From the NCBI RefSeq assembly GCF_003206615.1, contig NZ_PZJW01000004.1:124001-188000 (forward strand): a stretch of 64,000 nt of DNA. The letters are read 5' to 3'. The position numbers were made by a program, and so were the translations under genes. The notes below the pieces were generated by a model. That model made no database searches, was not told where the DNA came from, and worked only from the letters and a program-made list of their open reading frames with translations. Source of the DNA: Salinicola acroporae. Its GTDB lineage: Bacteria; Pseudomonadota; Gammaproteobacteria; Pseudomonadales; Halomonadaceae. Positions 1-64,000 of the stretch are shown here, piece after piece (position 1 is the stretch's first letter; each line of letters begins with the position of its first letter).

Positions 1-93
1 ACTGCACTCATCCATCGCCCCTGCGCAAGTGGGTTTTCCGGCCGCAGGCGAGGGCCGCTAGACTGAGGCCCAGACAGTCATCAACGAGGTGAT

Positions 94-864
94 ATGAGCC
101 GTTCCAGTACTACATCGACCCCCCGGGCTCGTGGCGTCGATCGCGTCATCTCGCTGTGCGAACAGCTTCACTTGCACCGTCAACCGATGACGCCGAAGGC
201 ATTGATGGCGGCCACCGGCGCGCCGCGATCGAGCGTCTACGAGCTGGTCAACCTGCTCAGTGAAGCGGGCTGGCTGGAGACGGAGAGCGACGGCCGGATC
301 TTCTTCGGCCGGGCAATGCACTCCTTCGGTCTCGACTATGCCGACCACAATGACTTGCTGCGCCGTGCCCGGCCCGTGATGCGCCAGTTGTCTGCGCGTT
401 TCGACGAGACCACCCAGCTGTGCATGCTGGATGGTGACAAGTACACGGTCATGCTCAACGAAAACGGCGCCCGACCTTTTCGTATCAGCTCCGAAGTCGG
501 GGTGAAGGTGCCGATTCCCTGGACCGCATCCGGCCGGGTGCTGCTCGGCGGCATGAGTCGGGAAGCGATGCTGGAACTGGTACCAGAGGAGGATTTCACG
601 CTTCCCAGCGGCGAGCGTATCGATATCGATGGATTCATCGCCGATATCGAGTCGACACGTCGCCGGGGTTACGCCCTGACCGAGGGCCTGGTCGACAGTT
701 TTGCCTGCTGCATGGCCGCTCCCATCCACGAGGGCACCGGCCCAGCCCGGGCCACGCTCTGCTTCACCGTCGGCCGTGACGCTGACGAGGCTCGCCGTGA
801 AACCTTGCTTACGGCCTTGCGCGAGGCGTCCTGCTCGCTCTCCCGCGAGACCGATCCCCGCTGA
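94..864 (+). CDS. IclR-family transcriptional regulator
   Basis: 256 aa. An N-terminal winged helix-turn-helix (about residues 12-75) is followed by an IclR-type effector domain (about 85-250) containing the family-typical VPIPWTASGRVLLGG stretch. IclR proteins bind dyads close to TGGAAATNATTTCCA and usually respond to a small carbon metabolite. The gene ends 23 bp before an aldolase/dehydratase-like gene on the same strand, so the two probably form one transcript and the regulator may control it; that is inference. A possible -10 (TAGACT) lies near position 58. No operator dyad is visible in the 93 bp upstream, but matching 15-bp palindromes occur at 2137 and 35919. The effector is unknown. 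Confidence 0.9.
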   Translation: MSRSSTTSTPRARGVDRVISLCEQLHLHRQPMTPKALMAATGAPRSSVYELVNLLSEAGWLETESDGRIFFGRAMHSFGLDYADHNDLLRRARPVMRQLSARFDETTQLCMLDGDKYTVMLNENGARPFRISSEVGVKVPIPWTASGRVLLGGMSREAMLELVPEEDFTLPSGERIDIDGFIADIESTRRRGYALTEGLVDSFACCMAAPIHEGTGPARATLCFTVGRDADEARRETLLTALREASCSLSRETDPR

Positions 865-887
865 CATCCCTATCCGGAGAACAGATC

Positions 888-2108
888 ATGAACAAGACGA
901 CTCCCCCGGCAACGCGGCAGAAAGGGACCCTAAGGTCGATGCCTGCTCAACTGCTGGCTGACGTGCCGCTGCCGGCGGCGGCGATACTCGAGGCGCCGCT
1001 GGCCCACAACCTGGTATGGATGCAGCGCTTCGCCGACGACCACGGTGCCAAGCTTGCTCCTCACGGCAAGACCACCATGGCACCCAAGCTGTTTCAGCGT
1101 CAGCTCGAGGCGGGGGCCTGGGGCATTACCCTGGCCACGGCGGTGCAGACGGTCGCGGCGCATGCCCATGGCATAGCGCGGGTATTGATGGTCAATCAAC
1201 TGGTCGGTCGGCCGAACATGGCGCTGGTGGCGGATGCCATCGAGGCGGGGCTGGAGTACTACTGCGTGGTCGACGGCGCGGACAACGTTCGCGACCTGGG
1301 GGCATTCTTCGCCGCCAGGAACCTGACACTGAATGTATTGGTCGAGCTGGGTATCGACGGCGGCCGCTGTGGTTGCCGTACTGCCTCGCAGGTCGACGCG
1401 CTGGTGGCGGCGATCGCCGCCGAGCCGGCGCTGGCGCTGGTCGGCATCGAGGGTTACGAGGGCATGATCGGTGGCGACGACGAGATTGCCGCGGTACGCG
1501 CCTACGGCGAGCGGCTGGTCGATACCGTCAAGACGCTGCGCGCCAGTGGCGCACTCCAGCGCGAGGCGCCGATCGTCACGGCCTCCGGCTCCAAGTGGTT
1601 CGATCTGATCGCCGAAGCGTTCGACAAGGCGGAGCTGCGCGAGCACTACACGCCAGTGCTCAGACCGGGCTGTTACGTGGTTCACGATCACAAGCTCTAT
1701 GCCGGTGCGATGGATGCGATCAAGGCCCGTGATCCGGCGCTCGAGGGTGAGTTGAAGCCGGCGCTGGAAGTGTTCGCCCATGTCCAGTCGCTACCTGAGC
1801 CGGGCCTGGCGATCATCGCCTTGGGCAAGCGCGATATCGGTCACGAGCCGGATCTGCCGTTGCCGCTCCGTCTCTATCGCCGGCACGACGATGACACCTC
1901 GGCGCCCGTCGACGTCCGCTCGTGGCGAACGACGAAGATCATGGATCAGCATGTCTTTCTCGAGATTCCCGACGAAGCCGAGATCGCGGTTGGCGATGTC
2001 ATCGCCTTCGGCACTTCGCATCCCTGCCTGACCTTCGACAAATGGCGACAGCTGCTGCTGGTCGACGAGCGGTTGGCAGTGAAAGAGGTGATCGAGACCT
2101 GCTTCTGA
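888..2108 (+). CDS. PLP-dependent D-serine dehydratase / D-threonine aldolase-like enzyme
   Basis: 406 aa, fold-type III PLP enzyme of the DSD1/D-threonine aldolase group (alanine racemase N-terminal-like barrel plus C-terminal beta domain). The motif APHGKTTMAPK puts the probable PLP lysine at K61. The C-terminal SHPCLTFDKW motif has H378 and C380, the His-x-Cys pair that binds the catalytic metal in eukaryotic-type D-serine dehydratases. GGAG lies about 9 nt before the ATG. It follows the IclR gene by 23 bp. The family splits D-3-hydroxyamino acids or deaminates D-serine; which substrate this one uses cannot be told from sequence. A later ATG (codon 18) is possible but has a poorer ribosome site. 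Confidence 0.85.
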   Translation: MNKTTPPATRQKGTLRSMPAQLLADVPLPAAAILEAPLAHNLVWMQRFADDHGAKLAPHGKTTMAPKLFQRQLEAGAWGITLATAVQTVAAHAHGIARVLMVNQLVGRPNMALVADAIEAGLEYYCVVDGADNVRDLGAFFAARNLTLNVLVELGIDGGRCGCRTASQVDALVAAIAAEPALALVGIEGYEGMIGGDDEIAAVRAYGERLVDTVKTLRASGALQREAPIVTASGSKWFDLIAEAFDKAELREHYTPVLRPGCYVVHDHKLYAGAMDAIKARDPALEGELKPALEVFAHVQSLPEPGLAIIALGKRDIGHEPDLPLPLRLYRRHDDDTSAPVDVRSWRTTKIMDQHVFLEIPDEAEIAVGDVIAFGTSHPCLTFDKWRQLLLVDERLAVKEVIETCF

Positions 2109-2136
2109 TGCCGCTGCCGCATTCGCCATTAAAAAG

Positions 2137-2151
2137 TGGAAATGGTTTCCA
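2137..2151. promoter_or_regulatory. IclR-type operator palindrome
   Basis: TGGAAATGGTTTCCA is a perfect 6-3-6 inverted repeat and differs by one base from the published IclR-family consensus TGGAAATNATTTCCA. It sits just upstream of a sigma-70-like -35 box at 2158, centred near -49 of the inferred start, a typical activator position. A sister site, TGGAAATATTTTCCA, is upstream of malate synthase at 35919. The regulator is inferred, not shown. Confidence 0.55.
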
Positions 2152-2157
2152 TAAATA

Positions 2158-2186
2158 TTGACGCCCGGTCGCCGCTCGCTTAACTT
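2158..2186 (+). promoter_or_regulatory. Candidate sigma-70 promoter for an orphan transcript
   Basis: TTGACG (2158-2163), 17-bp spacer, TAACTT (2181-2186). Transcription would begin near 2193. No convincing coding frame follows before the terminator at 2351-2376, so the transcript may be a small RNA. Confidence 0.45.
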
Positions 2187-2192
2187 GGCATC

Positions 2193-2376
2193 CATGAGCG
2201 GCGACGACGGGTGGGTCTCGTTGTCGACGGCACTCCCTTGACAGGGTGGATCGCGCGCCCGGCCGAAGAGCCGTTCGGCCGCCTCGCGATGCATCTCCCG
2301 AGCGCTCTTCCGTCGGGATGAGACCTAACGAATCATTGACGGAAGTTTGTGGCGAGCCAATGGCTCGCCTTTTTTA
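2193..2376 (+). ncRNA. Candidate structured small RNA (unrecognised)
   Basis: About 184 nt lie between the candidate promoter and an intrinsic terminator. Three helices can be read: CGGCCGAA/TTCGGCCG (2260-2267 with 2274-2281), an imperfect CATCTCCCGA/TCGGGATG stem around 2291-2322, and the terminator GGCGAGCC/GGCTCGCC. The only open frames are short: a leaderless 15-codon frame at 2194, and a 63-codon frame at 2246 that runs through the terminator. It does not resemble an RNA family I know. It could instead be a long untranslated leader for the DUF481 gene with an attenuator. Confidence 0.35.
2351..2376 (+). terminator. Rho-independent terminator
   Basis: GGCGAGCC, a 3-nt loop and GGCTCGCC are followed by TTTTTT. 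It lies about 240 bp after the aldolase-like gene, so it probably ends the orphan transcript starting near 2193. Confidence 0.75.
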
Positions 2377-2546
2377 TATCCAGCGCATCGATCTCCCGTT
2401 CATGCCGACCCGGGGCCTTGAATTCGCAGGCAAATAAGGAGCAAAACGACGTTCGGTTGTTTCCTCGTCGTGGGTTACGTCTAATGAAAAGCGCTGACGT
2501 CAATTCGACGGACGGCGCGTTTCGACAGCCACAAGAGGCCGACAGT

Positions 2547-3344
2547 GTGAATCATCAAGGACGAAAGCCCACTCAGGGACATTCGCGGCGCCGGAAAGTG
2601 CTCATGGTCGCCAGCCTGGGCATCGCGGGTCTGACCTGTGCCGGTATGGCGCAGGCCCAGCTCGAGGATTTCGAGGTCATGGACAACCCGGCGCAGGCGG
2701 AGAAGCCTTTCGAGGGAACCGCCGAACTGGGCTACAACAAGATCAGCGGCAACAGCAACAGCGAGAGCCTGCGTGCCGGGGTCGACATGACCTGGTTCCG
2801 ACAGGCGTGGTCCTACAGTTTCAAGGCGACTGCCAAGAGCGCCAGCGACAACGACGAAACCTCGGCGGAGGAGTATCTGGTCGCCGGGCGGACGCGCTAC
2901 AACCTTTCTGCCTCCAACTACCTGTTCGGTCTGGCCCGCTGGGACAAGGATCGCTTCTCGGGCTACGATTCCCAGTCGACCCTGGCCGGCGGTTACGGGC
3001 GCCAACTGCTGAGCGGTCCGCCGCAGTCGCTGGCCGTGGAGATCGGCCCGGGCGTGCGTCACGACGAGTACGAGGAGGGTGGCCACGACAACGTCGGCCT
3101 GCTCTATGCCGGGCTCGACTACGACTGGCAGTTCTCGGAGACATCGAAGTTTTCGCAGTCGCTGGCGACAGAGGCGTCCGACGAGAACATCGTCGGACGC
3201 TCGGAAACCGCCTTGACGGTGGCGATGAACGACACGCTGGCGCTCAAGGTCTCCTACGAGGTCGAATTCAACGACAGCCCACCGCCGGGCGCGTCCAGCC
3301 AGACCGATACCGCCACGGGGGTGTCGCTGGTCTACAACATGTGA
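2547..3344 (+). CDS. DUF481 family outer-membrane protein
   Basis: 265 aa from a GTG start preceded by GAGG at 8 nt. An ATG at 2484 in the same frame is an alternative with a weak ribosome site. A long signal peptide has a basic n-region (SRRRK), a hydrophobic stretch and AQA cleavage. The mature part has alternating aromatic/polar strands and the motif GTAELGYNKISGNSNSESL, typical of the salt-inducible YdiY/DUF481 family, predicted to be a beta-barrel. It ends in ...SLVYNM. Function is unknown; related proteins are often salt-induced. It is followed by a clear terminator and appears monocistronic. Confidence 0.8.
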   Translation: MNHQGRKPTQGHSRRRKVLMVASLGIAGLTCAGMAQAQLEDFEVMDNPAQAEKPFEGTAELGYNKISGNSNSESLRAGVDMTWFRQAWSYSFKATAKSASDNDETSAEEYLVAGRTRYNLSASNYLFGLARWDKDRFSGYDSQSTLAGGYGRQLLSGPPQSLAVEIGPGVRHDEYEEGGHDNVGLLYAGLDYDWQFSETSKFSQSLATEASDENIVGRSETALTVAMNDTLALKVSYEVEFNDSPPPGASSQTDTATGVSLVYNM

Positions 3345-3372
3345 TCCGCCGGCGGAGAGATGCCGAACCAGA

Positions 3373-3395
3373 ACGGGGCTTCGGCCCCGTTTTTC
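3373..3395 (+). terminator. Rho-independent terminator after DUF481 gene
   Basis: ACGGGGC-TTCG-GCCCCGT followed by TTTTC, 28 bp after the stop codon. Classic TTCG tetraloop terminator. Confidence 0.85.
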
Positions 3396-3426
3396 ATGGC
3401 AGCGCTTGGGTGAGACGTGATTCGGC

Positions 3427-4224
3427 TCAATTCTGGACCGAGATGACCGAGCCGCCGTCGACCCTCACATTGCTGCCGTTGACGAACGAGGCGTGCTGCG
3501 ACACCAGCATGGTGATGACGAAGGCCACCTCGTCGGCTTCGCCGCGGCGCTTGGCGACGATCCCGGGGCGCTCCTCCTTCAGAAAGCTTTCGATCGCTTC
3601 CTCGAAGGTACAGCCGAGCGCTTCGGCGCGCTGCGTCATCATGCCGTCGGTCATCGGCGAGGCGACGAAAGCCGGCGCAACCGTATTGCACAGCACCCCA
3701 AAGGCAGCTTCCTTGTAGGAGAGATTCTTGACGAACGTGCTGAGCGCCGCCTTGGCGGTATTGTAGACCGCCTCTTCCCAGTAGGGCTGGATGGTGTTTT
3801 CCGAGGTCAGGCAGATGAAGCGCCCCCAGCCACGATCGCGCATCGCCGGGATGGTCGCTCGCGCCACGCGGACCGCCGAGAAAAAGTCGATCTGCCAGGC
3901 GTGCTCGTAATCCTCGTCGCTGAGTTCCAGCGGGTCACCCTTGGCCCCGGTGATGCCCGCGGTGTGGACGACGATATCGATCGCGCCGAAGCGTTCGACA
4001 CCCTGGCGAACCAGCGCATCGATTTCGGCCTGATCGGTGACATCCGCCACGATGCAGAGCGGGTCGCCATCAATCTCGGCGGCGGCGCGGGAAAGCGCCT
4101 TCGAATCGAGATCACTGAGAACCAGGTTGACGCCTTCGGCGGCGAGCGATTTGGCCGTGGCCAGACCGATACCGCCCTGAGCGCCCGTGATCAGCGCCGT
4201 TTTACCGCGAATCGCCAGATCCAT
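3427..4224 (-). CDS. SDR-family oxidoreductase
   Basis: 265 aa classical short-chain dehydrogenase/reductase. The cofactor motif TGAQGGIG is at residues 14-21 and the catalytic set includes S141, Y154 and K158 (YNTAK). The usual NNAG is HTAG here. D38 after the second strand suggests NAD(H) preference (inference). A perfect AGGAGG ribosome site precedes the chosen ATG; upstream in-frame codons lack one. The C-terminus FVNGSNVRVDGG is standard for the family. It stands divergent from the TonB receptor. The substrate is not identifiable; 3-oxoacyl-ACP reductase-like and sugar dehydrogenase-like relatives are equally possible. Confidence 0.85.
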   Translation of the reverse strand: MDLAIRGKTALITGAQGGIGLATAKSLAAEGVNLVLSDLDSKALSRAAAEIDGDPLCIVADVTDQAEIDALVRQGVERFGAIDIVVHTAGITGAKGDPLELSDEDYEHAWQIDFFSAVRVARATIPAMRDRGWGRFICLTSENTIQPYWEEAVYNTAKAALSTFVKNLSYKEAAFGVLCNTVAPAFVASPMTDGMMTQRAEALGCTFEEAIESFLKEERPGIVAKRRGEADEVAFVITMLVSQHASFVNGSNVRVDGGSVISVQN

Positions 4225-4435
4225 GATCAAGCCTCCTTGCTCAATGCGGAATGGGTGCGAAGGGATACCGAACTCGCGCCTCCAGCATGGTCGAGCTTGT
4301 CGGTTCCCGCCAATCCCGCCTAGGGCGGATCGCCTTGCGGGGGCGGGCTGGAGACGCAAGAATGGGGGCTTCTCACGCCATATCGCGATTCAAAGCCGCG
4401 GGAAAAGCGGCGACATTCTGATTGCAGGGAACGCC

Positions 4436-6493
4436 ATGACATTCCGTTATCTCTCGACGGCGCTGACTCTCGGTGCCGCCATGCCCGGCGTCGTGCTGGC
4501 GCAGCCCGCGCCGGCAACGTCCTCGTCCGGCGCGCAGCCGGTGATCGAGGTCACCGCGCCACGGCTTGCCCGTGAGCTTTACGCGACGCCTGCCGCGGTC
4601 TCGGCGGTCGATCGTGACGAGATCCAGCAGGGCCAGCAGCGCGTCCGCCTGGACGAATCGCTGGTCACGGTCCCCGGTCTCTTCCTGCAGAATCGCGACA
4701 ATTTCGCCCAGGGGCAGCGAATCTCCATCCGCGGCTTCGGCGCCCGTGCGCCCTTCGGTGTGCGCGGGATCACCGTTGTCGTCGATGGCATTCCCTACAC
4801 CCTGCCGGACGGCCAGGCCCAGCTCGATGCCATCGATCTCGACAGCGCCGAGCGCATCGAGGTGATTCGCGGTCCGGCGGCCGTCCAGTACGGTAACGCC
4901 GCCGGCGGCGTGATCAGCGTGACGACCGCCGATGGCAGCGATGACCCGGGTAGCCACATTCGGCTGGAAGGCGGCAGTGACGGTTATCAGAAGTACGCGG
5001 TCAGCAACGGTGGGGTGAATGGCCCATGGTCCCACCATGTCAGCGTGTCGGCGCTCAATGTCGATGGCTATCGCGATCACAGTTCGACCGAGAAGTACCT
5101 GCTCAACGCCAAGCTGCGCCGCGAGCTGGGAAGCGATCGGGCGCTGACGGCGATCGTCAACCTGCTCGACAACCCGCGCTCGGAAGATCCGGGCGGTTTG
5201 ACCCGCGAGCAGGTTCACGAGGATCGCGATCAGGCGGGGGCGTTCACCGAGGAGTACGACACTGGCCAGTCGGTCGATCAGCAGGTGCTGGGCCTGCAGT
5301 ACGAGGATCTGTCGGCCGGTCCGGGGGAGTTCTACCTCAAGGGGTTCTATCTCAAGCGGGATTTCGAACAGCAGTTGCCTTACCCCGGCGACAGCCTGAT
5401 CGACTATCAGCGCGACTATTATGGCGCCAGCGCCGAGTATCACCAGACGCTCAACGTGGGCGATATGCCGCTGCGCTATGTGGCGGGGCTCGACCTGGCG
5501 CGTCAGCAAGACGATCGCGGACGCAAGAACGTCGCCTTCAATGGCGATGTCACCGGCAAGGTCGCCGATGAGACCCAGACGGCCACTTCTGTCGGTACCT
5601 TCCTGCAGGGCGATCTCGATCTTACCGAGCGCTGGACGCTGTCACTGGGGGGGCGCTACGACCGGGTCGATCTCGATATCGATGACGACTATCTCGGTGA
5701 CGGCGACAACGGCGGCGACCGGACTTTCCATCAATGGAGCGGCTCGGCCGGGTTGAGCTATCGCTATCGTCGCAACCATCAGGTCTACGTCAATACCGGT
5801 ACCGCCTACGAGACGCCGACCTTCTCCGAGTTCGCCAATCCCGCCGGCATCGGTGGTTTCAATCCGGATATCGAGCCGCAGAAATCCTGGAATCGAGAGA
5901 TCGGCCTGCGCGGCAATTTCGACAACGGTCTCGACTACGACGTGGCGCTGTTCTCGGTGCGCGTGCGCGACGAGCTGGTGCCCTACGAGGGCGATGATGG
6001 ACGCACCTTCTACGAGAACGCCGGCGACAGCGATCGCGACGGACTCGAGGTCGCGCTGGGCTGGCAGTTCGATCCGAGCTGGCGAATCGACAGCGCCTTG
6101 ACGCTGGCCCGCTACGAGTTCGATAGCTACGCCAGCGAGGCGGGCGACTACGGTGGCAATCGCATCCCCGGCCTGCCGGAGCAGACCTGGGCCAACCGTT
6201 TGACCTGGCAGGGGCTGGATCGGCGCTTCGCGGCGCTCGAGACGCAGTACGTCGGCGATATGGTGGCCGACAACGCCGGCGACGTTCACGTCGGCGACTA
6301 CTGGCTGGTCAACCTGCGCGGGGGAGATGGCTGGCGTCTGGGTGGCGATACCGTGCTCAAGCTCTACGGCGGTATTCGCAACCTGTTCGATATCGAGCAT
6401 TACGCCAACGTGCGTATCAACGCCAGTAACGACCGCTATTTCGAGCCGGCACCGGGACGAACGGTCTATGCTGGTATCGGAATCGACTTCTGA
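4436..6493 (+). CDS. TonB-dependent outer-membrane receptor (siderophore/ferric citrate type)
   Basis: 685 aa with signal peptide (cleavage near VLAQ-PAP) and a plug domain (about residues 35-150) containing ISIRGFGARAPFGVRG and a VIRGPAAVQYGNAAGG segment. The 22-strand barrel ends in the terminal phenylalanine (GIGIDF) expected for BAM recognition. AGGGA lies 5 nt before the ATG; an upstream open stretch from 4187 has no ribosome site. The receptor takes up a ligand, probably an iron chelate, across the outer membrane using ExbBD-TonB energy. No good Fur box is visible upstream and no siderophore genes are adjacent, so the ligand is open. The 211 bp upstream hold no other gene. Confidence 0.85.
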   Translation: MTFRYLSTALTLGAAMPGVVLAQPAPATSSSGAQPVIEVTAPRLARELYATPAAVSAVDRDEIQQGQQRVRLDESLVTVPGLFLQNRDNFAQGQRISIRGFGARAPFGVRGITVVVDGIPYTLPDGQAQLDAIDLDSAERIEVIRGPAAVQYGNAAGGVISVTTADGSDDPGSHIRLEGGSDGYQKYAVSNGGVNGPWSHHVSVSALNVDGYRDHSSTEKYLLNAKLRRELGSDRALTAIVNLLDNPRSEDPGGLTREQVHEDRDQAGAFTEEYDTGQSVDQQVLGLQYEDLSAGPGEFYLKGFYLKRDFEQQLPYPGDSLIDYQRDYYGASAEYHQTLNVGDMPLRYVAGLDLARQQDDRGRKNVAFNGDVTGKVADETQTATSVGTFLQGDLDLTERWTLSLGGRYDRVDLDIDDDYLGDGDNGGDRTFHQWSGSAGLSYRYRRNHQVYVNTGTAYETPTFSEFANPAGIGGFNPDIEPQKSWNREIGLRGNFDNGLDYDVALFSVRVRDELVPYEGDDGRTFYENAGDSDRDGLEVALGWQFDPSWRIDSALTLARYEFDSYASEAGDYGGNRIPGLPEQTWANRLTWQGLDRRFAALETQYVGDMVADNAGDVHVGDYWLVNLRGGDGWRLGGDTVLKLYGGIRNLFDIEHYANVRINASNDRYFEPAPGRTVYAGIGIDF

Positions 6494-6579
6494 GGCATCG
6501 TCGGCCGATGCCTCGAGGTGGAAAATACCAGAGCGGCGACGGTGTATCGCCGCCATCATCGATGATTCAAGGAACCGTT

Positions 6580-6759
6580 ATGCGCACTTTCGTCCCGTTT
6601 GTCGGAGCCCTGGTCCTGCTCTCTCTCGTTAGCGGCTGCACGTTCAACCGCTACAACGATGGGCATCGCGAGGTGAAGCCCGGCGTGCCCCAAGAAGGGC
6701 CGACCAGTAACCCGGCAGACGCCTCCCGCGGCCAGAATGGCACTGGCGAACTGCCGTAG
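6580..6759 (+). CDS. Small lipoprotein, unknown function
   Basis: 59 aa. A signal peptide ends in the lipobox LVSGC with the lipidated cysteine at position 20. The mature part is only about 40 polar residues rich in Gly, Pro, Asn and Glu. AAGGAA precedes the ATG. It lies 86 bp after the TonB receptor and may be co-transcribed with it. Too short for a family assignment. The +2 residue is threonine, so outer-membrane sorting by Lol is likely (inference). Confidence 0.65.
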   Translation: MRTFVPFVGALVLLSLVSGCTFNRYNDGHREVKPGVPQEGPTSNPADASRGQNGTGELP

Positions 6760-6787
6760 GCGGCGGTGATTTCCGAGACCTGACGCA

Positions 6788-6811
6788 ACAAGCCGCCCGC
6801 AGGCGGCTTGT
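6788..6811. terminator. Inverted repeat between convergent genes (possible bidirectional terminator)
   Basis: ACAAGCCGCC-CGCA-GGCGGCTTGT is a perfect 10-bp stem between the lipoprotein and serA, whose 3' ends face each other. Neither side has a long T-run, so its efficiency is uncertain. Confidence 0.55.
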
Positions 6812-6837
6812 CGATCGACGGCGCACCGAGGCGACGA

Positions 6838-8088
<1,251 letters not shown>

Positions 8089-8479
8089 TGGTGGATCAAC
8101 CCTTCTTCATCGGCTTGTGGCGACGGTGGCATGACGAGCGGCGTCGCATTCATGGGAAGATCTGGCGAACCGGGGCGGGGAGCCCCCGCTTCGGCGCCGC
8201 CAGCGGGCGCATAGCTTAACACAGGCACTGCCGGGCAGGATGAAAATGACGCGGCTTCAACGTGAAGCCTATGCATCCGTGAAGTGCGCCGCCCAGCCCG
8301 GCATGGGCGACCACGAGGCCGCCGGGCCGGATTTGCCGCCGGGGGCAGACGTCCCCCCCGGGCGGCGGTGTATACTGGGAAGCCGTTTCCGAACTGGCGT
8401 GGCGTTATCCGGACGTTCGCGCCTCGATGAGAGCTCCCGGCGCCATCTGGATGGCCGCGAGCGATGACACGAGAGCCCC
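8089..8479. other. Intergenic region between divergent serA and xseB
   Basis: No coding frame is supported here. It contains a small perfect dyad GGCTTCA-ACG-TGAAGCC (8253-8269), a G/C-rich hairpin around 8337-8369, and a -10-like TATACT at 8371-8376 directed at xseB without a convincing -35. The dyad may be an operator for serA or for the xseB operon; there is no direct evidence. Confidence 0.4.
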
Positions 8480-8758
8480 ATGCCCGACAAGATGGCTGAC
8501 AAGGACGTTTCCCAGGACGACCCCAAGGACTTCGCCGCGACGCTGGATCGGCTCGAGACGCTAGTGGCTCAGCTCGAGTCCGGAGAACTGACGCTGGAGG
8601 CCTCGTTGAGCGCCTTCGAGCGTGGCGTCCGGTTGACACGGGATGCCCAGCACCGCCTCGACAGTGCCGAGCTCAAGGTCCAGGCCCTGCTCGAACAGGG
8701 CGATGGCGGCCTGCAGTCGGTGCCGTTCGAGACCCGGGAGCCGGACCATGAGCGCTGA
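8480..8758 (+). CDS. xseB: Exodeoxyribonuclease VII small subunit
   Basis: 92 aa. Small helical subunit that binds XseA to form exonuclease VII. The conserved core runs from FAATLDRLETLVAQLESG through LEASLSAFERGVRL to the predicted C-terminal helix. It overlaps ispA by 11 bp, an arrangement (xseB-ispA-dxs) standard in gammaproteobacteria. xseA is not in the window. The first ATG is used; the next in-frame ATG (codon 5) is also possible. Confidence 0.93.
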   Translation: MPDKMADKDVSQDDPKDFAATLDRLETLVAQLESGELTLEASLSAFERGVRLTRDAQHRLDSAELKVQALLEQGDGGLQSVPFETREPDHER

Positions 8759-9638
8759 TCAACCCGGTGTCGCGGCGGTGATCGACGCGGCACGGTCACG
8801 CAGCGAGCACGTGTTGACCGGCTGGCTCAATCGCCAGAACGGCAGCTGCGCCACCCTCGACGATGCACTCCGGTACAGCGTGCTGGGGTCCGGCAAGCGG
8901 CTGCGTCCGGTGCTGGTCTATCTCGCCGGGCGTGCGCTCGGGGCCGAAGACGACACGCTGGATGCGCCGGCGGCGGCGATCGAGATGATCCATGCCTATT
9001 CGCTGGTCCACGACGATCTGCCGGCCATGGATGATGACGACCTCCGCCGCGGCCGGCCGACGGTCCATCGCGCCTTTGACGAGCCGCTGGCCATTCTGGC
9101 CGGCGATGCGCTGCAGACGCTGGCATTCGAGGCGCTCGCCTCCAGGCCGCATCCGCGGCTGGCGGCCCTGATCACCACGCTCGCCCAGGCCGCCGGTCGG
9201 GATGGCATGGCGGCGGGGCAGGCGATCGATCTCGGTGCCGTCGGTGCCCCGATGGATCTCGCGGCACTGCAAATGATGCATCAGCACAAGACGGGGGCGT
9301 TGATCCGTGCCGCCGTGCGCCTGGGGGCGCTGGCCGCGGTCGAGGAGTCCGATCCCCGGGTGGCGGCACTGGATCATTACGCCGCGGCAATGGGGCTGGC
9401 GTTCCAGATTCACGACGACGTTCTCGACGTCACCGGCGACACTCGGACCCTGGGCAAGACCTCCGGCGCCGACGCGCGCCGCGACAAACCGACCTATCCT
9501 GCTCTTCTCGGTGTCGCACAGGCCCGTGATCGCGCGCTCCACCTTCTCGACGAGGCGCTCGAGGCCCTGCAGCCGCTGGGCGAGGCAGGCCTGCCACTGG
9601 CGGCTCTGGCCCGTTTCATGATCGATCGCGATCACTGA
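8748..9638 (+). CDS. ispA: Farnesyl diphosphate synthase / polyprenyl synthetase
   Basis: 296 aa. Condenses IPP with DMAPP and GPP to make FPP. The first Asp-rich motif is DDLPAMD (D89-D95) and the second is the DDVLDVTGD segment near residue 222. GSGKRLRP binds IPP diphosphate. The start ATG lies inside the end of xseB, indicating translational coupling. An upstream in-frame extension inside xseB is out-of-frame noise. Product chain length is inferred from close similarity to IspA-type synthases and operon position. Confidence 0.94.
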   Translation: MSADQPGVAAVIDAARSRSEHVLTGWLNRQNGSCATLDDALRYSVLGSGKRLRPVLVYLAGRALGAEDDTLDAPAAAIEMIHAYSLVHDDLPAMDDDDLRRGRPTVHRAFDEPLAILAGDALQTLAFEALASRPHPRLAALITTLAQAAGRDGMAAGQAIDLGAVGAPMDLAALQMMHQHKTGALIRAAVRLGALAAVEESDPRVAALDHYAAAMGLAFQIHDDVLDVTGDTRTLGKTSGADARRDKPTYPALLGVAQARDRALHLLDEALEALQPLGEAGLPLAALARFMIDRDH

Positions 9639-9655
9639 CCCGGTAACGACATTTT

Positions 9656-11629
9656 ATGAAGCTGTTCGATGAAATCCCCACTCGGCGCCCATTCACCCCG
9701 CTGCTCGATACGCTCGAGTCGCCCGCGGGCCTGCGCACGCTGTCGCTGACCCAGCAGCGACAGGTCGCCGACGAGCTGCGCGCCTACCTGCTCTATAGCG
9801 TGGGCTGCAGTGGCGGCCATTTCGGTGCCGGCCTCGGCGTCGTCGAGTTGACCGTGGCGCTGCACCGCGCGCTGGAAACGCCTCACGATCGCTTGCTGTG
9901 GGACGTCGGCCATCAGGCCTATCCGCACAAGATTCTGACCGGACGTCGCGAGGCGCTGGCGAGCATCCGCCAGTATGGCGGCCTGGCGGCGTTCCCGCGG
10001 CGTGAAGAGTCGCCGTTCGACACCTTCGGCGTCGGCCATTCGAGCACCTCGATCTCGGCGGCGCTGGGCATGGCGCTGAGCGCCCGGACCAAGGGCGAGA
10101 AACGTCGCGTCTGCGCGGTGATCGGCGACGGCGCGCTGACCGCCGGGATGGCGTTCGAGGCGCTGGCCCACGCCGGCCACGTCAAAGCCAACCTGCTGGT
10201 CGTGCTCAACGACAACGAGATGTCGATTTCGGAAAACGTCGGTGGCATGGCGAGCTACCTGACCCGAATCCTGACCAGCAAGCCCTACACCGCCATGCGC
10301 GAGAACGGCAAGCGGGTCCTGTCTCATCTACCCGGCGCGCTGGAACTCGCCCGGCGTACCGAAGAGCACGTCAAGGGCATGATCAGCCCGGCGACGCTGT
10401 TCGAGGAGATGGGCTTCAACTATCTCGGACCGATTGACGGCCACGATCTGGCGGCTTTGAACCAGGCGCTGGAAACCGTGCGTGATCTCGACGGCCCGCA
10501 GTTTCTCCACGTCCGCACCCGCAAGGGGCGTGGCTTTCGTCCGGCGGAAGCCGACCCGATCGGCTTCCATGCGATCACCAAGCTGGAAAAGGCGCCACCG
10601 CCGCCGCCGCAAGTGGATGCCATCACTCCGCCGGCGGCTGCGATGAGCGCTGCCGAGGCGGCGGCGCAATCGCCCCCGCGTCCGAAGCCGAGAAAGTATT
10701 GCAACGTCTTCGGCGACTGGTTGTGCGACATGGCGGCCGAGGATCCAAGGTTGATTGGCATCACTCCGGCCATGCGCGAGGGTTCGGACCTGATTCGCTT
10801 CTCGCAGGCCTATCCCGAGCGTTACTACGACGTGGCGATCGCCGAGCAGCATGCGGTGACGCTGGCGGCCGGCATGGCCTGCGAGGCGATGAAACCGGTC
10901 GTCGCGATCTACTCGACCTTCCTGCAGCGCGGCTACGACCAGCTGATTCACGATGTCGCCGTCCAGCACCTCGATGTGACCTTTGCCATCGACCGCGCCG
11001 GTCTCGTCGGCGAGGATGGCCCGACCCACCACGGTGCCTTGGATCTCTCCTATCTGCGCTGCGTGCCGGACATAATCATCCTGGCGCCGGCGGACGAAGC
11101 CGAGTGCCGGGCGATGTTGTCGACCGCCTACCATCACCCCGGCCCCGCGGCGGTGCGCTATCCACGCGGTACCGGGCCCGGCAGCGAGCTGCCGACGGAT
11201 CTGGCCGCTCGGGTGCCGATCGGCGAGTCCGAACGGCGGCGTGAGTCGGGCGCAGCGGAGAAACGTGTTGCGCTGTTGGCGTTCGGCAGCCTCAATACGC
11301 CGGCGGCCGAGGTCGCCGAGCGGCTCGATGCGACGCACCTCAACATGCGCTCGGTGAAGCCGCTGGACCGGGAAGCGATCCTGGCAGCCGCACGGGATCA
11401 CAATCTGCTGGTGACACTGGAGGAGAACGTGGTGGCCGGCGGCGCGGGCAGTGGCATCAACGAGCTGCTGGCAGCGGAAGGCGTCGAGGTTCAGGTGCTC
11501 AACCTGGGCATCTCCGATGCCTTCGTCGAACATGGCAAGCCCGCCGAGCTGCTGCGCGATTGCGGCCTGGATGCCACGGGAATCGAGGCCGCCATCCGCC
11601 AACGCTTGAACACCAACAACGACCGATAG
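9656..11629 (+). CDS. dxs: 1-deoxy-D-xylulose-5-phosphate synthase
   Basis: 657 aa, slightly longer than the 620 aa of E. coli Dxs; the extra length is mainly a low-complexity Ala/Pro insert around residues 315-345 (PPPPPQ...AAEAAAQ). ThDP enzyme joining pyruvate and glyceraldehyde 3-phosphate, entry of the MEP isoprenoid pathway. Visible motifs: ThDP-binding [14 protein letters not shown] with [12 protein letters not shown]; catalytic Glu in [13 protein letters not shown]; and the transketolase C-terminal region with [12 protein letters not shown]. It is 17 bp behind ispA, so precursor and prenyl-chain synthesis are coupled in one operon. The ribosome site is weak. Confidence 0.96.
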
Positions 11630-11636
11630 GACTTTC

Positions 11637-12413
11637 ATGTCAATTGCCATTCTGATCGGCGCCGTCATCGGCTATCTCTTCGGCAAGCTGCCGGGCCTTC
11701 TGATCGGTGCCGCCATCGGCTGGTGGATCAGCCGCAAGCTGCGCAGCTCGCTGTTGGGGCGTGTCGTCAATATCCAGCACCAATTCCTGGAGTCGACCTT
11801 CGCGGTGATGGGCTGTGTGTGCAAGGTCGACGGCCATATCACCCAGGACGAGATCCGCACCGCCGAGATGCTGTTCGATCGCCTCAATCTGAGCGGGCAG
11901 ATGCGCGAGCGGGCCAAGGCCGCATTCAATCGCGGCAAGTCGCCGGAGTTCGACCTCGACGCCGAGGTGGAAACGGTGCGCCGCGTCACCGGCGGCCAGC
12001 GGGCGCTGCTGCAGGTGTTCCTGCAGGTGCAATTGGCGGCGATTGCCGCCGACGGCCAGATGCACCCCGCCGAGCACGACATGCTGCTCCGCGTGGCCCG
12101 GGGCCTCGGCTTCTCCGAAGCGGAGATCCAGCAGATCGAGGCGATGTTGCGCGGTGGTGCCCATCAGGGCGCCGGCGGGGCGAGCAGCGGTCAGTCGCTG
12201 GAAGACGCCTATCGCGTGCTGGGCCTCTCCGAGGATGCCTCCGACGCCGAGCTCAAGCGCGCCTATCGCAAGCTGATGAGCGAGAACCACCCCGACAAGC
12301 TGGCCGGCAAGGGCTTGCCCGAGAGCATGCGTGAGATGGCCAAGGAGCGAACCAGCGAGATCAGCAACGCCTACGATCTGATCAAGAAGACGCGGGAGCA
12401 GCGCGCGGGCTAA
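11637..12413 (+). CDS. djlA: DnaJ-like membrane co-chaperone DjlA
   Basis: 258 aa. One N-terminal membrane segment (residues about 4-28, glycine-rich as in DjlA), a TerB-like helical middle domain (about 45-170), and a C-terminal J domain (about 188-255) with the HPD tripeptide at 218-220 needed to stimulate DnaK. E. coli DjlA is 271 aa. It is 7 bp after dxs and probably co-transcribed. E. coli DjlA acts with DnaK in envelope signalling; that role is assumed here. Confidence 0.93.
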   Translation: MSIAILIGAVIGYLFGKLPGLLIGAAIGWWISRKLRSSLLGRVVNIQHQFLESTFAVMGCVCKVDGHITQDEIRTAEMLFDRLNLSGQMRERAKAAFNRGKSPEFDLDAEVETVRRVTGGQRALLQVFLQVQLAAIAADGQMHPAEHDMLLRVARGLGFSEAEIQQIEAMLRGGAHQGAGGASSGQSLEDAYRVLGLSEDASDAELKRAYRKLMSENHPDKLAGKGLPESMREMAKERTSEISNAYDLIKKTREQRAG

Positions 12414-12513
12414 AGCCGTCTCGCGCCGAGATCGGTCGCTATTGTCTCGTGGCGGTTAACACGCTTAGATAGAGGTTCGAACGCCGAGACTCCCACCACA
12501 GGGACGTGACTGG

Positions 12514-13110
12514 ATGCCAGCGAAGGCCGATCTCTACCGCACTGCCGCCCGAATGCTGGGCACGATCGACAAGAGTGGATGGATACTGCGTTACCGCTAC
12601 GGCGACCGCCGACTGCTCGAGGACGTGGTGTTGCCCGCGCTCGATCGCGACCCGGCGGTGGAATCGCTGCTGCTCGTGGGGTGTGCCTGGTATACCCGCC
12701 ACTATCCTGGGCTGCTGCCGCGCAAGCGGGTGATGACCATGGAGATCGATCCTGCCAAGGCAGCTTTCGGTGGTGACCCGCACATCGTTGCCAACATGAC
12801 CGACATCACCGAGCACATCGCCCCGGCGAGCCTCGATGCGGTCATTTGCAACGGGGTGCTGGGATGGGGGTTGGACGAGCCCGACGCGGTGGAAACGGCG
12901 TTTGCTGGCGCGGCGGCCTGCCTCAGGCCCGGCGGCCTGTTCCTGCTGGGATGGAACGACATACCGCCACGTAACGACTGCCCGCCCGACGCCATCGCCG
13001 CGCTGGATGGATTGGAGATCGCCGACATTCCCGGCCTCGACACCCACTCGCTGGTCGCCCTCGAGCGCAACCAGCACTGCTATCAGGCGTATCGCAAGCC
13101 CGAAGGCTGA
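12514..13110 (+). CDS. Class I SAM-dependent methyltransferase-like protein
   Basis: 198 aa. A Rossmann-type methyltransferase pattern is visible: SLLLVGCAWYTRHY (degenerate motif I), MTMEIDP with an acidic residue after strand 2, the DAVICNGVLGWGLDE post-I region, and LRPGGLFLLGWND. The motif I glycine signature is poor, so activity is uncertain. Relatives are annotated as methyltransferase-domain proteins without known substrate. Its stop TGA abuts the reversed stop of the TetR gene (TGATCA at 13108-13113), so the two are tightly convergent with no terminator between them. Confidence 0.7.
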   Translation: MPAKADLYRTAARMLGTIDKSGWILRYRYGDRRLLEDVVLPALDRDPAVESLLLVGCAWYTRHYPGLLPRKRVMTMEIDPAKAAFGGDPHIVANMTDITEHIAPASLDAVICNGVLGWGLDEPDAVETAFAGAAACLRPGGLFLLGWNDIPPRNDCPPDAIAALDGLEIADIPGLDTHSLVALERNQHCYQAYRKPEG

Positions 13111-13734
13111 TCAGTCCGCCTTCACGCCCGCCCAGAATACCGACCACACGCCTTCGAACCGGCGTTCCAGCTCAGGCCTTTCATACATGAAGGTTTCCGA
13201 CAGCAGCCCGTCGACGACGCAGTAGAAGGCGGCGACGAAGTGATCGTCGGTCAAGGTCTCGCGCAAGGCGCCGGCTCGGTGCCCTGCCAGGACGACGGCG
13301 AGCAGGCGCCGGTCGATTCGTGATTCGCCCTGTTCGCTGATCGCCTCTGCCTCGGCGACGAGGTCGTGAGGAGGAAACAGCAGAAAGCGCTTGTAGAAAA
13401 CGCCTTGATGCTCGCGATAGGCGAACGTGGCGCACTGCTGCAGCAGGTGTCGCAGCCGCTGCTCGAAAGGGGCGTTCGCCATCTCGGCCAGGCTGGCGTC
13501 GATCAGCGCGATCATGTCGTCGTCGGCATCGCGGGACAGCTCCAGGAACAGCGCGGCCTTGCTGTCGAAGTGATTGTAGATCGAGGGCTTCTTGATGCCC
13601 GCTGCGGAGGCGATCTGGGCCAACGTCGTGGCTTCGTAGCCGTGGCGAGCGAACAGCGAGAGGCCGATCTGCTTGAGGCGGTCGCGGGTCTTCAAGGGTC
13701 GTCTTCCAGTGGGATAGAGGGCGTAGCTTGCCAA
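13111..13734 (-). CDS. TetR/AcrR-family repressor
   Basis: 207 aa. The N-terminal TetR helix-turn-helix is clear (ATTLAQIASAAGIKKPSIYN, then HFDSK), with an all-helical ligand-binding domain behind it. It is divergent from the SMR efflux pair, with an 18-bp palindrome in the 64-bp gap, the usual layout of a local repressor that is released by a pump substrate. The repressor role is inferred from this context. An alternative start at codon 15 or so (before TRDRLKQIG) would give a more typical N-terminus. Confidence 0.88.
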   Translation of the reverse strand: MASYALYPTGRRPLKTRDRLKQIGLSLFARHGYEATTLAQIASAAGIKKPSIYNHFDSKAALFLELSRDADDDMIALIDASLAEMANAPFEQRLRHLLQQCATFAYREHQGVFYKRFLLFPPHDLVAEAEAISEQGESRIDRRLLAVVLAGHRAGALRETLTDDHFVAAFYCVVDGLLSETFMYERPELERRFEGVWSVFWAGVKAD

Positions 13735-13752
13735 GTTTGCCGGGGCTAAATA

Positions 13753-13770
13753 AACTAACGACCGTTAGTT
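13753..13770. promoter_or_regulatory. TetR operator palindrome
   Basis: AACTAACGACCGTTAGTT, 8-bp arms around a 2-bp centre, of the AcrR/TetR-like ACTAACG class. It lies between the divergent TetR gene and SMR genes, 28 bp before the first SMR start, so binding would block both promoters. Confidence 0.7.
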
Positions 13771-13798
13771 AGTCATTCTTTGCCGATGGGTGCAAGTC

Positions 13799-14116
13799 AT
13801 GATGCGACTGCAGTGGGTCATCCTGCCGCTGGCGGGCCTGGCCGAGGTCGGCTGGGCAGCCGGCCTGAAGCATGCCGAAACCGTGCCGGATTGGCTGCTC
13901 ACCATCGTGCTGGCGGTCACCAGCCTGTGGCTGGCCTCCAGAGCGGTGCGCTACCTGCCCACCAGCACCGTCTATACGGTCTTCGTCGGCCTGGGTGCGG
14001 TGGGCACGGCCGTCGCGGACTGGCTGCTGTTCGGGGTGGCGTTTCACTGGCCGGTATTGGCCTTCATCGCGCTGCTGCTGGCCGGCGTGATCGGATTGCA
14101 ACGGGTGAGCGACTGA
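13799..14116 (+). CDS. Small multidrug resistance protein, Gdx/SugE type (subunit 1)
   Basis: 105 aa with four predicted membrane helices. The essential membrane glutamate is E16 in AGLAEVGWAAGLKHA, which closely follows the SugE/Gdx signature (E. coli AGLLEVVWAVGLK). Gdx proteins export guanidinium in exchange for protons; other SMRs export quaternary ammonium compounds. Start chosen at the ATG preceded by GATGGG rather than a GTG 9 nt earlier. Its stop overlaps the next start (TGATG), and the paired layout points to a heterodimer like YkkCD. No ykkC/guanidine riboswitch was seen; the TetR operator upstream is the likely control. Confidence 0.88.
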   Translation: MMRLQWVILPLAGLAEVGWAAGLKHAETVPDWLLTIVLAVTSLWLASRAVRYLPTSTVYTVFVGLGAVGTAVADWLLFGVAFHWPVLAFIALLLAGVIGLQRVSD

Positions 14117-14445
14117 TGGAACCGACCACACTGCACTGGATCGCGCTGCTGGTGTCGGGCGCTTTCGAGATCGTCGGCGTCGCCGGCTTCGATCGCCTCA
14201 ATCGCGGCCAGCGCCTGCATGGCCTGCTGCTGCTCGTCGTCGGTTTCGGCAGCTCGCTGGGCCTGCTGTCGGTCGCCATGCGCTCGATCGACATGGGCGT
14301 GGCCTATGCCATCTTCACCGGGATCGGCACCCTCGGCAGCACGCTGATGGGCATGCTGTTTTGGGGTGAGTCGCGGCGGCCGCTGCGACTCGCCTTCGTG
14401 GCGATGATCGTCTCGGCGGTGGTGGGGTTGAAGCTGGTGAGCTAA
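14116..14445 (+). CDS. Small multidrug resistance protein (subunit 2)
   Basis: 109 aa, four predicted membrane helices, conserved glutamate E18 in SGAFEIVGVAGFDRL. The C-terminal GESRRPLRLAFVAMIVSAVV matches the SMR fourth helix. It overlaps subunit 1 by one base (TGATG), so the two are translationally coupled. Paired SMR genes usually form antiparallel heterodimers in which each subunit has a fixed orientation. The substrate is not predictable beyond small cations. Confidence 0.88.
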   Translation: MEPTTLHWIALLVSGAFEIVGVAGFDRLNRGQRLHGLLLLVVGFGSSLGLLSVAMRSIDMGVAYAIFTGIGTLGSTLMGMLFWGESRRPLRLAFVAMIVSAVVGLKLVS

Positions 14446-14555
14446 AGGGTTCTTGACCGAAAGCCTGCGCCGCGATCGGGGCATCACGGTTGGCGGCATC
14501 GGCGCAAGCCGCCTAGGCTGACAGGCCGCTGCTCACTCGTTCACGGAGTTCTTTC

Positions 14556-15062
14556 ATGCCGCCTGTCCTGCACACCATCGTCGTCGGCATCATCAGCTAT
14601 CTGGTCCTGATCGTCATCATTCGACTCTCCGGCAAGCGTACGCTGTCGAAATGGAATGCCTTCGATTTCGTGGTCACCATTGCCCTGGGGTCGACGCTGT
14701 CGACGGCGCTGGTATCCACGCAAGTATCGCTGGCGCAAAGCATCACTGCCTTCCTGTTGATCGTGCTGTTGCAGTTCGCGATCACGTTCACATCCGTGCG
14801 TTCCCGCGCGATCAAGAACCTGGTCAAGTCGCAGCCGACGCTGCTGCTCTTCCAGGGATGTTTTCAGCAGGCGACCATGACCCGGGAGCGCGTCGCCGAG
14901 GCCGAGGTGCGCGCGGCCATCCGCGAGAACGGCATCGCCGACGTCGAAGGCGTCCATGCCGTGGTGCTGGAGACCGACGGCACCTTCAGCGTGATTCCGG
15001 ACGCCGGCCGCAGCGACTCGGCGCTGCAGGGGGTGTCGGGACTGCCCTCCTCCCGGAGCTGA
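14556..15062 (+). CDS. DUF421 domain membrane protein
   Basis: 168 aa. Three N-terminal hydrophobic segments (about residues 5-23, 38-55, 61-80) are followed by a cytoplasmic YetF/YdfR-like alpha/beta domain (about 85-165) with the family motif RLSGKRTLSKWNAFDFV. DUF421 proteins such as B. subtilis YetF are membrane proteins of unresolved role linked to sporulation and stress. GGAG precedes the ATG. A separate unit, 110 bp after the SMR pair and converging on the ABC exporter. Confidence 0.82.
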   Translation: MPPVLHTIVVGIISYLVLIVIIRLSGKRTLSKWNAFDFVVTIALGSTLSTALVSTQVSLAQSITAFLLIVLLQFAITFTSVRSRAIKNLVKSQPTLLLFQGCFQQATMTRERVAEAEVRAAIRENGIADVEGVHAVVLETDGTFSVIPDAGRSDSALQGVSGLPSSRS

Positions 15063-15093
15063 CCATGCGCTGGTTCCCATCGCGCGGCCTGGC

Positions 15094-16953
15094 TCAGCGA
15101 ACCTCCTGTGTCGATGGCGGCGCGGCTTCCGCTTCCAGGAAGCCGCCGGACTGGCGCCGCCACAGCCGAGCGTAGAGACCGTTCTGGCGGATCAGTTCGG
15201 CATGGCTGCCCTGTTCGACGATGCGCCCTTGCTCCATCACCACCAGCCGGTCCATGGCCGCGATGGTGGACAGCCGGTGAGCGATGGCGATCACCGTCTT
15301 GCCCCGCATCAACTGGTCGAGGTTTTCCTGGATCGCCGCCTCGACATCGGAGTCCAGCGCCGAGGTGGCCTCGTCGAGGATCAGGATCGGCGCATCCTTG
15401 AGCATCACCCGGGCGATGGCGAGCCGCTGGCGCTGGCCGCCCGAGAGCTTGACCCCGCGCTCGCCGACATGTGCCTCGAACCCCTCTCGACCGTGAACGT
15501 CGCGCAGCGACTCGATGAAGTCCGATACATGGGCCTGCTTCGCCGCCTGCCAGGCCATCTCGTCGCTGGCGTCGGGGCGACCGTAGAGCAGGTTGTCGCG
15601 CACCGAGCGGTGCAGCAGCGAGGTGTCCTGGGTGACCATGCCGATCTTGGCGCGCAGGCTCTCCTGGGTGACCTCGGCGATATCCTGGCCGTCGATGCGG
15701 ATGGCCCCGCCCTCCAGTTCGTAGAAGCGCAGCAGCAGGTTGACCAGGGTCGACTTGCCGGCGCCGCTCGGGCCGATCAGGCCGATCTTCTCGCCGGGCT
15801 GAATGGTCAGCGACAGGTCGTCGATCACGCCGCCGCCCTTGCCGTAGTGGAAGCGGATATGGTCGAACGCGATCTCGCCACGATCGATGGCCAGCGGCCG
15901 GGCATCGGGCGCGTCCTCGATCTGGCGCGGCAGCGACAGCGTCGCCATACCGTCCTGGACCGTGCCGATGTTCTCGAACAGGCCCGAGACCTCCCACATG
16001 ATCCACTGCGACATGCCCCACAGCCGCATCACCAGGCCCAGCGCCACGGCGACGGCGCCCACGCTGATGGCTTCCCCAAGCCACAGCGCGATGGAGAGCC
16101 AGCCGACGCTGAACAGCAGTAGCGCATTGAGCAGGTAAAGCATCCCGTAGAGCCCTGTCACCAGCCGCATCTGGCGATACACGGTGACCAGGAAGCCGTG
16201 CATGCCTTCCTTGGCGAACGACGCCTCCCGCTGGGCGTGGGAGAACAGCTTGACGGTCTGGATGTTGCTGTAGCTGTCGACGATGCGCCCGGTCATGCGC
16301 GAGCGGGCGTCGGCCTGGGATTTCGACACCCGGCCCATGATCGGTACGAACACCCGTAGCAGCACCAGGTAGCCGGCCAGCCAGACCACCAGCGGCATCG
16401 CCAGACGCCAGTCGGCATTGCCCACCAGCAGCAGCGTGCCCAGGAAATAGACGCTGACGTAGTTGAGCACGTCGAACAGCTTGATCACGCATTCGCGCAC
16501 GGCCAGGGAGGTCTGCATCACTTTGGTGGCGATGCGTCCGGCGAACTCGTCCTGGTAAAAATGCATCGACTGGCGCAGCAGATAGCGGTGCGCCTGCCAG
16601 CGGATGCGCATGGGGAAGTTGCCCATCATCGTCTGCTGCTGGAACAGCGAGTGTAGCCACACCATGCCGGGCAGCAGGATCAACACGACGAAGGCCATGC
16701 CGGCCAGTTTCCAGCCCTGATTGGCCAGGAAGGTCTCGCGATCCTGGGCGGCAAGCCAGTCGACGATGTTGCCGAGAAACCCGAACATCCACACCTCGAT
16801 GCCGGCGATCAGGGCCATCAGCGCCGTCGCCGTCAGCAAGTAAGGCCAGGCGCCGCGGGTATAGTGGAGACAGAAAGCGACCAGGGTATCGGGCGGGCGC
16901 TGTGGTTCCTGGGGCGGAAAGGGATCGAGGCGGTTTTCGAACCAGCGAAACAT
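15094..16953 (-). CDS. ABC exporter, fused permease-ATPase (MsbA/multidrug type)
   Basis: 619 aa half-transporter that would work as a homodimer. An N-terminal six-helix membrane domain (about 45-330) is followed by the ATPase: Walker A GPSGAGKST, Q-loop MVTQDTSLL, signature LSGGQRQRLAIARVM, Walker B PILILDEATSALD and the H-loop in AIAHRLST. AGGA lies 5 nt before the chosen ATG; an in-frame ATG 24 nt upstream is less likely. A SoxR-type promoter with a 19-bp spacer at 17223-17253 points directly at this gene, suggesting induction by redox-cycling drugs. Substrate unknown; multidrug or lipid export are both possible. Confidence 0.9.
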   Translation of the reverse strand: MFRWFENRLDPFPPQEPQRPPDTLVAFCLHYTRGAWPYLLTATALMALIAGIEVWMFGFLGNIVDWLAAQDRETFLANQGWKLAGMAFVVLILLPGMVWLHSLFQQQTMMGNFPMRIRWQAHRYLLRQSMHFYQDEFAGRIATKVMQTSLAVRECVIKLFDVLNYVSVYFLGTLLLVGNADWRLAMPLVVWLAGYLVLLRVFVPIMGRVSKSQADARSRMTGRIVDSYSNIQTVKLFSHAQREASFAKEGMHGFLVTVYRQMRLVTGLYGMLYLLNALLLFSVGWLSIALWLGEAISVGAVAVALGLVMRLWGMSQWIMWEVSGLFENIGTVQDGMATLSLPRQIEDAPDARPLAIDRGEIAFDHIRFHYGKGGGVIDDLSLTIQPGEKIGLIGPSGAGKSTLVNLLLRFYELEGGAIRIDGQDIAEVTQESLRAKIGMVTQDTSLLHRSVRDNLLYGRPDASDEMAWQAAKQAHVSDFIESLRDVHGREGFEAHVGERGVKLSGGQRQRLAIARVMLKDAPILILDEATSALDSDVEAAIQENLDQLMRGKTVIAIAHRLSTIAAMDRLVVMEQGRIVEQGSHAELIRQNGLYARLWRRQSGGFLEAEAAPPSTQEVR

Positions 16954-17222
16954 GGCAATCCTGGAGTCTGGTTTCATGATCGGGACGAAAATTCGCGAGC
17001 GCTGTCGCTCGGTCGCCCCGGGGACGGCAGCCTTGATTGTACGCCGGTTCGGCTACCCTGGAGCCATCGATTGGCCCCGCCGTGACCTACCTTTACGCCA
17101 GAGACGAGGGAATCTACGGCGGCCGTCGGCGGTCGCTTGTGTCGAGAACGGCCCCCGCTCGATGGCTGGGGCCTGACGGATGGCATGATGTCGCTCTCTT
17201 GCGAGGATTCGGGAATCGCTGC
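16954..17222. other. Leader region between the SoxR promoter and the ABC exporter
   Basis: About 260 bp on the minus strand between the inferred start (near 17216) and the exporter ATG. A 70-codon open frame (16974-17186, minus) has the composition of a random GC-rich frame and no ribosome site. I see no hairpin strong enough to call a riboswitch. Confidence 0.4.
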
Positions 17223-17253
17223 ACTCTAATTCCTCAAGCAAGCTTGAGGTCAA
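17223..17253 (-). promoter_or_regulatory. SoxR-controlled promoter directed at the ABC exporter
   Basis: On the minus strand TTGACC (17253-17248), a 19-bp spacer and TAGAGT (17228-17223). Over-long 19-bp spacers are the hallmark of MerR-family activated promoters such as soxS. The spacer contains the soxbox. This orientation leads away from soxR and into the exporter. Confidence 0.7.
17232..17249. promoter_or_regulatory. soxbox: Soxbox (SoxR operator)
   Basis: CCTCAAGCAAGCTTGAGG, identical in both 7-bp arms to the E. coli soxS operator (CCTCAAGTTAACTTGAGG); only the central four bases differ. It lies 14 bp upstream of the soxR start. Confidence 0.9.
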
Positions 17254-17262
17254 ACGCGGAAC

Positions 17263-17718
17263 ATGACGACGAAAACACCACGGAGGGGGGCGATCTCCGC
17301 CACCAAGCAGGCATTGAGCGTCGGTGATGTCGCCCGGCGAAGCGGCGTTGCGGTATCGACGCTGCACTTCTACGAGACCAAGGGGTTGGTCCAAAGCTGG
17401 CGCAATGCCGGCAACCAGCGGCGCTATACCCGAGACGTGCTGCGCTGTGTGGCCGTGATCAAGATCGCCCAGCGCACCGGTGTACCGCTGACGGAAATCC
17501 GCGAGGCCCTGGCAGCGCTGCCCGACTCGCGCACCCCCACGGCGGCGGATTGGCGAAGGCTATCGGAGCGCTGGCGGACAGCCCTGGACGAACGCATCGC
17601 CCAGCTCACCCTGCTGCGTGACCAGCTCGACGGTTGTATCGGCTGCGGTTGCCTGTCGCTGTCGCAGTGCCCGTTGCGCAATCCGGGCGACGTACTGGGC
17701 GGTAACGAGGAAGATTGA
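17263..17718 (+). CDS. soxR: Redox-sensitive transcriptional activator SoxR
   Basis: 151 aa MerR-family regulator. The HTH (about residues 18-85) contains [20 protein letters not shown] with RRYTRDVLR; a dimerisation helix follows. The [2Fe-2S] cluster is held by C125, C128, C130 and C136 ([12 protein letters not shown]), exactly the SoxR spacing. Oxidation of the cluster by redox-cycling compounds activates transcription. The E. coli partner soxS is absent; as in Pseudomonas, this SoxR probably acts directly on nearby transport genes, here the divergent ABC exporter. Confidence 0.96.
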
Positions 17719-17750
17719 CAGCGTCTGGAACGATATCGCCGCAGGCAAGT

Positions 17751-18437
17751 TCAGGTCTCGAACGGCAACACCGCGGTGTAGACGGCCAGGAAATGACAGA
17801 CGCTGCCGCCGATCACGAACAGGTGCCAGATGGCGTGATGGAAGGGGATCACGCGCAGGGCGTAGAACAGCACGCCCACAGTGTAGGTGACGCCACCGGC
17901 AATGAGCAGGGCGAGACCGGTGGTGGACAGGTGCGTGGCTAGGCTGTCGGCGGCGATTACGATCAGCCAGCCCATGATCAGGTAGATGAAGACCCGCAGC
18001 AGATTGAAGCGTTGCGGCCAGATCAGACGCAGCGCGATGCCGCCGAGTGCCAGGCTCCAGATGATGGCGAACAGGGCCCAGCCCATCGGTCCGCGCAGGT
18101 TGACCAGCAGGAAGGGTGTGTAGGTACCGGCGATCAGTAGATAGATGGCGCAGTGGTCGAAGGCCTGGAAGACGCGCTTCAGGCGCTGGCCGCGAAAGCC
18201 GTGATAGAGGGTCGAGGCGGTGTAGAGCAGCAGCAGGCAACTGCCGTAGAGCGAGACGCTGACGATCTTCCAGGGGTCGACTTGTGCGGCGACGCTGGCG
18301 AGCACGATCAGTACGATCATGCCGACGAGACTTAGCGCCGCGCCGATGCCGTGGCTGATGCTGTGCAACCACTCCTCCAACCGGGAGAACTCGTCGAGTT
18401 CCTGCGGGCTGGCGGATTCTGGCGGCTGATCGGACAT
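17751..18437 (-). CDS. Hemolysin III family membrane protein (YqfA/PAQR type)
   Basis: 228 aa with seven predicted membrane helices. Family metal-site residues are visible: SHGIGAALS near the N-terminus, STLYHGFRG, FDHCAIYLLIAGTYTPF, and the C-terminal FHHAIWHLFVIGGSVCHF. The fold is that of the PAQR/adiponectin-receptor superfamily with a zinc site formed by His and Asp residues. The name hemolysin is historical; E. coli YqfA is a membrane homeostasis protein. Two ATG starts, 39 nt apart, are possible; the inner one (MSDQPPES) is chosen. It converges on soxR, leaving 32 bp. Confidence 0.85.
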   Translation of the reverse strand: MSDQPPESASPQELDEFSRLEEWLHSISHGIGAALSLVGMIVLIVLASVAAQVDPWKIVSVSLYGSCLLLLYTASTLYHGFRGQRLKRVFQAFDHCAIYLLIAGTYTPFLLVNLRGPMGWALFAIIWSLALGGIALRLIWPQRFNLLRVFIYLIMGWLIVIAADSLATHLSTTGLALLIAGGVTYTVGVLFYALRVIPFHHAIWHLFVIGGSVCHFLAVYTAVLPFET

Positions 18438-18543
18438 GAATTTCGAGACCCCACTATTCGAGGCGGCTGCCACCATGGCGGCAGAATTCGGAAAGCTGTC
18501 TCTTCTGTGACTGAATCGGGACGTTAGCGTTCAGTCTGTGTGG

Positions 18544-18598
18544 CCAATATGACGCCAATATGACGCCAATATGACGCCAATATGACGCCAATATGACG
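18544..18598. repeat. Five perfect tandem copies of an 11-bp unit
   Basis: CCAATATGACG repeated five times without a mismatch, followed by a partial CC. The period is close to one helical turn, so copies face the same side of the DNA. It lies about 107 bp upstream of the hemolysin III-type gene and 40 bp past the end of ribA. It is not in a coding frame. Confidence 0.95.
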
Positions 18599-18637
18599 CC
18601 GGTAGAAGTCCGAGGGAGAGGAGGGACCCGCTCAGGC

Positions 18638-19273
18638 TCAGGCGTCGCGTTCGATATCCACGTCGCTGGCAGGCGTGAAATCGTCGAGATCCATCATGTG
18701 GTCGAGCTTGCCGACCTTGGTGGTCAGGTAGTGCTCGTTGAACGGATTGCGGCCGGTGGTGATCGGCAGGCGCTCGTGGATCTCGACGCCATCGAGGCTC
18801 AACGCCTCGACCTTGCGCGGATTGTTGGTCATCAGACGCAGCGACCGAATACCCAGATGTTCCAGCATCGGCACGCAGATATCGTAGCGCCGCTGGTCAG
18901 CACCGAAACCCAGGCGCTCATTGGCTTCGACGGTGTCGGCGCCATCGTCCTGCAGCGCATAGGCCCGGATCTTGTTGAGCAGGCCGATGCCGCGGCCTTC
19001 CTGACGCAGATAGAGCAGGGCGCCGCGGCCCTCGTCGGCGATCCGCTTGAGCGCTTCCTGAAGCTGATAGCCGCAGTCGCAGCGCATCGAGAACAGGGCG
19101 TCGCCGGTCAGGCATTCGGAGTGCACCCGTGCGAGCACCGGTTCCGACGTGGTGACGTCGCCGAGGGTGAGCACGACGTGCTCCTTGCCGGTGGCCTCTT
19201 CCTGGAAGCCGTGCAGCATGAACGTCGCCCAGGGAGTGGGTAGTTGCGATGCGGCGATGAAGCGGATCGTCAC
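18638..19273 (-). CDS. ribA: GTP cyclohydrolase II
   Basis: 211 aa. Opens the imidazole ring of GTP, first step of riboflavin synthesis. Zinc ligands C54, C65 and C67 ([14 protein letters not shown]) fall at the same positions as in E. coli RibA (196 aa). The catalytic region [13 protein letters not shown] and the C-terminal [15 protein letters not shown] are also present. GTG start with GAGG 5 nt upstream. The C-terminus has a short acidic extension. A free-standing ribA divergent from hemE; no FMN riboswitch was seen. Confidence 0.96.
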
Positions 19274-19344
19274 GATGACCTCGCGGTAGGAGGGGCCCCG
19301 GCGTCGAATGCTGGCCGGGAGCGCCGGACAATTAAAAGGGCGGC

Positions 19345-19378
19345 ATTATAACAGGCCTGGCGGCCGATCCGTTACAAT
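19345..19378. promoter_or_regulatory. Divergent ribA and hemE promoters (-10 elements)
   Basis: TATAAT on the minus strand (19350-19345) drives ribA, and TACAAT on the plus strand (19373-19378) drives hemE, back-to-back only about 22 bp apart. Their -35 regions must overlap each other and match the consensus poorly, so the two promoters may compete or share an activator. Confidence 0.5.
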
Positions 19379-19408
19379 GCCGGCAAATCTCGAACGCAAA
19401 AGGCCGTC

Positions 19409-20524
19409 ATGACTCTGTCCCGTGATTCCCAGTCGCAGGCACTTTCCGACGCTGTCCAGCCGCCGGCGCTACATAACGACCGACTGCTGCGGGCACTGGC
19501 CCGCCAGCCGGTGGACCGCACGCCGGTCTGGATGATGCGGCAGGCGGGCCGCTACCTGCCGGAGTATCGTCAGACCCGGGCCCACGCCGGCAGTTTCATG
19601 GATCTGTGTCGTAACGCCGAGCTGGCCTGTGAGGTGACGCTCCAGCCGCTCGAGCGTTATCCGCTGGATGCCGCCATTCTGTTCTCGGACATCCTGACTA
19701 TCCCGGACGCCATGGGGCTCGGGCTCTATTTCGAGACAGGCGAAGGCCCCAAGTTCCGCAAGACGGTGCGCTCCGCCGCCGAGGTGGCCGCCCTGAGTGC
19801 CCCGAACGCCGAGCGCGATCTCGACTACGTGATGAACGCCGTTGCCACGATCCGTCGCGAGCTTGGTGGCCGCGTGCCGCTGATCGGCTTTTCCGGCAGC
19901 CCGTGGACGCTGGCGACCTATATGGTCGAAGGCGGCTCGAGCAAGGATTTCCGCCACCTCAAGGCGATGCTCTACGGCGACCCCGACACCCTTCATGCAT
20001 TGCTGGGCATACTCGCCACCGCGGTCACCGACTACCTCAATGCCCAGATTCGCGCCGGCGCCCAGGTGGTGCAGATCTTCGACACCTGGGGCGGGGCATT
20101 GTCGACGCCGGCGTATCGCGAGTTCTCCCTGGCCTACATGCAGCGCATCGTCGATGGCCTGATTCGCGAGCACGACGGCCGTCGGGTGCCGGTGATCCTG
20201 TTTACCAAGAACGGCGGGCAGTGGCTCGAGTCGATCGCCGACAGCGGCTGCGACGCGGTGGGCCTGGACTGGACCACCGAGCTGAGCGACGCCCGTCGGC
20301 GCGTCGGCGAGCGGGTGGCGCTGCAGGGCAATCTCGACCCCAACGTGCTGTTTGCGCCACCGTCGCGCATTCGCGAGGAGGTTGCCCGTATCCTCGAGAG
20401 TTTCGGTCCGGGCGAAGGTCATGTCTTCAACCTGGGACACGGCATCAGCCAGTTCACCGATCCGGATCACGTCACGGCGTTCATGGATGCCCTGCATGAA
20501 CTCAGCCCTGCCTATCATCGATGA
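19409..20524 (+). CDS. hemE: Uroporphyrinogen decarboxylase
   Basis: 371 aa; most bacterial HemE are about 355, and the surplus is an N-terminal extension of about 20 residues before [21 protein letters not shown]. Decarboxylates uroporphyrinogen III to coproporphyrinogen III in haem synthesis. Signatures: [15 protein letters not shown] (arginines binding substrate), [31 protein letters not shown] and [14 protein letters not shown] lies 5 nt before the ATG. The 3' end overlaps the start of a small downstream frame by 29 bp. Confidence 0.96.
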
Positions 20525-20792
20525 GTCCGCCGACGGCGAGCCCCGCCGTAACAGCGATGCCGCCTGGCGCCTGGCCACCCGGCTGCGGGGCGGTTGGCAG
20601 CGACTCGAGTGGCTGCGCTGGATTCCACGCCCCCTGCGCGATGGCGGCTACCGTTTCATCGGCAACCACCGGCATCGGCTTTCATCGCTGGGTGCCGCGC
20701 GTCTTGAGGATCACCCACGCTGGGTGAATCGTCTCCCCGCCGGGCTCTGTAATCGCTGCGGGTTGCCTGGCGACCTGGCGGACGCGTCATGA
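20496..20792 (+). CDS. Small DUF393 (DCC-family) C-terminal-like protein, possibly truncated
   Basis: 98 aa. The stretch [20 protein letters not shown], continuing [10 protein letters not shown], resembles the C-terminal end of DCC/DUF393 thiol-disulphide oxidoreductase-like proteins. The N-terminal part with the DxxCxxC motif is missing. A Cys-rich tail ([10 protein letters not shown]) follows. It overlaps the end of hemE by 29 bp and its TGA overlaps the VanZ-like start (ATGA, 20789-20792), which suggests it is translated. It may be a decayed DCC gene or a free-standing small domain. The family match is from memory of the pattern. Confidence 0.5.
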
Positions 20793-21187
20793 AAACCGGC
20801 CGCTACGGGTGGGTCCAGATCGGGCTATCGCGCTGGCGAAAAATCGCCGCGGTGGTGGCGACCCTGGGCTGGGCGGCCGGGATCGCCTGGGGGAGCTTGA
20901 GCCCCGCCGCGGACTTGCCGCAGCAGCTGCCCTGGGACAAGTTCAACCACTTCATCGCCTATGCCGGCCTGGCGCTGGGGCTGCGTCTCTCCGGGAGCCG
21001 CTGGTTGTCGGCCTGGCTGGCGGCGGTGGCGTTCAGTATCGCCATTGAATACCTGCAGCTCTTGGTGCCGGGGCGTCAAGGCGGCGACTGGAACGATATT
21101 CTCGCCAATGCGCTCGGCGCCAGCCTCGCCTTGGGCGTGTCAGCGTTCGGGTCGTGGCGCCGACGCGGTCGCGGCATTCAACGTTAG
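20789..21187 (+). CDS. VanZ-like family membrane protein
   Basis: 132 aa, three or four predicted membrane helices. The VanZ-type motifs WDKFNHFIAYAGLALGLRL, IEYLQLLVPGRQGGDWNDIL and ANALGASLALG are clear. VanZ confers low-level teicoplanin resistance in enterococci, but most homologues have no known function. Coupled to the preceding small frame by an ATGA overlap. Confidence 0.82.
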   Translation: MKTGRYGWVQIGLSRWRKIAAVVATLGWAAGIAWGSLSPAADLPQQLPWDKFNHFIAYAGLALGLRLSGSRWLSAWLAAVAFSIAIEYLQLLVPGRQGGDWNDILANALGASLALGVSAFGSWRRRGRGIQR

Positions 21188-21246
21188 TCGAAGGGGGCGC
21201 CAGAATGTCCCGACGCCATGGAGGCTGCGGAGAATCTTCGGTGCGG

Positions 21247-21262
21247 GCACCACTATGGTGCA
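21247..21262. promoter_or_regulatory. NtrC-binding site upstream of aapJ
   Basis: GCACC-ACTAT-GGTGC(A): perfect 5-5-5 dyad matching the NtrC consensus TGCACC-N5-GGTGCA except for the outermost left base. Its centre is about 170 bp upstream of the inferred sigma-54 start, a normal enhancer distance. Confidence 0.7.
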
Positions 21263-21400
21263 GGTGTGTTATTTAAGCACTGTTTTGAAACAATTTGTTG
21301 TCGATTTGGTGGCTCAGGAGGCCCAGCGGACTCGATGCCGGCATGATCATCGAGGCTAGAGTAGCGTTGAAACAGGGTTTTACGGCCCTCGGCGCGAAAG

Positions 21401-21416
21401 TGGAACGAACTTTGCT
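21401..21416 (+). promoter_or_regulatory. Sigma-54 promoter of the aap operon
   Basis: TGGAACGAACTTTGCT matches TGGCACG-N4-TTGCW at all but one informative position, with the required 12-bp GG-to-GC spacing. The start would be near 21427, 50 bp before the aapJ ATG. Confidence 0.75.
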
Positions 21417-21477
21417 AATTTCATCTGGGCATGTTCCGGCATGCACTCAAATGATAACGCGAGGGAGTTGATTCCAT

Positions 21478-22506
21478 ATGCGCCACAAGAACAAAAGCCT
21501 GATCGTACTGCCAGCCGCCATGCTTGCCGCGGCCGCCGTCACCCAAGTTCAGGCTGCCACTCTGGATGAGGTCAAAAGCAGCGGCGAGTTCACCTGTGGT
21601 GTCAGCACGGGGCTGACCGGGTTCTCGTCTCCCGATGAAAATGGCAAATGGACCGGTATCGACGTTGAAGTCTGCCGTGCCGTTGCCGCGGCCGTTCTGG
21701 GCGACCCGGAAGCCGTTGTTTTCTCCCCGCTGACCGCCAAGGAGCGCTTCACCGCGCTGCAGTCCGGCGAAGTCGACGTGCTGTCCCGCAATACGACCTG
21801 GACCGCCACCCGCGACAACTCGCTGGGGCTGAACTTCACCGGGGTCAACTTCTACGACGGTCAGGGCTTCCTGGTGCGCAAGGACCTGGGCGTCAGCAGC
21901 GCGACCGAGCTCGATGGTGCGTCCATCTGCGTGCAGTCCGGTACTACCACCGAGTTGAACATGGCCGACTACTTCAAGGCCAACGACATGCAGTTCCAGC
22001 AGGTGGCATTCGACACCTCCGACCAGACGGCGCAAGGTTTCGACAGTGGTCGCTGTGACGTGCTGACCTCCGACTCCTCGCAGCTGGCCGCACTGCGCCT
22101 GCAGCTGGCGGATCCGGACGGTGTCGTGATTCTGCCGGAACGCATCTCCAAGGAGCCGCTGGGCCCGGTCGTGCGTCAGGGCGACGATCAGTGGTTCAAC
22201 ATCGTCAAGTGGACGTTGTTCGCCATGCTTGACGCCGAAGAGCTCGGCATCACCAGCGAGAATGTCGACGAAATGCGCGACACCCCGCCGAATCCGGACG
22301 TCGCCCGCCTGCTGGGCAAGGACGGCAACTTCGGCGAGCAGATGGGCATCAGCAACGACTGGGCCTACAACATCGTCAAGATGGTCGGCAACTATGGCGA
22401 AGTCTTCGAGCGCACCGTGGGCTCCGGCTCGCCGATGGCGCTCGAACGCGGCATCAACGCGCTGTGGAACGACGGCGGCATCCAGTACGCACCGCCGGTT
22501 CGCTAA
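21478..22506 (+). CDS. aapJ: General L-amino-acid ABC transporter, periplasmic binding protein
   Basis: 342 aa. Signal peptide with cleavage near VQA-ATLDEV, then a family 3 solute-binding domain with the AapJ pattern (FTCGVSTGLTGFSSPDENGKW, GIDVEVCRAVAAAVLGD, TTWTATRD). Binds a broad range of L-amino acids in Rhizobium Aap systems. GAGGGAG ribosome site. First gene of aapJQMP; its transcript is followed by an 11-bp hairpin that probably raises its level over the permeases. Nitrogen control through NtrC and sigma-54 is indicated upstream. Confidence 0.93.
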   Translation: MRHKNKSLIVLPAAMLAAAAVTQVQAATLDEVKSSGEFTCGVSTGLTGFSSPDENGKWTGIDVEVCRAVAAAVLGDPEAVVFSPLTAKERFTALQSGEVDVLSRNTTWTATRDNSLGLNFTGVNFYDGQGFLVRKDLGVSSATELDGASICVQSGTTTELNMADYFKANDMQFQQVAFDTSDQTAQGFDSGRCDVLTSDSSQLAALRLQLADPDGVVILPERISKEPLGPVVRQGDDQWFNIVKWTLFAMLDAEELGITSENVDEMRDTPPNPDVARLLGKDGNFGEQMGISNDWAYNIVKMVGNYGEVFERTVGSGSPMALERGINALWNDGGIQYAPPVR

Positions 22507-22526
22507 GCGTTACCTCGTGCTCTCGA

Positions 22527-22563
22527 CACCGCGCCCCTTCGGTCTGAGCGCCGGGGCGCGGTG
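22527..22563 (+). promoter_or_regulatory. Intercistronic hairpin between aapJ and aapQ
   Basis: CACCGCGCCCC / GGGGCGCGGTG, 11-bp perfect stem with a 15-nt loop and no T-run. Hairpins after binding-protein genes typically protect the upstream message or partly stop transcription, giving excess binding protein. Confidence 0.65.
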
Positions 22564-22591
22564 CCTCTCAACGCTCGAGTAGAGACAACTC

Positions 22592-23782
22592 ATGCTGCGT
22601 CCATCCACTACCTTACCGCGACGAGGGCATGGGCCCTTGTGGCGGAATCCCGCCATACGCGCCCTGATCGTCCAGGCCGTGCTGTTTCTGGTGCTGGCGG
22701 TTTTCATCGGCTATCTGGTTCACAACACGCTGCTCAACCTGGAAGCCCGCGGTATTCATACCGGTTTCGGTTTTCTGGAGGGGCGAGCCGGCTTCTCGAT
22801 TCCGCAGACGCTGATCGAGTACACCAGCGACAGTACCTATGGCAGAACCTTCGTCATCGGGCTGCTCAATACGCTGCTGGTGTCGGCGCTGGGTATCGTC
22901 GCCGCCACGATCATCGGGTTTCTGGTGGGGATCGCGCGCCTGTCGCCCAACTGGCTGCTGGCGCGTCTGGCGACGATCTACGTCGAGACCTTCCGTAATA
23001 TCCCGCTGCTGGTCCAGATCCTGTTCTGGTACTACGCCGTGCTGCGGGCACTCCCGTCGCCACGACAGAGCCTATCGCTGTTCGATGCCTTCTTCTTCAA
23101 CGTGCGGGGCATGGTGATGCCCAACCCGCAGCCGCTGGATGGTTTTGCCGCCACGCCCTGGGCGCTGCTGGTTGCCGTCGTCGTCACGATCCTGTTCGGC
23201 CTGTTCGCCAAGCGTCGCCAGGCGAGCACGGGCAAGGCGCTTCCCGTCTACTGGATCGGCCTGACGATCATTGTCGGACTGCCGCTGATCGTCTTCCTGG
23301 CTACCGGTTCACCGCTCGAGTGGACGCTGCCGGAAATGGCGGGATTCAACTTCCGCGGTGGTGTCAACATCCTGCCGGAACTGCTGGCGCTGTGGCTGGC
23401 ACTGTCGATCTACACGGCGGCGTTCATCGCCGAGATCGTGCGCTCGGGCATTCTGTCGGTCTCCCACGGTCAGACGGAAGCCGCGCGCTCGCTGAGCCTG
23501 CCGGAGGCGATCACGCTGCGCAAGATCGTCATTCCTCAGGCGATGCGAGTGATCATCCCGCAGATGACCAGTCAGTATCTCAACCTGATCAAGAACTCGT
23601 CGCTGGCGACCGCCATCGGCTATCCCGATCTCGTCGCGGTGTTTGCCGGTACCACGTTGAACCAGACCGGACAGGCGATCGAGATCATCGCCATGACCAT
23701 GGCGGTCTATCTGGTCATCAGCCTGACGGTCTCGTTTTTGATGAATCTTTATAATGCGCGCACGCTGCTGAAGGAGCGTTGA
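22592..23782 (+). CDS. aapQ: General L-amino-acid ABC transporter permease
   Basis: 396 aa. A long N-terminal region with one membrane segment (about 24-48) and a periplasmic stretch precede the HisM-type permease domain. The EAA loop is near SHGQTEAARSLSLPEAITLRKIVIPQA. The large insert between membrane segments is typical of AapQ. It forms the membrane heterodimer with AapM. The stop is one base from the aapM start. Confidence 0.93.
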   Translation: MLRPSTTLPRRGHGPLWRNPAIRALIVQAVLFLVLAVFIGYLVHNTLLNLEARGIHTGFGFLEGRAGFSIPQTLIEYTSDSTYGRTFVIGLLNTLLVSALGIVAATIIGFLVGIARLSPNWLLARLATIYVETFRNIPLLVQILFWYYAVLRALPSPRQSLSLFDAFFFNVRGMVMPNPQPLDGFAATPWALLVAVVVTILFGLFAKRRQASTGKALPVYWIGLTIIVGLPLIVFLATGSPLEWTLPEMAGFNFRGGVNILPELLALWLALSIYTAAFIAEIVRSGILSVSHGQTEAARSLSLPEAITLRKIVIPQAMRVIIPQMTSQYLNLIKNSSLATAIGYPDLVAVFAGTTLNQTGQAIEIIAMTMAVYLVISLTVSFLMNLYNARTLLKER

Positions 23783-23783
23783 G

Positions 23784-24896
23784 ATGACGACTGACTCTAC
23801 CTTCCGCACCGAAATGATCGAAGCGCGCGAGGCGCCGGACCAGCGCCGGGGCGTGATCGGCTGGTTTCGAGCCAATCTGTTCAACGGACCGATCAACAGT
23901 ATCGTCTCGATCGTCGTCATCTACCTGCTGGCACGACTGGTCTGGCCGTTCCTCGAATGGGCAGTGATCGACGCCGACTGGATTGGTACCACGCGAGACG
24001 CTTGTACCGGCGATGGCGCCTGCTGGGTGTTCATCTCGGCGCGCTTCGAATCCATCATCTACGGCTTCTATCCGGACGCCGCACGCTGGCGCGTCGACAT
24101 CGTGTTCGCGCTGCTGGCGATCCTGGTCGCCTGGCTGGCGGTCCCCAAGCTCCCCTACAAGAAATGGGTGGCGCTGTTTGCGCTTGTCGGCCTGCCGATC
24201 ATCGCCTACTTCCTGCTGGTGGGAGGCTCGTTCGGGCTGGAGTACGTGCCGACGCGCGCCTGGGGTGGCCTGATGCTGACGCTGACGATTGCCGTGCTGG
24301 GTATCGTCGGTTCGCTACCGCTGGGGATCATTCTGGCGCTCGGTCGACGCTCCAAGATGCCGTTCGTCAAAGGCATCTGCGTGATCTTCATCGAGTTCTG
24401 GCGCGGCGTTCCGTTGATCACGGTGCTGTTCATGGCCTCGGTCATGCTGCCCCTGTTCGTGCCTGGGGATTTCGACTTCGACAAGCTGTTGCGCGCGCTG
24501 ATCGGGATCATGTTCTTCTGGAGCGCCTACATGGCGGAGGTAATCCGCAGCGGCCTGCAGGCGATCGGCAAGGGGCAGACGGAAGCGGGCCAGGCGCTGG
24601 GGCTGAACTACTGGCAGAGAACCGGCCTGATCGTACTGCCGCAGGCGCTCAAGCTGGTGATCCCGGGGATCGTCAACACCTTCATCGCGCTGTTCAAGGA
24701 TACGTCGCTGGTGCTGATCATCGGCCTTTTCGACCTGCTGGCGATCATTCGCGCCGGCCTCACCGACTCCAACTGGCTGGGCTTTTCCACCGAAGGCTAT
24801 GTCTTCGCGGCGGCCGTCTACTGGGTATTCTGCTTCAGCATGTCCCGCTACAGCCAGTACATCGAGCGACGTCTGAACACCGGACATAAACGGTGA
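23784..24896 (+). CDS. aapM: General L-amino-acid ABC transporter permease
   Basis: 370 aa. N-terminal membrane segments and a long periplasmic insert with two cysteines (DACTGDGACWVF) precede the permease domain. The EAA motif is GKGQTEAGQALGLNYWQRTGLIVLPQA. Partner of AapQ. Directly behind aapQ with a 1-bp gap, within the same transcript. Confidence 0.93.
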   Translation: MTTDSTFRTEMIEAREAPDQRRGVIGWFRANLFNGPINSIVSIVVIYLLARLVWPFLEWAVIDADWIGTTRDACTGDGACWVFISARFESIIYGFYPDAARWRVDIVFALLAILVAWLAVPKLPYKKWVALFALVGLPIIAYFLLVGGSFGLEYVPTRAWGGLMLTLTIAVLGIVGSLPLGIILALGRRSKMPFVKGICVIFIEFWRGVPLITVLFMASVMLPLFVPGDFDFDKLLRALIGIMFFWSAYMAEVIRSGLQAIGKGQTEAGQALGLNYWQRTGLIVLPQALKLVIPGIVNTFIALFKDTSLVLIIGLFDLLAIIRAGLTDSNWLGFSTEGYVFAAAVYWVFCFSMSRYSQYIERRLNTGHKR

Positions 24897-24960
24897 GTGC
24901 GACCAGCGACTGTGTCTCCACGCACTCCCATAACGAGATTGTCATCAGGAAATCATTGCC

Positions 24961-25740
24961 ATGAGCGAAGCGACAGCGTCTCAGACAACCGCGTCCGGCA
25001 GCGACCGACCGATGATCGAAATTGATCATCTCAACAAGTGGTACGGCAGTTTCCATGTGCTGCGCGACATCAACCTGACCGTGACCAAGGGCGAGCGGAT
25101 CGTCATCTGTGGCCCTTCCGGCTCGGGCAAGTCGACGATGATCCGCTGCATCAATCACCTCGAGGAGCACCAGCAGGGCTCTATCGTGGTCAACGGCGTG
25201 CCGATGACCAACGACGTCAAGCGGATCGAGCAGATCCGCCGCAACGTCGGCATGGTCTTCCAGCACTTCAATCTGTTTCCCCACCTGACCGTGCTCGAGA
25301 ACTGCTGCCTGTCCCAGATCTGGGTACAGAAGAAGCCGCGTGCCGAGGCGGAGAAGACCGCGATGGAATATCTCGAGCGGGTTCAGATCGCCAATCAGGC
25401 ACTGAAATATCCCGGCCAGCTTTCGGGTGGTCAGCAGCAGCGCGTGGCGATCGCCCGGGCGCTCTGCATGCGCCCGGAGGTGATGCTGTTCGATGAGCCG
25501 ACCTCGGCGCTCGATCCGGAGATGATCAAGGAAGTGCTCGACGTCATGATCGAGCTCGCCCATGAAGGCATGACAATGCTCTGCGTCACCCATGAGATGG
25601 GCTTCGCCAAGACCGTCGCCGATCGGGTGATCTTCATGGACCAGGGCCAGATCATCGAAGAAGCGCCGCCGCACGAGTTCTTCAATAATCCGCGCTCCGA
25701 GCGAACCCAGCTGTTCCTGAGCCAGATCCTGGGACATTGA
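24961..25740 (+). CDS. aapP: General L-amino-acid ABC transporter ATPase
   Basis: 259 aa. Walker [11 protein letters not shown]-loop [12 protein letters not shown], signature [15 protein letters not shown], Walker [13 protein letters not shown] and switch His in CVTHEMGF. Drives AapJQM uptake. It is 64 bp after aapM, with an AGGAAA ribosome site. Confidence 0.95.
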
Positions 25741-25752
25741 GGATAACATCGG

Positions 25753-26145
25753 ATGGGTATCGAAAAACTCTTCGTCAGCGGCGCCCCGCAGCCGATCGCA
25801 CCGTTCTCCCACGCCTGCAAGGTGGGGGAGCTGGTCTTCATTACCGGCCAGATGCCGACGGTGCCGGAGACCAATGAGATGCTGCTGGGCACGTTCACCG
25901 AGCAGACGCACCGGGTGATGCAGAATCTGGCGATCGTCCTCGAAGCCGCCGGCACCAGCTTCGAGCATGTGGTCCAGAGTCGTGTCTTCATCACCAACAT
26001 GGGGCACTTCGAGGAGGTGAACGGTGTCTATGCGAGCTATTTTGAGGACCCGCTGCCGACGCGGACCTGCATCGGTGTCACCGGCCTCGCCGGCGGTGCC
26101 GATGTCGAGGTAGACATGATTGCCTGGATTCCGCCAGTGGAATGA
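25753..26145 (+). CDS. RidA-family enamine/imine deaminase
   Basis: 130 aa. YjgF/YER057c/UK114 fold with VGELVFITGQMP, QNLAIVLEAAGTSFEHVVQSRVFIT and the conserved arginine in PTRTCIGV. RidA hydrolyses reactive enamines made from amino acids by PLP enzymes. Only 12 bp after aapP and before a strong terminator, so it is the last gene of the amino-acid uptake operon. Several subfamilies exist; this is not certainly canonical RidA. Confidence 0.88.
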   Translation: MGIEKLFVSGAPQPIAPFSHACKVGELVFITGQMPTVPETNEMLLGTFTEQTHRVMQNLAIVLEAAGTSFEHVVQSRVFITNMGHFEEVNGVYASYFEDPLPTRTCIGVTGLAGGADVEVDMIAWIPPVE

Positions 26146-26166
26146 TCGAACGAAGTTCGGTCTTTG

Positions 26167-26201
26167 CGACTTCGCCCCGCACCCGCGGGGCGAAGTCGTT
26201 T
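26167..26201 (+). terminator. Rho-independent terminator of the aap-ridA operon
   Basis: CGACTTCGCCCCGC-ACCC-GCGGGGCGAAGTCG, 14-bp perfect stem followed by TTT. Confidence 0.8.
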
Positions 26202-26279
26202 CTGCAGGCCTGAAGGTTGAGCGATGAAGGAATCTCTACCAAGCTTGGATGACGATCCACGGAACAGGAGAGGGTGATC

Positions 26280-26696
26280 ATGGACAAGACCTTCGTTGTC
26301 GCTGCCGACGCATCCCGCGCGCGTATCTTCGCCCGAGAGGCTCGGGTGCTTCGGGAAATCGAGACATTGACGCATCCTGAGTCCCGGCTGCATACGGGAG
26401 ATCTGCGCACGGGAGGCGAAGGGTCGGCCACTTCCGGGGCCAGTCAGCGCCAGACCGGCAACGACAACGCCACGTCGGAGAAGCAGGCGATGTTTTTTGC
26501 CAAGGAGGTCGCCGACTACCTGCGTAAAGCGAGAACCCAGGGTAAGGCCGATAAGTTCGTACTGATTGCCGCGCCGCAGTTCCTGGGCCAGCTGCGCGAC
26601 AAGCTCGACAAGCCAACGCTCGACTGCGTCACTCAGACGCTCGATAAGGATCTTTCGAAAGCCAACGAGGACGAAATCATCAGCAAGCTCGATTGA
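26280..26696 (+). CDS. Host attachment protein family
   Basis: 138 aa. Matches the host-attachment/AtsE family: TFVVAADASRARIFAREARV at the N-terminus, a polar middle (DLRTGGEGSATSG), and KFVLIAAPQFLGQLRDKLDK. The eRF1-like fold is shared with proteins first linked to Agrobacterium plant attachment, but the family is widespread in non-symbionts and its function is unknown. GAGAGGG precedes the ATG; a GTG two codons earlier would sit on the ribosome site. Own transcription unit. Confidence 0.82.
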   Translation: MDKTFVVAADASRARIFAREARVLREIETLTHPESRLHTGDLRTGGEGSATSGASQRQTGNDNATSEKQAMFFAKEVADYLRKARTQGKADKFVLIAAPQFLGQLRDKLDKPTLDCVTQTLDKDLSKANEDEIISKLD

Positions 26697-26728
26697 CCCT
26701 CGATCGGGGCCGGCGGTGACTCTCTCTG

Positions 26729-27655
26729 TCAGGGGATCGTCGGCAGGTCGATCTCGTCGCTGCGCTGAATGCCGGCGGTCATTTCGCGACACAGGCGCAG
26801 GAACTCGCGCATACCGGTCGTCAGGTATTTTTGACGATGCCAGATGAAGGCGAAGCGGCGGGTAAGATCCAGCTCCGGTGTCGCGATCGGCACCAGGCTG
26901 CCGCGTCGGAAAGCGTCTCTCAACGCCAGGCGAGAGACGCAGCCGATGCCGAGACCGGACTCAACGGCGCGCTTGATCCCCTCGGTGTGCTCCAGTTCAA
27001 GCAGAATATTGAAACGCCCTCGCCGGTGACGCATGGCATGTTCCAGCGTCCGGCGCGTGCCGGAACCCACTTCGCGCATGATCCACGCCTCGCGTAGCAG
27101 CCGCTCGACATCGGCGCTTCCTGCCTCGGCCAATGAGTGGCGCGGCGAGCAGAACACGGTCAGGTCGTCTTCGATCCAGGGTTGGATGACGATATCATCG
27201 TGTTGGCAATCACCCTCGATCAGGCCCAGGTCCAGCTCATGCAGCGCAATGCGTTCGACGATGGAGGCGGTGTTGCGGACATGCAGCCGGACCCGGCTTT
27301 CCGGGTAGCGCTGCATGAAATCGCTGATCAACAGTGTCGCCAGGTAATTGCCGATCGTCAGCGTCGCTCCCACCTCCAGCGAGCTGATACCGCTCTGGCC
27401 CTGCAGCAATTCCTCGATCTCCTCGCCACGATCCAGTAGCGCAACCGCCTTGGGCAGCAGTTGAAAGCCCAGCGCATTCAGCTTGAGGCGCTTGCCGAGC
27501 CGGTCCAGCAACTGGCAGTCGAACTGTCTTTCCAGTTCCGCCAGCGCAGTACTTGTCGCCGACTGCGACATCGACAGTGTCTGCGCGGCGCGAGACACGC
27601 TCTGGTGCTGGGCTATCGCCACGAAAACCTCAAGTTGTCGCAGGGTGTAGCGCAT
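26729..27655 (-). CDS. finR: LysR-family regulator, FinR-like
   Basis: 308 aa. LysR HTH (residues 4-62, RQLEVFVAIAQHQSVSRAAQ) and effector domain. Its position divergent from fpr matches Pseudomonas finR, which activates fpr under superoxide and other stresses. A 17-bp dyad lies in the 151-bp gap, centred near -54 of the fpr start. Identity as FinR rests on synteny; a generic LysR regulator is the alternative. Confidence 0.8.
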   Translation of the reverse strand: MRYTLRQLEVFVAIAQHQSVSRAAQTLSMSQSATSTALAELERQFDCQLLDRLGKRLKLNALGFQLLPKAVALLDRGEEIEELLQGQSGISSLEVGATLTIGNYLATLLISDFMQRYPESRVRLHVRNTASIVERIALHELDLGLIEGDCQHDDIVIQPWIEDDLTVFCSPRHSLAEAGSADVERLLREAWIMREVGSGTRRTLEHAMRHRRGRFNILLELEHTEGIKRAVESGLGIGCVSRLALRDAFRRGSLVPIATPELDLTRRFAFIWHRQKYLTTGMREFLRLCREMTAGIQRSDEIDLPTIP

Positions 27656-27679
27656 CAGTTGCGGCCCTTATCGATTTCA

Positions 27680-27696
27680 TGGATATAGGATATCCA
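27680..27696. promoter_or_regulatory. LysR-type operator of the finR-fpr gap
   Basis: TGGATATAGGATATCCA, perfect 7-3-7 palindrome containing T-N11-A spacing. Centred about 54 bp upstream of the inferred fpr start and 33 bp upstream of the finR ATG. Confidence 0.7.
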
Positions 27697-27706
27697 AATA
27701 ATCCAC

Positions 27707-27735
27707 TTAACAGAATACTCTGGCTTTCTTATAGT
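27707..27735 (+). promoter_or_regulatory. Promoter of fpr
   Basis: TTAACA (27707-27712), 17-bp spacer, TATAGT (27730-27735); each box matches five of six consensus bases. Confidence 0.65.
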
Positions 27736-27806
27736 CGTCACATCTACTCGGCATCCCGTTTATGCCTTTTCGCTATTATTGTTGTCGTCATCGCAAGGAG
27801 CCGGTC

Positions 27807-28583
27807 ATGAGCAAATTTGCGCTGGAAGAAGTCCTGAGCGTTCACCACTGGAACGACACCCTGTTCAGCTTCCGGACCACGCGTGAGCGCAGCCTGCGCT
27901 TCAAGAACGGGCAGTTCGTGATGATCGGCCTGGAAGTGAACGGCAAGCCGTTGGTGCGTGCCTACTCCGTCGCCAGTCCCAATTACGAAGACCACCTGGA
28001 GTTCTTCAGCATCAAGGTCCAGGACGGTCCGCTGACGTCGCGCCTGCAGCATCTCAAGGTTGGCGACCAGATCATGGTCAGCCGCAAGCCCACGGGGACG
28101 CTGGTCTGCGATGACCTGCTGCCGGGGCGCAATCTCTATATGCTCTCCACCGGTACCGGGCTGGCGCCGTTCATGAGCCTGATCCAGGATCCCGAGGTCT
28201 ACGAGCGCTACGAAAAGGTCGTGCTGATCCACGGCGTGCGTACCGTCAGCGAACTGGCCTATGCGGACTTCATCTCCGAGGAGTTGCCGGCGCACGAGTA
28301 CCTGGGTGACGAGATTCGCGACAAGCTGGTCTACTACCCGACGGTTACCCGCGAGGAATTCCACACCATGGGCCGTCTGACCGACCATATCCGCAGTGGC
28401 AAACTGGTCGAGGATACCGGCCTGCCGCCGCTGGATCCGAAGCAGGACCGGGCCATGATCTGCGGCAGCCCGGCGATGCTCGAAGAGACCAGCGAGCTGC
28501 TCGATGAACTTGGGTTTGCCATCTCGCCGCGCATGGGCGAGCCGGGCGACTACGTCATCGAGCGGGCGTTCGTCGAGAAGTAA
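27807..28583 (+). CDS. fpr: Ferredoxin/flavodoxin-NADP reductase
   Basis: 258 aa; Pseudomonas and Azotobacter Fpr are the same length. FAD-binding motif RAYSVASPN, NADP-binding STGTGLAPFMSL and the C-terminal AFVEK tail typical of the Azotobacter/Pseudomonas subclass. Transfers electrons from NADPH to ferredoxin or flavodoxin, or the reverse. AAGGAG lies 7 nt before the chosen ATG; an upstream frame from 27762 has no site. Divergent from finR. Confidence 0.95.
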   Translation: MSKFALEEVLSVHHWNDTLFSFRTTRERSLRFKNGQFVMIGLEVNGKPLVRAYSVASPNYEDHLEFFSIKVQDGPLTSRLQHLKVGDQIMVSRKPTGTLVCDDLLPGRNLYMLSTGTGLAPFMSLIQDPEVYERYEKVVLIHGVRTVSELAYADFISEELPAHEYLGDEIRDKLVYYPTVTREEFHTMGRLTDHIRSGKLVEDTGLPPLDPKQDRAMICGSPAMLEETSELLDELGFAISPRMGEPGDYVIERAFVEK

Positions 28584-28620
28584 GCTCGAAGCCTGAAGAG
28601 CGCCGCTTCGCGGCTGGAAG

Positions 28621-28666
28621 AAAAGAAACCCCGTCAGGCGCAGTATCGCCAGGCGGGGTTTCTTTT
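28621..28666. terminator. Bidirectional terminator between fpr and glnK
   Basis: Long near-perfect stem (AAGAAACCCC with GGGGTTTCTT, plus an inner GTCAGGCG/CGCCAGGC with two mismatches), T-rich on both strands. Serves the convergent fpr and glnK transcripts. Confidence 0.85.
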
Positions 28667-28710
28667 GTTAGACATCCAGCAAACGCTGCTTTACAGCTTC
28701 CAGCTGTGGG

Positions 28711-29088
<378 letters not shown>

Positions 29089-29160
29089 TCAACTCTTTGA
29101 GTGGCCGTTCGAATGCCCGACGACTAGTAGTTTAAGCATACACCGCCGATCGCGGGAATT

Positions 29161-29184
29161 AAAAAAGGCCCCCCGAAGGGGGCC
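29161..29184 (-). terminator. Rho-independent terminator of glnK-amtB
   Basis: Minus strand GGCCCCC-TTCG-GGGGGCC followed by TTTTTT, 34 bp after the amtB stop. Confidence 0.88.
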
Positions 29185-29217
29185 AGGGGAGCACGCCAGC
29201 TCACTCGGTGTGTCGGC

Positions 29218-30468
<1,251 letters not shown>

Positions 30469-30493
30469 TCTTTTGTCTCCTCATTCCGCGCCG

Positions 30494-31024
<531 letters not shown>

Positions 31025-31099
31025 GGCGTAAAGTCGGGAGTTTGCGTAGACTTGAGTGACGGGTCATCGAAGACATCGGGAAATCAAGGAGACAATTTC

Positions 31100-31426
31100 A
31101 TGTCGGCACAAGATCGGTTCGAGCGTCTGACCAGGCAACTGGGTGACAAGCTCCATGGTGCCTCCCAGGCGCCGGGCGATATTCAGCGCAACGTGCAAAG
31201 TGTGTTGCGAGGCGCCATGGAGCGCATGGAGATCGTTTCCCGGGAGGATTTCGACATCATGATGGAAGTACTCCAGCGCACGCGTGAACGTGTCGAGGCG
31301 CTGGAGGAGCAGGTGGCGGCGTTGGAGAACACGCTGCAGAGCGAGCAGGCGGCGCAACCCCGTGTGGAGCCCCGCACTCCGCCGGGCGACGACACCGATG
31401 GCAGCGCTCACGGAACCAAGCCCTGA
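31100..31426 (+). CDS. ubiK: UbiK/YqiC (BMFP) accessory factor of ubiquinone synthesis
   Basis: 108 aa. N-terminal amphipathic region, then REDFDIMMEVLQRTRERVEALEEQVAALE, a C-terminal coiled coil typical of the BMFP family. UbiK supports UbiJ in aerobic ubiquinone synthesis and binds membranes as a trimer. A polar tail follows the coil. AAGGAGA precedes the ATG; the open frame upstream is non-coding. Followed 176 bp later by comM. Confidence 0.88.
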   Translation: MSAQDRFERLTRQLGDKLHGASQAPGDIQRNVQSVLRGAMERMEIVSREDFDIMMEVLQRTRERVEALEEQVAALENTLQSEQAAQPRVEPRTPPGDDTDGSAHGTKP

Positions 31427-31602
31427 CCATGTCGGGGCCAATGCCAGTTGATCCGGGTCGCCGACGGGCATTCTCGCCCGGGTGGTGATGCCGATCGAGT
31501 TGCGATATCACGTAACATTATGTAGTTGTAGGGCCACGAAGGATGTCGTCCTGACATCCCCTGGCCTGCGGCGACTGCCCAGGTGCCGACCTGGGAGCCC
31601 CC

Positions 31603-33123
31603 ATGACGCTTGCCATCGTGCGTGCCCGCGCCAGCCTCGGACTTGAGGCCCCTGAAGTGCTGATCGAGGTTCACTTGAGTAACGGTTTGCCAGGGTTGAC
31701 GCTGGTGGGCCTGCCAGAGGCCGCGGTCAAGGAGAGTCGCGAACGGGTTCGTAGCGCGCTCATCAACGCCGGTTTCGAGTTTCCCTCGCGTCGCATCACG
31801 CTCAATCTGGCGCCCGCCGACCTGCCCAAGGATGGCGGCCGCTTCGATCTTCCGATTGCGCTGGGCATCCTGATGGCATCCGGTCAGGTTCCCGTCGAGG
31901 CGGCCGAACGGCTCGAAGTCGTCGGCGAGGTGGCGCTGGACGGGGCGCTGCGGCCGGTCACGGGCGTACTCCCGACGGCGCTGGCGGCGCGGCGCGCAGG
32001 CCGAGGGCTCATCGTCCCGCTCGCCAATGCCGATGAAGCGGCATTGGCCGATGGCGTCGAGGTGTTCGCGGCGGGGCATCTTCTGGAGGTCGTGAGCCAT
32101 TTACTCGGCCGCGAGAAACTCGTTGCGCACCAATTTGGCGCGCCCGTCAACGCGGAGCTGCCCCAACCGGACATGGCGGATGTCAAGGGGCAGCATCAGG
32201 CGCGCCGGGCGCTGGAGGTCGCGGCGGCGGGTGGCCACAATCTGTTGCTGGCGGGGCCGCCAGGCACAGGCAAGACCATGCTGGCCAGCCGGCTGGCGGG
32301 CATTCTGCCGCCGCTGACACAAGATGAATCGCTCGAGGTGGCGGCGGTACGGTCGGTGTGCGGGCTGCCGATCATGGAACGCTGGGGGCAACGACCGTTT
32401 CGCAACCCGCACCACACCTCGAGCGGCGTGGCGCTGGTGGGTGGTGGCGCACGCCCGCGGCCCGGCGAGATCTCGCTGGCGCATCAGGGGGTGCTGTTTC
32501 TGGACGAGTTGCCGGAGTTCGACCGCCACGTGCTGGAAGTCCTGCGGGAGCCGATGGAATCGGCGCAGATCCTGATCTCCCGGGCCAATCACCAGCGCCG
32601 CTTTCCGGCTCGTTTCCAACTGGTCGCCGCCATGAATCCCTGCCCCTGCGGGCATCTCGGCGATCCGCGTCAGCGCTGCCACTGCAGCCCCGCACAGATC
32701 CAGCGCTATCAGTCGCGGCTGTCCGGCCCCTTGCTGGACCGGATCGACCTGCAGGTCGAGGTGCCTGCGCTTCCGGCCACCCAATTGACCGATCAAACGC
32801 CAGGTGAGTCTTCCGCCAGCGTGAGGGAGCGGGTTCTCGCCGCGCGCCGACGTCAGCAAGCGCGGGGCTATCTCAACGCCCATCTGCCCGGCCCCGAGCT
32901 GGAAGCCGCCTGCGCCTTGTCCTCGGATGAGCGGCAGTGGTTCGCCAGCGTGCTGGATCGGCTCAATCTCTCCGCGCGGGCCTATCACCGCGTACTACGG
33001 GTGGCGCTGACCCTGGCCGATCTCGGCGGTGAAGCGCGAGTCGGCAAGGCGCAGCTGATGGAGGCGATCGGCTATCGTCAGTTGGACCGCATGCTGAAGG
33101 CCAACGATCCCATGCGGGCGTGA
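31603..33123 (+). CDS. comM: ComM/YifB, Mg-chelatase-like AAA+ helicase
   Basis: 506 aa. N-terminal Lon-protease-like fold domain (1-180), AAA+ domain with Walker A GPPGTGKTM and Walker B VLFLDELPEF, and a C-terminal Mg-chelatase domain with a four-cysteine zinc motif (NPCPCGHLGDPRQRCHC). ComM promotes branch migration during natural transformation and is widespread beyond competent species. Length matches the family. Confidence 0.94.
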   Translation: MTLAIVRARASLGLEAPEVLIEVHLSNGLPGLTLVGLPEAAVKESRERVRSALINAGFEFPSRRITLNLAPADLPKDGGRFDLPIALGILMASGQVPVEAAERLEVVGEVALDGALRPVTGVLPTALAARRAGRGLIVPLANADEAALADGVEVFAAGHLLEVVSHLLGREKLVAHQFGAPVNAELPQPDMADVKGQHQARRALEVAAAGGHNLLLAGPPGTGKTMLASRLAGILPPLTQDESLEVAAVRSVCGLPIMERWGQRPFRNPHHTSSGVALVGGGARPRPGEISLAHQGVLFLDELPEFDRHVLEVLREPMESAQILISRANHQRRFPARFQLVAAMNPCPCGHLGDPRQRCHCSPAQIQRYQSRLSGPLLDRIDLQVEVPALPATQLTDQTPGESSASVRERVLAARRRQQARGYLNAHLPGPELEAACALSSDERQWFASVLDRLNLSARAYHRVLRVALTLADLGGEARVGKAQLMEAIGYRQLDRMLKANDPMRA

Positions 33124-33136
33124 TTCGGGATACGAC

Positions 33137-34249
33137 TCACTCCCCGTTCCGCAATGCCGACGCCAACGTCTCGAGTCTACCCGGCACCAGCGCCTCGTCG
33201 AGCGCGCTGATGCGCAGCAGATGCCCTAGCGCCGGGTGCGCCGGGCGGTGGATCAACGTGCCTTCCGCCAGCAGTTGCCGATGGATCGCGCTGGCGCGCT
33301 CGGCGTCGCTCAGGCGCAGCGCCACGAAATTGGTCGTGCTGGGAAGCACATCGCCGCCGCGTTCTCGCAGCCACGTGCTCAGGGCCTCGCGCCGACTTAT
33401 CACCGCGGTCACGTGCTCGCGGGTCTCGTCGGGGTGCGCGAGAACGGTCTCCGCGGCCGCCAGGGCCAGCGACGAGACGGCGTAGTGAATCCTCACTTTC
33501 AGCAGCATGGCGTGGGTTTCCGGCGTGGCGATGGCGTAGCCCACGCGCAGCCCGGCAAGGCCGTGGGCCTTCGAGAAGGTGCGTAGACGAATCACGCCGG
33601 GCCAGATGGCATTGGCGGCCGGCGACGCCGCATCGTCGCGGAAATCATGGTAGGCCTCGTCGAGGACCAGGGTGCAGTCGTGGGGCAGGGCGTCGCGCAA
33701 CGCCAGCACCTCGGCGTCGGCGTGGAGATGGCCGCTGGGATTGTCGGGATTGGCGAGATAGACCACGCGGGCACTCTCGCGATTGGCCTCGGCCGCCAGG
33801 GCGTCGAGATCCGGCGCCAGCAGGTCGGCGCGACTGGTGTACGCGACTTCCAACTGGCGGCAGCCATGTCCCTGCACGAAGTAGCTCCAGGTGGGATAGG
33901 TGCCGGCGCTGGTGAGCACGGTGTCGCCCGGCTCGCACAGGGCGCGCAGTGCCAGCGCCATCAGGCTGTCCGCGCCCGCATCGACCAGTAGCGCTTCCAT
34001 CGGTAATTCCAGGCTCTCGGCCAGCCGCCGGCGAACCTGCCATGCCTCGGCATCGCCATAGGTCCGGGCGAGCTCGGCGACATCCTCTCCGAACCGGGCC
34101 GTCAGTGCCCGATGCGGCATGTCGAGTCCTTCGTTGGAGCCGATACGGTGCGGCAGGGCGTGCCCGAGCCTGCGCTCCAGTGCCTGCAACCCCGGGAAGG
34201 GGTTGTGGGGGCCATCTTGATTGCCGAGGTGACGAGCAAAGCGTGACAT
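33137..34249 (-). CDS. Histidinol-phosphate aminotransferase-like PLP enzyme
   Basis: 370 aa fold-type I class I/II aminotransferase. The PLP lysine is K227 in RLRTFSKAHGLAGLRVGYA; N167/D197/Y200 (ANPDNPSG, LVLDEAYHDF) complete the cofactor site. The sequence follows HisC-like enzymes, but there are no his genes around, so it could be an aromatic or other amino-acid transaminase. The GTG/ATG start gives MSRFARHLGNQDGPHNPFP. Convergent with comM (13 bp), 24 bp downstream of the lipoprotein gene and probably co-transcribed with it. Confidence 0.82.
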   Translation of the reverse strand: MSRFARHLGNQDGPHNPFPGLQALERRLGHALPHRIGSNEGLDMPHRALTARFGEDVAELARTYGDAEAWQVRRRLAESLELPMEALLVDAGADSLMALALRALCEPGDTVLTSAGTYPTWSYFVQGHGCRQLEVAYTSRADLLAPDLDALAAEANRESARVVYLANPDNPSGHLHADAEVLALRDALPHDCTLVLDEAYHDFRDDAASPAANAIWPGVIRLRTFSKAHGLAGLRVGYAIATPETHAMLLKVRIHYAVSSLALAAAETVLAHPDETREHVTAVISRREALSTWLRERGGDVLPSTTNFVALRLSDAERASAIHRQLLAEGTLIHRPAHPALGHLLRISALDEALVPGRLETLASALRNGE

Positions 34250-34273
34250 GAATATCTCTCTCGGACGTGAAAA

Positions 34274-34771
34274 TCAGGGGGATTCGGTGGTCCTGGGCAG
34301 GGCATCGGGGTCGAGGGCGCCACTGGCTTGCCACTGCCAGTGCTCACCGCCGGGCTGGGAGAGATCGAACTGCAGGCGATAGGGCTGCAAGGTTCGGTCG
34401 CTCAATCGCAACGGGGGTGAGTCGGTCGTCAGTTCAGCCTGGAGCAGCCATTGTCCGTCGGCTCGCGCCGACATCGATGTCGGCGCCCAGTCCAGGACAT
34501 GGGGAGCATTCTCGTTGCTCAGCAGCGCCCGACCCAGCGCCTCGTTCAGCGCAGACGGCGTGATCGGCAGCGTCTCGGCGACTTCCGCGGGGCGCAGCAG
34601 GATCGTGATTGCCGGAGTATCCTGCGCGGGCCAGGGGGGAGATGCCAGCAGCCCTCGGGCGGCGTTGGCGGCAAGCCCCTTCAGTGCCTCGCGGGCATCC
34701 GGCGGCGACTGGTTGAGTCCGGCGCATCCGCCCAGCATGAGCAACACGAGCCCTGTGATCAGCGACTTCAT
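34274..34771 (-). CDS. Putative lipoprotein, unknown function
   Basis: 165 aa. Lipobox LMLGGC gives a lipidated cysteine at position 16. The mature part is about 150 residues of mixed alpha/beta with no recognisable motif. The ATG overlaps the stop of the upstream hydrolase (ATGA at 34771-34768), so the two are translationally coupled; longer upstream starts would overlap the hydrolase further without a ribosome site. Order: hydrolase, lipoprotein, aminotransferase. Confidence 0.65.
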   Translation of the reverse strand: MKSLITGLVLLMLGGCAGLNQSPPDAREALKGLAANAARGLLASPPWPAQDTPAITILLRPAEVAETLPITPSALNEALGRALLSNENAPHVLDWAPTSMSARADGQWLLQAELTTDSPPLRLSDRTLQPYRLQFDLSQPGGEHWQWQASGALDPDALPRTTESP

Positions 34772-35763
34772 GGCGCGGGCAGCGGGTCGGGAGGGTGGGT
34801 CGCGGCGAAGCACGTCAGAAAATCGTCGAGCGCCTCGAACAGCAGGCGGCGAATCGGTTCTGCCTCGTTGACCAGATGGTGGCGAGCATCGGGATGACGC
34901 ACGATCTCGGCGCGAGGAAACTTCCTGCGGAGCGCCTTGAGATTCCAGCTCCAGTCGACGGTCAGGTCCTGTTCTCCCTGCAGGATCAGCACCGGCAGCT
35001 CGCTGGGTGGCCGCTTGAGCAGGGTCGGCATCCAGCGGCGCATGGCCGTGACCCAGGTGAGGGCCAGATGGTCATCCTGCAGGGGGTCGTGCAGACGCAG
35101 GAAGTCGGCGAAATCGAGATTGGTGGTATTGGCGCGATACTTTCGCGGAATGGTATCCACGAACGGACTGGCAATACGGTGTAGCCAGCGGGACTGATTC
35201 CAGCCCCAGGGACGGACCAGGGGCGCCAGCATCACCAGCCCTTGCCATGGCGCCTGGTCGCCGCGCGCCAGCGCGTCGGTGGCCACGATCGACGCACCGG
35301 TGCTCTGGCCGATCGCCAGCCACGGCCCCGGCGCCAGATGTCGCTCCGCGATCTGGCGTTCGATATCGTTGAAGCACTTCACGTAGTCGGTGAAGTCGTC
35401 GATGGTGGCTCGGGCCCCGCTGGAGAGCCCATGGCCGGGCAGATCCCACATCACCACCTGCCAGCCAAGCGTCAACAGGCGTTCGAGCAGGTGACCGTAG
35501 AGACCGAGATGATCGAAGTAGCCGTGGACTACGAAAATCGTTCCCCGAGGCGACGGGGGCGCCCAGACTTGAGCCCAGAGTTCGAACGTCCTGTCCTGCT
35601 CTCCCTCGGCCTGGAGAAAGCCGGCATGGAGTTCCAGATCCTCGATGCTGCCCAGCAGCGCCGATAGCCGGTAGTGGTCGAGATAGTCGGCCAAGGGCGA
35701 ATCGGAGGGTGTCTGGATGTGATGAAGCGGGCCAACAGCCTTCAATGGCGAAAAGTCGAGCAT
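34768..35763 (-). CDS. Alpha/beta hydrolase, lysophospholipase-like
   Basis: 331 aa, serine hydrolase 4 (PldB/monoglyceride lipase) pattern. Oxyanion region FVVHGYFDHLGLYGH, nucleophile elbow IGQSTGAS (GxSxG), aspartate in ILQGEQDLTVDW, histidine in HPDARHHLVNE. Probably hydrolyses lysophospholipid or monoglyceride at the membrane. No signal peptide. Starts a three-gene unit with the lipoprotein and aminotransferase; divergent from glcB. Confidence 0.85.
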   Translation of the reverse strand: MLDFSPLKAVGPLHHIQTPSDSPLADYLDHYRLSALLGSIEDLELHAGFLQAEGEQDRTFELWAQVWAPPSPRGTIFVVHGYFDHLGLYGHLLERLLTLGWQVVMWDLPGHGLSSGARATIDDFTDYVKCFNDIERQIAERHLAPGPWLAIGQSTGASIVATDALARGDQAPWQGLVMLAPLVRPWGWNQSRWLHRIASPFVDTIPRKYRANTTNLDFADFLRLHDPLQDDHLALTWVTAMRRWMPTLLKRPPSELPVLILQGEQDLTVDWSWNLKALRRKFPRAEIVRHPDARHHLVNEAEPIRRLLFEALDDFLTCFAATHPPDPLPAP

Positions 35764-35918
35764 GTACGTGTCTCCTGATCCACCTATGCTACTCGTCGTG
35801 CGCTACCGAGACCATGACAGGGTGCGGGAGACGATGATCGACGGCTCGGGATGCAAGGGGAGGACGAAGGTCGGGGGAGACAACGCCCGAGCGGCTGATT
35901 ATGATGCCGTATGTTCTA

Positions 35919-35933
35919 TGGAAATATTTTCCA
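35919..35933. promoter_or_regulatory. IclR-type operator upstream of malate synthase G
   Basis: TGGAAATATTTTCCA, perfect 6-3-6 palindrome close to the IclR consensus TGGAAATNATTTCCA. A possible promoter (GAGACA at 35877, TATGAT at 35900) would place the site just past the start, at about +7 to +21, a repressor position. An IclR gene lies at 94 in this window. Confidence 0.55.
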
Positions 35934-36012
35934 CAAATGGTCCTGTGGGCGCGATGGGGTCGCGATTGAGGCGGCGGACGTGGCCTGAGGGACTACCGAT
36001 CTGGAGGCGAAC

Positions 36013-38193
36013 ATGACATCCGACACAACGAAACGTACCACTCATCACAGGCTGCGGGTAGCGACGGCGCTCGAGCGCTTCATTGTCGACGAGGTTCTGC
36101 CGGGTACCGATATCGACGCCGATGCCTTCTGGACCGGCTTCGACGCGCTGGTTCACGATCTCGCTCCACGTAACCGCGAGCTGCTGGCCGAGCGCGATCG
36201 TCTTCAGCATCAACTCGACGACTGGCATCGCGACAATCCCGGCGAGATCAAGGAGATGGCGGCCTACCGCGCCTTCCTCAAGAAGATCGGCTACCTGGTC
36301 GAGGCTCCCGCAAAAGTCCAGGCCACCACGACCAACGTGGATGACGAGATCGCGCGGCAGGCCGGGCCTCAACTGGTGGTGCCGGTCAACAACGCCCGCT
36401 ACGCGCTCAACGCTGCCAACGCCCGCTGGGGCAGTCTCTACGACGCGCTATATGGCACCGACGTGATCAGCGAGGCCGATGGCGCCGAGAAGGGCAACGC
36501 CTACAACCCCAAGCGCGGCGACAAGGTGATCGCCTACGCCCGCAACGTGCTCGATATGGCTGCGCCACTGGCGACCGGTTCGCACCGGGAGGCGGTCGGT
36601 TATGTCGTGCGTGATGGTCGGCTGTCGGTGACGCTGGAGGGCGGACGCGACACGGGCTTGAAGAACCCGGGCCAATTCGTCGGTTTCCAGGGCGAGGCGT
36701 CATCGCCCGACGCGATCCTGCTCTCCAACCACGGCCTGCATCTCGAGATCCAGATCGACGCCGGGCACCCGATCGGCAAGACCGACCCGGCGCACGTCAA
36801 GGACCTGCTGGTCGAGGCGGCGGTGACCACGATCATGGATTGCGAGGATTCGGTGGCGGCGGTCGATGCCGAGGACAAGACGCTGGTCTATCGTAACTGG
36901 CTCGGGCTGATGAAAGGCGATCTCGAGGAGCGTTTCGACAAGGGCGGCAAGACCGTCACCCGACGACTCAACCCGGATCGCGACTACACCTTGCCGGACG
37001 GCGGCTCGCTGACCCTGCCGGGCCGCTCGCTGATGTTCGTGCGTAACGTCGGCCATCTGATGACCACGCCGGCCATTCTCGACGACGAGGGTAACGAGAT
37101 CCCCGAGGGCATACTGGATGCGGTGATGACCTCGCTGATCGGTCTGCACGACCTGAAACGGGAGCGCGGCAACTCGCGCGCCGGTTCGCTCTATATCGTC
37201 AAGCCGAAGATGCACGGCCCCCAGGAGGTTGCCTTCGCCGATGAACTGTTCGGGCGCGTCGAACAGCTGCTCGGGCTGCCGGCGGCCACGCTGAAGATGG
37301 GCATCATGGACGAGGAGCGTCGGACCTCGGTCAACCTGAAAGGCTGTATCGACGCGGCAGCCTCGCGTGTCGCCTTCATCAACACCGGCTTCCTGGACCG
37401 CACCGGCGACGAGATGCATACCGCCATGAACGCCGGACCGATGCTGCGCAAGGGCGACATGAAGGGCAGCCGCTGGATCGGCGCCTATGAGCGCAGCAAC
37501 GTCCAGATCGGCCTCGCCTGCGGGCTGCGGGGCCGAGCCCAGATCGGCAAGGGCATGTGGGCGATGCCGGACCTGATGGCGGCCATGCTCGATCAGAAAG
37601 TGGGCCATCCCAAGGCGGGGGCCAATACCGCCTGGGTGCCGTCACCCACTGCCGCGGTGTTGCATGCGCTGCACTACCATCAGATCGACGTGGGGGCGAT
37701 CCAGCGCGAGATGGAGGAGCAGGGGGAGGTGGATCTTCTCGACGACCTGCTGACCGTGCCGGTCGACCCCGAGGCGGCCTGGGGGAGCGACGAGATCCAG
37801 CAGGAGCTCGACAACAACTGCCAGGGCATCCTCGGCTACGTGGTGCGCTGGGTCGAGCACGGGGTGGGCTGCTCCAAGGTGCCGGACATCCACGATGTCG
37901 GCCTGATGGAGGACCGTGCCACGCTGCGCATCTCCAGCCAGCACATCGCCAACTGGCTGCATCACGGCATCGTCGACGAGGCCCAGGTCCGCGAGACATT
38001 GGAGCGCATGGCCAAGGTGGTCGACGGGCAGAATGCCGACGATCCGGGCTATACGCCGATGACGTCGCATCTGGCGGACTCCACCGCCTTCCAGGCAGCG
38101 TCGGACCTGATCTTCAAGGGCCGCGAGCAGCCTTCCGGCTACACCGAGCCGTTGCTGCATCACTGGCGGGCGGTGGACAAGGCCAAACACTGA
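36013..38193 (+). CDS. glcB: Malate synthase G
   Basis: 726 aa, same size as E. coli GlcB (723). Condenses glyoxylate with acetyl-CoA in the glyoxylate and glycolate pathways. Typical segments: [37 protein letters not shown] (metal and substrate residues), [18 protein letters not shown] and the C-terminal [24 protein letters not shown] ribosome site. Alone, without glycolate oxidase genes. An IclR-like dyad upstream suggests carbon-source control. Confidence 0.96.
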
Positions 38194-38242
38194 GGCCCAA
38201 GGTCGGTGCCCAACCGGGCATCAGCCTGCCAGCGGCATGAAC

Positions 38243-38274
38243 CCGACGCCAGCGACCCCGGTCGCTGGCGTCGG
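38243..38274. terminator. Inverted repeat after glcB
   Basis: 14-bp perfect stem (CCGACGCCAGCGAC with its complement) around CCCG, 49 bp after the glcB stop. No T-run, so a factor-assisted terminator or message-stabilising hairpin is equally likely. Confidence 0.5.
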
Positions 38275-38438
38275 CGTGTGTGGGGCGGCGCTGCGGTCGC
38301 GATGATCGTTGGGATATGCCGGTGCGCCCGGCTGTGCCTGATGCGCGGCTTGCGCTATCTTGGGCGCAACGTTCTCGAGCGTCCTGTGCCTGGGCATGAG
38401 GTCCGGCGTGCCGAGAACCGCTGCCGGGGGAGAGTTCG

Positions 38439-38855
38439 ATGACCGTGATGACCGCCGCCGAGATCGAGGATTACCTCGACGATGTCTTTCCACACCGCCA
38501 GGGGACCATCGAAGCGGTCGATCACCTGCGGGCGACCATGAGCCTGGCGATCGAGGACGAACACCTGCGTCCCGGCGCCAGCGTCTCGGGGCCATCGATG
38601 ATGGGGCTGGCCGATGTCTGCCTCTACGTGGCGATCCTGGCCGAGATCGGGCCCGAGGCGATGGCCGTGACCAGCAGCCTCAACTGCCACTTCCTGCGCC
38701 GCGCCCGCGGCGACCGGGACCTGATCGCCAATGCGCGCATCCTCAAGCTGGGCCGACGGTTGGCGGTGGGGGAGGTGCAGCTCTTTTCCACCGGCGACGA
38801 CGACCCGGTGGCACTGGTCACGGCGACCTATGTGCTGCCGGATCGCGACGATTGA
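38439..38855 (+). CDS. PaaI-family hot-dog thioesterase
   Basis: 138 aa. The PaaI/ThuI hot-dog pattern is visible: RPGASVSGPSMMGLADVCLY around the central helix (with the catalytic acidic position replaced by the D of MGLAD), TSSLNCHFLRRARGDRDL and LVTATYVLP. Likely hydrolyses an acyl-CoA; substrate unknown. GGGGGAGAG lies upstream. It stands alone after glcB and converges on DUF423. Confidence 0.8.
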   Translation: MTVMTAAEIEDYLDDVFPHRQGTIEAVDHLRATMSLAIEDEHLRPGASVSGPSMMGLADVCLYVAILAEIGPEAMAVTSSLNCHFLRRARGDRDLIANARILKLGRRLAVGEVQLFSTGDDDPVALVTATYVLPDRDD

Positions 38856-38876
38856 CCTCAGTTGACTCGACCGCGG

Positions 38877-39269
38877 TCACGCCTGGCGCGTGGCCGGACG
38901 CTGTCGCCATGCGCTCCACGCCAGCACCAGCCACCCCGCCATCAGCAACAGGCCGCCGAAGGGCGTGACGATTCCCAGCGCTCGCATTCCGCCGAGCACC
39001 AGCAGGTAGAGCGAACCGCTGAACAGCATCATCCCCGCGAACCACAGCCAGATCGCCAGCCTCTGGCCGCGCAGATCCTGCTTCCCCTGCCAGCCGAGCA
39101 CGGCCATGACCGCCAGCGTGTGCCACGCCTGGTAGCGCACGGCAGTATGGAAAACCTCGAGATCGCGCGGCGAGAGCGTGTTCGCCAGCGCGTGGGCGCC
39201 GAACGCACCGGCGGCCACGATCAGGAACCCGCTCAGGGCGGCAAGAAACCAGGGCCACTTTTGGTGCAT
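38877..39269 (-). CDS. DUF423 family membrane protein
   Basis: 130 aa with four predicted helices. The family motif AGAFGAHALANTLSPRDLEVFHTAVRY near the N-terminus and FAGMMLFSGSLYLLVL are diagnostic. Small inner-membrane protein of unknown function, widely conserved (E. coli YgdD type). Convergent with the thioesterase (21 bp), divergent from the symporter. Confidence 0.88.
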   Translation of the reverse strand: MHQKWPWFLAALSGFLIVAAGAFGAHALANTLSPRDLEVFHTAVRYQAWHTLAVMAVLGWQGKQDLRGQRLAIWLWFAGMMLFSGSLYLLVLGGMRALGIVTPFGGLLLMAGWLVLAWSAWRQRPATRQA

Positions 39270-39411
39270 GTTGCGACTCCTCGATGGCGACTATGCTTGA
39301 TAAAGGCGTCAGCCGCAGAATTGACGCCCGCTAGTCTAGCGCGTAAAAAACCGGCTCGGCAGCCGCCTGCCAGCGTTTGCGACGTCATCGTTACCCATAA
39401 GGACTTCCGAA

Positions 39412-40890
39412 ATGGAATTCATCAACACGCTTCACGACGCGGTCTATGCGGTCATGACCCCGGTCAGCGATTTTGTCTGGACCTACATCCTGCTGTACCT
39501 GTTGCTGGGCGCCGGGCTTCTGTTCACCGTGCTCACGCGCTTCATGCAGTTCCGGCTTTTCGGTCACATGGCGCGGGTCACCTTCAATAGTCGCGGCTCG
39601 GGTTCGGGCGTCAGCGGCTTTCAGGCCTTCGCCACTTCGCTGGCGGCCAGGGTCGGTACTGGCAATCTGGCTGGCGTGGCGATAGCGCTGTGGGTCGGCG
39701 GCCCCGGGGCGATCTTCTGGATGTGGATGACGGCGCTGGTCGGCTTTGCCACCTCGTTCATCGAGTCGACCCTGGCCCAGACCTACAAGAAGCGCAACGA
39801 GGATGGCGTCTTCCGCGGCGGCCCTGCCTACTACATCGAACGGGCGCTGGGGCAGCGCTGGATGAGCGTGCTGTTCGCGATCTTCCTGCTGATCGCCTAC
39901 GGCCTGGCGTTCAACGGCGCGCAGTCCAATACCATCGCCCAGGGTTTGTCCCAGGCGTTCTCGATTCCCAACTGGATGACCGGCGTCGCGCTGGTGATCA
40001 TCACTGGGCTGGTCATCTACGGCGGGCTCAAGTCGGTGGCGCGCACCGCCGAGAAAATCGTGCCGATCATGGCCATCGGTTACTTCCTGGTGGCGCTGTA
40101 CGTGCTGGTGGTGAACATCAGTGAAGTGCCCGCGATGCTGGAACTGATCGTCAAGAGTGCCTTCGGCTACGGCCCCGCCGTCGGCGGTGCGGTGGGCTAC
40201 ACCATCAAGATCGCGATGGAAAACGGCATCAAGCGCGGGCTGTTCTCCAACGAGGCGGGCATGGGCTCGGCGCCCAACGCCGCCGCCCAGGCCGACGTCA
40301 AGCACCCGGCGGCACAGGGACTGGTCCAGTCTTTCGGCGTGTTCATCGACACGCTGGTGATCTGCAGTTGTACCGCGGTGGTGATCCTGCTGTCCGGCGT
40401 CTACGAGCGCCTGATGAGCACGTCGCCGGGGCAGGATATCGTCGGTATTCAACTGACCCAGGATGCGATGGTCGACCATCTCGGCAGTTTCGGTGAGATC
40501 TTCATCGCGATTGCCATCTTCCTGTTCGCGTTTACCTCGATCATCGCCAACTTCTCCTATTCGCAGATCAATATCGAATACCTGTTCAAGCGCCATGCCA
40601 AGCTGGCGGTGTCGGTATTGCGTGTCGCCGTACTGGCAATGGTGATGATCGGCTCCGTTGCGCAACTGCAGTTCGTGTGGGATTTCGCCGACCTTGCCAT
40701 GGGGCTGATGGCCACGACCAACCTCGTTGCGATCCTGCTGCTGTGCCCGATCGCCCTGCGCGTGCTCAAGGACTACGAGCGCCAGCGCAAGGATGGCGTG
40801 CGCGAGCCGACCTTCGATCCCAAGGGCGTGCTCAAGCGTCCCGAGCAAGTCGACGCCGATGTCTGGCCGGCGCGCGAAAGCACCGTCTGA
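39412..40890 (+). CDS. Alanine/glycine:cation symporter (AGCS family)
   Basis: 492 aa, about 10-11 membrane helices. AGCS signatures are present: FATSLAARVGTGNLAGVAIAL, AMENGIKRGLFSNEAGMGSAP and ERALGQRW. The family couples Na+ or H+ to alanine or glycine uptake (AgcS, AlsT, DagA types). In a halophile sodium coupling is likely (inference). Starts with MEFINTLHDAVY. Confidence 0.93.
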   Translation: MEFINTLHDAVYAVMTPVSDFVWTYILLYLLLGAGLLFTVLTRFMQFRLFGHMARVTFNSRGSGSGVSGFQAFATSLAARVGTGNLAGVAIALWVGGPGAIFWMWMTALVGFATSFIESTLAQTYKKRNEDGVFRGGPAYYIERALGQRWMSVLFAIFLLIAYGLAFNGAQSNTIAQGLSQAFSIPNWMTGVALVIITGLVIYGGLKSVARTAEKIVPIMAIGYFLVALYVLVVNISEVPAMLELIVKSAFGYGPAVGGAVGYTIKIAMENGIKRGLFSNEAGMGSAPNAAAQADVKHPAAQGLVQSFGVFIDTLVICSCTAVVILLSGVYERLMSTSPGQDIVGIQLTQDAMVDHLGSFGEIFIAIAIFLFAFTSIIANFSYSQINIEYLFKRHAKLAVSVLRVAVLAMVMIGSVAQLQFVWDFADLAMGLMATTNLVAILLLCPIALRVLKDYERQRKDGVREPTFDPKGVLKRPEQVDADVWPARESTV

Positions 40891-40929
40891 ATCCAGCATG
40901 GCGTCCGATCGGGATGCCTGAAGCGACGT

Positions 40930-40949
40930 GAGGCGCTACAATGCGCCTC
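40930..40949. promoter_or_regulatory. Palindrome centred on the thiS -10 element
   Basis: GAGGCGC-TACAAT-GCGCCTC. The -10-like TACAAT lies exactly between 7-bp inverted arms, 28 bp before the thiS ATG. It could be an operator, or a hairpin at the message's 5' end. The -35 is weak. Confidence 0.45.
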
Positions 40950-40976
40950 CTCGAGATCTGCTTCAGGGAGGCCGCC

Positions 40977-41177
40977 ATGCAGATTCAGCTCAACGGTGAG
41001 CCCAGCCATTTCGACGACGAGCCGACGCTGGCCCAACTGGTCGATTCGCTCGGCCTGTCGGGTCGGCGTATCGCCATCGAGGTCAACGAGGAGATCGTGC
41101 CACGCAGCCTGCACGCGCAGACGCGCCTGCGCGACGGCGACAGCGTGGAGATCGTGCACGCCATCGGCGGCGGCTGA
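40977..41177 (+). CDS. thiS: Thiamine sulphur-carrier protein ThiS
   Basis: 66 aa, ubiquitin-like, ending in the required Gly-Gly that is thiocarboxylated. [20 protein letters not shown] opens the fold. AGGGAGG ribosome site; an upstream frame from 40941 is not needed. Supplies sulphur to ThiG. No TPP riboswitch fits in the 86 bp upstream. Confidence 0.95.
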
Positions 41178-41209
41178 GTCGCCGCCCGATTCACGACCAG
41201 GAGCCATCC

Positions 41210-42007
41210 ATGACCCAGTCGATTCAGGACGCCCCGTTGATCGTCGCCGGACGCCGCTTTGCGTCTCGCCTGCTGGTCGGCACCGGCAAGTATCGCGACT
41301 TCGAGGAGACCGCCGCGGCGATCGATGCCAGCGCTGCCGATGTAGTGACGTTCGCGGTTCGCCGGACCAATCTGGGCCAGAATCCCGACGAGCCCAATCT
41401 GCTCGACGCCATTTCGCCGTCACGCTATACGCTGCTGCCCAATACCGCCGGCTGCTATACCGCCAAGGACGCCGTGCGCACCTGCAAGCTCGCCCGCGAG
41501 CTGCTCGATGGCCACAATCTGGTCAAGCTCGAGGTCCTGGGTGACGACAAGACGCTCTATCCCAATGTGGTGGAGACGCTGGCGGCCGCGGAAACGCTGG
41601 TCAACGACGGTTTCGACGTCATGGTCTATACCAGCGACGACCCGATCGTGGCCAAGGAGCTCGAACGTCGTGGCTGCTGCGCGGTGATGCCGTTGGGATC
41701 GCTGATCGGCTCCGGCAACGGCTTGCTCAATCCGGCGACGCTGGCGCTCATCCTCGAGCACGCCGAGGTGCCGGTACTGGTCGATGCGGGTATCGGTACG
41801 GCGTCCGATGCGGCGCTGGCGATGGAGATGGGCTGCGATGGCGTACTGATGAACTCCGCCATCGCTCACGCCAGGCACCCGGTGATGATGGCCCATGCCA
41901 TGCGCAAGGCGGTCGAAGCCGGACGCGAGGCGTTTCTCGCCGAGCGCATGCCACGTCGCCAGAGCGCCAGCCCCTCTTCGCCGTTCGCCGGCCGGATCAA
42001 CGGCTGA
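41210..42007 (+). CDS. thiG: Thiazole synthase ThiG
   Basis: 265 aa TIM barrel. The Schiff-base lysine is K106 in [25 protein letters not shown] at the N-terminus and [21 protein letters not shown] near the C-terminus are standard. Makes the thiazole phosphate moiety of thiamine from DXP (the product of dxs), dehydroglycine and ThiS thiocarboxylate. 32 bp after thiS. Confidence 0.96.
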
Positions 42008-42029
42008 GCCTTCCCGTCGACGCCCATGG

Positions 42030-42057
42030 GGCCGCCGCTTGATCGGCGGCCATTTTC
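42030..42057 (+). terminator. Terminator between thiG and trmB
   Basis: GGCCGCCG-6 nt-CGGCGGCC followed by ATTTTCC. May be partial, since trmB follows closely (28 bp). Confidence 0.65.
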
Positions 42058-42084
42058 CTTTTCCCTGCCTGTTGATTCCCCTGC

Positions 42085-42810
42085 ATGACTGACAAGACGA
42101 CGCCCGACAACGAATCCGTCACCGACGCGCCCGTGCGCCGGGGCATCAAGAGCTATGTGCTGCGGGCCGGCCGCATGACGGCGGCGCAGGAGCGCGGCCT
42201 GAAGGAGGTATGGCCCAGGTGGGGGCTGACGCTGGCCGATGGCCGCCAGGATCTCGAGCAACTGTTCGGCCGCAAGGCACCCTGCGTGGTGGAGATCGGT
42301 TTCGGCATGGGCAAGTCGCTGGTCGAGCAGGCGGAGAGTCATCCCGAGACCGACTTCATCGGCATCGAGGTCCACGCGCCCGGCGTGGGCAAGCTGCTCG
42401 ACGAGGCCGACAAGCGCGGGCTCACCAACCTGCGGGTCTATCGTGAGGATGCGCTGGCCGTACTGGCGGACTGTCTGCCGGAGGCGAGCATCGATACGCT
42501 GCAGCTCTTTTTCCCCGATCCGTGGCCCAAGAAGAAGCATCACAAGCGGCGTATCGTGCAGTTGCCGTTCGTCGAGCTGGTGCGTTCCCGCCTCGCGCCG
42601 GGCGGCAAGCTGCACATGGCGACCGACTGGCAGGCCTACGCCGAGTTCATGGCAGAGGTCATGGCCGAGGCGCCGGGGTTCGTCAACACCGCGCCGGCCG
42701 AGACCGCGCCCTTCGTCGAGCGTCCCGCTTTTCGGCCGCTGACCAAGTTCGAACAGCGCGGCGAGCGGCTGGGGCACGGCGTCTGGGATCTCATCTATCG
42801 CCGGGATTGA
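42085..42810 (+). CDS. trmB: tRNA (guanine-N7-)-methyltransferase
   Basis: 241 aa. SAM motif [15 protein letters not shown] and the family signature [18 protein letters not shown], plus the C-terminal [17 protein letters not shown]. Methylates G46 in the tRNA variable loop. Position after thiSG is the same as in Pseudomonas. Convergent with the EamA gene. Confidence 0.96.
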
Positions 42811-42838
42811 TCATCCCGGCGTCCCGCCTGGCAACGCT

Positions 42839-43747
42839 TCAATGCGCGCAGCCATCGAGCGGCCGCGAGCGGTGCTGGGCGATCAGCGCGACCGCCACGC
42901 CCAGCAGCGCCAGGGCCATCCCGCCGAGCTGGAGCGTCTCGACGCGCTCGCCGAACATTCCCACGCTCCACGCCAGGGTCACCGGCGGCGTCAGGTAGAT
43001 GGCGCTGGAGACCGCATTGATGCCGAGACGTCGCAGGCAGACGGTGAAGAAGCCGTAGCCGCCGAAGCTCGACAGCAGCACCAGCCAACCCAACGTCTGC
43101 CAGGTCAGCAGCGCGCTGCCCGGCAGCGCCAGGCCGCCCGTGCTCGCCGCGGCCAGGCCGAAAATCAGGGCCGCCGCGCTCAATTGCGCGGTCAGCGATG
43201 CTGCCAGCCCCAACCCCGACGGACGCCGGGCGGCGAGCAGACTGCCCGCGGTCACGCTGATCACCGAGAGAATTGGTAGCCCGTAGGCCCAACCGCCGGC
43301 GTTGCCCGCCCCCTGCCAGTCACTCGCGATGCACAGCACCACGCCGCTGCCGGCCACGCCGAGGCCGAGCCAGGCGGCCGCCGGTAGCGGCTCGCGCAGC
43401 CAGAGGGTGACGATCGCCGCCGCCAGCAGCGGTTGCTGGGCGGTGATCAGCGCGGTGACGCCGGCGCTGACACCCTCGCCGATGGCGAGCATCACGCACA
43501 GCAGATAGCCCCCCATGGTGAGGGCGCCGATCGTCATCTCGCGCAGCCAGCCTGACAGCGCCAGCGGGCGCCGGTCGTGAAGGCGCCACCAGAGCGCGGC
43601 CAGCAAGGCGGCGATGACGAAGCGCCAGGCGAACAGGTCAAGCGCGTCCAGGGGAGCGCGGCTGGCTAGTTCGCTGCCGATGAAACCGGAACTCCAGCAG
43701 ATGACGAATCCTGTCATCAACATCACGTTCAGCGATAGCTCGCGCAT
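42839..43747 (-). CDS. EamA/DMT-superfamily transporter
   Basis: 302 aa with ten predicted membrane helices in two EamA repeats (about 5-140 and 150-290). N-terminal GFVICWSSGFIGSELA and SAGVTALITAQQPLLAA are typical. Likely a metabolite or amino-acid exporter. Divergent from a LysR gene, which may control it (common layout). Convergent with trmB, 28 bp apart. Confidence 0.85.
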   Translation of the reverse strand: MRELSLNVMLMTGFVICWSSGFIGSELASRAPLDALDLFAWRFVIAALLAALWWRLHDRRPLALSGWLREMTIGALTMGGYLLCVMLAIGEGVSAGVTALITAQQPLLAAAIVTLWLREPLPAAAWLGLGVAGSGVVLCIASDWQGAGNAGGWAYGLPILSVISVTAGSLLAARRPSGLGLAASLTAQLSAAALIFGLAAASTGGLALPGSALLTWQTLGWLVLLSSFGGYGFFTVCLRRLGINAVSSAIYLTPPVTLAWSVGMFGERVETLQLGGMALALLGVAVALIAQHRSRPLDGCAH

Positions 43748-43810
43748 ATCAGTTCCCCTTGCCGATCTGTTCGCAGTGGCTTGAGTCTGCGCGCGCTTGC
43801 GGATTCAATG

Positions 43811-43829
43811 AATCGAATAAAAATCGATT
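43811..43829. promoter_or_regulatory. Candidate LysR operator between EamA and LysR genes
   Basis: AATCGA-7 nt-TCGATT dyad in an AT-rich stretch 11 bp before the LysR start, in the 92-bp divergent gap. Short and weak; called from position as much as sequence. Confidence 0.4.
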
Positions 43830-43839
43830 GGAGTTCAAT

Positions 43840-44775
43840 ATGATTGAAGGCAGCTCCACGCTCGACCTCGAACTGCTTCGAACCTTCCAGGTCGTCGCCC
43901 GGACGGGCTCGCTGGCGGCCACGGCGGAGATCCGCCACCGCACGCTCAGCGCCATCAGCATGCAGATGAAGCGACTGGAGACCGAGCTGGACGTGCGGCT
44001 GCTCGAGCGTGGTGCGAGAGGCGTATCGCTGACCTCGAGTGGCGAGGTGCTGCTACAGGAAGCCCGCGAACTGCTGCGCGTTCACGACACCCTGGTCAGC
44101 CGATTCAGCGGCGAGCGCCTGAGTGGCCGCGTTCGACTGGGCATCCCCGAGGACTATGCCCGCGAGCTGCTCGACGATACCTTGCCCCAGTTCATGGCGC
44201 GCTATCCGGGCATTCTGCTGGACGTCAACACCGATACCAGCGGCCGACTGGCACGGGCACTCCGGAAGCGTCAGCTCGACCTGGCCATCGTGCTCGATCA
44301 TGCCTCGGGGCTGGAGGGCGGTGAAACGCTATGGCATCCCACGCCAGTATGGGCGGCACCGATTCAGGGCGCCATCCATCGGGAGGCGGTCGTGCCCCTG
44401 GCGGTGCATCCCGGGCAGTGTCCCTATCGTCATCTGGCGATCGAGGGGCTGGATTCGATCCAGCGAGCGTGGCGGACCGTCTTCACCAGCACCAGCATCC
44501 ACGCGGTGGAGAAGGCTATCGAGACTGGCATGGCGATCGGCGTGCTCGATCGCGAACGGGTCACCACGGCGATGCGGGCGCTGGACGAGAGCGACGGGCT
44601 GCCGCCGATCCGGCGATGCGTCGCCCGACTGCACTTCGCCCGGGGGATCGATGATGCATCGCAACCCGCTGTCGAGGCGCTGGCCCAGTTGCTCCGGGAG
44701 CGACTGCGCGGTCGCGGGCCCTGGCAGCGGGACGCCTTGAGTGGACGCGATGGCGGACAGCGGCCGCGAGCATAA
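43840..44775 (+). CDS. LysR-family transcriptional regulator
   Basis: 311 aa. HTH in residues about 6-63 (LELLRTFQVVARTGSLAATA, AISMQMKRLETEL) and an effector domain after. TTGGAG precedes the ATG; an earlier in-frame start at 43759 lacks a site. Divergent from the EamA transporter, probably its regulator. The stop codon overlaps the T-run of the sRNA terminator on the other strand. Confidence 0.88.
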   Translation: MIEGSSTLDLELLRTFQVVARTGSLAATAEIRHRTLSAISMQMKRLETELDVRLLERGARGVSLTSSGEVLLQEARELLRVHDTLVSRFSGERLSGRVRLGIPEDYARELLDDTLPQFMARYPGILLDVNTDTSGRLARALRKRQLDLAIVLDHASGLEGGETLWHPTPVWAAPIQGAIHREAVVPLAVHPGQCPYRHLAIEGLDSIQRAWRTVFTSTSIHAVEKAIETGMAIGVLDRERVTTAMRALDESDGLPPIRRCVARLHFARGIDDASQPAVEALAQLLRERLRGRGPWQRDALSGRDGGQRPRA

Positions 44776-44800
44776 AAAAAGCCGCCCCTGGCGGGGCGGC
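44774..44800 (-). terminator. Rho-independent terminator of the PrrF-like sRNA
   Basis: Minus strand GCCGCCCC-GCCA-GGGGCGGC followed by seven T. It is also 157 bp past the AEC gene, for which it could act as a secondary terminator. Confidence 0.88.
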
Positions 44801-44890
44801 ACTAAGGACCGTGACTAGCTTGATGAGGAGATAACCATGGCAGGAACCTGACATTCGCTGCTGTGGTCAGTGGCGTTTGGCGACGCCACG
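44774..44890 (-). ncRNA. prrF: PrrF/RyhB-like iron-responsive small RNA
   Basis: About 117 nt, no coding frame. In order: a 5' hairpin GTGGCGT/ACGCCAC; an unpaired core containing GGTTATCTCCTC and ATCAAGCTAGTCACGG, which I recall as the conserved core of Pseudomonas PrrF and Azotobacter ArrF; then a GC-rich terminator with seven T. The core is complementary to a ribosome site plus start (GAGGAGATAACCATG), so it would block translation of iron-using proteins such as sodB-type targets. The promoter overlaps a Fur box. Rfam PrrF membership was not tested. Confidence 0.78.
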
Positions 44891-44896
44891 AGAGAA

Positions 44897-44925
44897 AGGT
44901 TAATCATTCTCATTTGTGAATGCAA
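44897..44925 (-). promoter_or_regulatory. Promoter of the PrrF-like sRNA
   Basis: Minus strand TTGCAT (44925-44920), 17-bp spacer, TAACCT (44902-44897). Start near 44890. Confidence 0.65.
44898..44916. promoter_or_regulatory. Fur box over the sRNA promoter
   Basis: Minus strand CAAATGAGAATGATTAACC, close to the Fur core TGATAAT-N-ATTATCA in its left arm (TGAGAAT) and partly in its right. It covers the -10 and spacer, so Fe-Fur would repress the sRNA in iron-replete cells. Confidence 0.7.
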
Positions 44926-44956
44926 GCGTAACGAGAATCTTTTTTATTTGCAGCCG

Positions 44957-45877
44957 TCAACTCACGCCGAAGGTGTGCAGCAGCAAGGGCAGGGTCACCA
45001 TCGCCAGTAGCGTCTGCCCGGTGATCACGGCGGCCATCAGCTCGGCGTCGCCGCCCAACTGACGAGCCAGAATGTAGGCAGAGGTGGCGGTCGGCAGCGC
45101 GGCGAACAGTAGGGCCACGTCGCGATCCGCGCCATGGAGACCCACGGCCCAGGCCAGCGCTGCCACGACCAGTGGCGTCGCGATCAGCTTGAGCCCGCTC
45201 GACAGCCAGAATGCCTTGCCGCTGCGCCAGAGCGCCTGAGGCCGCAGGGCAACGCCCACCGCAACCAGCCCCAGCGGCAGTGCGGCATTGCCGAGCAGGC
45301 CGATGGCCTCGAAGCTCCAGCCGGGCAGACCGATGCCGCCGAGGTTCAGGGCGATGCCCAGCAGGCAGGCGAGAATCAACGGATTGCGCAGCAACGCCAT
45401 GGCGCTGCGGCCCAGGCTGGCGCTACCCAGCGTGCCGGAAGCGATGAACGCCAGTACGCAGAGGATGTTGGCCACGGGAACCATCAGCGCGACCGCGACG
45501 GCCGCTACCGTGGTGCCGGCGGCGCCATGCAGGGCCGTGGCACCGGCGACGCCGACATAGGTGTTGAAGCGCACCACGCCCTGGAAGGCGGAGGTGAAGG
45601 CGGCAGGGGCCAGTTGGAGGCGACGTCGCATCAGCCACAGCCCCGCGCCCATCAGCGTCATCGTGCCGAGTAGCGTCACTCCGAGTCGAATGACCGGTAC
45701 CTGGCTGACGTCGGCGGTGGCTAGCGTCGCCACCAGCATGGCCGGAAACAGCAGGTAGTAGATAAAGCGTTCGAGCCGTGGCCAGAAATCGCCGCCCGGA
45801 AAACGTGCCCATCCCAGCCCCGCACCGAGTAAAATCAATAGAAATAGCGGGCCCAGGGCGTTCGCGATGTCGCTCAT
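44957..45877 (-). CDS. AEC-family permease (auxin efflux carrier-like)
   Basis: 306 aa, ten predicted membrane helices. FIYYLLFPAMLVATLA, VRFNTYVGVAGATAL and LLFAALPTATSAYILARQLGGD are family hallmarks. Bacterial members include malonate and malate transporters; the substrate here is not predictable. About 67 bp downstream of its stop comes the sRNA promoter, reading the same way. Confidence 0.85.
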   Translation of the reverse strand: MSDIANALGPLFLLILLGAGLGWARFPGGDFWPRLERFIYYLLFPAMLVATLATADVSQVPVIRLGVTLLGTMTLMGAGLWLMRRRLQLAPAAFTSAFQGVVRFNTYVGVAGATALHGAAGTTVAAVAVALMVPVANILCVLAFIASGTLGSASLGRSAMALLRNPLILACLLGIALNLGGIGLPGWSFEAIGLLGNAALPLGLVAVGVALRPQALWRSGKAFWLSSGLKLIATPLVVAALAWAVGLHGADRDVALLFAALPTATSAYILARQLGGDAELMAAVITGQTLLAMVTLPLLLHTFGVS

Positions 45878-45969
45878 GTGTCATCCTTGTCGAGCGCTTC
45901 GGTGATGTGTAGCGCCGGTGAAGGCCAGTCTATCGACTAATGCCCAACGCTTGGAGTCTCTGAAAGTCC

Positions 45970-46506
45970 ATGGCTGCCTACGAAGAGGAAACCACCCGAC
46001 CTCGCGTGCTCAATCTGCTGATCGGGGTCACCCTGATGACGATCGTCATCGCGCTCTGGTATCTGCTTGATTACTACTATCTGCGGGAGTCGATCCGCGA
46101 TGTGACCTGGTATCCGCCGGCCCAGGGTTGCGTATTGCTGAACGGCGGGTGTCACGCCAGCCTGGGGGTCGACTCGTCGGTGGCGTTCGCGCTGCAGGAA
46201 GCGCATGACGAGAGCGGTACGCTGACATTCGAGGCCCGTGTTCAGGGCCGGTCGCCGAAGTCGGTGACGGTCCAGTTCATCGGTCGCGACATGAACGTGC
46301 AGTCACGCCGTCTCACGTTGCAGTCGAAGGGAAATGGGCTGTTCGTCGGAGAGGGGAATCTGGGGCTCTGCAGCGCGCATGTGGATGCCTGGCGGGCCCA
46401 GGTGGTCGTGCTTAGCGATCACGGCCTGAAAGGGAGCTGGTTCGATTTCGACAGCCAGCAGCCGGGCGGCTTGACGATGGGGCGGGAAGACCAGCGCTGC
46501 CTGTAA
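45970..46506 (+). CDS. Single-pass membrane protein of unknown function
   Basis: 178 aa. One N-terminal membrane anchor (about residues 15-38, LLIGVTLMTIVIALWYLL) and a periplasmic beta-rich domain of about 130 residues with four cysteines (QGCVLLNGGC, LGLCSA and the penultimate C), which could form disulphides. The RSPKSVTVQFIGRDMNVQ segment is loosely FixH-like, but I do not assign it. No operon partner; ribosome site is distant. Ends before a 14-bp stem. Confidence 0.65.
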   Translation: MAAYEEETTRPRVLNLLIGVTLMTIVIALWYLLDYYYLRESIRDVTWYPPAQGCVLLNGGCHASLGVDSSVAFALQEAHDESGTLTFEARVQGRSPKSVTVQFIGRDMNVQSRRLTLQSKGNGLFVGEGNLGLCSAHVDAWRAQVVVLSDHGLKGSWFDFDSQQPGGLTMGREDQRCL

Positions 46507-46507
46507 G

Positions 46508-46540
46508 CACCGACGCCGGCCTGTGGGGCCGGCGTCGGTG
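46508..46540. terminator. Perfect 14-bp inverted repeat between convergent genes
   Basis: CACCGACGCCGGCC-TGTGG-GGCCGGCGTCGGTG between the membrane protein and the FKBP gene. No T-run on either side; probable bidirectional terminator. Confidence 0.6.
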
Positions 46541-46559
46541 AAGACGGGTGGGGGAGCGT

Positions 46560-47309
46560 TTAGCTGTCGTCGTTGTCCCCGTCGTCGCTGCTGCCTGTAT
46601 CGGCGGCATCGTCGGGATTGATCGCGAGCAGTTCGACCTTGAACTGCAGGGCCTGGTTGGGGCCGATGGGGCCGCCGGTGCCGGCCGGGCCGTAGGCCAG
46701 GTCGGAGGGGACAGTGATTTCCCAGGTATCGCCGACGTGCATCATCGTCAGCGCTTCCTGCCAGCCCGGAATGACCTGGTCGACCTTGAACGAGATCGGC
46801 TCGCCGCGCTTGTAGGAGCTGTCGAAGACGGTACCGTCGGGCAGGGTGCCCTCGTAGTTGACACGCACGGTGTCGTCGGCGCTCGGGGATTCGCCGTCAC
46901 CGGATTCGAGAACCTGGTACTGCAATCCGGAATCCGTGGTCTTCACCCCATCCTTCTTGGCATTTTCCGCGAGGAAGGCTTCGCTCTTCTTGCGATTCTC
47001 GTCGGCGACTTTCTTCTGCTCGGCCTTCTGTTCGGCCACTTTCTTCTGCTGATACTGGGTCAGGGTGGTGCTGATCTCATCCTGGCTCATCTGCAGGTCG
47101 TCATCGCCATAGACATCCTTGATCGCTGCCGCGAACGCATCGACGTCGAGATCCTTGATGTCCTTGGACAGGCCCTGACCGAGTGTGGCACCGATGCTGT
47201 AGCTGAGCTTCGCCTGATCGCTGTCGAGGTCGACCTTGTCCTGGGCGAGGGCCGTCAACGGCATGGTCATGATGCTGCCGAGGGCGACGGCGGTTACCAA
47301 ACGTTTCAT
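46560..47309 (-). CDS. FKBP-type peptidyl-prolyl isomerase (FkpA/Mip type)
   Basis: 249 aa. Signal peptide with cleavage after LTALA (residue 22); N-terminal helical dimerisation domain (about 28-130) with a Lys/Glu-rich helix; C-terminal FKBP domain (about 135-230) with NYEGTLPDGTVFDSSYKRGEP and VIPGWQEAL. An acidic Asp/Ser tail (SSDDGDNDDS) fits a halophile's secreted protein. Periplasmic foldase. AAGGAG precedes the ATG; the open frame upstream is non-coding. Confidence 0.92.
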   Translation of the reverse strand: MKRLVTAVALGSIMTMPLTALAQDKVDLDSDQAKLSYSIGATLGQGLSKDIKDLDVDAFAAAIKDVYGDDDLQMSQDEISTTLTQYQQKKVAEQKAEQKKVADENRKKSEAFLAENAKKDGVKTTDSGLQYQVLESGDGESPSADDTVRVNYEGTLPDGTVFDSSYKRGEPISFKVDQVIPGWQEALTMMHVGDTWEITVPSDLAYGPAGTGGPIGPNQALQFKVELLAINPDDAADTGSSDDGDNDDS

Positions 47310-47395
47310 GCAAACTCCTTGGGTCAGGAATGAAACCGATGCTGGCCAGTATGCGAAAGAAGCCTCAAACACCGGTGGATAGTCGTGATGTGACT

Positions 47396-47908
47396 CTAAC
47401 AGGTGGCTTTTGGTTCCGCATCCGGGGCGTCGATTATCCAGCGTGCCATCAGATGGCGTAACGGCGGGTAATCCTCGGGCGGGATCTCGCGCAGCGTTCG
47501 GCAACTGTCCAGCGCCTGTTCGAGAGCCGCATCCGTGGCGGCGGCGAGGGCGGGCAAGGCGGCCAGTCGCGTGAGCATTTCTCGCTCGGCCTGCAGCTCC
47601 GCCTGCTTGAGGGTCTGGCGCAGCGGCTCCAGTCGGGGGTGGCGCGAAACCTCGGCCTTCAGCTCCCGGCGGCGACTGCGCAACGGCACGGTCATCGTGT
47701 GTCGCCAGTGTCTCGCTGTGGCCAGGGCCTGACCGGCTTCGGGATCGGGGCGCAGCCGGCGTTCGCTCAGCCAGGCGACCCACAGCAGTTCACAGATATC
47801 CCAGCCATGTTCATCCTGAAGCCTCAGGCATTCGGCTTCGACGCCGGGGCGGGCGTAGCGGTCCAGGGCGTAGGCCCAGAGCGAATCGGACAGATCGTCG
47901 ACGGGCAT
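47396..47908 (-). CDS. DUF2390 (TIGR02444) family protein
   Basis: 170 aa, mostly helical. The family N-terminus is MPVDDLSDSLWAYALDRYARPGVE, followed by LQDEHGWDICELLWVAWL. Cytosolic, function unknown; in gammaproteobacteria it often stands next to an ABC-F gene, as here (68 bp divergent). Start chosen at the ATG that begins the conserved region; earlier in-frame codons overlap the ABC-F promoter. Confidence 0.8.
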   Translation of the reverse strand: MPVDDLSDSLWAYALDRYARPGVEAECLRLQDEHGWDICELLWVAWLSERRLRPDPEAGQALATARHWRHTMTVPLRSRRRELKAEVSRHPRLEPLRQTLKQAELQAEREMLTRLAALPALAAATDAALEQALDSCRTLREIPPEDYPPLRHLMARWIIDAPDAEPKATC

Positions 47909-47975
47909 GGCACTCCATACCGGTGGCGGATGGCTGGTAGAATGAGCGCCCATTCGACGCGCCCTGGAGCCCGGC

Positions 47976-49904
47976 ATGATCGCATTTCGCCAACTCGCCC
48001 TGCAACGCGGCACCCGCCGGCTGTTCGAGGGTGCCGACCTGGTGCTGCACGAAGGCCAGAAGGTCGGCATTGTCGGTGCCAACGGCGCCGGCAAATCGAG
48101 CCTGTTTGCACTGATCCGGGGAGAGCTGGGCGCGGATGCCGGCAGCGTCGATATTGCCGGTGGCAAACGCATCGCCCATATGGCGCAGGAAGTCTCGGCG
48201 ATCGAGCGGCCGCTGGTGGAATTCGTGCTCGACGGCGACGTGACCCTGCGCGAGACGGAAGCGGCGCTGGCCGAGGCGCAGGCCAGTGGCGACGCGCAGC
48301 GCGAGGCATCGCTGCATGGCCAGATCGAGGCGCTCGACGGCTATACCGCCCGGTCCCGGGCCGAGCAACTGCTGGCCGGCCTGGGGTTCGCGCAGGCGGA
48401 CCTCTATCGTCCGCTGGCGGCGTTCTCCGGTGGCTGGCGGATGCGGGTGGGGCTGGCCCGGACCCTATTCACTCCCTCGGAGATCCTGCTGCTCGACGAG
48501 CCGACCAACCACCTGGACCTGGATGCACTGCTGTGGCTCGAGCAGTGGCTGACCCGTTATCCCGGCACACTGATGCTGATCTCCCACGACCGTGATTTTC
48601 TCGACGCGGTCTGCGATCACATCCTGCATATCGACCAGGCGCAGCTGATGCTCTATCGCGGCCATTACAGCGCCTTCGAGCGCGCCCGCGCCGAGCGGCT
48701 GGCCCAGCAGCAGGCGGCATTCGAGAAACAGCAGGCCCGGCGCGCCGAGATCGAGGGCTTCGTCGAGCGCTTCCGGGCCAAGGCGACCAAGGCGCGCCAG
48801 GCCCAGAGCCGTCTGAAGATGCTCGAGCGAATGGAGAGCATCGCTGCCGCCCGCGCCGATTCACCGTTTCGCTTTCGACTACCCTGCGCGGACAAGACCT
48901 CCTCGCCGCTGCTGTCGCTGGACCAGGCGGCGCTGGGCTATCCCGACCGCACGATCCTCGATGAGGTGAAGGTCTCGATCCTGCCCGGTGAACGCATTGG
49001 TCTGCTGGGGCCCAATGGGGCCGGCAAGTCGACGCTGATCAAGACCCTGATCGGTGACCTGCCACCACTCGCTGGCTCGCGCGTGCCGGGTGACAACCTG
49101 GTGGTGGGCTACTACGCCCAGCATCAGCTCGAGCATCTGGATGTGACCGCCACGCCGTTCATGCACGTGCAGCGGCTCTCGCCGACGGCCAGCGATCTCT
49201 CGATACGCAACTTCCTGGGCGGTTTCGGTTTCCGTGGCGATGACGTGTTCGGCGACGTCTCGCGCTTCTCCGGCGGGGAGAAGGCGCGACTGGCGCTGTC
49301 GTTGGTGGCGTGGGAGAAGCCCAACCTGCTGCTGCTGGACGAGCCGACCAACCATCTCGATCTGGACATGCGCGAGGCGCTGGCCGAGGCGCTGGCGGAG
49401 TACGAAGGCGCGGTGATCATCGTATCCCACGATCGCCATCTGCTGCGGGCCAGCGTCGACACCTTCTGGCGTGTCGTGGATGGTCGGGTCGACCCCTTCG
49501 ACGGCGATCTCGACGACTATCATCAGTGGCTCAAGTCCCGCGAGACGGAACGCCGACGCGATCTGAAGCAGGAGGCGCGTCAGGAGAAGCGGCCGGCGGA
49601 GGGCGGCGATCGCAAGGCGGTGCGTCGGGCGGCCGCCGAACGGCGTGAGAAGATGAAGCCGCTGCGCAAGCAGCGCGACGCGGCGGAGAAGCGGCTCGAC
49701 AAGGCACAGGCGGCGCTGTCGGCACTGGATGCGCGGCTGGCCGATCCGGCCATCTATGACGCCGGGCGCAAGGAGGAGCTGGCAAAGCTGGTGCGTGAGC
49801 AGGGCGAACGTCAGGCCGAGGTCGAGGCGCTCGAGAGCGAGTGGATGGCGGCGGAAGAGGCGCTGGAAGCGCTGGAGGCGGAGCTCATTCAGGCGGAATC
49901 CTGA
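47976..49904 (+). CDS. ABC-F family ATPase, YheS type
   Basis: 642 aa (E. coli YheS 637). Two ATPase domains without membrane helices: Walker A GANGAGKSS and GPNGAGKST; signatures FSGGWRMRVGLART and FSGGEKARLALS; Walker B LLLDEPTNHLDLD in both. Between them the ARE-type linker (about 245-295) rich in Arg/Lys/Glu; the C-terminus (about 530-642) is a charged coiled coil. ABC-F proteins bind the ribosome E-site and help translation of difficult sequences. Confidence 0.93.
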   Translation: MIAFRQLALQRGTRRLFEGADLVLHEGQKVGIVGANGAGKSSLFALIRGELGADAGSVDIAGGKRIAHMAQEVSAIERPLVEFVLDGDVTLRETEAALAEAQASGDAQREASLHGQIEALDGYTARSRAEQLLAGLGFAQADLYRPLAAFSGGWRMRVGLARTLFTPSEILLLDEPTNHLDLDALLWLEQWLTRYPGTLMLISHDRDFLDAVCDHILHIDQAQLMLYRGHYSAFERARAERLAQQQAAFEKQQARRAEIEGFVERFRAKATKARQAQSRLKMLERMESIAAARADSPFRFRLPCADKTSSPLLSLDQAALGYPDRTILDEVKVSILPGERIGLLGPNGAGKSTLIKTLIGDLPPLAGSRVPGDNLVVGYYAQHQLEHLDVTATPFMHVQRLSPTASDLSIRNFLGGFGFRGDDVFGDVSRFSGGEKARLALSLVAWEKPNLLLLDEPTNHLDLDMREALAEALAEYEGAVIIVSHDRHLLRASVDTFWRVVDGRVDPFDGDLDDYHQWLKSRETERRRDLKQEARQEKRPAEGGDRKAVRRAAAERREKMKPLRKQRDAAEKRLDKAQAALSALDARLADPAIYDAGRKEELAKLVREQGERQAEVEALESEWMAAEEALEALEAELIQAES

Positions 49905-49970
49905 GCCGCTCTTGACGCCTGTCCCGAGCGTCTACACTGAGCAGGAATCTCGTACTCAAGGAGAGAGTCC

Positions 49971-50201
49971 ATGCCTTACGATTCCCGCGACGATATCCCC
50001 GACAGCGCGCGCAAGGTGCTGCCGCCGCACGCCCGCACGATCTACCAGGAGGCGTTCAACAACGCCTGGGAAGCGTACAAGAATCCCGAGGACCGGCGGG
50101 GCGACAGCTCCCGCGAGGAGGTCGCCCACGCCGTGGCGTGGAAGGCCGTCGAAGCCAAGTACGCCAAGGGCGACGACGGCAAGTGGCATCCCAAGGCATG
50201 A
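49971..50201 (+). CDS. chaB: ChaB family protein
   Basis: 76 aa. Matches the ChaB fold: LPPHARTIYQEAFNNAWEAY, EEVAHAVAWKAVEAKYAKGDDGKW. Named from its place beside the chaA calcium/sodium antiporter in E. coli; the function is unclear and chaA is absent here. AGGAGA lies upstream. TTGACG at 49912 and TACACT at 49933 could be a promoter with a short (15-bp) spacer. Followed by a good terminator. Confidence 0.88.
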   Translation: MPYDSRDDIPDSARKVLPPHARTIYQEAFNNAWEAYKNPEDRRGDSSREEVAHAVAWKAVEAKYAKGDDGKWHPKA

Positions 50202-50208
50202 CGCCACC

Positions 50209-50239
50209 CCTCCGGGATAAGTGCTTGTCGGGAGGTTTT
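50209..50239 (+). terminator. Rho-independent terminator of chaB
   Basis: CCTCC and GATAAG arms pair with CTTGTC and GGAGG (one wobble, small internal loop), followed by TTTTG. Eight bases after the chaB stop. Confidence 0.7.
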
Positions 50240-50258
50240 GTTAAATGGTGAGCGGTTC

Positions 50259-50379
50259 GGCAAGCGTTATGAGCGATGGCCAAGCAAGGCGGAAATTCGC
50301 GAAAAGACGGAGTTTGCTTTTGCAAATGAGTATTTTGAGCGAATTTCCAACGCCGCATGGCCGAGCGCAATAGCTTGCC
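50259..50379. repeat. Large imperfect palindromic element (121 bp)
   Basis: Outer arms GGCAAGC (50259-50265) and GCTTGCC (50373-50379); inner perfect arms GGAAATTCGC (50291-50300) and GCGAATTTCC (50339-50348); a small central stem TTTGC/GCAAA (50313-50325). The intervening arms are also roughly complementary, giving a long cruciform-like structure. It fills the gap between chaB and the SDR gene. Its AT content is unlike the neighbouring genes. It looks like a dispersed repeat of the REP/MITE kind; no second copy is in the window. Confidence 0.6.
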
Positions 50380-50386
50380 GTCCGGC

Positions 50387-51163
50387 TCACTCGGCGTAGA
50401 TCATCTTCTTGGTCATCCCGCCATCGACGCTGATGTGCTGGCCGGTGATGAAGCCCGCCTTGTCGCTGGCGAGAAAAGCCACCGTGGCGGCGACATCGGC
50501 CGGTTCGCCGACGCGACCCACCGGATGCTGGTCGCGATCGATATCGCGGTGGTCCGCCTGCGTCTGGCGACCGTTTTTCTGCCACGGCCCGGTCTCGATC
50601 CAGCCCGGGCAGATCGCGTTGACGCGGATATCCGGGCCCAGGCTGACGGCCAATGCGTGGGTCATGGAGAGCAGTCCGCCCTTGGCGGCCGCGTAGGATT
50701 CGCAATGGGGCTCCGACTGCAGCGCTCGGGTCGAGGCGATATTGACGATGGCGCCATGGCGCTGGCGCAGGCCGGGGACGGCGGCGCGAGTGCACAGGAA
50801 GGCGCCGGTCAAATGGCTCTCCTGCCATAACCGCCAGTCCGCCAGCGACAGCGCCTCGATCGGCCCGCAGACCGGGTCGGCCAGCCCAGCATTGTTGACC
50901 AGCAGATCCACTCCCGTGGACTGGTCGTTCTCCCGCTGCCAATGGGTGAGGTGGTGAAACGCTTCCTTGACCTGCAGCTCGTCACTGATGTCGACGGCCA
51001 TGGACAGAAGTGTCGACGCGGGATGCGCCTCGTCGAGTTCCGCCACGGCCTCGGCGTCGCGATCCATGGCGGCAACCCGCCAGCCTTCGTTCAGCAGCAG
51101 TTCCACCGTGGCGCGTCCGATGCCTTGGGCGCCGCCGGTGATGATGGCAAGGGGTATGGTCAT
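50387..51163 (-). CDS. SDR-family oxidoreductase
   Basis: 258 aa classical SDR. Cofactor motif TGGAQGIG (residues 9-16), LVNNAG, catalytic S in IASTRAL, YAAAKGG with Y and K, and C-terminal FITGQHISVDGGMTKKMIYAE. AAAGGAA ribosome site before the chosen ATG; a start nine codons upstream is less likely. Sugar dehydrogenase or oxoacyl reductase-like; substrate unknown. Convergent with chaB; dtd lies about 100 bp upstream on the same strand. Confidence 0.85.
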   Translation of the reverse strand: MTIPLAIITGGAQGIGRATVELLLNEGWRVAAMDRDAEAVAELDEAHPASTLLSMAVDISDELQVKEAFHHLTHWQRENDQSTGVDLLVNNAGLADPVCGPIEALSLADWRLWQESHLTGAFLCTRAAVPGLRQRHGAIVNIASTRALQSEPHCESYAAAKGGLLSMTHALAVSLGPDIRVNAICPGWIETGPWQKNGRQTQADHRDIDRDQHPVGRVGEPADVAATVAFLASDKAGFITGQHISVDGGMTKKMIYAE

Positions 51164-51268
51164 GGTCAGATTCCTTTCTTTTTCGCTCACGGCGTGTGCC
51201 GCGTTCCCTGTCGTGTGAGGCGGCGCCGAGCCGGGCGACCGCCATTGTCAGCCGAATCGTCGAAGCCC

Positions 51269-51706
51269 CTATGTCTCCAGCATGAATGTCACTGGACCGT
51301 CATTGGTCAGAGTCACCTGCATCTCGGCGCCGAACCGGCCTGTCTCGACTCTCGGCCATGCCTGGAAGGCCTGGGCCACCAGATAGTCGAACATCGCCTG
51401 CCCGTGTGCCGGCGGGGCGGCGCTGGAGAAGCTCGGGCGCAGGCCCTTGTCGGTCGCTGCCACCAGCGTGAACTGGGACACCAACAGCAAGCCGCCATCG
51501 ATCTGCTGCAGGTTGCGGTTCATGCGGCCAGTGTCGTCGGCGAACACGCGGTAGTGCAGCAGCTTGTGCAGCAGGCGATCGGCTCGGGCTCGGTCATCGG
51601 TCGCCGCGACCCCGACGAGTGCCAGCAACCCCGTACCGATACCTCCCACGATCTCGCCCTCGACGCTTACCGACGCCTGGCTGACCCGTTGAATCAGAGC
51701 TCGCAT
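51269..51706 (-). CDS. dtd: D-aminoacyl-tRNA deacylase
   Basis: 145 aa, standard DTD length. The substrate-site motifs SQFTLVA (SQxxL) and [12 protein letters not shown] (NxGPVT) are both present. Removes D-amino acids from tRNA. Interesting with the D-amino-acid enzyme at 888, but not linked to it. Starts [22 protein letters not shown]. Confidence 0.96.
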
Positions 51707-51985
51707 CGCAGCTTGGCATCCCTTTGAAAACCGGGGTGAAAAGATGGGCGAAAGGTTAGCACGCCGGACCGACAATGGAATGATCGAGATCAATAGCAAG
51801 CAAAGCGTTATTGAAAACGGACGCTACTAGAACGTATGTTTATGTTACTGGCGTCTCGAGGGAGCGATGATAGCCTGAGACGGGCGAAATCTGGCGCTCT
51901 GACCATTGCCGGCAGCGAAAAAACGGGGCCGAATCCCCAGCCGGGGAGGCTACGGGAGTGCTATTGTCATGAGTCAATAAAGGCT

Positions 51986-52016
51986 TTGACGCCCGCTGCT
52001 GGGGTGGTGCTACTAT
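51986..52016 (+). promoter_or_regulatory. Candidate promoter of the ehu operon (distal)
   Basis: TTGACG (51986-51991), 19-bp spacer, TACTAT (52011-52016) preceded by TG at the extended -10 position. Start near 52023, giving a leader of about 173 nt. The rest of the gap from 51707 shows no gene; a 75-codon frame at 51836 has no coding signature. Confidence 0.45.
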
Positions 52017-52022
52017 CCAAGC

Positions 52023-52195
52023 GGACCAAACTTTTAAGAATTGTCCTGGTTTGTGGGTCGTAGATCATGACAATTATACCAAGGCCTCGCCGGCCTGGGC
52101 GTGATGACAAGCGGTCACGCGCCCATCATCGAGAACTCGAGTCGAGGGTGACCCGCCAATGCGGGTCTGAATCTTGCAGACGGAGAATCTGAACG
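52023..52195 (+). promoter_or_regulatory. Structured leader of ehuB with alternative internal promoter
   Basis: Possible stems: AATTGTC/GACAATT (52039-52045 with 52069-52075); GGGCGTGA/TCACGCGCCC with one bulge (52097-52124); GACCCGC-CAAT-GCGGGTC (52150-52167), just ahead of ehuB's ribosome site. A second promoter may lie inside (TTGTGG at 52051, TATACC at 52075). No known riboswitch recognised. It could tune ehu expression to osmolarity or be an attenuator. Confidence 0.4.
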
Positions 52196-53065
52196 ATGCG
52201 ATACAACATCAATAAAGGCGTCACGACACTGATTGCCGGTTCCGTGCTTTCCTGCCTGGCCGTCGGGGTCGCGCAGGCTGCTTCACTTCAGGAGATCAAG
52301 GACTCCGGCTCGGTCAAGATTGCCGTGGCCAACGAAATTCCCTACGGCTACATGGACATGAGCGGGGAGGCCAAGGGCGCGGGGCCCGACGTCATCCGTC
52401 ATATCATGAACGAGATGGGTGTCGACGACATCGAGTGGGTCACCACCAACTTCAGCTCGCTGATCCCCGGCCTGCAGGCCAATCGCTTCGACATCGCCGC
52501 GGCCGAGATGGCAGTGCTGCCGGATCGCTGCCAGCAGGTGATCTACTCCGAGCCGAACTCATCCTACGGGGAAGGGCTGCTGGTCAAGGAGGGCAATCCG
52601 AAGGATCTGCACGCCTTCAGTGACTTCGTCGACGGTGATGCCAAGGTCGCCATCATGGCGGGTGCCGACCAGCTCGACATGCTGCAGGCGCTCGGCGTGC
52701 CGCAGGACAACATGGTCACCATCTCCAGCAACGCCGATGCGATCTCGACCGTATCGACCGGCCGCGCAGATGCCTACGCCGCCACCAGCCTGACGGTCAG
52801 CGAGCTGGCCGACAAGAGTGGCGACGTCGAGTCCGCCGGTGATTTCAAGGATCCGGTCATCGATGGCGAGGAAGTGCGAAGCTGGGGCGCGTTCGCGTTC
52901 AACAGCGACAACACCGAGTTGCGCGATGCGGTCAACCAGGCGTTGGAGAAGTACAAGCAGACGGACGCATGGCGCGAAGCTCTGATGGGCTACGGTTTCA
53001 GCCAGGCCGATGTCGATGGTTCGAGCCATCACACCACGGAAGAACTCTGCACCGCGGATTCGTGA
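52196..53065 (+). CDS. ehuB: Ectoine/hydroxyectoine ABC transporter, binding protein EhuB
   Basis: 289 aa. Signal peptide (cleavage near AQA-ASLQEI) and a family 3 binding domain. EIPYGYMDMSGEAKGAGPDV, WVTTNFSSLIPGLQANRFDI and AAAEMAVLPDRC match EhuB proteins closely, including the aromatic cage residues. Binds compatible solutes ectoine and hydroxyectoine for osmoprotection or as nutrients. First gene of ehuBCDA. Confidence 0.9.
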   Translation: MRYNINKGVTTLIAGSVLSCLAVGVAQAASLQEIKDSGSVKIAVANEIPYGYMDMSGEAKGAGPDVIRHIMNEMGVDDIEWVTTNFSSLIPGLQANRFDIAAAEMAVLPDRCQQVIYSEPNSSYGEGLLVKEGNPKDLHAFSDFVDGDAKVAIMAGADQLDMLQALGVPQDNMVTISSNADAISTVSTGRADAYAATSLTVSELADKSGDVESAGDFKDPVIDGEEVRSWGAFAFNSDNTELRDAVNQALEKYKQTDAWREALMGYGFSQADVDGSSHHTTEELCTADS

Positions 53066-53195
53066 ATTCAGCCAGTTTCTGAACGCGATATGACTGCGCA
53101 TGTCCGCTGAGGTCGTCTTCGAGCGGGCATGCGTGCCGTGATTGACGGTCCCGGTATTGCCGGGGCCCTTCGTCAGCGACTGCGGGGTCTTCCCG

Positions 53196-53867
53196 ATGGA
53201 ATGGACGAGCTATCTCGCCCCTCTCTCCCAGGGTGCGTGGGTGACCGTGCAGCTCACGGTCTACTCGACGATCCTGGGAGCTCTCTGTGCCTTCCTGTTC
53301 GGTCTCGGCAAGCTGTCCCACAACCCCCTGGTAAAGGGGATCAGCGTTGCCTATATCGAGATCTTCCGCGGCACTTCCCTGTTGGTCCAACTGTTCTGGA
53401 TCTACTTCGCGCTACCCATCATGGGGCAGGCGATCGGGCTCGACCTGCGTTTTCCGCCGGTGGTGGCAGGGGTCGTCGCGCTGGCGCTGAATATCGGTGC
53501 CTATGGCGCCGAAGTGGTCCGCGGCGCCGTGCAGGCGGTACCCAAGGAGCAGTATGAAGCGGCGACCGCGCTCAATTTCACCGGGCGCAAGCGACTGTGG
53601 CGCATCACCCTGCCGCAGGCGATTCCGGAGATGATGCCGACCTTCGGCAACCTCGCGGTCCAGAACCTCAAGGATACGGCGCTGGTATCGCTTATCTCTC
53701 TGGGCGACATGGCCTTTCGGGCCGAGCAGATCCGTAATTTCACCCAGGACAGCGTGACCGTCTATACCCTGGTCCTGTTCATGTACTTCGGCATGGCGCT
53801 GGTGCTCACGGCCTGCATGAAGCTGCTGGAACGCTACGTTGGCCGCTGGCGCGCGGCGGGGAGATAA
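53196..53867 (+). CDS. ehuC: Ectoine/hydroxyectoine ABC permease EhuC
   Basis: 223 aa, five predicted membrane helices, HisM-type permease with EAA-like loop [28 protein letters not shown]. Starts at the ATG of [10 protein letters not shown]; an earlier in-frame start at 53142 adds a poor extension. Pairs with EhuD. 130 bp after ehuB, 3 bp before ehuD. Confidence 0.9.
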
Positions 53868-53870
53868 CGC

Positions 53871-54563
53871 ATGTTTTTCGGCATCGAGTGGGATACCAGC
53901 AGCCAGTGGGCCTTTGCGGTCTCGATCTTCCCGATTTTGCTGCACGGTCTGGTGGTGACGCTGCAGGCCACCGTGGTCGGCTTCTTCATCGCCCTGATCC
54001 TGGGGCTGGTGCTGGCGGCGCTGAAAAGCGCGCCGACCCGCTTCATCCGCTGGCCGGCCAAGCTGGTGACCGAGTTCATTCGCGACACCCCGCTGCTGAT
54101 CCAGCTGTTCTTCCTGTTCTACGTGCTGCCCGAGTTCGGGTTGACGCTGCCGGCATTTCTGACCGGTGCGCTGGCGCTGGGCGTGCAATACAGCGCCTAT
54201 ACCTCGGAGGTCTACCGTGCTGGCCTGGAGGCGGTGGCCAAGGGGCAGCGCGAGGCGGCTCGCGCGCTCAACCTGGCGTCCGCCAGGACCTTTACCCACA
54301 TCATCCTGCCGCAGGCGATCCCGCGTATCATTCCCGCGCTGGGCAACTACCTGGTCTCGATCATGAAGGATGTGCCCGTGCTGTCGGTCGTGACCGTGCT
54401 GGAGATGCTCGGCGTGGCCAAGATCATCGGCGATCGCACCGGTGGCTACCTGATCCCGCTCTCCATGGTTGGCGGCCTCTATCTGGTGATGACGATCATC
54501 GCCTCCTTCGGCGTGCGCTACCTGGATACCCATCTGCCCAAGCGAGGCCTCTCCCTCAAATGA
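53871..54563 (+). CDS. ehuD: Ectoine/hydroxyectoine ABC permease EhuD
   Basis: 230 aa, five predicted membrane helices, EAA loop [27 protein letters not shown]. Membrane partner of EhuC. Its stop overlaps the ehuA start (ATGA), so the two are translationally coupled. Confidence 0.9.
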
Positions 54564-55357
54564 ACGACGCCACCGACAATCGCGACCCCATCATCAGATT
54601 CGACAAGGTCGTCAAGCGCTTCGGCGATCATGTGGTTCTCGACGAGCTCGATTTCGAGGTCCAGCGAGGCGAGAAAGTGACGATCATCGGCCCCTCCGGC
54701 TCGGGCAAGTCGACGGTACTGCGCATCCTGATGACGCTGGAGGAGATCAACGGCGGTGTCGTCTATGTCGGCGGCGAGCCACTTTGGCACCAGCGCAAGG
54801 GTGAATCACTCGAGCCGGCTGGCGAGCAACACCTGCGCCAGATGCGAAGCCACCTGGGCATGGTATTCCAGCAGTTCAATCTGTTCCCGCATATGACGGT
54901 GCTGCGCAACTTGACCGAGGCGCCGGTCCAGGTGCTAGGCGTCAGCAAGGCCGAAGCGAAGCAGCGCGGCATGGAGCTGCTGGAGATGGTGGGATTGACC
55001 GACCAAGCCAGCAAGTATCCTCACCAGCTCTCCGGTGGCCAGCAGCAGCGGGTGGGCATTGCCCGGGCGCTGGCAATGCGGCCCAAGATCATGCTGTTCG
55101 ACGAGCCGACCTCTGCGCTGGATCCGGAGCTGGTGGGGGAGGTGTTGAACGTCATCCGGACGCTGGCCGACGAGCACGACCTGACCATGCTGCTGGTGAC
55201 CCACGAGATGCATTTCGCGCGCCAGGTCTCCGACCGTATCTGCTTCTTCGACAAGGGGCGGATCAAGGAACAGGGCAAACCGGAGGAGATCTTCACCGCC
55301 CCGAAGGAGGAGCGTACCAAGGCCTTCCTGAAGGCGGTTCTCGACCCGGACGATTGA
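54560..55357 (+). CDS. ehuA: Ectoine/hydroxyectoine ABC ATPase EhuA
   Basis: 265 aa. Walker [11 protein letters not shown]-loop [12 protein letters not shown], signature [15 protein letters not shown], Walker [13 protein letters not shown]. The insert [20 protein letters not shown] after strand 2 is typical of EhuA. ATGA overlap with ehuD. An in-frame open stretch covering ehuD in another frame is an artefact. Confidence 0.92.
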
Positions 55358-55371
55358 GCTAAGGGCTTCGG

Positions 55372-55404
55372 GCGAGAAATGCCTGCGACGCTGGCATTTC
55401 TCGC
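55372..55404 (+). terminator. Terminator-like hairpin after ehuA
   Basis: GCGAGAAATGCC / GGCATTTCTCGC, 12-bp perfect stem with a 9-nt loop, 15 bp after the stop; short T-run inside the arm only. It also precedes the 3' end of thiD, which is convergent. Confidence 0.6.
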
Positions 55405-55439
55405 TCAACGGCAACACCCTGATCTTCGCGGCTCGTTGT

Positions 55440-56261
55440 CTACCACCAGGCGTGAAAGTGGTGTGGTGGCCCCTTGCCCTGTCCCACAGTGAGTCGGTCG
55501 CTGGCCTCCAGGGCCTGTAGAAGCCACTGCTTGGCGGCGCCGATGGCCTGTTCGACGTCGGGGTGGGTGAGCGGCAAGTGCGCCAGGTGGGCCGCGATCG
55601 CCGATGAGAGCGCGCAGCCCGCGCCATGGAGGTTACGCGTCCGCAGCCGTGGCGCATCCAGCCAGCGCGTGGCGTTCGGCACCCACAGCAGGTCCGGGCA
55701 GCGATCCAGCGGTAAATGGCCCCCCTTTAGCAGGCCGTAAGGGGCCCCCAGTGCCGCGAGGTCGCCCACCATCGCCTCCATGGCAGCAAGGTCTCGCGGC
55801 AACTCGGTCCCGAGCAGGGCCGCAGCCTCGGGGAGATTGGGCGTGATCACGTCGGCCAGCGGGACCAGGATGTCGCGCACGGCGCGCAGCCCCTCGTCGT
55901 CCACCAGTCGGTCGCCGCTCTTGGCGACCATCACCGGGTCGAGCACGATCCAGCGCGGCCGGCGTCGCGTCAGCGCCGCGGCAATCGTTTGCGCCACCTC
56001 GCGGCTCGCAACCATGCCGATCTTGACCGTGTCGATCTCGACGTCGTCGAGCAGATTGTCCAGTTGCGTGCGGATCAGCTCTAACGATACCGGCTCCACC
56101 GCCACCACGCCTCGCGTATTCTGCGCTATCACGGCGGTAATCACGTTGGTGGCATAGACGCCGAGGGCCGAGAACGTCTTGATGTCGGCCTGCAGTCCGG
56201 CGCCACCGGACGGGTCGGACCCGGCGATCGTCAAGGCATTGGGAATCGAGCGAGAAACCAT
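55440..56261 (-). CDS. thiD: Hydroxymethylpyrimidine/phosphomethylpyrimidine kinase
   Basis: 273 aa. Ribokinase-like fold with ALTIAGSDPSGGAGLQADIKTF at the N-terminus, VLDPVMVAKSGDRL and the GAGCALSSAIAAHLA phosphate loop. Phosphorylates HMP and HMP-P in thiamine synthesis, meeting the ThiG product. ATG chosen; no strong ribosome site, and an in-frame TTG 15 nt earlier exists. Not linked to thiSG (14 kb away). No TPP riboswitch seen. Confidence 0.93.
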   Translation of the reverse strand: MVSRSIPNALTIAGSDPSGGAGLQADIKTFSALGVYATNVITAVIAQNTRGVVAVEPVSLELIRTQLDNLLDDVEIDTVKIGMVASREVAQTIAAALTRRRPRWIVLDPVMVAKSGDRLVDDEGLRAVRDILVPLADVITPNLPEAAALLGTELPRDLAAMEAMVGDLAALGAPYGLLKGGHLPLDRCPDLLWVPNATRWLDAPRLRTRNLHGAGCALSSAIAAHLAHLPLTHPDVEQAIGAAKQWLLQALEASDRLTVGQGKGPPHHFHAWW

Positions 56262-56422
56262 GTGTGGACATTGCAAGCAGCGGGAAAGCGTCTAGCCTAA
56301 GACAAGATGCTGTCATTGCCCAATGGCGATAAGGTGGATCGAAGATCAGAGTGGCGAAGACGATGGTCCGATAGCGGCCCGCCAGATTTACCGACGGGCT
56401 GCAATAGGACTAATTAGCAGAC

Positions 56423-56450
56423 TTGTTACCCAGTCGTCATCGTGTAAACT
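56423..56450 (+). promoter_or_regulatory. Candidate promoter of the nuo operon
   Basis: TTGTTA (56423-56428), 16-bp spacer, TAAACT (56445-56450), in an AT-rich stretch 75 bp before nuoA. The only likely promoter in the 263-bp thiD-nuoA gap. Confidence 0.5.
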
Positions 56451-56524
56451 CGTAAACTTACGAACCTGTCAGTTTGATTCGATATCCACCATGTTCGGGT
56501 TCCATCACGTCTGAGAGGGAAGGC

Positions 56525-56980
56525 ATGTCCGATCCGGTCTCCGCATGGATTGCCAGCTACTGGGCCACCGGTCTTTTCGTGGTTGCCGTGGTGGCGCTTT
56601 GTGGATTGATGATCGGCGCTGCCAGCCTGCTCGGTGGCAAGAGTCATGGACGTAGCAAGTCCCTGCCGTTCGAGTCCGGCATCGTTGGCGCCGGATCCGC
56701 GCGTCAGCGGTTCTCGGTCAAGTTCTACCTCGTTGCCATGCTGTTCGTCATCTTCGACATCGAAGCCGTCTACCTGTTCGGCTGGGCCGTCTCCGTGCGC
56801 GAGGTGGGCTGGACGGGATTCGCCGGGGCGGCGGTATTCATCCTTATTCTTCTGGCAGGCCTGGTCTACGATGCTCGCGTCGGCGCGCTCGACTGGGCGC
56901 CGCGCAAGCGCGGGCGCGAAGACGCGTCGCGTGCCCGCGAGCTGGCTGCCGTGCCGGGAGTCGAGCGTCGTGCACGCTGA
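56525..56980 (+). CDS. nuoA: NADH-quinone oxidoreductase subunit A
   Basis: 151 aa with three predicted helices. [25 protein letters not shown] and [17 protein letters not shown] are the conserved NuoA loop and helix. Membrane part of complex I, near the quinone site. GAGGGAAGG ribosome site before the ATG; frame extends upstream to 56474. First gene of nuoABCDEFG. Confidence 0.95.
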
Positions 56981-57120
56981 CACCGCCCGTTGCCTCGAGA
57001 CGCGACTCGTGAAACGGGATTGCGGTGTCGATCAACAAGATTATAAAGATGGGAGCCAGACATCCGTGACTGATCTGCGCTTCCTCGACCGTTTTTCTAT
57101 CAGGTTTGTTGAGGCCCACT

Positions 57121-57798
57121 ATGCAGTACACCCTGACCCGTGCGGAGGGAGGCGATTCCTCGGCTGATCGTTACCCACTCGGCGAGCGCGAGATCGTCGA
57201 TGATCCGATGAAACAGCAGGTTCATCGCAACGTCTTCATGGGCAAGCTCGAGGACGTGCTTCATTCGGCTGTCAACTGGGGGCGCAAGAACTCATTGTGG
57301 CCCTACAACTTCGGGCTCTCCTGCTGTTACGTGGAGATGACCACGGCGTTCACCGCGCCCCACGACGTCGCTCGTTTCGGGGCCGAGGTCATCCGCGCCT
57401 CGCCACGGCAAGCCGACTTTATGGTCATTGCCGGCACCTGCTTCATCAAGATGGCACCTGTCATCCAGCAGCTCTACGACCAGATGCTCGAGCCCAAGTG
57501 GGTCATCTCGATGGGCTCCTGCGCCAACTCCGGCGGCATGTACGACATCTACTCGGTGGTTCAGGGGGTCGACAAGTTCCTGCCCGTGGATGTCTATGTG
57601 CCCGGCTGCCCGCCGCGTCCCGAGGCGTTTCTCCAAGGTCTTCAGCTCCTGCAGGACTCGATCCAGGAAGAGCGTCGCCCGCTCTCCTGGGTGGTCGGGG
57701 ACCAGGGCGTCTATCGTGCCGAGATGCCATCGCAGCGTGAAAAGCATCGCGACGGACGCATTGCGGTCAAGGAGCTGCGCACCCCCGATGGCATCTAG
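57121..57798 (+). CDS. nuoB: NADH-quinone oxidoreductase subunit B
   Basis: 225 aa. Cluster N2 ligands C68, C69, C134 and C163 ([23 protein letters not shown]), at the same spacing as E. coli C63, C64, C129, C158. N2 passes electrons to ubiquinone. GAGG 8 nt before the ATG. 140 bp after nuoA. Confidence 0.97.
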
Positions 57799-57883
57799 CC
57801 CGGTCGTCCACGTCGATCGTTACTGCCATTGATCCTTGTGGTCGTTTTCGACCATTGATTCTGCACCGGGGGCCCGCCAGACC

Positions 57884-59686
57884 ATGACCGCAGCCGATGA
57901 TTCTCGCAACGAGAGCGCGACGACTTCCAGCGCCTCCCATGACGCCGGTCAGCCCGACGTCATGGCCGAACTGGCGCGCCAATTCGGCGAGGCCGCCTTT
58001 ACGCCGCAGGCGACGCTGACCGGCATGCCGGTCATCTGGGTGGCCCGCGAGCAACTACGCGATGTACTCGGTTTTCTGCGGCGCGTGACCGGTCCGTTCT
58101 CGATGCTCTTCGATTTGAGCGCCGTCGACGAGCGCCTGCGGACCCATCGCCGGGGGTTGCCGCCATCCGATTTCACCGTTTTCTACCAGTTGCTGTCGGT
58201 GGAGCGGAACGCCGACCTGATGATCAAGGTGGCACTGCACGAGCGGGATCTGGCGCTGCCCTCGATCAGCGACATCTTCGTCAATGCCAACTGGTACGAG
58301 CGCGAGGTCTTCGATCTCTTCGGCATCCACTTCAGCGGCCACCCGCATCTGACCCGGATCATGATGCCGCCGACCTGGACCGGTCACCCGCTACGCAAGG
58401 ACTACTCCGCCCGCGCCACCGAATTCGACCCCTATACGCTGACGGTGAAGGGGCAGGAGGTCGAACAGGAGGCGCTGCGTTTCGACCCCGCGGCCTGGGG
58501 CATGAAGCGCGAGGGGGAAGAGACCGAGTTCATGTTCCTGAACCTCGGGCCCAACCACCCCTCGGCCCATGGCGCGTTCCGCATCGTGCTGCAGCTCGAC
58601 GGCGAGGAGGTGGTCGACTGCGTGCCGGACATCGGCTATCACCACCGCGGCGCCGAGAAGATGGCGGAGCGTCAGTCGTGGCACAGCTTCATCCCCTATA
58701 CCGATCGTATCGACTACACCGGCGGGGTGATGAACAACCTGCCCTACGTGCTGGCGGTGGAGAAGTTGGCCGGGATCACCGTCACCGACCGCGCCAAGAC
58801 GATCCGGGTGATGATGGCGGAGATGTTCCGCATCAACAGCCACCTGCTGTTCCTGGGGACCTATCTACAGGATCTGGGCGCCATGACGCCGGTGTTCTTC
58901 ACCTTCACCGACCGCCAGAAGGCCTACGAGGTGATCGAGGCGATCACCGGTTTCCGCATGCACCCGGCGTGGTACCGCATCGGCGGCACCGCCCATGATC
59001 TGCCCAAGGGCTGGGACAAGCTGGTGCAGGGCTTCGTCGACTGGATGCCCAAGCGCCTGGCCGAGTACGAGAAGGCGATGATGGACAACGCCATCGTGCG
59101 CGATCGCACTCGCTTCGTTGCCGCTTTCGATACCCGGCAGGCGCTGGAGTGGGGCGTCACCGGCCCCAACCTGCGTGCCACCGGGCTCGACTTCGATCTG
59201 CGCAAGAAGCGCCCCTATTCCGGCTACGAGAATTTCGATTTCGAGGTGCCCACCGCCGTCAACGGTGACGCCTTCGACCGCGGCATGATGCGGATCGAGG
59301 AGATGCGCCAGAGCGTGCGCATTCTCCAGCAGTGCATCGATCACATGCCCGCCGGCGACTACAAGGCGGACCATCCGCTGACCACGCCGCCGCCGCGGGA
59401 GAAGATGCTGCAGCATATCGAGACCCTGATCACCCACTTCCTGCAGGTCTCGTGGGGGCCGGTGCTGCCGGCCGCCGAGTCGATGCAGATGATCGAGGCG
59501 ACCAAGGGCATCAACAGCTACTACCTGACCAGCGACGGCAGCACCATGAGCTACCGGACACGCATTCGCACGCCCAGCTTTCCGCATCTGCAGCAGATCC
59601 CCGCCGTCATGCGCGGCGGGTTCGTGCCGGATCTGATCGCGCACCTGGGCAGTATCGACTTCGTCATGGCCGACGTGGACCGATGA
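57884..59686 (+). CDS. nuoCD: NADH-quinone oxidoreductase fused subunits C/D
   Basis: 600 aa, the same size as E. coli NuoCD; the fusion is typical of gammaproteobacteria. NuoC-like part about 30-190 ([23 protein letters not shown]), NuoD-like part from about 210 ([29 protein letters not shown], and the C-terminal [11 protein letters not shown]). Forms the quinone-binding cleft with NuoB. ATG at 57884 is preferred over a TTG at 57836. Confidence 0.96.
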
Positions 59687-59696
59687 GGCAGCCATC

Positions 59697-60209
59697 ATGA
59701 CTACTACCGCGACTATTGGGACGACTATCGCCAGCGACGGCTTCGTTCTCGACCCCGCCGACCGTGCGGCGATTCTCGAGGAGCGGGCGCACTATCCCTA
59801 TCCGCAGGCGGCGAGCATCGAGGCGCTGAAGATCGTGCAGAAGCGCCACGGCCACGTGCCGGATGGCGCGATCCCGGCGATCGCCGAGACGCTGGGCATT
59901 CGCGTCGCCGACGTCGAGGGCGTGGCGACCTTCTACAGCCTGATCTTCCGGCAGCCGGTCGGCCGTCACGTCATCCTGATCTGCGACAGCAGTTCCTGTT
60001 TCCTGACCGATTACGAGGCCCTGCGCGACGCCTTCATCGATCATCTCGGTATCCAAATGGGCCAGACCACCGCAGATGGCCGCTTCACGCTGCTGCCAGT
60101 TTGCTGTCTCGGCGCCTGCGATCGCGGGCCCACGATTCTGATCGGCGAGGATCTGCACGGACCGGTGACCCCGGACGAGATCCCCCGGCTGCTGGAGGCG
60201 TACGCATGA
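59697..60209 (+). CDS. nuoE: NADH-quinone oxidoreductase subunit E
   Basis: 170 aa thioredoxin-like protein. The [2Fe-2S] cluster N1a is held by C96, C101, C137 and C141 (CDSSSC, CCLGAC). A 24-kDa type subunit that contacts NuoF. 10 bp after nuoCD. Confidence 0.96.
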
Positions 60210-60240
60210 CGATCAAGAACCTGAGTCGGGAGGGCGAGTC

Positions 60241-61581
60241 GTGAGTCGCATTCTGCAGTCAGCCGGCGAACGCCGCGCCGAGACCCATCCGCTGACCTGG
60301 CGCCTGCACGACGACCAGTCGCCGGTGCTGCTCGAGGAGTATCTCGACACCCAGGGCTATGCCGCGGTCACCAAGGCGCTGGAACAGTACACCTACGAGT
60401 CGCTGACCGAGGAGGTGAAGGGGGCCAATCTTCGCGGCCGTGGCGGCGCGGGTTTCTCCGCCGGCATGAAGTGGAGCCTGACCGCCAAGGGCGCCGACGT
60501 GCCGCGTGGCTATATCGTCTGCAACGCCGACGAGATGGAGCCGGGCACCTTCAAGGATCGCCTGTTGATGGAGCAGCAGCCGCACCTGCTGATCGAGGGC
60601 ATGATCCTGGCCGGTTACGCCAACCGCTCGAAACAGGGCTACATCTTCCTGCGCGGCGAGTACCACCTGGCCGCCGCCTCGATCCAGCGTGCCCTGGCCG
60701 ACGCCCGCGCCGATGGCTGGCTGGGCAGTGATGTGCGCGGCAGCGGCTGGGACTTCGATATCGCCCTGCACACCGGTGCCGGGCGCTATATCTGCGGGGA
60801 AGAGACCGCGCTGATCAACTCGCTCGAGGGCAAGCGTGCCAATCCGCGAGCCAAACCGCCGTTCCCCGGCCAGTCCGGCGCCTGGGGGCTGCCGACGGTG
60901 GTCAACAACGTCGAGACGCTGTGCAACGTGCCGGGCATCGTCAATCACGGCGCCGACTGGTTCCAGGCGCTCTCCGGCGATCTCAGCCGCGACGGTGGCA
61001 CCAAGCTCTACGGCGTCTCCGGCAAGGTCAACAATCCCGGGCTGTGGGAGCTGCCCATGGGTACCACCGGCAGCCGGATCCTCGAGCTCGCCGGCGGCAT
61101 GCGTGACGGCCTGACCCTCAAGAGTTGGCTACCCGGCGGTGGCAGTACCGGCTTCCTGCTGCCCGAACACCTGGAGCTGGCGCTCGATTTCGACACCATC
61201 GGCAAGACCGGCAGCCGCATGGGAACGGGGCTGCTGACCGTGGTTGCCGACAACCAGAGCATGGTCTCGCTGACCCGCAACCTGGAGGAGTTCTTCGCCC
61301 GTGAGTCCTGCGGCTGGTGCACGCCGTGCCGCGACGGCCTGCCGTGGAGCGTCAAGCTGCTGCGGGCGCTGGAGGCTGGCGAGGGCGAGGGCGGCGATAT
61401 CGAGCTGCTCGAGCAGATGGCCCGCGACCTGGGGCCGGGCAAGACCTTCTGCGCGCATGCGCCGGGGGCGGCGATGCCGCTGGCATCCGCGATCCACTAT
61501 TTCCGTGACGAGTTCGAGCGCGGCATCACCCGACCCAAGGGTGAAGCGCACGCGGACCCGATCCCGGTCGGCAGCGTGTAG
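60241..61581 (+). CDS. nuoF: NADH-quinone oxidoreductase subunit F (NADH-binding)
   Basis: 446 aa (E. coli 445). Glycine-rich NADH/FMN site [16 protein letters not shown]-region [13 protein letters not shown], and cluster N3 ligands in [12 protein letters not shown] plus a distal Cys in [11 protein letters not shown] start with GGGAGG upstream. A 12-codon frame at 60206-60244 between nuoE and nuoF is probably not a gene. Confidence 0.96.
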
Positions 61582-61596
61582 GAGGAGTTCGACGCC

Positions 61597-64000
61597 ATGG
61601 CCACTATTCACGTCGACGGCAGCGACTACGAAGTCGAAGACAGCGACAACCTGCTCCACGCCTGCCTTTCGCTGGGACTGGATATTCCCTATTTCTGCTG
61701 GCATCCGGCGATGGGCAGCGTCGGCGCGTGCCGCCAGTGCGCGGTGAAGCAGTACAAGGACGCCGACGACGACCGCGGCATGCTGGTGATGTCGTGCATG
61801 GCGCCGGTCAAGGACGACGCCTACATCTCCATCGCCGACGAGGAGGCCAAGGCCTTCCGCGAGACGGTGATCGAGTTCCTGATGGTCAATCATCCTCATG
61901 ATTGCCCGGTCTGCGAGGAAGGGGGCCACTGCCACCTGCAGGACATGACGGTGATGACCGGTCATGACCGGCGACGTTACCGTTTCCGCAAGCGCACCCA
62001 TCGCAACCAGAACCTGGGGCCGTTCATCGCCCATGAGATGAACCGCTGCATTACCTGCTATCGCTGCACGCGCTTCTACCAGGACTACGCCGGTGGCGAG
62101 GACCTGGGGGCCTTCGGCGCCCACGACAACGTCTACTTCGGCCGCGTCACCGACGGCACGCTGGAGAGCGAGTTTTCCGGCAACCTGACCGAGGTCTGTC
62201 CGACCGGCGTGTTCACCGACCAGACCCACTCGGCTCACTACACCCGCAAGTGGGACCTGCAGTTTGCGCCGAGCATCTGCCACCAGTGCGCCAGCGGCTG
62301 CAACATCAGCCCCGGCGAGCGCTACGGCGACATTCGCCGGATCGAGAACCGCTACAACGGCGACGTCAACGGCTATTTTCTCTGCGACCGCGGGCGGTTC
62401 GGCTACGGATACGTCAACCGCAAGGATCGGCCGACACGCCCCGAGTGCCGGGAGAGCGGTGGTGAAGCTCGGGCAATGGAAATCGACGAGGCGCTCGATC
62501 TTGCCGCGGATCGCCTGCGTGGCGCCAAGCGGATCATCGGCATCGGCTCACCCCGGGCCAGCCTGGAGAGCAACCATCGGCTGCGTCAGTTGGTCGGCGC
62601 GGCCAACTTCTCCACCGGTATCGAGGCCGGAGAGCTGGCGCGGATCCGGCGGATGGAAGCACTCAACCGCGAGGCTGGGCTGGCCACGCCGAGCCTGCGC
62701 GAGATCGAACAGTGCGACGCGATCCTGGTGCTCGGTGAAGACCTCATCCAGAGCGCCGCCCGTGTCGCGTTGTCGGTGCGCCAGGCGGTGCGTGGCAAGG
62801 GCACCGAGCTGGGCGCCGAGCGCGGCATCCCCGAGTGGAACGCCGAAGCGGTCAAGACCGTCGCCCAGGATGCCGGCCATCCGCTGTTCCTGGCCACGCC
62901 GGACGCGACCAAGCTCGACGGCATCGCCGCCCATGCCGGGCGACTCGCGCCTGATGATATCGCTCGGCTCGGGTTCGCCGTGGCGCACGCCCTCGATTCC
63001 ACCGCGCCGGTCGTCGACGGCCTCGACGAAGAGACGTCGCGACTGGCCGAGCGCATCGCCGATGCCTTGCTGGCGGCGGAGAAGCCGCTGGTCATCGCCG
63101 GCGAGTCGCTGGGTTCGATGGCGATCCTGGAAGCGGCCGGCAACATCGCTCGGGCGCTCGGACGGCGCCAGCGTCCGGACGCCGGCCTGACCCTCGTTCG
63201 CCGCGAGGCCAATAGCGTCGGGCTCGGGTTGCTGGGTGGCGAATCCCTCGATTGGGCGATGGCCCAGCTTGAGCAGGGTGACGCCGATGGTGTGGTGATC
63301 CTGGAGAACGATCTCTATGTGCGGCTGCCGGCGGCGAAGGTCGACGCCGCGCTGGACCGGGCCAGTGCGCTGGTGGTGATCGACCACCAGCGTACGCCGA
63401 CCTGGGAGCGCGCCGACGTCGGCTTGCCGGCAGGCACCTTCGCCGAGAGCGACGGCACCCTGGTCAGCCTCGAAGGTCGTGCCCAGCGGTTCTACCAGGT
63501 CTTCGACCCCAGCTACCTGCGCCCGGATACCCGGATTCGCGAGAGCTGGCGCTGGCTGCATGCGCTTCACGCCACGCTGGAGCGCCAGCCGATGGAGACC
63601 ATCCTGCTCGACGACCTGACCCAGGCCGTTGCCGAGGATGCTCCCGCCTTGGCGCCGCTGCACCAGAACACGCCGGAGGCGATGTTTCGCATCCACGGCC
63701 TGAAGCTGGCCCGCGAGCCCCACCGCTACAGTGGCCGTACTGCCATGCGTGCCAATCTCAACGTCAACGAGCCGCGAGCGCCGGTGGACCTCGATACGCC
63801 GTTCGCCTTTTCGATGGAAGGCTATGCCGGCTATCGCGAGCCGCGCCGAGAGGTCGCCTTCGCCTGGGCGCCGGGCTGGAACTCCCCGCAGGCCTGGAAC
63901 AAGTTCCAGGACGAGGTCGGCGGTCATCTGCGCGCCGGCGATCCAGGCAAGCGACTGTTCACCGCGGCCGCCGCCGGTGGCGACTATTGCAGCGAGATCC
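61597..64000 (+). CDS. nuoG: NADH-quinone oxidoreductase subunit G (3' end outside the window)
   Basis: 801 codons visible without a stop; E. coli NuoG is 908 aa, so about 100 codons are missing. N1b: [18 protein letters not shown] with [10 protein letters not shown]4/N5: [21 protein letters not shown] and CPTG; the extra N7 cluster CHQCASGC with FLCDRG is present, as in E. coli and Thermus. GGAGGAG ribosome site 7 nt upstream. Its N-terminal part is ferredoxin-like, the rest molybdopterin-oxidoreductase-like without a cofactor role. Confidence 0.96.

Follow-up and report, generated by a model that had tools for sequence, protein, structure and literature searches.

The closest described relatives of the RNA discussed here are PrrF1 and PrrF2 of Pseudomonas aeruginosa, which are reported to be 116 and 114 nt long and to regulate acnA, acnB and sdh (PMC2851614). 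The tandem arrangement of prrF genes is described as confined to P. aeruginosa (PMC2851614), another account adds one P. denitrificans strain and one P. mendocina strain (PMC4211561), and a single copy is reported for P. pseudoalcaligenes (PMC6922518). ArrF of Azotobacter vinelandii has been published as an iron-repressed PrrF homologue (PMC2851614). RyhB of enterobacteria, NrrF of Neisseria and BrrF of Burkholderia are alike in their proposed function, which is iron sparing by pairing with mRNAs of iron enzymes, and BrrF is reported not to resemble any known Fur-regulated RNA in sequence (PMC7377471). In Halomonas bluephagenesis, PrrF1 of P. aeruginosa has served as an engineered scaffold (PMC13101641, PMC12164125, PMC13414033). 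A literature search that reached few subscription journals returned no published report of a native PrrF in the Halomonadaceae, which is weak evidence of absence.

A putative RNA gene of this type was found in Salinicola acroporae, within a contiguous 64-kb stretch of genomic DNA that was analysed as a whole and is called the window below (Table 1). Like PrrF1 and PrrF2, the RNA of approximately 117 nt has a putative Fur-type operator and a layout of hairpin, open core and terminator, and the two share the core UCUCCUCAUCA(A/G)GCUA(A/G)UCACGG (RF00444 consensus, L002). The Rho-independent terminator and the length near 115 nt, counted from a probable 5' end, are as expected of a PrrF RNA. Unlike the P. 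aeruginosa pair, the Salinicola RNA has AGUC instead of AAUC in its core, different hairpin sequences, an extra GAAUGUCAGGUUCC segment, an AEC permease gene and a LysR gene as neighbours, and a score under the Rfam cut-off. It is also a single copy, as an earlier sequence-only reading had proposed; RF00444 matches the genome once, and no second copy lies alongside as in the PrrF1-PrrF2 tandem with PrrH. Since a single copy is also reported for P. pseudoalcaligenes, this feature is not unique to Salinicola.

The same reading had listed a Fur box over the -10 element, a 5' hairpin, a core and a terminator with seven T within a gene-free gap of about 150 bp, and all of these parts were located there on the minus strand. 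The RNA gene lies in the gap that runs from the LysR stop (44775) to where the permease gene ends (44957), and no credible gene was recognized among the open reading frames in that gap. A 97-codon frame that starts there runs antisense through the LysR gene, and neither its start nor its frame is conserved across the Halomonadaceae. The terminator stem (44800-44781) comprises eight G-C pairs and a 4-nt loop followed by TTTTTTT, with the tail reaching 44774. At window positions 44773-44780 the LysR stop codon overlaps this tail, such that transcripts from the two genes would meet head-on; a scan of 44700-45000 returned no terminator on the plus strand.

Table 1. Predicted features of the Salinicola RNA locus, in window coordinates
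Feature	Position	Strand	Basis
PrrF-type small RNA, ~117 nt	44774..44890	minus	RF00444 match 44924-44773 and fold; probable 5' end
5' hairpin GUGGCGU/ACGCCAC, 7 bp	44870..44889	minus	fold and covariation
Second hairpin, containing family segment GAAUGUCAGGUUCC and closing immediately 5' of the core	44832..44869	minus	fold, conservation
Target-pairing core UCUCCUCAUCAAGCUAGUCACGG, 23 nt	44809..44831	minus	conservation, pattern counts
Rho-independent terminator with seven U	44774..44800	minus	terminator scan
Fur-box-like operator over the likely -10, two overlapping 13/19 matches	44893..44917	minus	consensus scan
Likely promoter: -35 TTGCAT (44925-44920), 17-nt spacer, -10 TAACCT (44902-44897)	44897..44925	minus	read by eye
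Weaker second Fur-like stretch upstream, two overlapping 12/19 matches	44927..44951	minus	consensus scan
AEC-type permease gene, upstream, same strand as the RNA	44957..45877	minus	Pfam Mem_trans
LysR-type regulator ORF, convergent with the RNA; stop codon meets the terminator tail	43759..44775	plus	

Evidence for homology to PrrF comes from several directions. When the region was searched by cmscan with an E-value limit of 10, RF00444 (PrrF) aligned over model positions 1-150 of 150 at 55.6 bits (E 3.1e-8), and the three matches that followed had E values of 0.96 to 6.2. Models of the RyhB family gave no match in the region even at E 10, so of the two covariance-model searches suggested beforehand, the PrrF search was positive below its gathering score and the RyhB search was negative. 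The gathering score of RF00444 is 90 bits, and routine annotation would therefore skip this RNA gene; across the whole window, no Rfam model matches at its gathering threshold. The core had been described as PrrF-like, and over its 23 nt it indeed differs by one base from that of L002, a sequence from another family that passes the Rfam cut-off at 127.5 bits. With up to three mismatches, the core pattern occurs once in the window, compared to a mean of 0.00 in 100 shuffles. A covariance model from the family (R1) gives the RNA gene 133.2 bits, a score to be read with the knowledge that the same sequence (L001) is in its training set. In a reciprocal search, a model built from 52 Halomonadaceae sequences found L002 (E 1.7e-12), L003, L006, L042 and L043, none of them in its training set, at E values from 1.7e-12 to 4e-8, and matched none of 14 control loci holding other genes up to E 10.

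The gathering cut-off is an annotation threshold and not a property of the RNA, and the reciprocal search supports homology. A convergent RNA of the RyhB type, similar in function and unrelated to PrrF, might explain a score under the Rfam cut-off, and RyhB-like RNAs without sequence similarity do exist, BrrF being one (PMC7377471). Such an origin is very improbable in view of the full-length RF00444 alignment (E 3e-8), the reciprocal search and a core only one base from that of L002. Because relatives, covariation and the reciprocal search all agree with the RF00444 match, the PrrF-like identity first proposed is upheld, and the Salinicola RNA is, on sequence comparison, a true PrrF homologue.

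The predicted structure is also conserved. Positions 44774-44891 fold at -48.2 kcal/mol (z -4.33, with none of 200 shuffles as good) into the 5' hairpin, second hairpin, core and terminator in that order. The description of the core as unpaired holds for its first 12 bases, which have predicted unpaired probabilities of 0.96-0.99, but not fully for the next five, which are partly paired (0.27-0.49). Across 91 sequences (a set from which L112 was omitted as too short), core bases 1-14 have a mean open probability of 0.69, below that of the window's own RNA; folded singly and judged by simple patterns, all 91 have the terminator stem and 84 the 5' hairpin. Covariation was assessed in an alignment of 52 Halomonadaceae sequences (A2), from which near-duplicates were removed, L069 was dropped because it has no T run, and L002, L003 and L006 were deliberately excluded. 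Standard pairs fill 96.4% of the cells of the 5' hairpin, and at six of its seven pairs both sides have changed, giving 60 such cells versus 16.5 in shuffles. The covariation score is 0.54 against 0.28 when shuffled, and sliding the partner strand abolishes the signal (0.20 or less). This hairpin is the only helix that RNAalifold recovers from the alignment.

Another conceivable reading is a dual-function RNA that would also encode a small protein starting at the conserved AUGUCAGG and reading MSGS..LLIKLVTV in many genomes. Among 41 dereplicated sequences, 17 do have ATG (15) or GTG (2) before TCAGG, in frame and 24 nt before the core frame. Yet in 13 of these 17 the 76 bases read from the core contain no stop codon, which takes the frame across the terminator. 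The remaining 24 of the 41 lack the start or the frame, and the hairpin itself explains the constant spacing. The small frame was rejected for its missing stops and its unkept start and frame, and a coding role is scarcely credible.

Transcription of the gene and its control by Fur would depend on the short stretch upstream. A promoter had been claimed there, and a -35/-10 pair is readable by eye; its match to the consensus is poor, and a scan with the sigma-70 consensus found no promoter at the RNA gene. At the -35 place, the majority bases among the 91 related sequences are TTGAC. Fur-box-like 19-mers at 44893-44911 and 44899-44917 each match 13 of 19 positions of the Fur consensus used here, and this level is reached at only three places in the 64-kb window, two of them at the RNA operator. 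With the same consensus, 82 of the 91 promoter stretches hold a 19-mer with at least 13 matches, versus 62 of 1820 base shuffles. The Salinicola site is one short of the 14 matches quoted for Fur sites in PMC6922518. The genome carries two Fur-family genes and one hfq gene. From these elements we infer that Fur controls the RNA and that transcription starts near the 5' end given in Table 1. Because the promoter is weak by consensus, the locus might instead be imagined as an untranscribed, decayed remnant or a chance resemblance. This is exceedingly unlikely for a gene whose core, operator, hairpin covariation and terminator are conserved across the Halomonadaceae.

The distribution of the RNA is considerably wider than one halophile. 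Counts were taken at E <= 0.01 because RF00444 at E 10 gives matches in 9 of 14 control genomes; at the stricter limit none of the 14 does. Matches were found in 39 of 58 genomes, made up of 35 of 37 Halomonadaceae (f1, with the Salinicola genome included) and 4 of 21 other genomes of the order (G037, G042, G055 and G056). Only G056 of the 58 passes the gathering cut-off, and none of the 35 matching Halomonadaceae genomes does. The match in G055 (L041) is doubtful, since it is weak (36.7 bits, R1 E 0.009), lacks the full core and may not be real. The two Halomonadaceae genomes with no RF00444 match at E <= 0.01 are G026 and G034. In a draw of genomes from the whole class, 3 of 369 match, all from the same order; this draw is less sensitive, as only eight candidates per genome were scored among the matches listed and weak matches are lost.

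A pattern search of named genomes with TCTCCTCATCANGCTAGTCACGGT returned 72 stretches. All come from named genera of the Halomonadaceae, from a 'Halomonadaceae bacterium', or from 'Gammaproteobacteria bacterium MFB021', which shares its exact RNA stretch with G015, a genome of the same genus as the window. Genomes of that genus also have RNA stretches identical to those of named Salinicola records. Salinicola, Phytohalomonas and Larsenimonas are members of the Halomonadaceae, as are the remaining genera. These 72 were picked by an exact core, and core invariance among them therefore proves nothing. Among the 35 Halomonadaceae genomes that the model detected, the core shows no more than one substitution in 33, one position being free to be A or G, and is altered in G019 and G036. 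Azotobacter, the host of ArrF, belongs to the Pseudomonadaceae. The expectation that a PrrF outside the pseudomonads, in a halophile, would widen the known range is borne out by these counts, and the impression of a lone find is overturned.

Gene order was compared by eye. In Salinicola it is permease, RNA, LysR, EamA and TrmB, with TrmB assigned from its likeness to neighbours elsewhere. In Chromohalobacter canadensis and Halomonas sp. McH1-25, the same permease and TrmB directly flank the RNA on either side. The RNA adjoins the permease in two Litchfieldella species and Halomonas sp. ML-15, and TrmB in Kushneria aurantia. Among the 12 loci inspected, different neighbours were seen in Cobetia (two), Halotalea, Carnimonas, Phytohalomonas and Larsenimonas rhizosphaerae.

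In ten named Halomonadaceae genomes, two copies are spaced no more than about 0.7 kb apart. These belong to L. rhizosphaerae, L. suaedae, L. salina, Carnimonas nigrificans, Bisbaumannia pacifica, Halotalea alkalilenta, Halomonas sp. McH1-25, Kushneria avicenniae, Modicisalibacter xianhensis and Phytohalomonas tamaricis, the last with an altered second copy and a third copy 4.8 kb away (loci L050, L056, L068, L046, L094, L113, L049, L077, L088 and L075/L112). In L. rhizosphaerae, Carnimonas and Halotalea no other sequence is closer than the sibling copy, a pattern expected of recent or homogenised duplications; this does not hold for McH1-25, L. suaedae and L. salina. The tandem copies are apparently of several origins, and a read-through product like PrrH could be made at such loci.

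Identifying the mRNAs that the core might pair with is less straightforward. The core had been described as the exact complement of a Shine-Dalgarno sequence plus start codon, which is true of an idealised sequence, but an exact target is absent from the genome. With three mismatches, TRGYTTGRTGRGGRGATAACC occurs in the RNA gene and at a single borderline place that uses all the mismatches allowed, a number equalled by the backward control, and TTGATGRGGRGR plus a start codon occurs only in the RNA gene itself; the proposed scan for perfect mRNA starts yielded nothing outside that gene's own opposite strand. Furthermore, the CUCCUC of the core pairs with any purine-rich Shine-Dalgarno sequence.

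The acnA gene offers a candidate site. Directly before its start, AUGAGGAGGAUAACC is predicted to form a duplex with the 5' portion of the core, interrupted by one bulge, at -27.4 kcal/mol, and none of 53 roughly called gene starts in the window reaches -26.6 kcal/mol. Of 18 Salinicola genomes, 16 retain ATGAGGAGGA, although it is partly the Shine-Dalgarno sequence itself. Aconitase starts were sought in 34 genomes, leaving out G023-G036, and in G018, G021 and G022 no other site in the stretch scanned pairs better than the acnA start (-30.5, -24.5 and -24.2); G019, G020 (two), G037, G042 and a further Salinicola aconitase (L229) were not judged, as the true start lay outside the stretch. The GATGRGGRG-N-RTG pattern has 38 matches in the Salinicola genome, the RNA gene included, versus 13 for a backward control. 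Of the other 37 places, 8 pair at -27.4 or better, down to -32.8, and most are unlike gene starts. Other places in the genome thus pair equally well, and acnA does not stand apart by its energy.

For acnB, 22 of 24 genomes that have a PrrF match carry GATGAGG ahead of the GTG start, and none of six that lack a match does, a comparison that is confounded by relatedness, includes one uncertain start among the six, and leaves out G015 along with G038, G043 and G047, the last three being genomes without a PrrF match. Of the 53 window genes, 14 reach the energy of the acnB pairing in Salinicola itself (-20.3), as do 10.5% of 200 shuffled cores.

For sodB, there are 9 contiguous pairs in G018 and 11 in G019, where an extra CAT in the core (L043 1600-1640) is matched by an extra GAT in the sodB leader (L142), which looks like co-variation of regulator and target. 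The longest pairing run does not separate genomes with PrrF (6-11) from those without (5-8). Pairing energy does so, at -15.8 to -26.6 in six genomes with PrrF versus -9.4 to -16.5 in five without, the latter being paired against the Salinicola core. The strongest superoxide dismutase match in Salinicola (L131 in the same genome as the window, and L117; two genomes were printed) carries GGGHANHSLFW, whereas the six other genera printed carry NAAQxWNH, and Chromohalobacter has a strong Fe-SodB match. The former motif is taken here to mark the Mn type and the latter the Fe type. No strong Fe-SodB match was found in Salinicola, whose second superoxide dismutase match is weaker (56 bits in the window's own genome).

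Other sites were noted along the way. The sdhC leader contains no clear pairing site; the strongest pairing in the sdh region (-28.0) is inside the sdhA coding sequence (L160 3277-3312) and not at a start. An ammonium transporter gene on the minus strand of the window (29218-30468) has a start region, aatgaggagacaaaagaATG, that pairs at -26.4, the joint best of the 53 window genes. An unbiased scan pointed to msrB, which was rejected as a conserved target because GATGAGGAG is present in only 6 of 18 Salinicola genomes and, outside Salinicola, in G032 only among the genomes whose start was read, with several starts missing or wrong.

Overall, the modest evidence favours acnA and acnB as the best target candidates, joined by sodB in genera with an Fe-type SodB. 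Perhaps the Salinicola RNA is a PrrF homologue whose targets have drifted, so that it mainly regulates mRNAs other than aconitases. The classic superoxide dismutase target seems lost, given an Mn-type motif in place of NAAQxWNH, the acnB pairing is no stronger than background, and other predicted sites pair as well as acnA. This remains rather unlikely, as none of the 53 gene starts in the window pairs as strongly as the acnA site and 16 of the 18 Salinicola genomes retain ATGAGGAGGA. With moderate confidence, an aconitase is the likeliest target in Salinicola.

The Salinicola RNA is very likely a Fur-repressed, and probably Hfq-dependent, PrrF homologue that spares iron by acting on mRNAs for iron enzymes, most likely those of acnA and acnB. 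Under this proposal, Fur would repress the RNA of approximately 117 nt. When iron is scarce, the RNA would be made, and its exposed core would pair, with Hfq bound, to the ribosome-binding sites of these mRNAs. Pairing would block translation and lower the amount of mRNA for the iron enzymes, probably the aconitases, and fewer iron enzymes would leave iron to spare. PrrF in Salinicola is an RNA of a known kind with a wider range, and its function is proposed by analogy and from predicted pairing.

A broader interpretation can be offered only tentatively. PrrF might be an old iron-sparing RNA of the wider order (as defined by GTDB) and need not have originated in the pseudomonads, with aconitase leaders as an anciently kept target and with regulator and target co-varying, as the CAT of the G019 core and the GAT of its sodB leader suggest. 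Tandem duplication would then have occurred several times outside P. aeruginosa, and in Salinicola the RNA would function with Fe-SodB seemingly gone.

These findings take PrrF beyond its Pseudomonas-centred range and into most of the sampled members of a halophile family used in biotechnology. That the Rfam cut-off hides the Halomonadaceae RNAs is a lesson on annotation thresholds. Native RNAs of this type are relevant to possible cross-talk with PrrF1 scaffolds and might themselves serve as home-grown scaffolds. Also, the natural single-copy and tandem variants would allow a comparative test of why P. aeruginosa keeps two copies.
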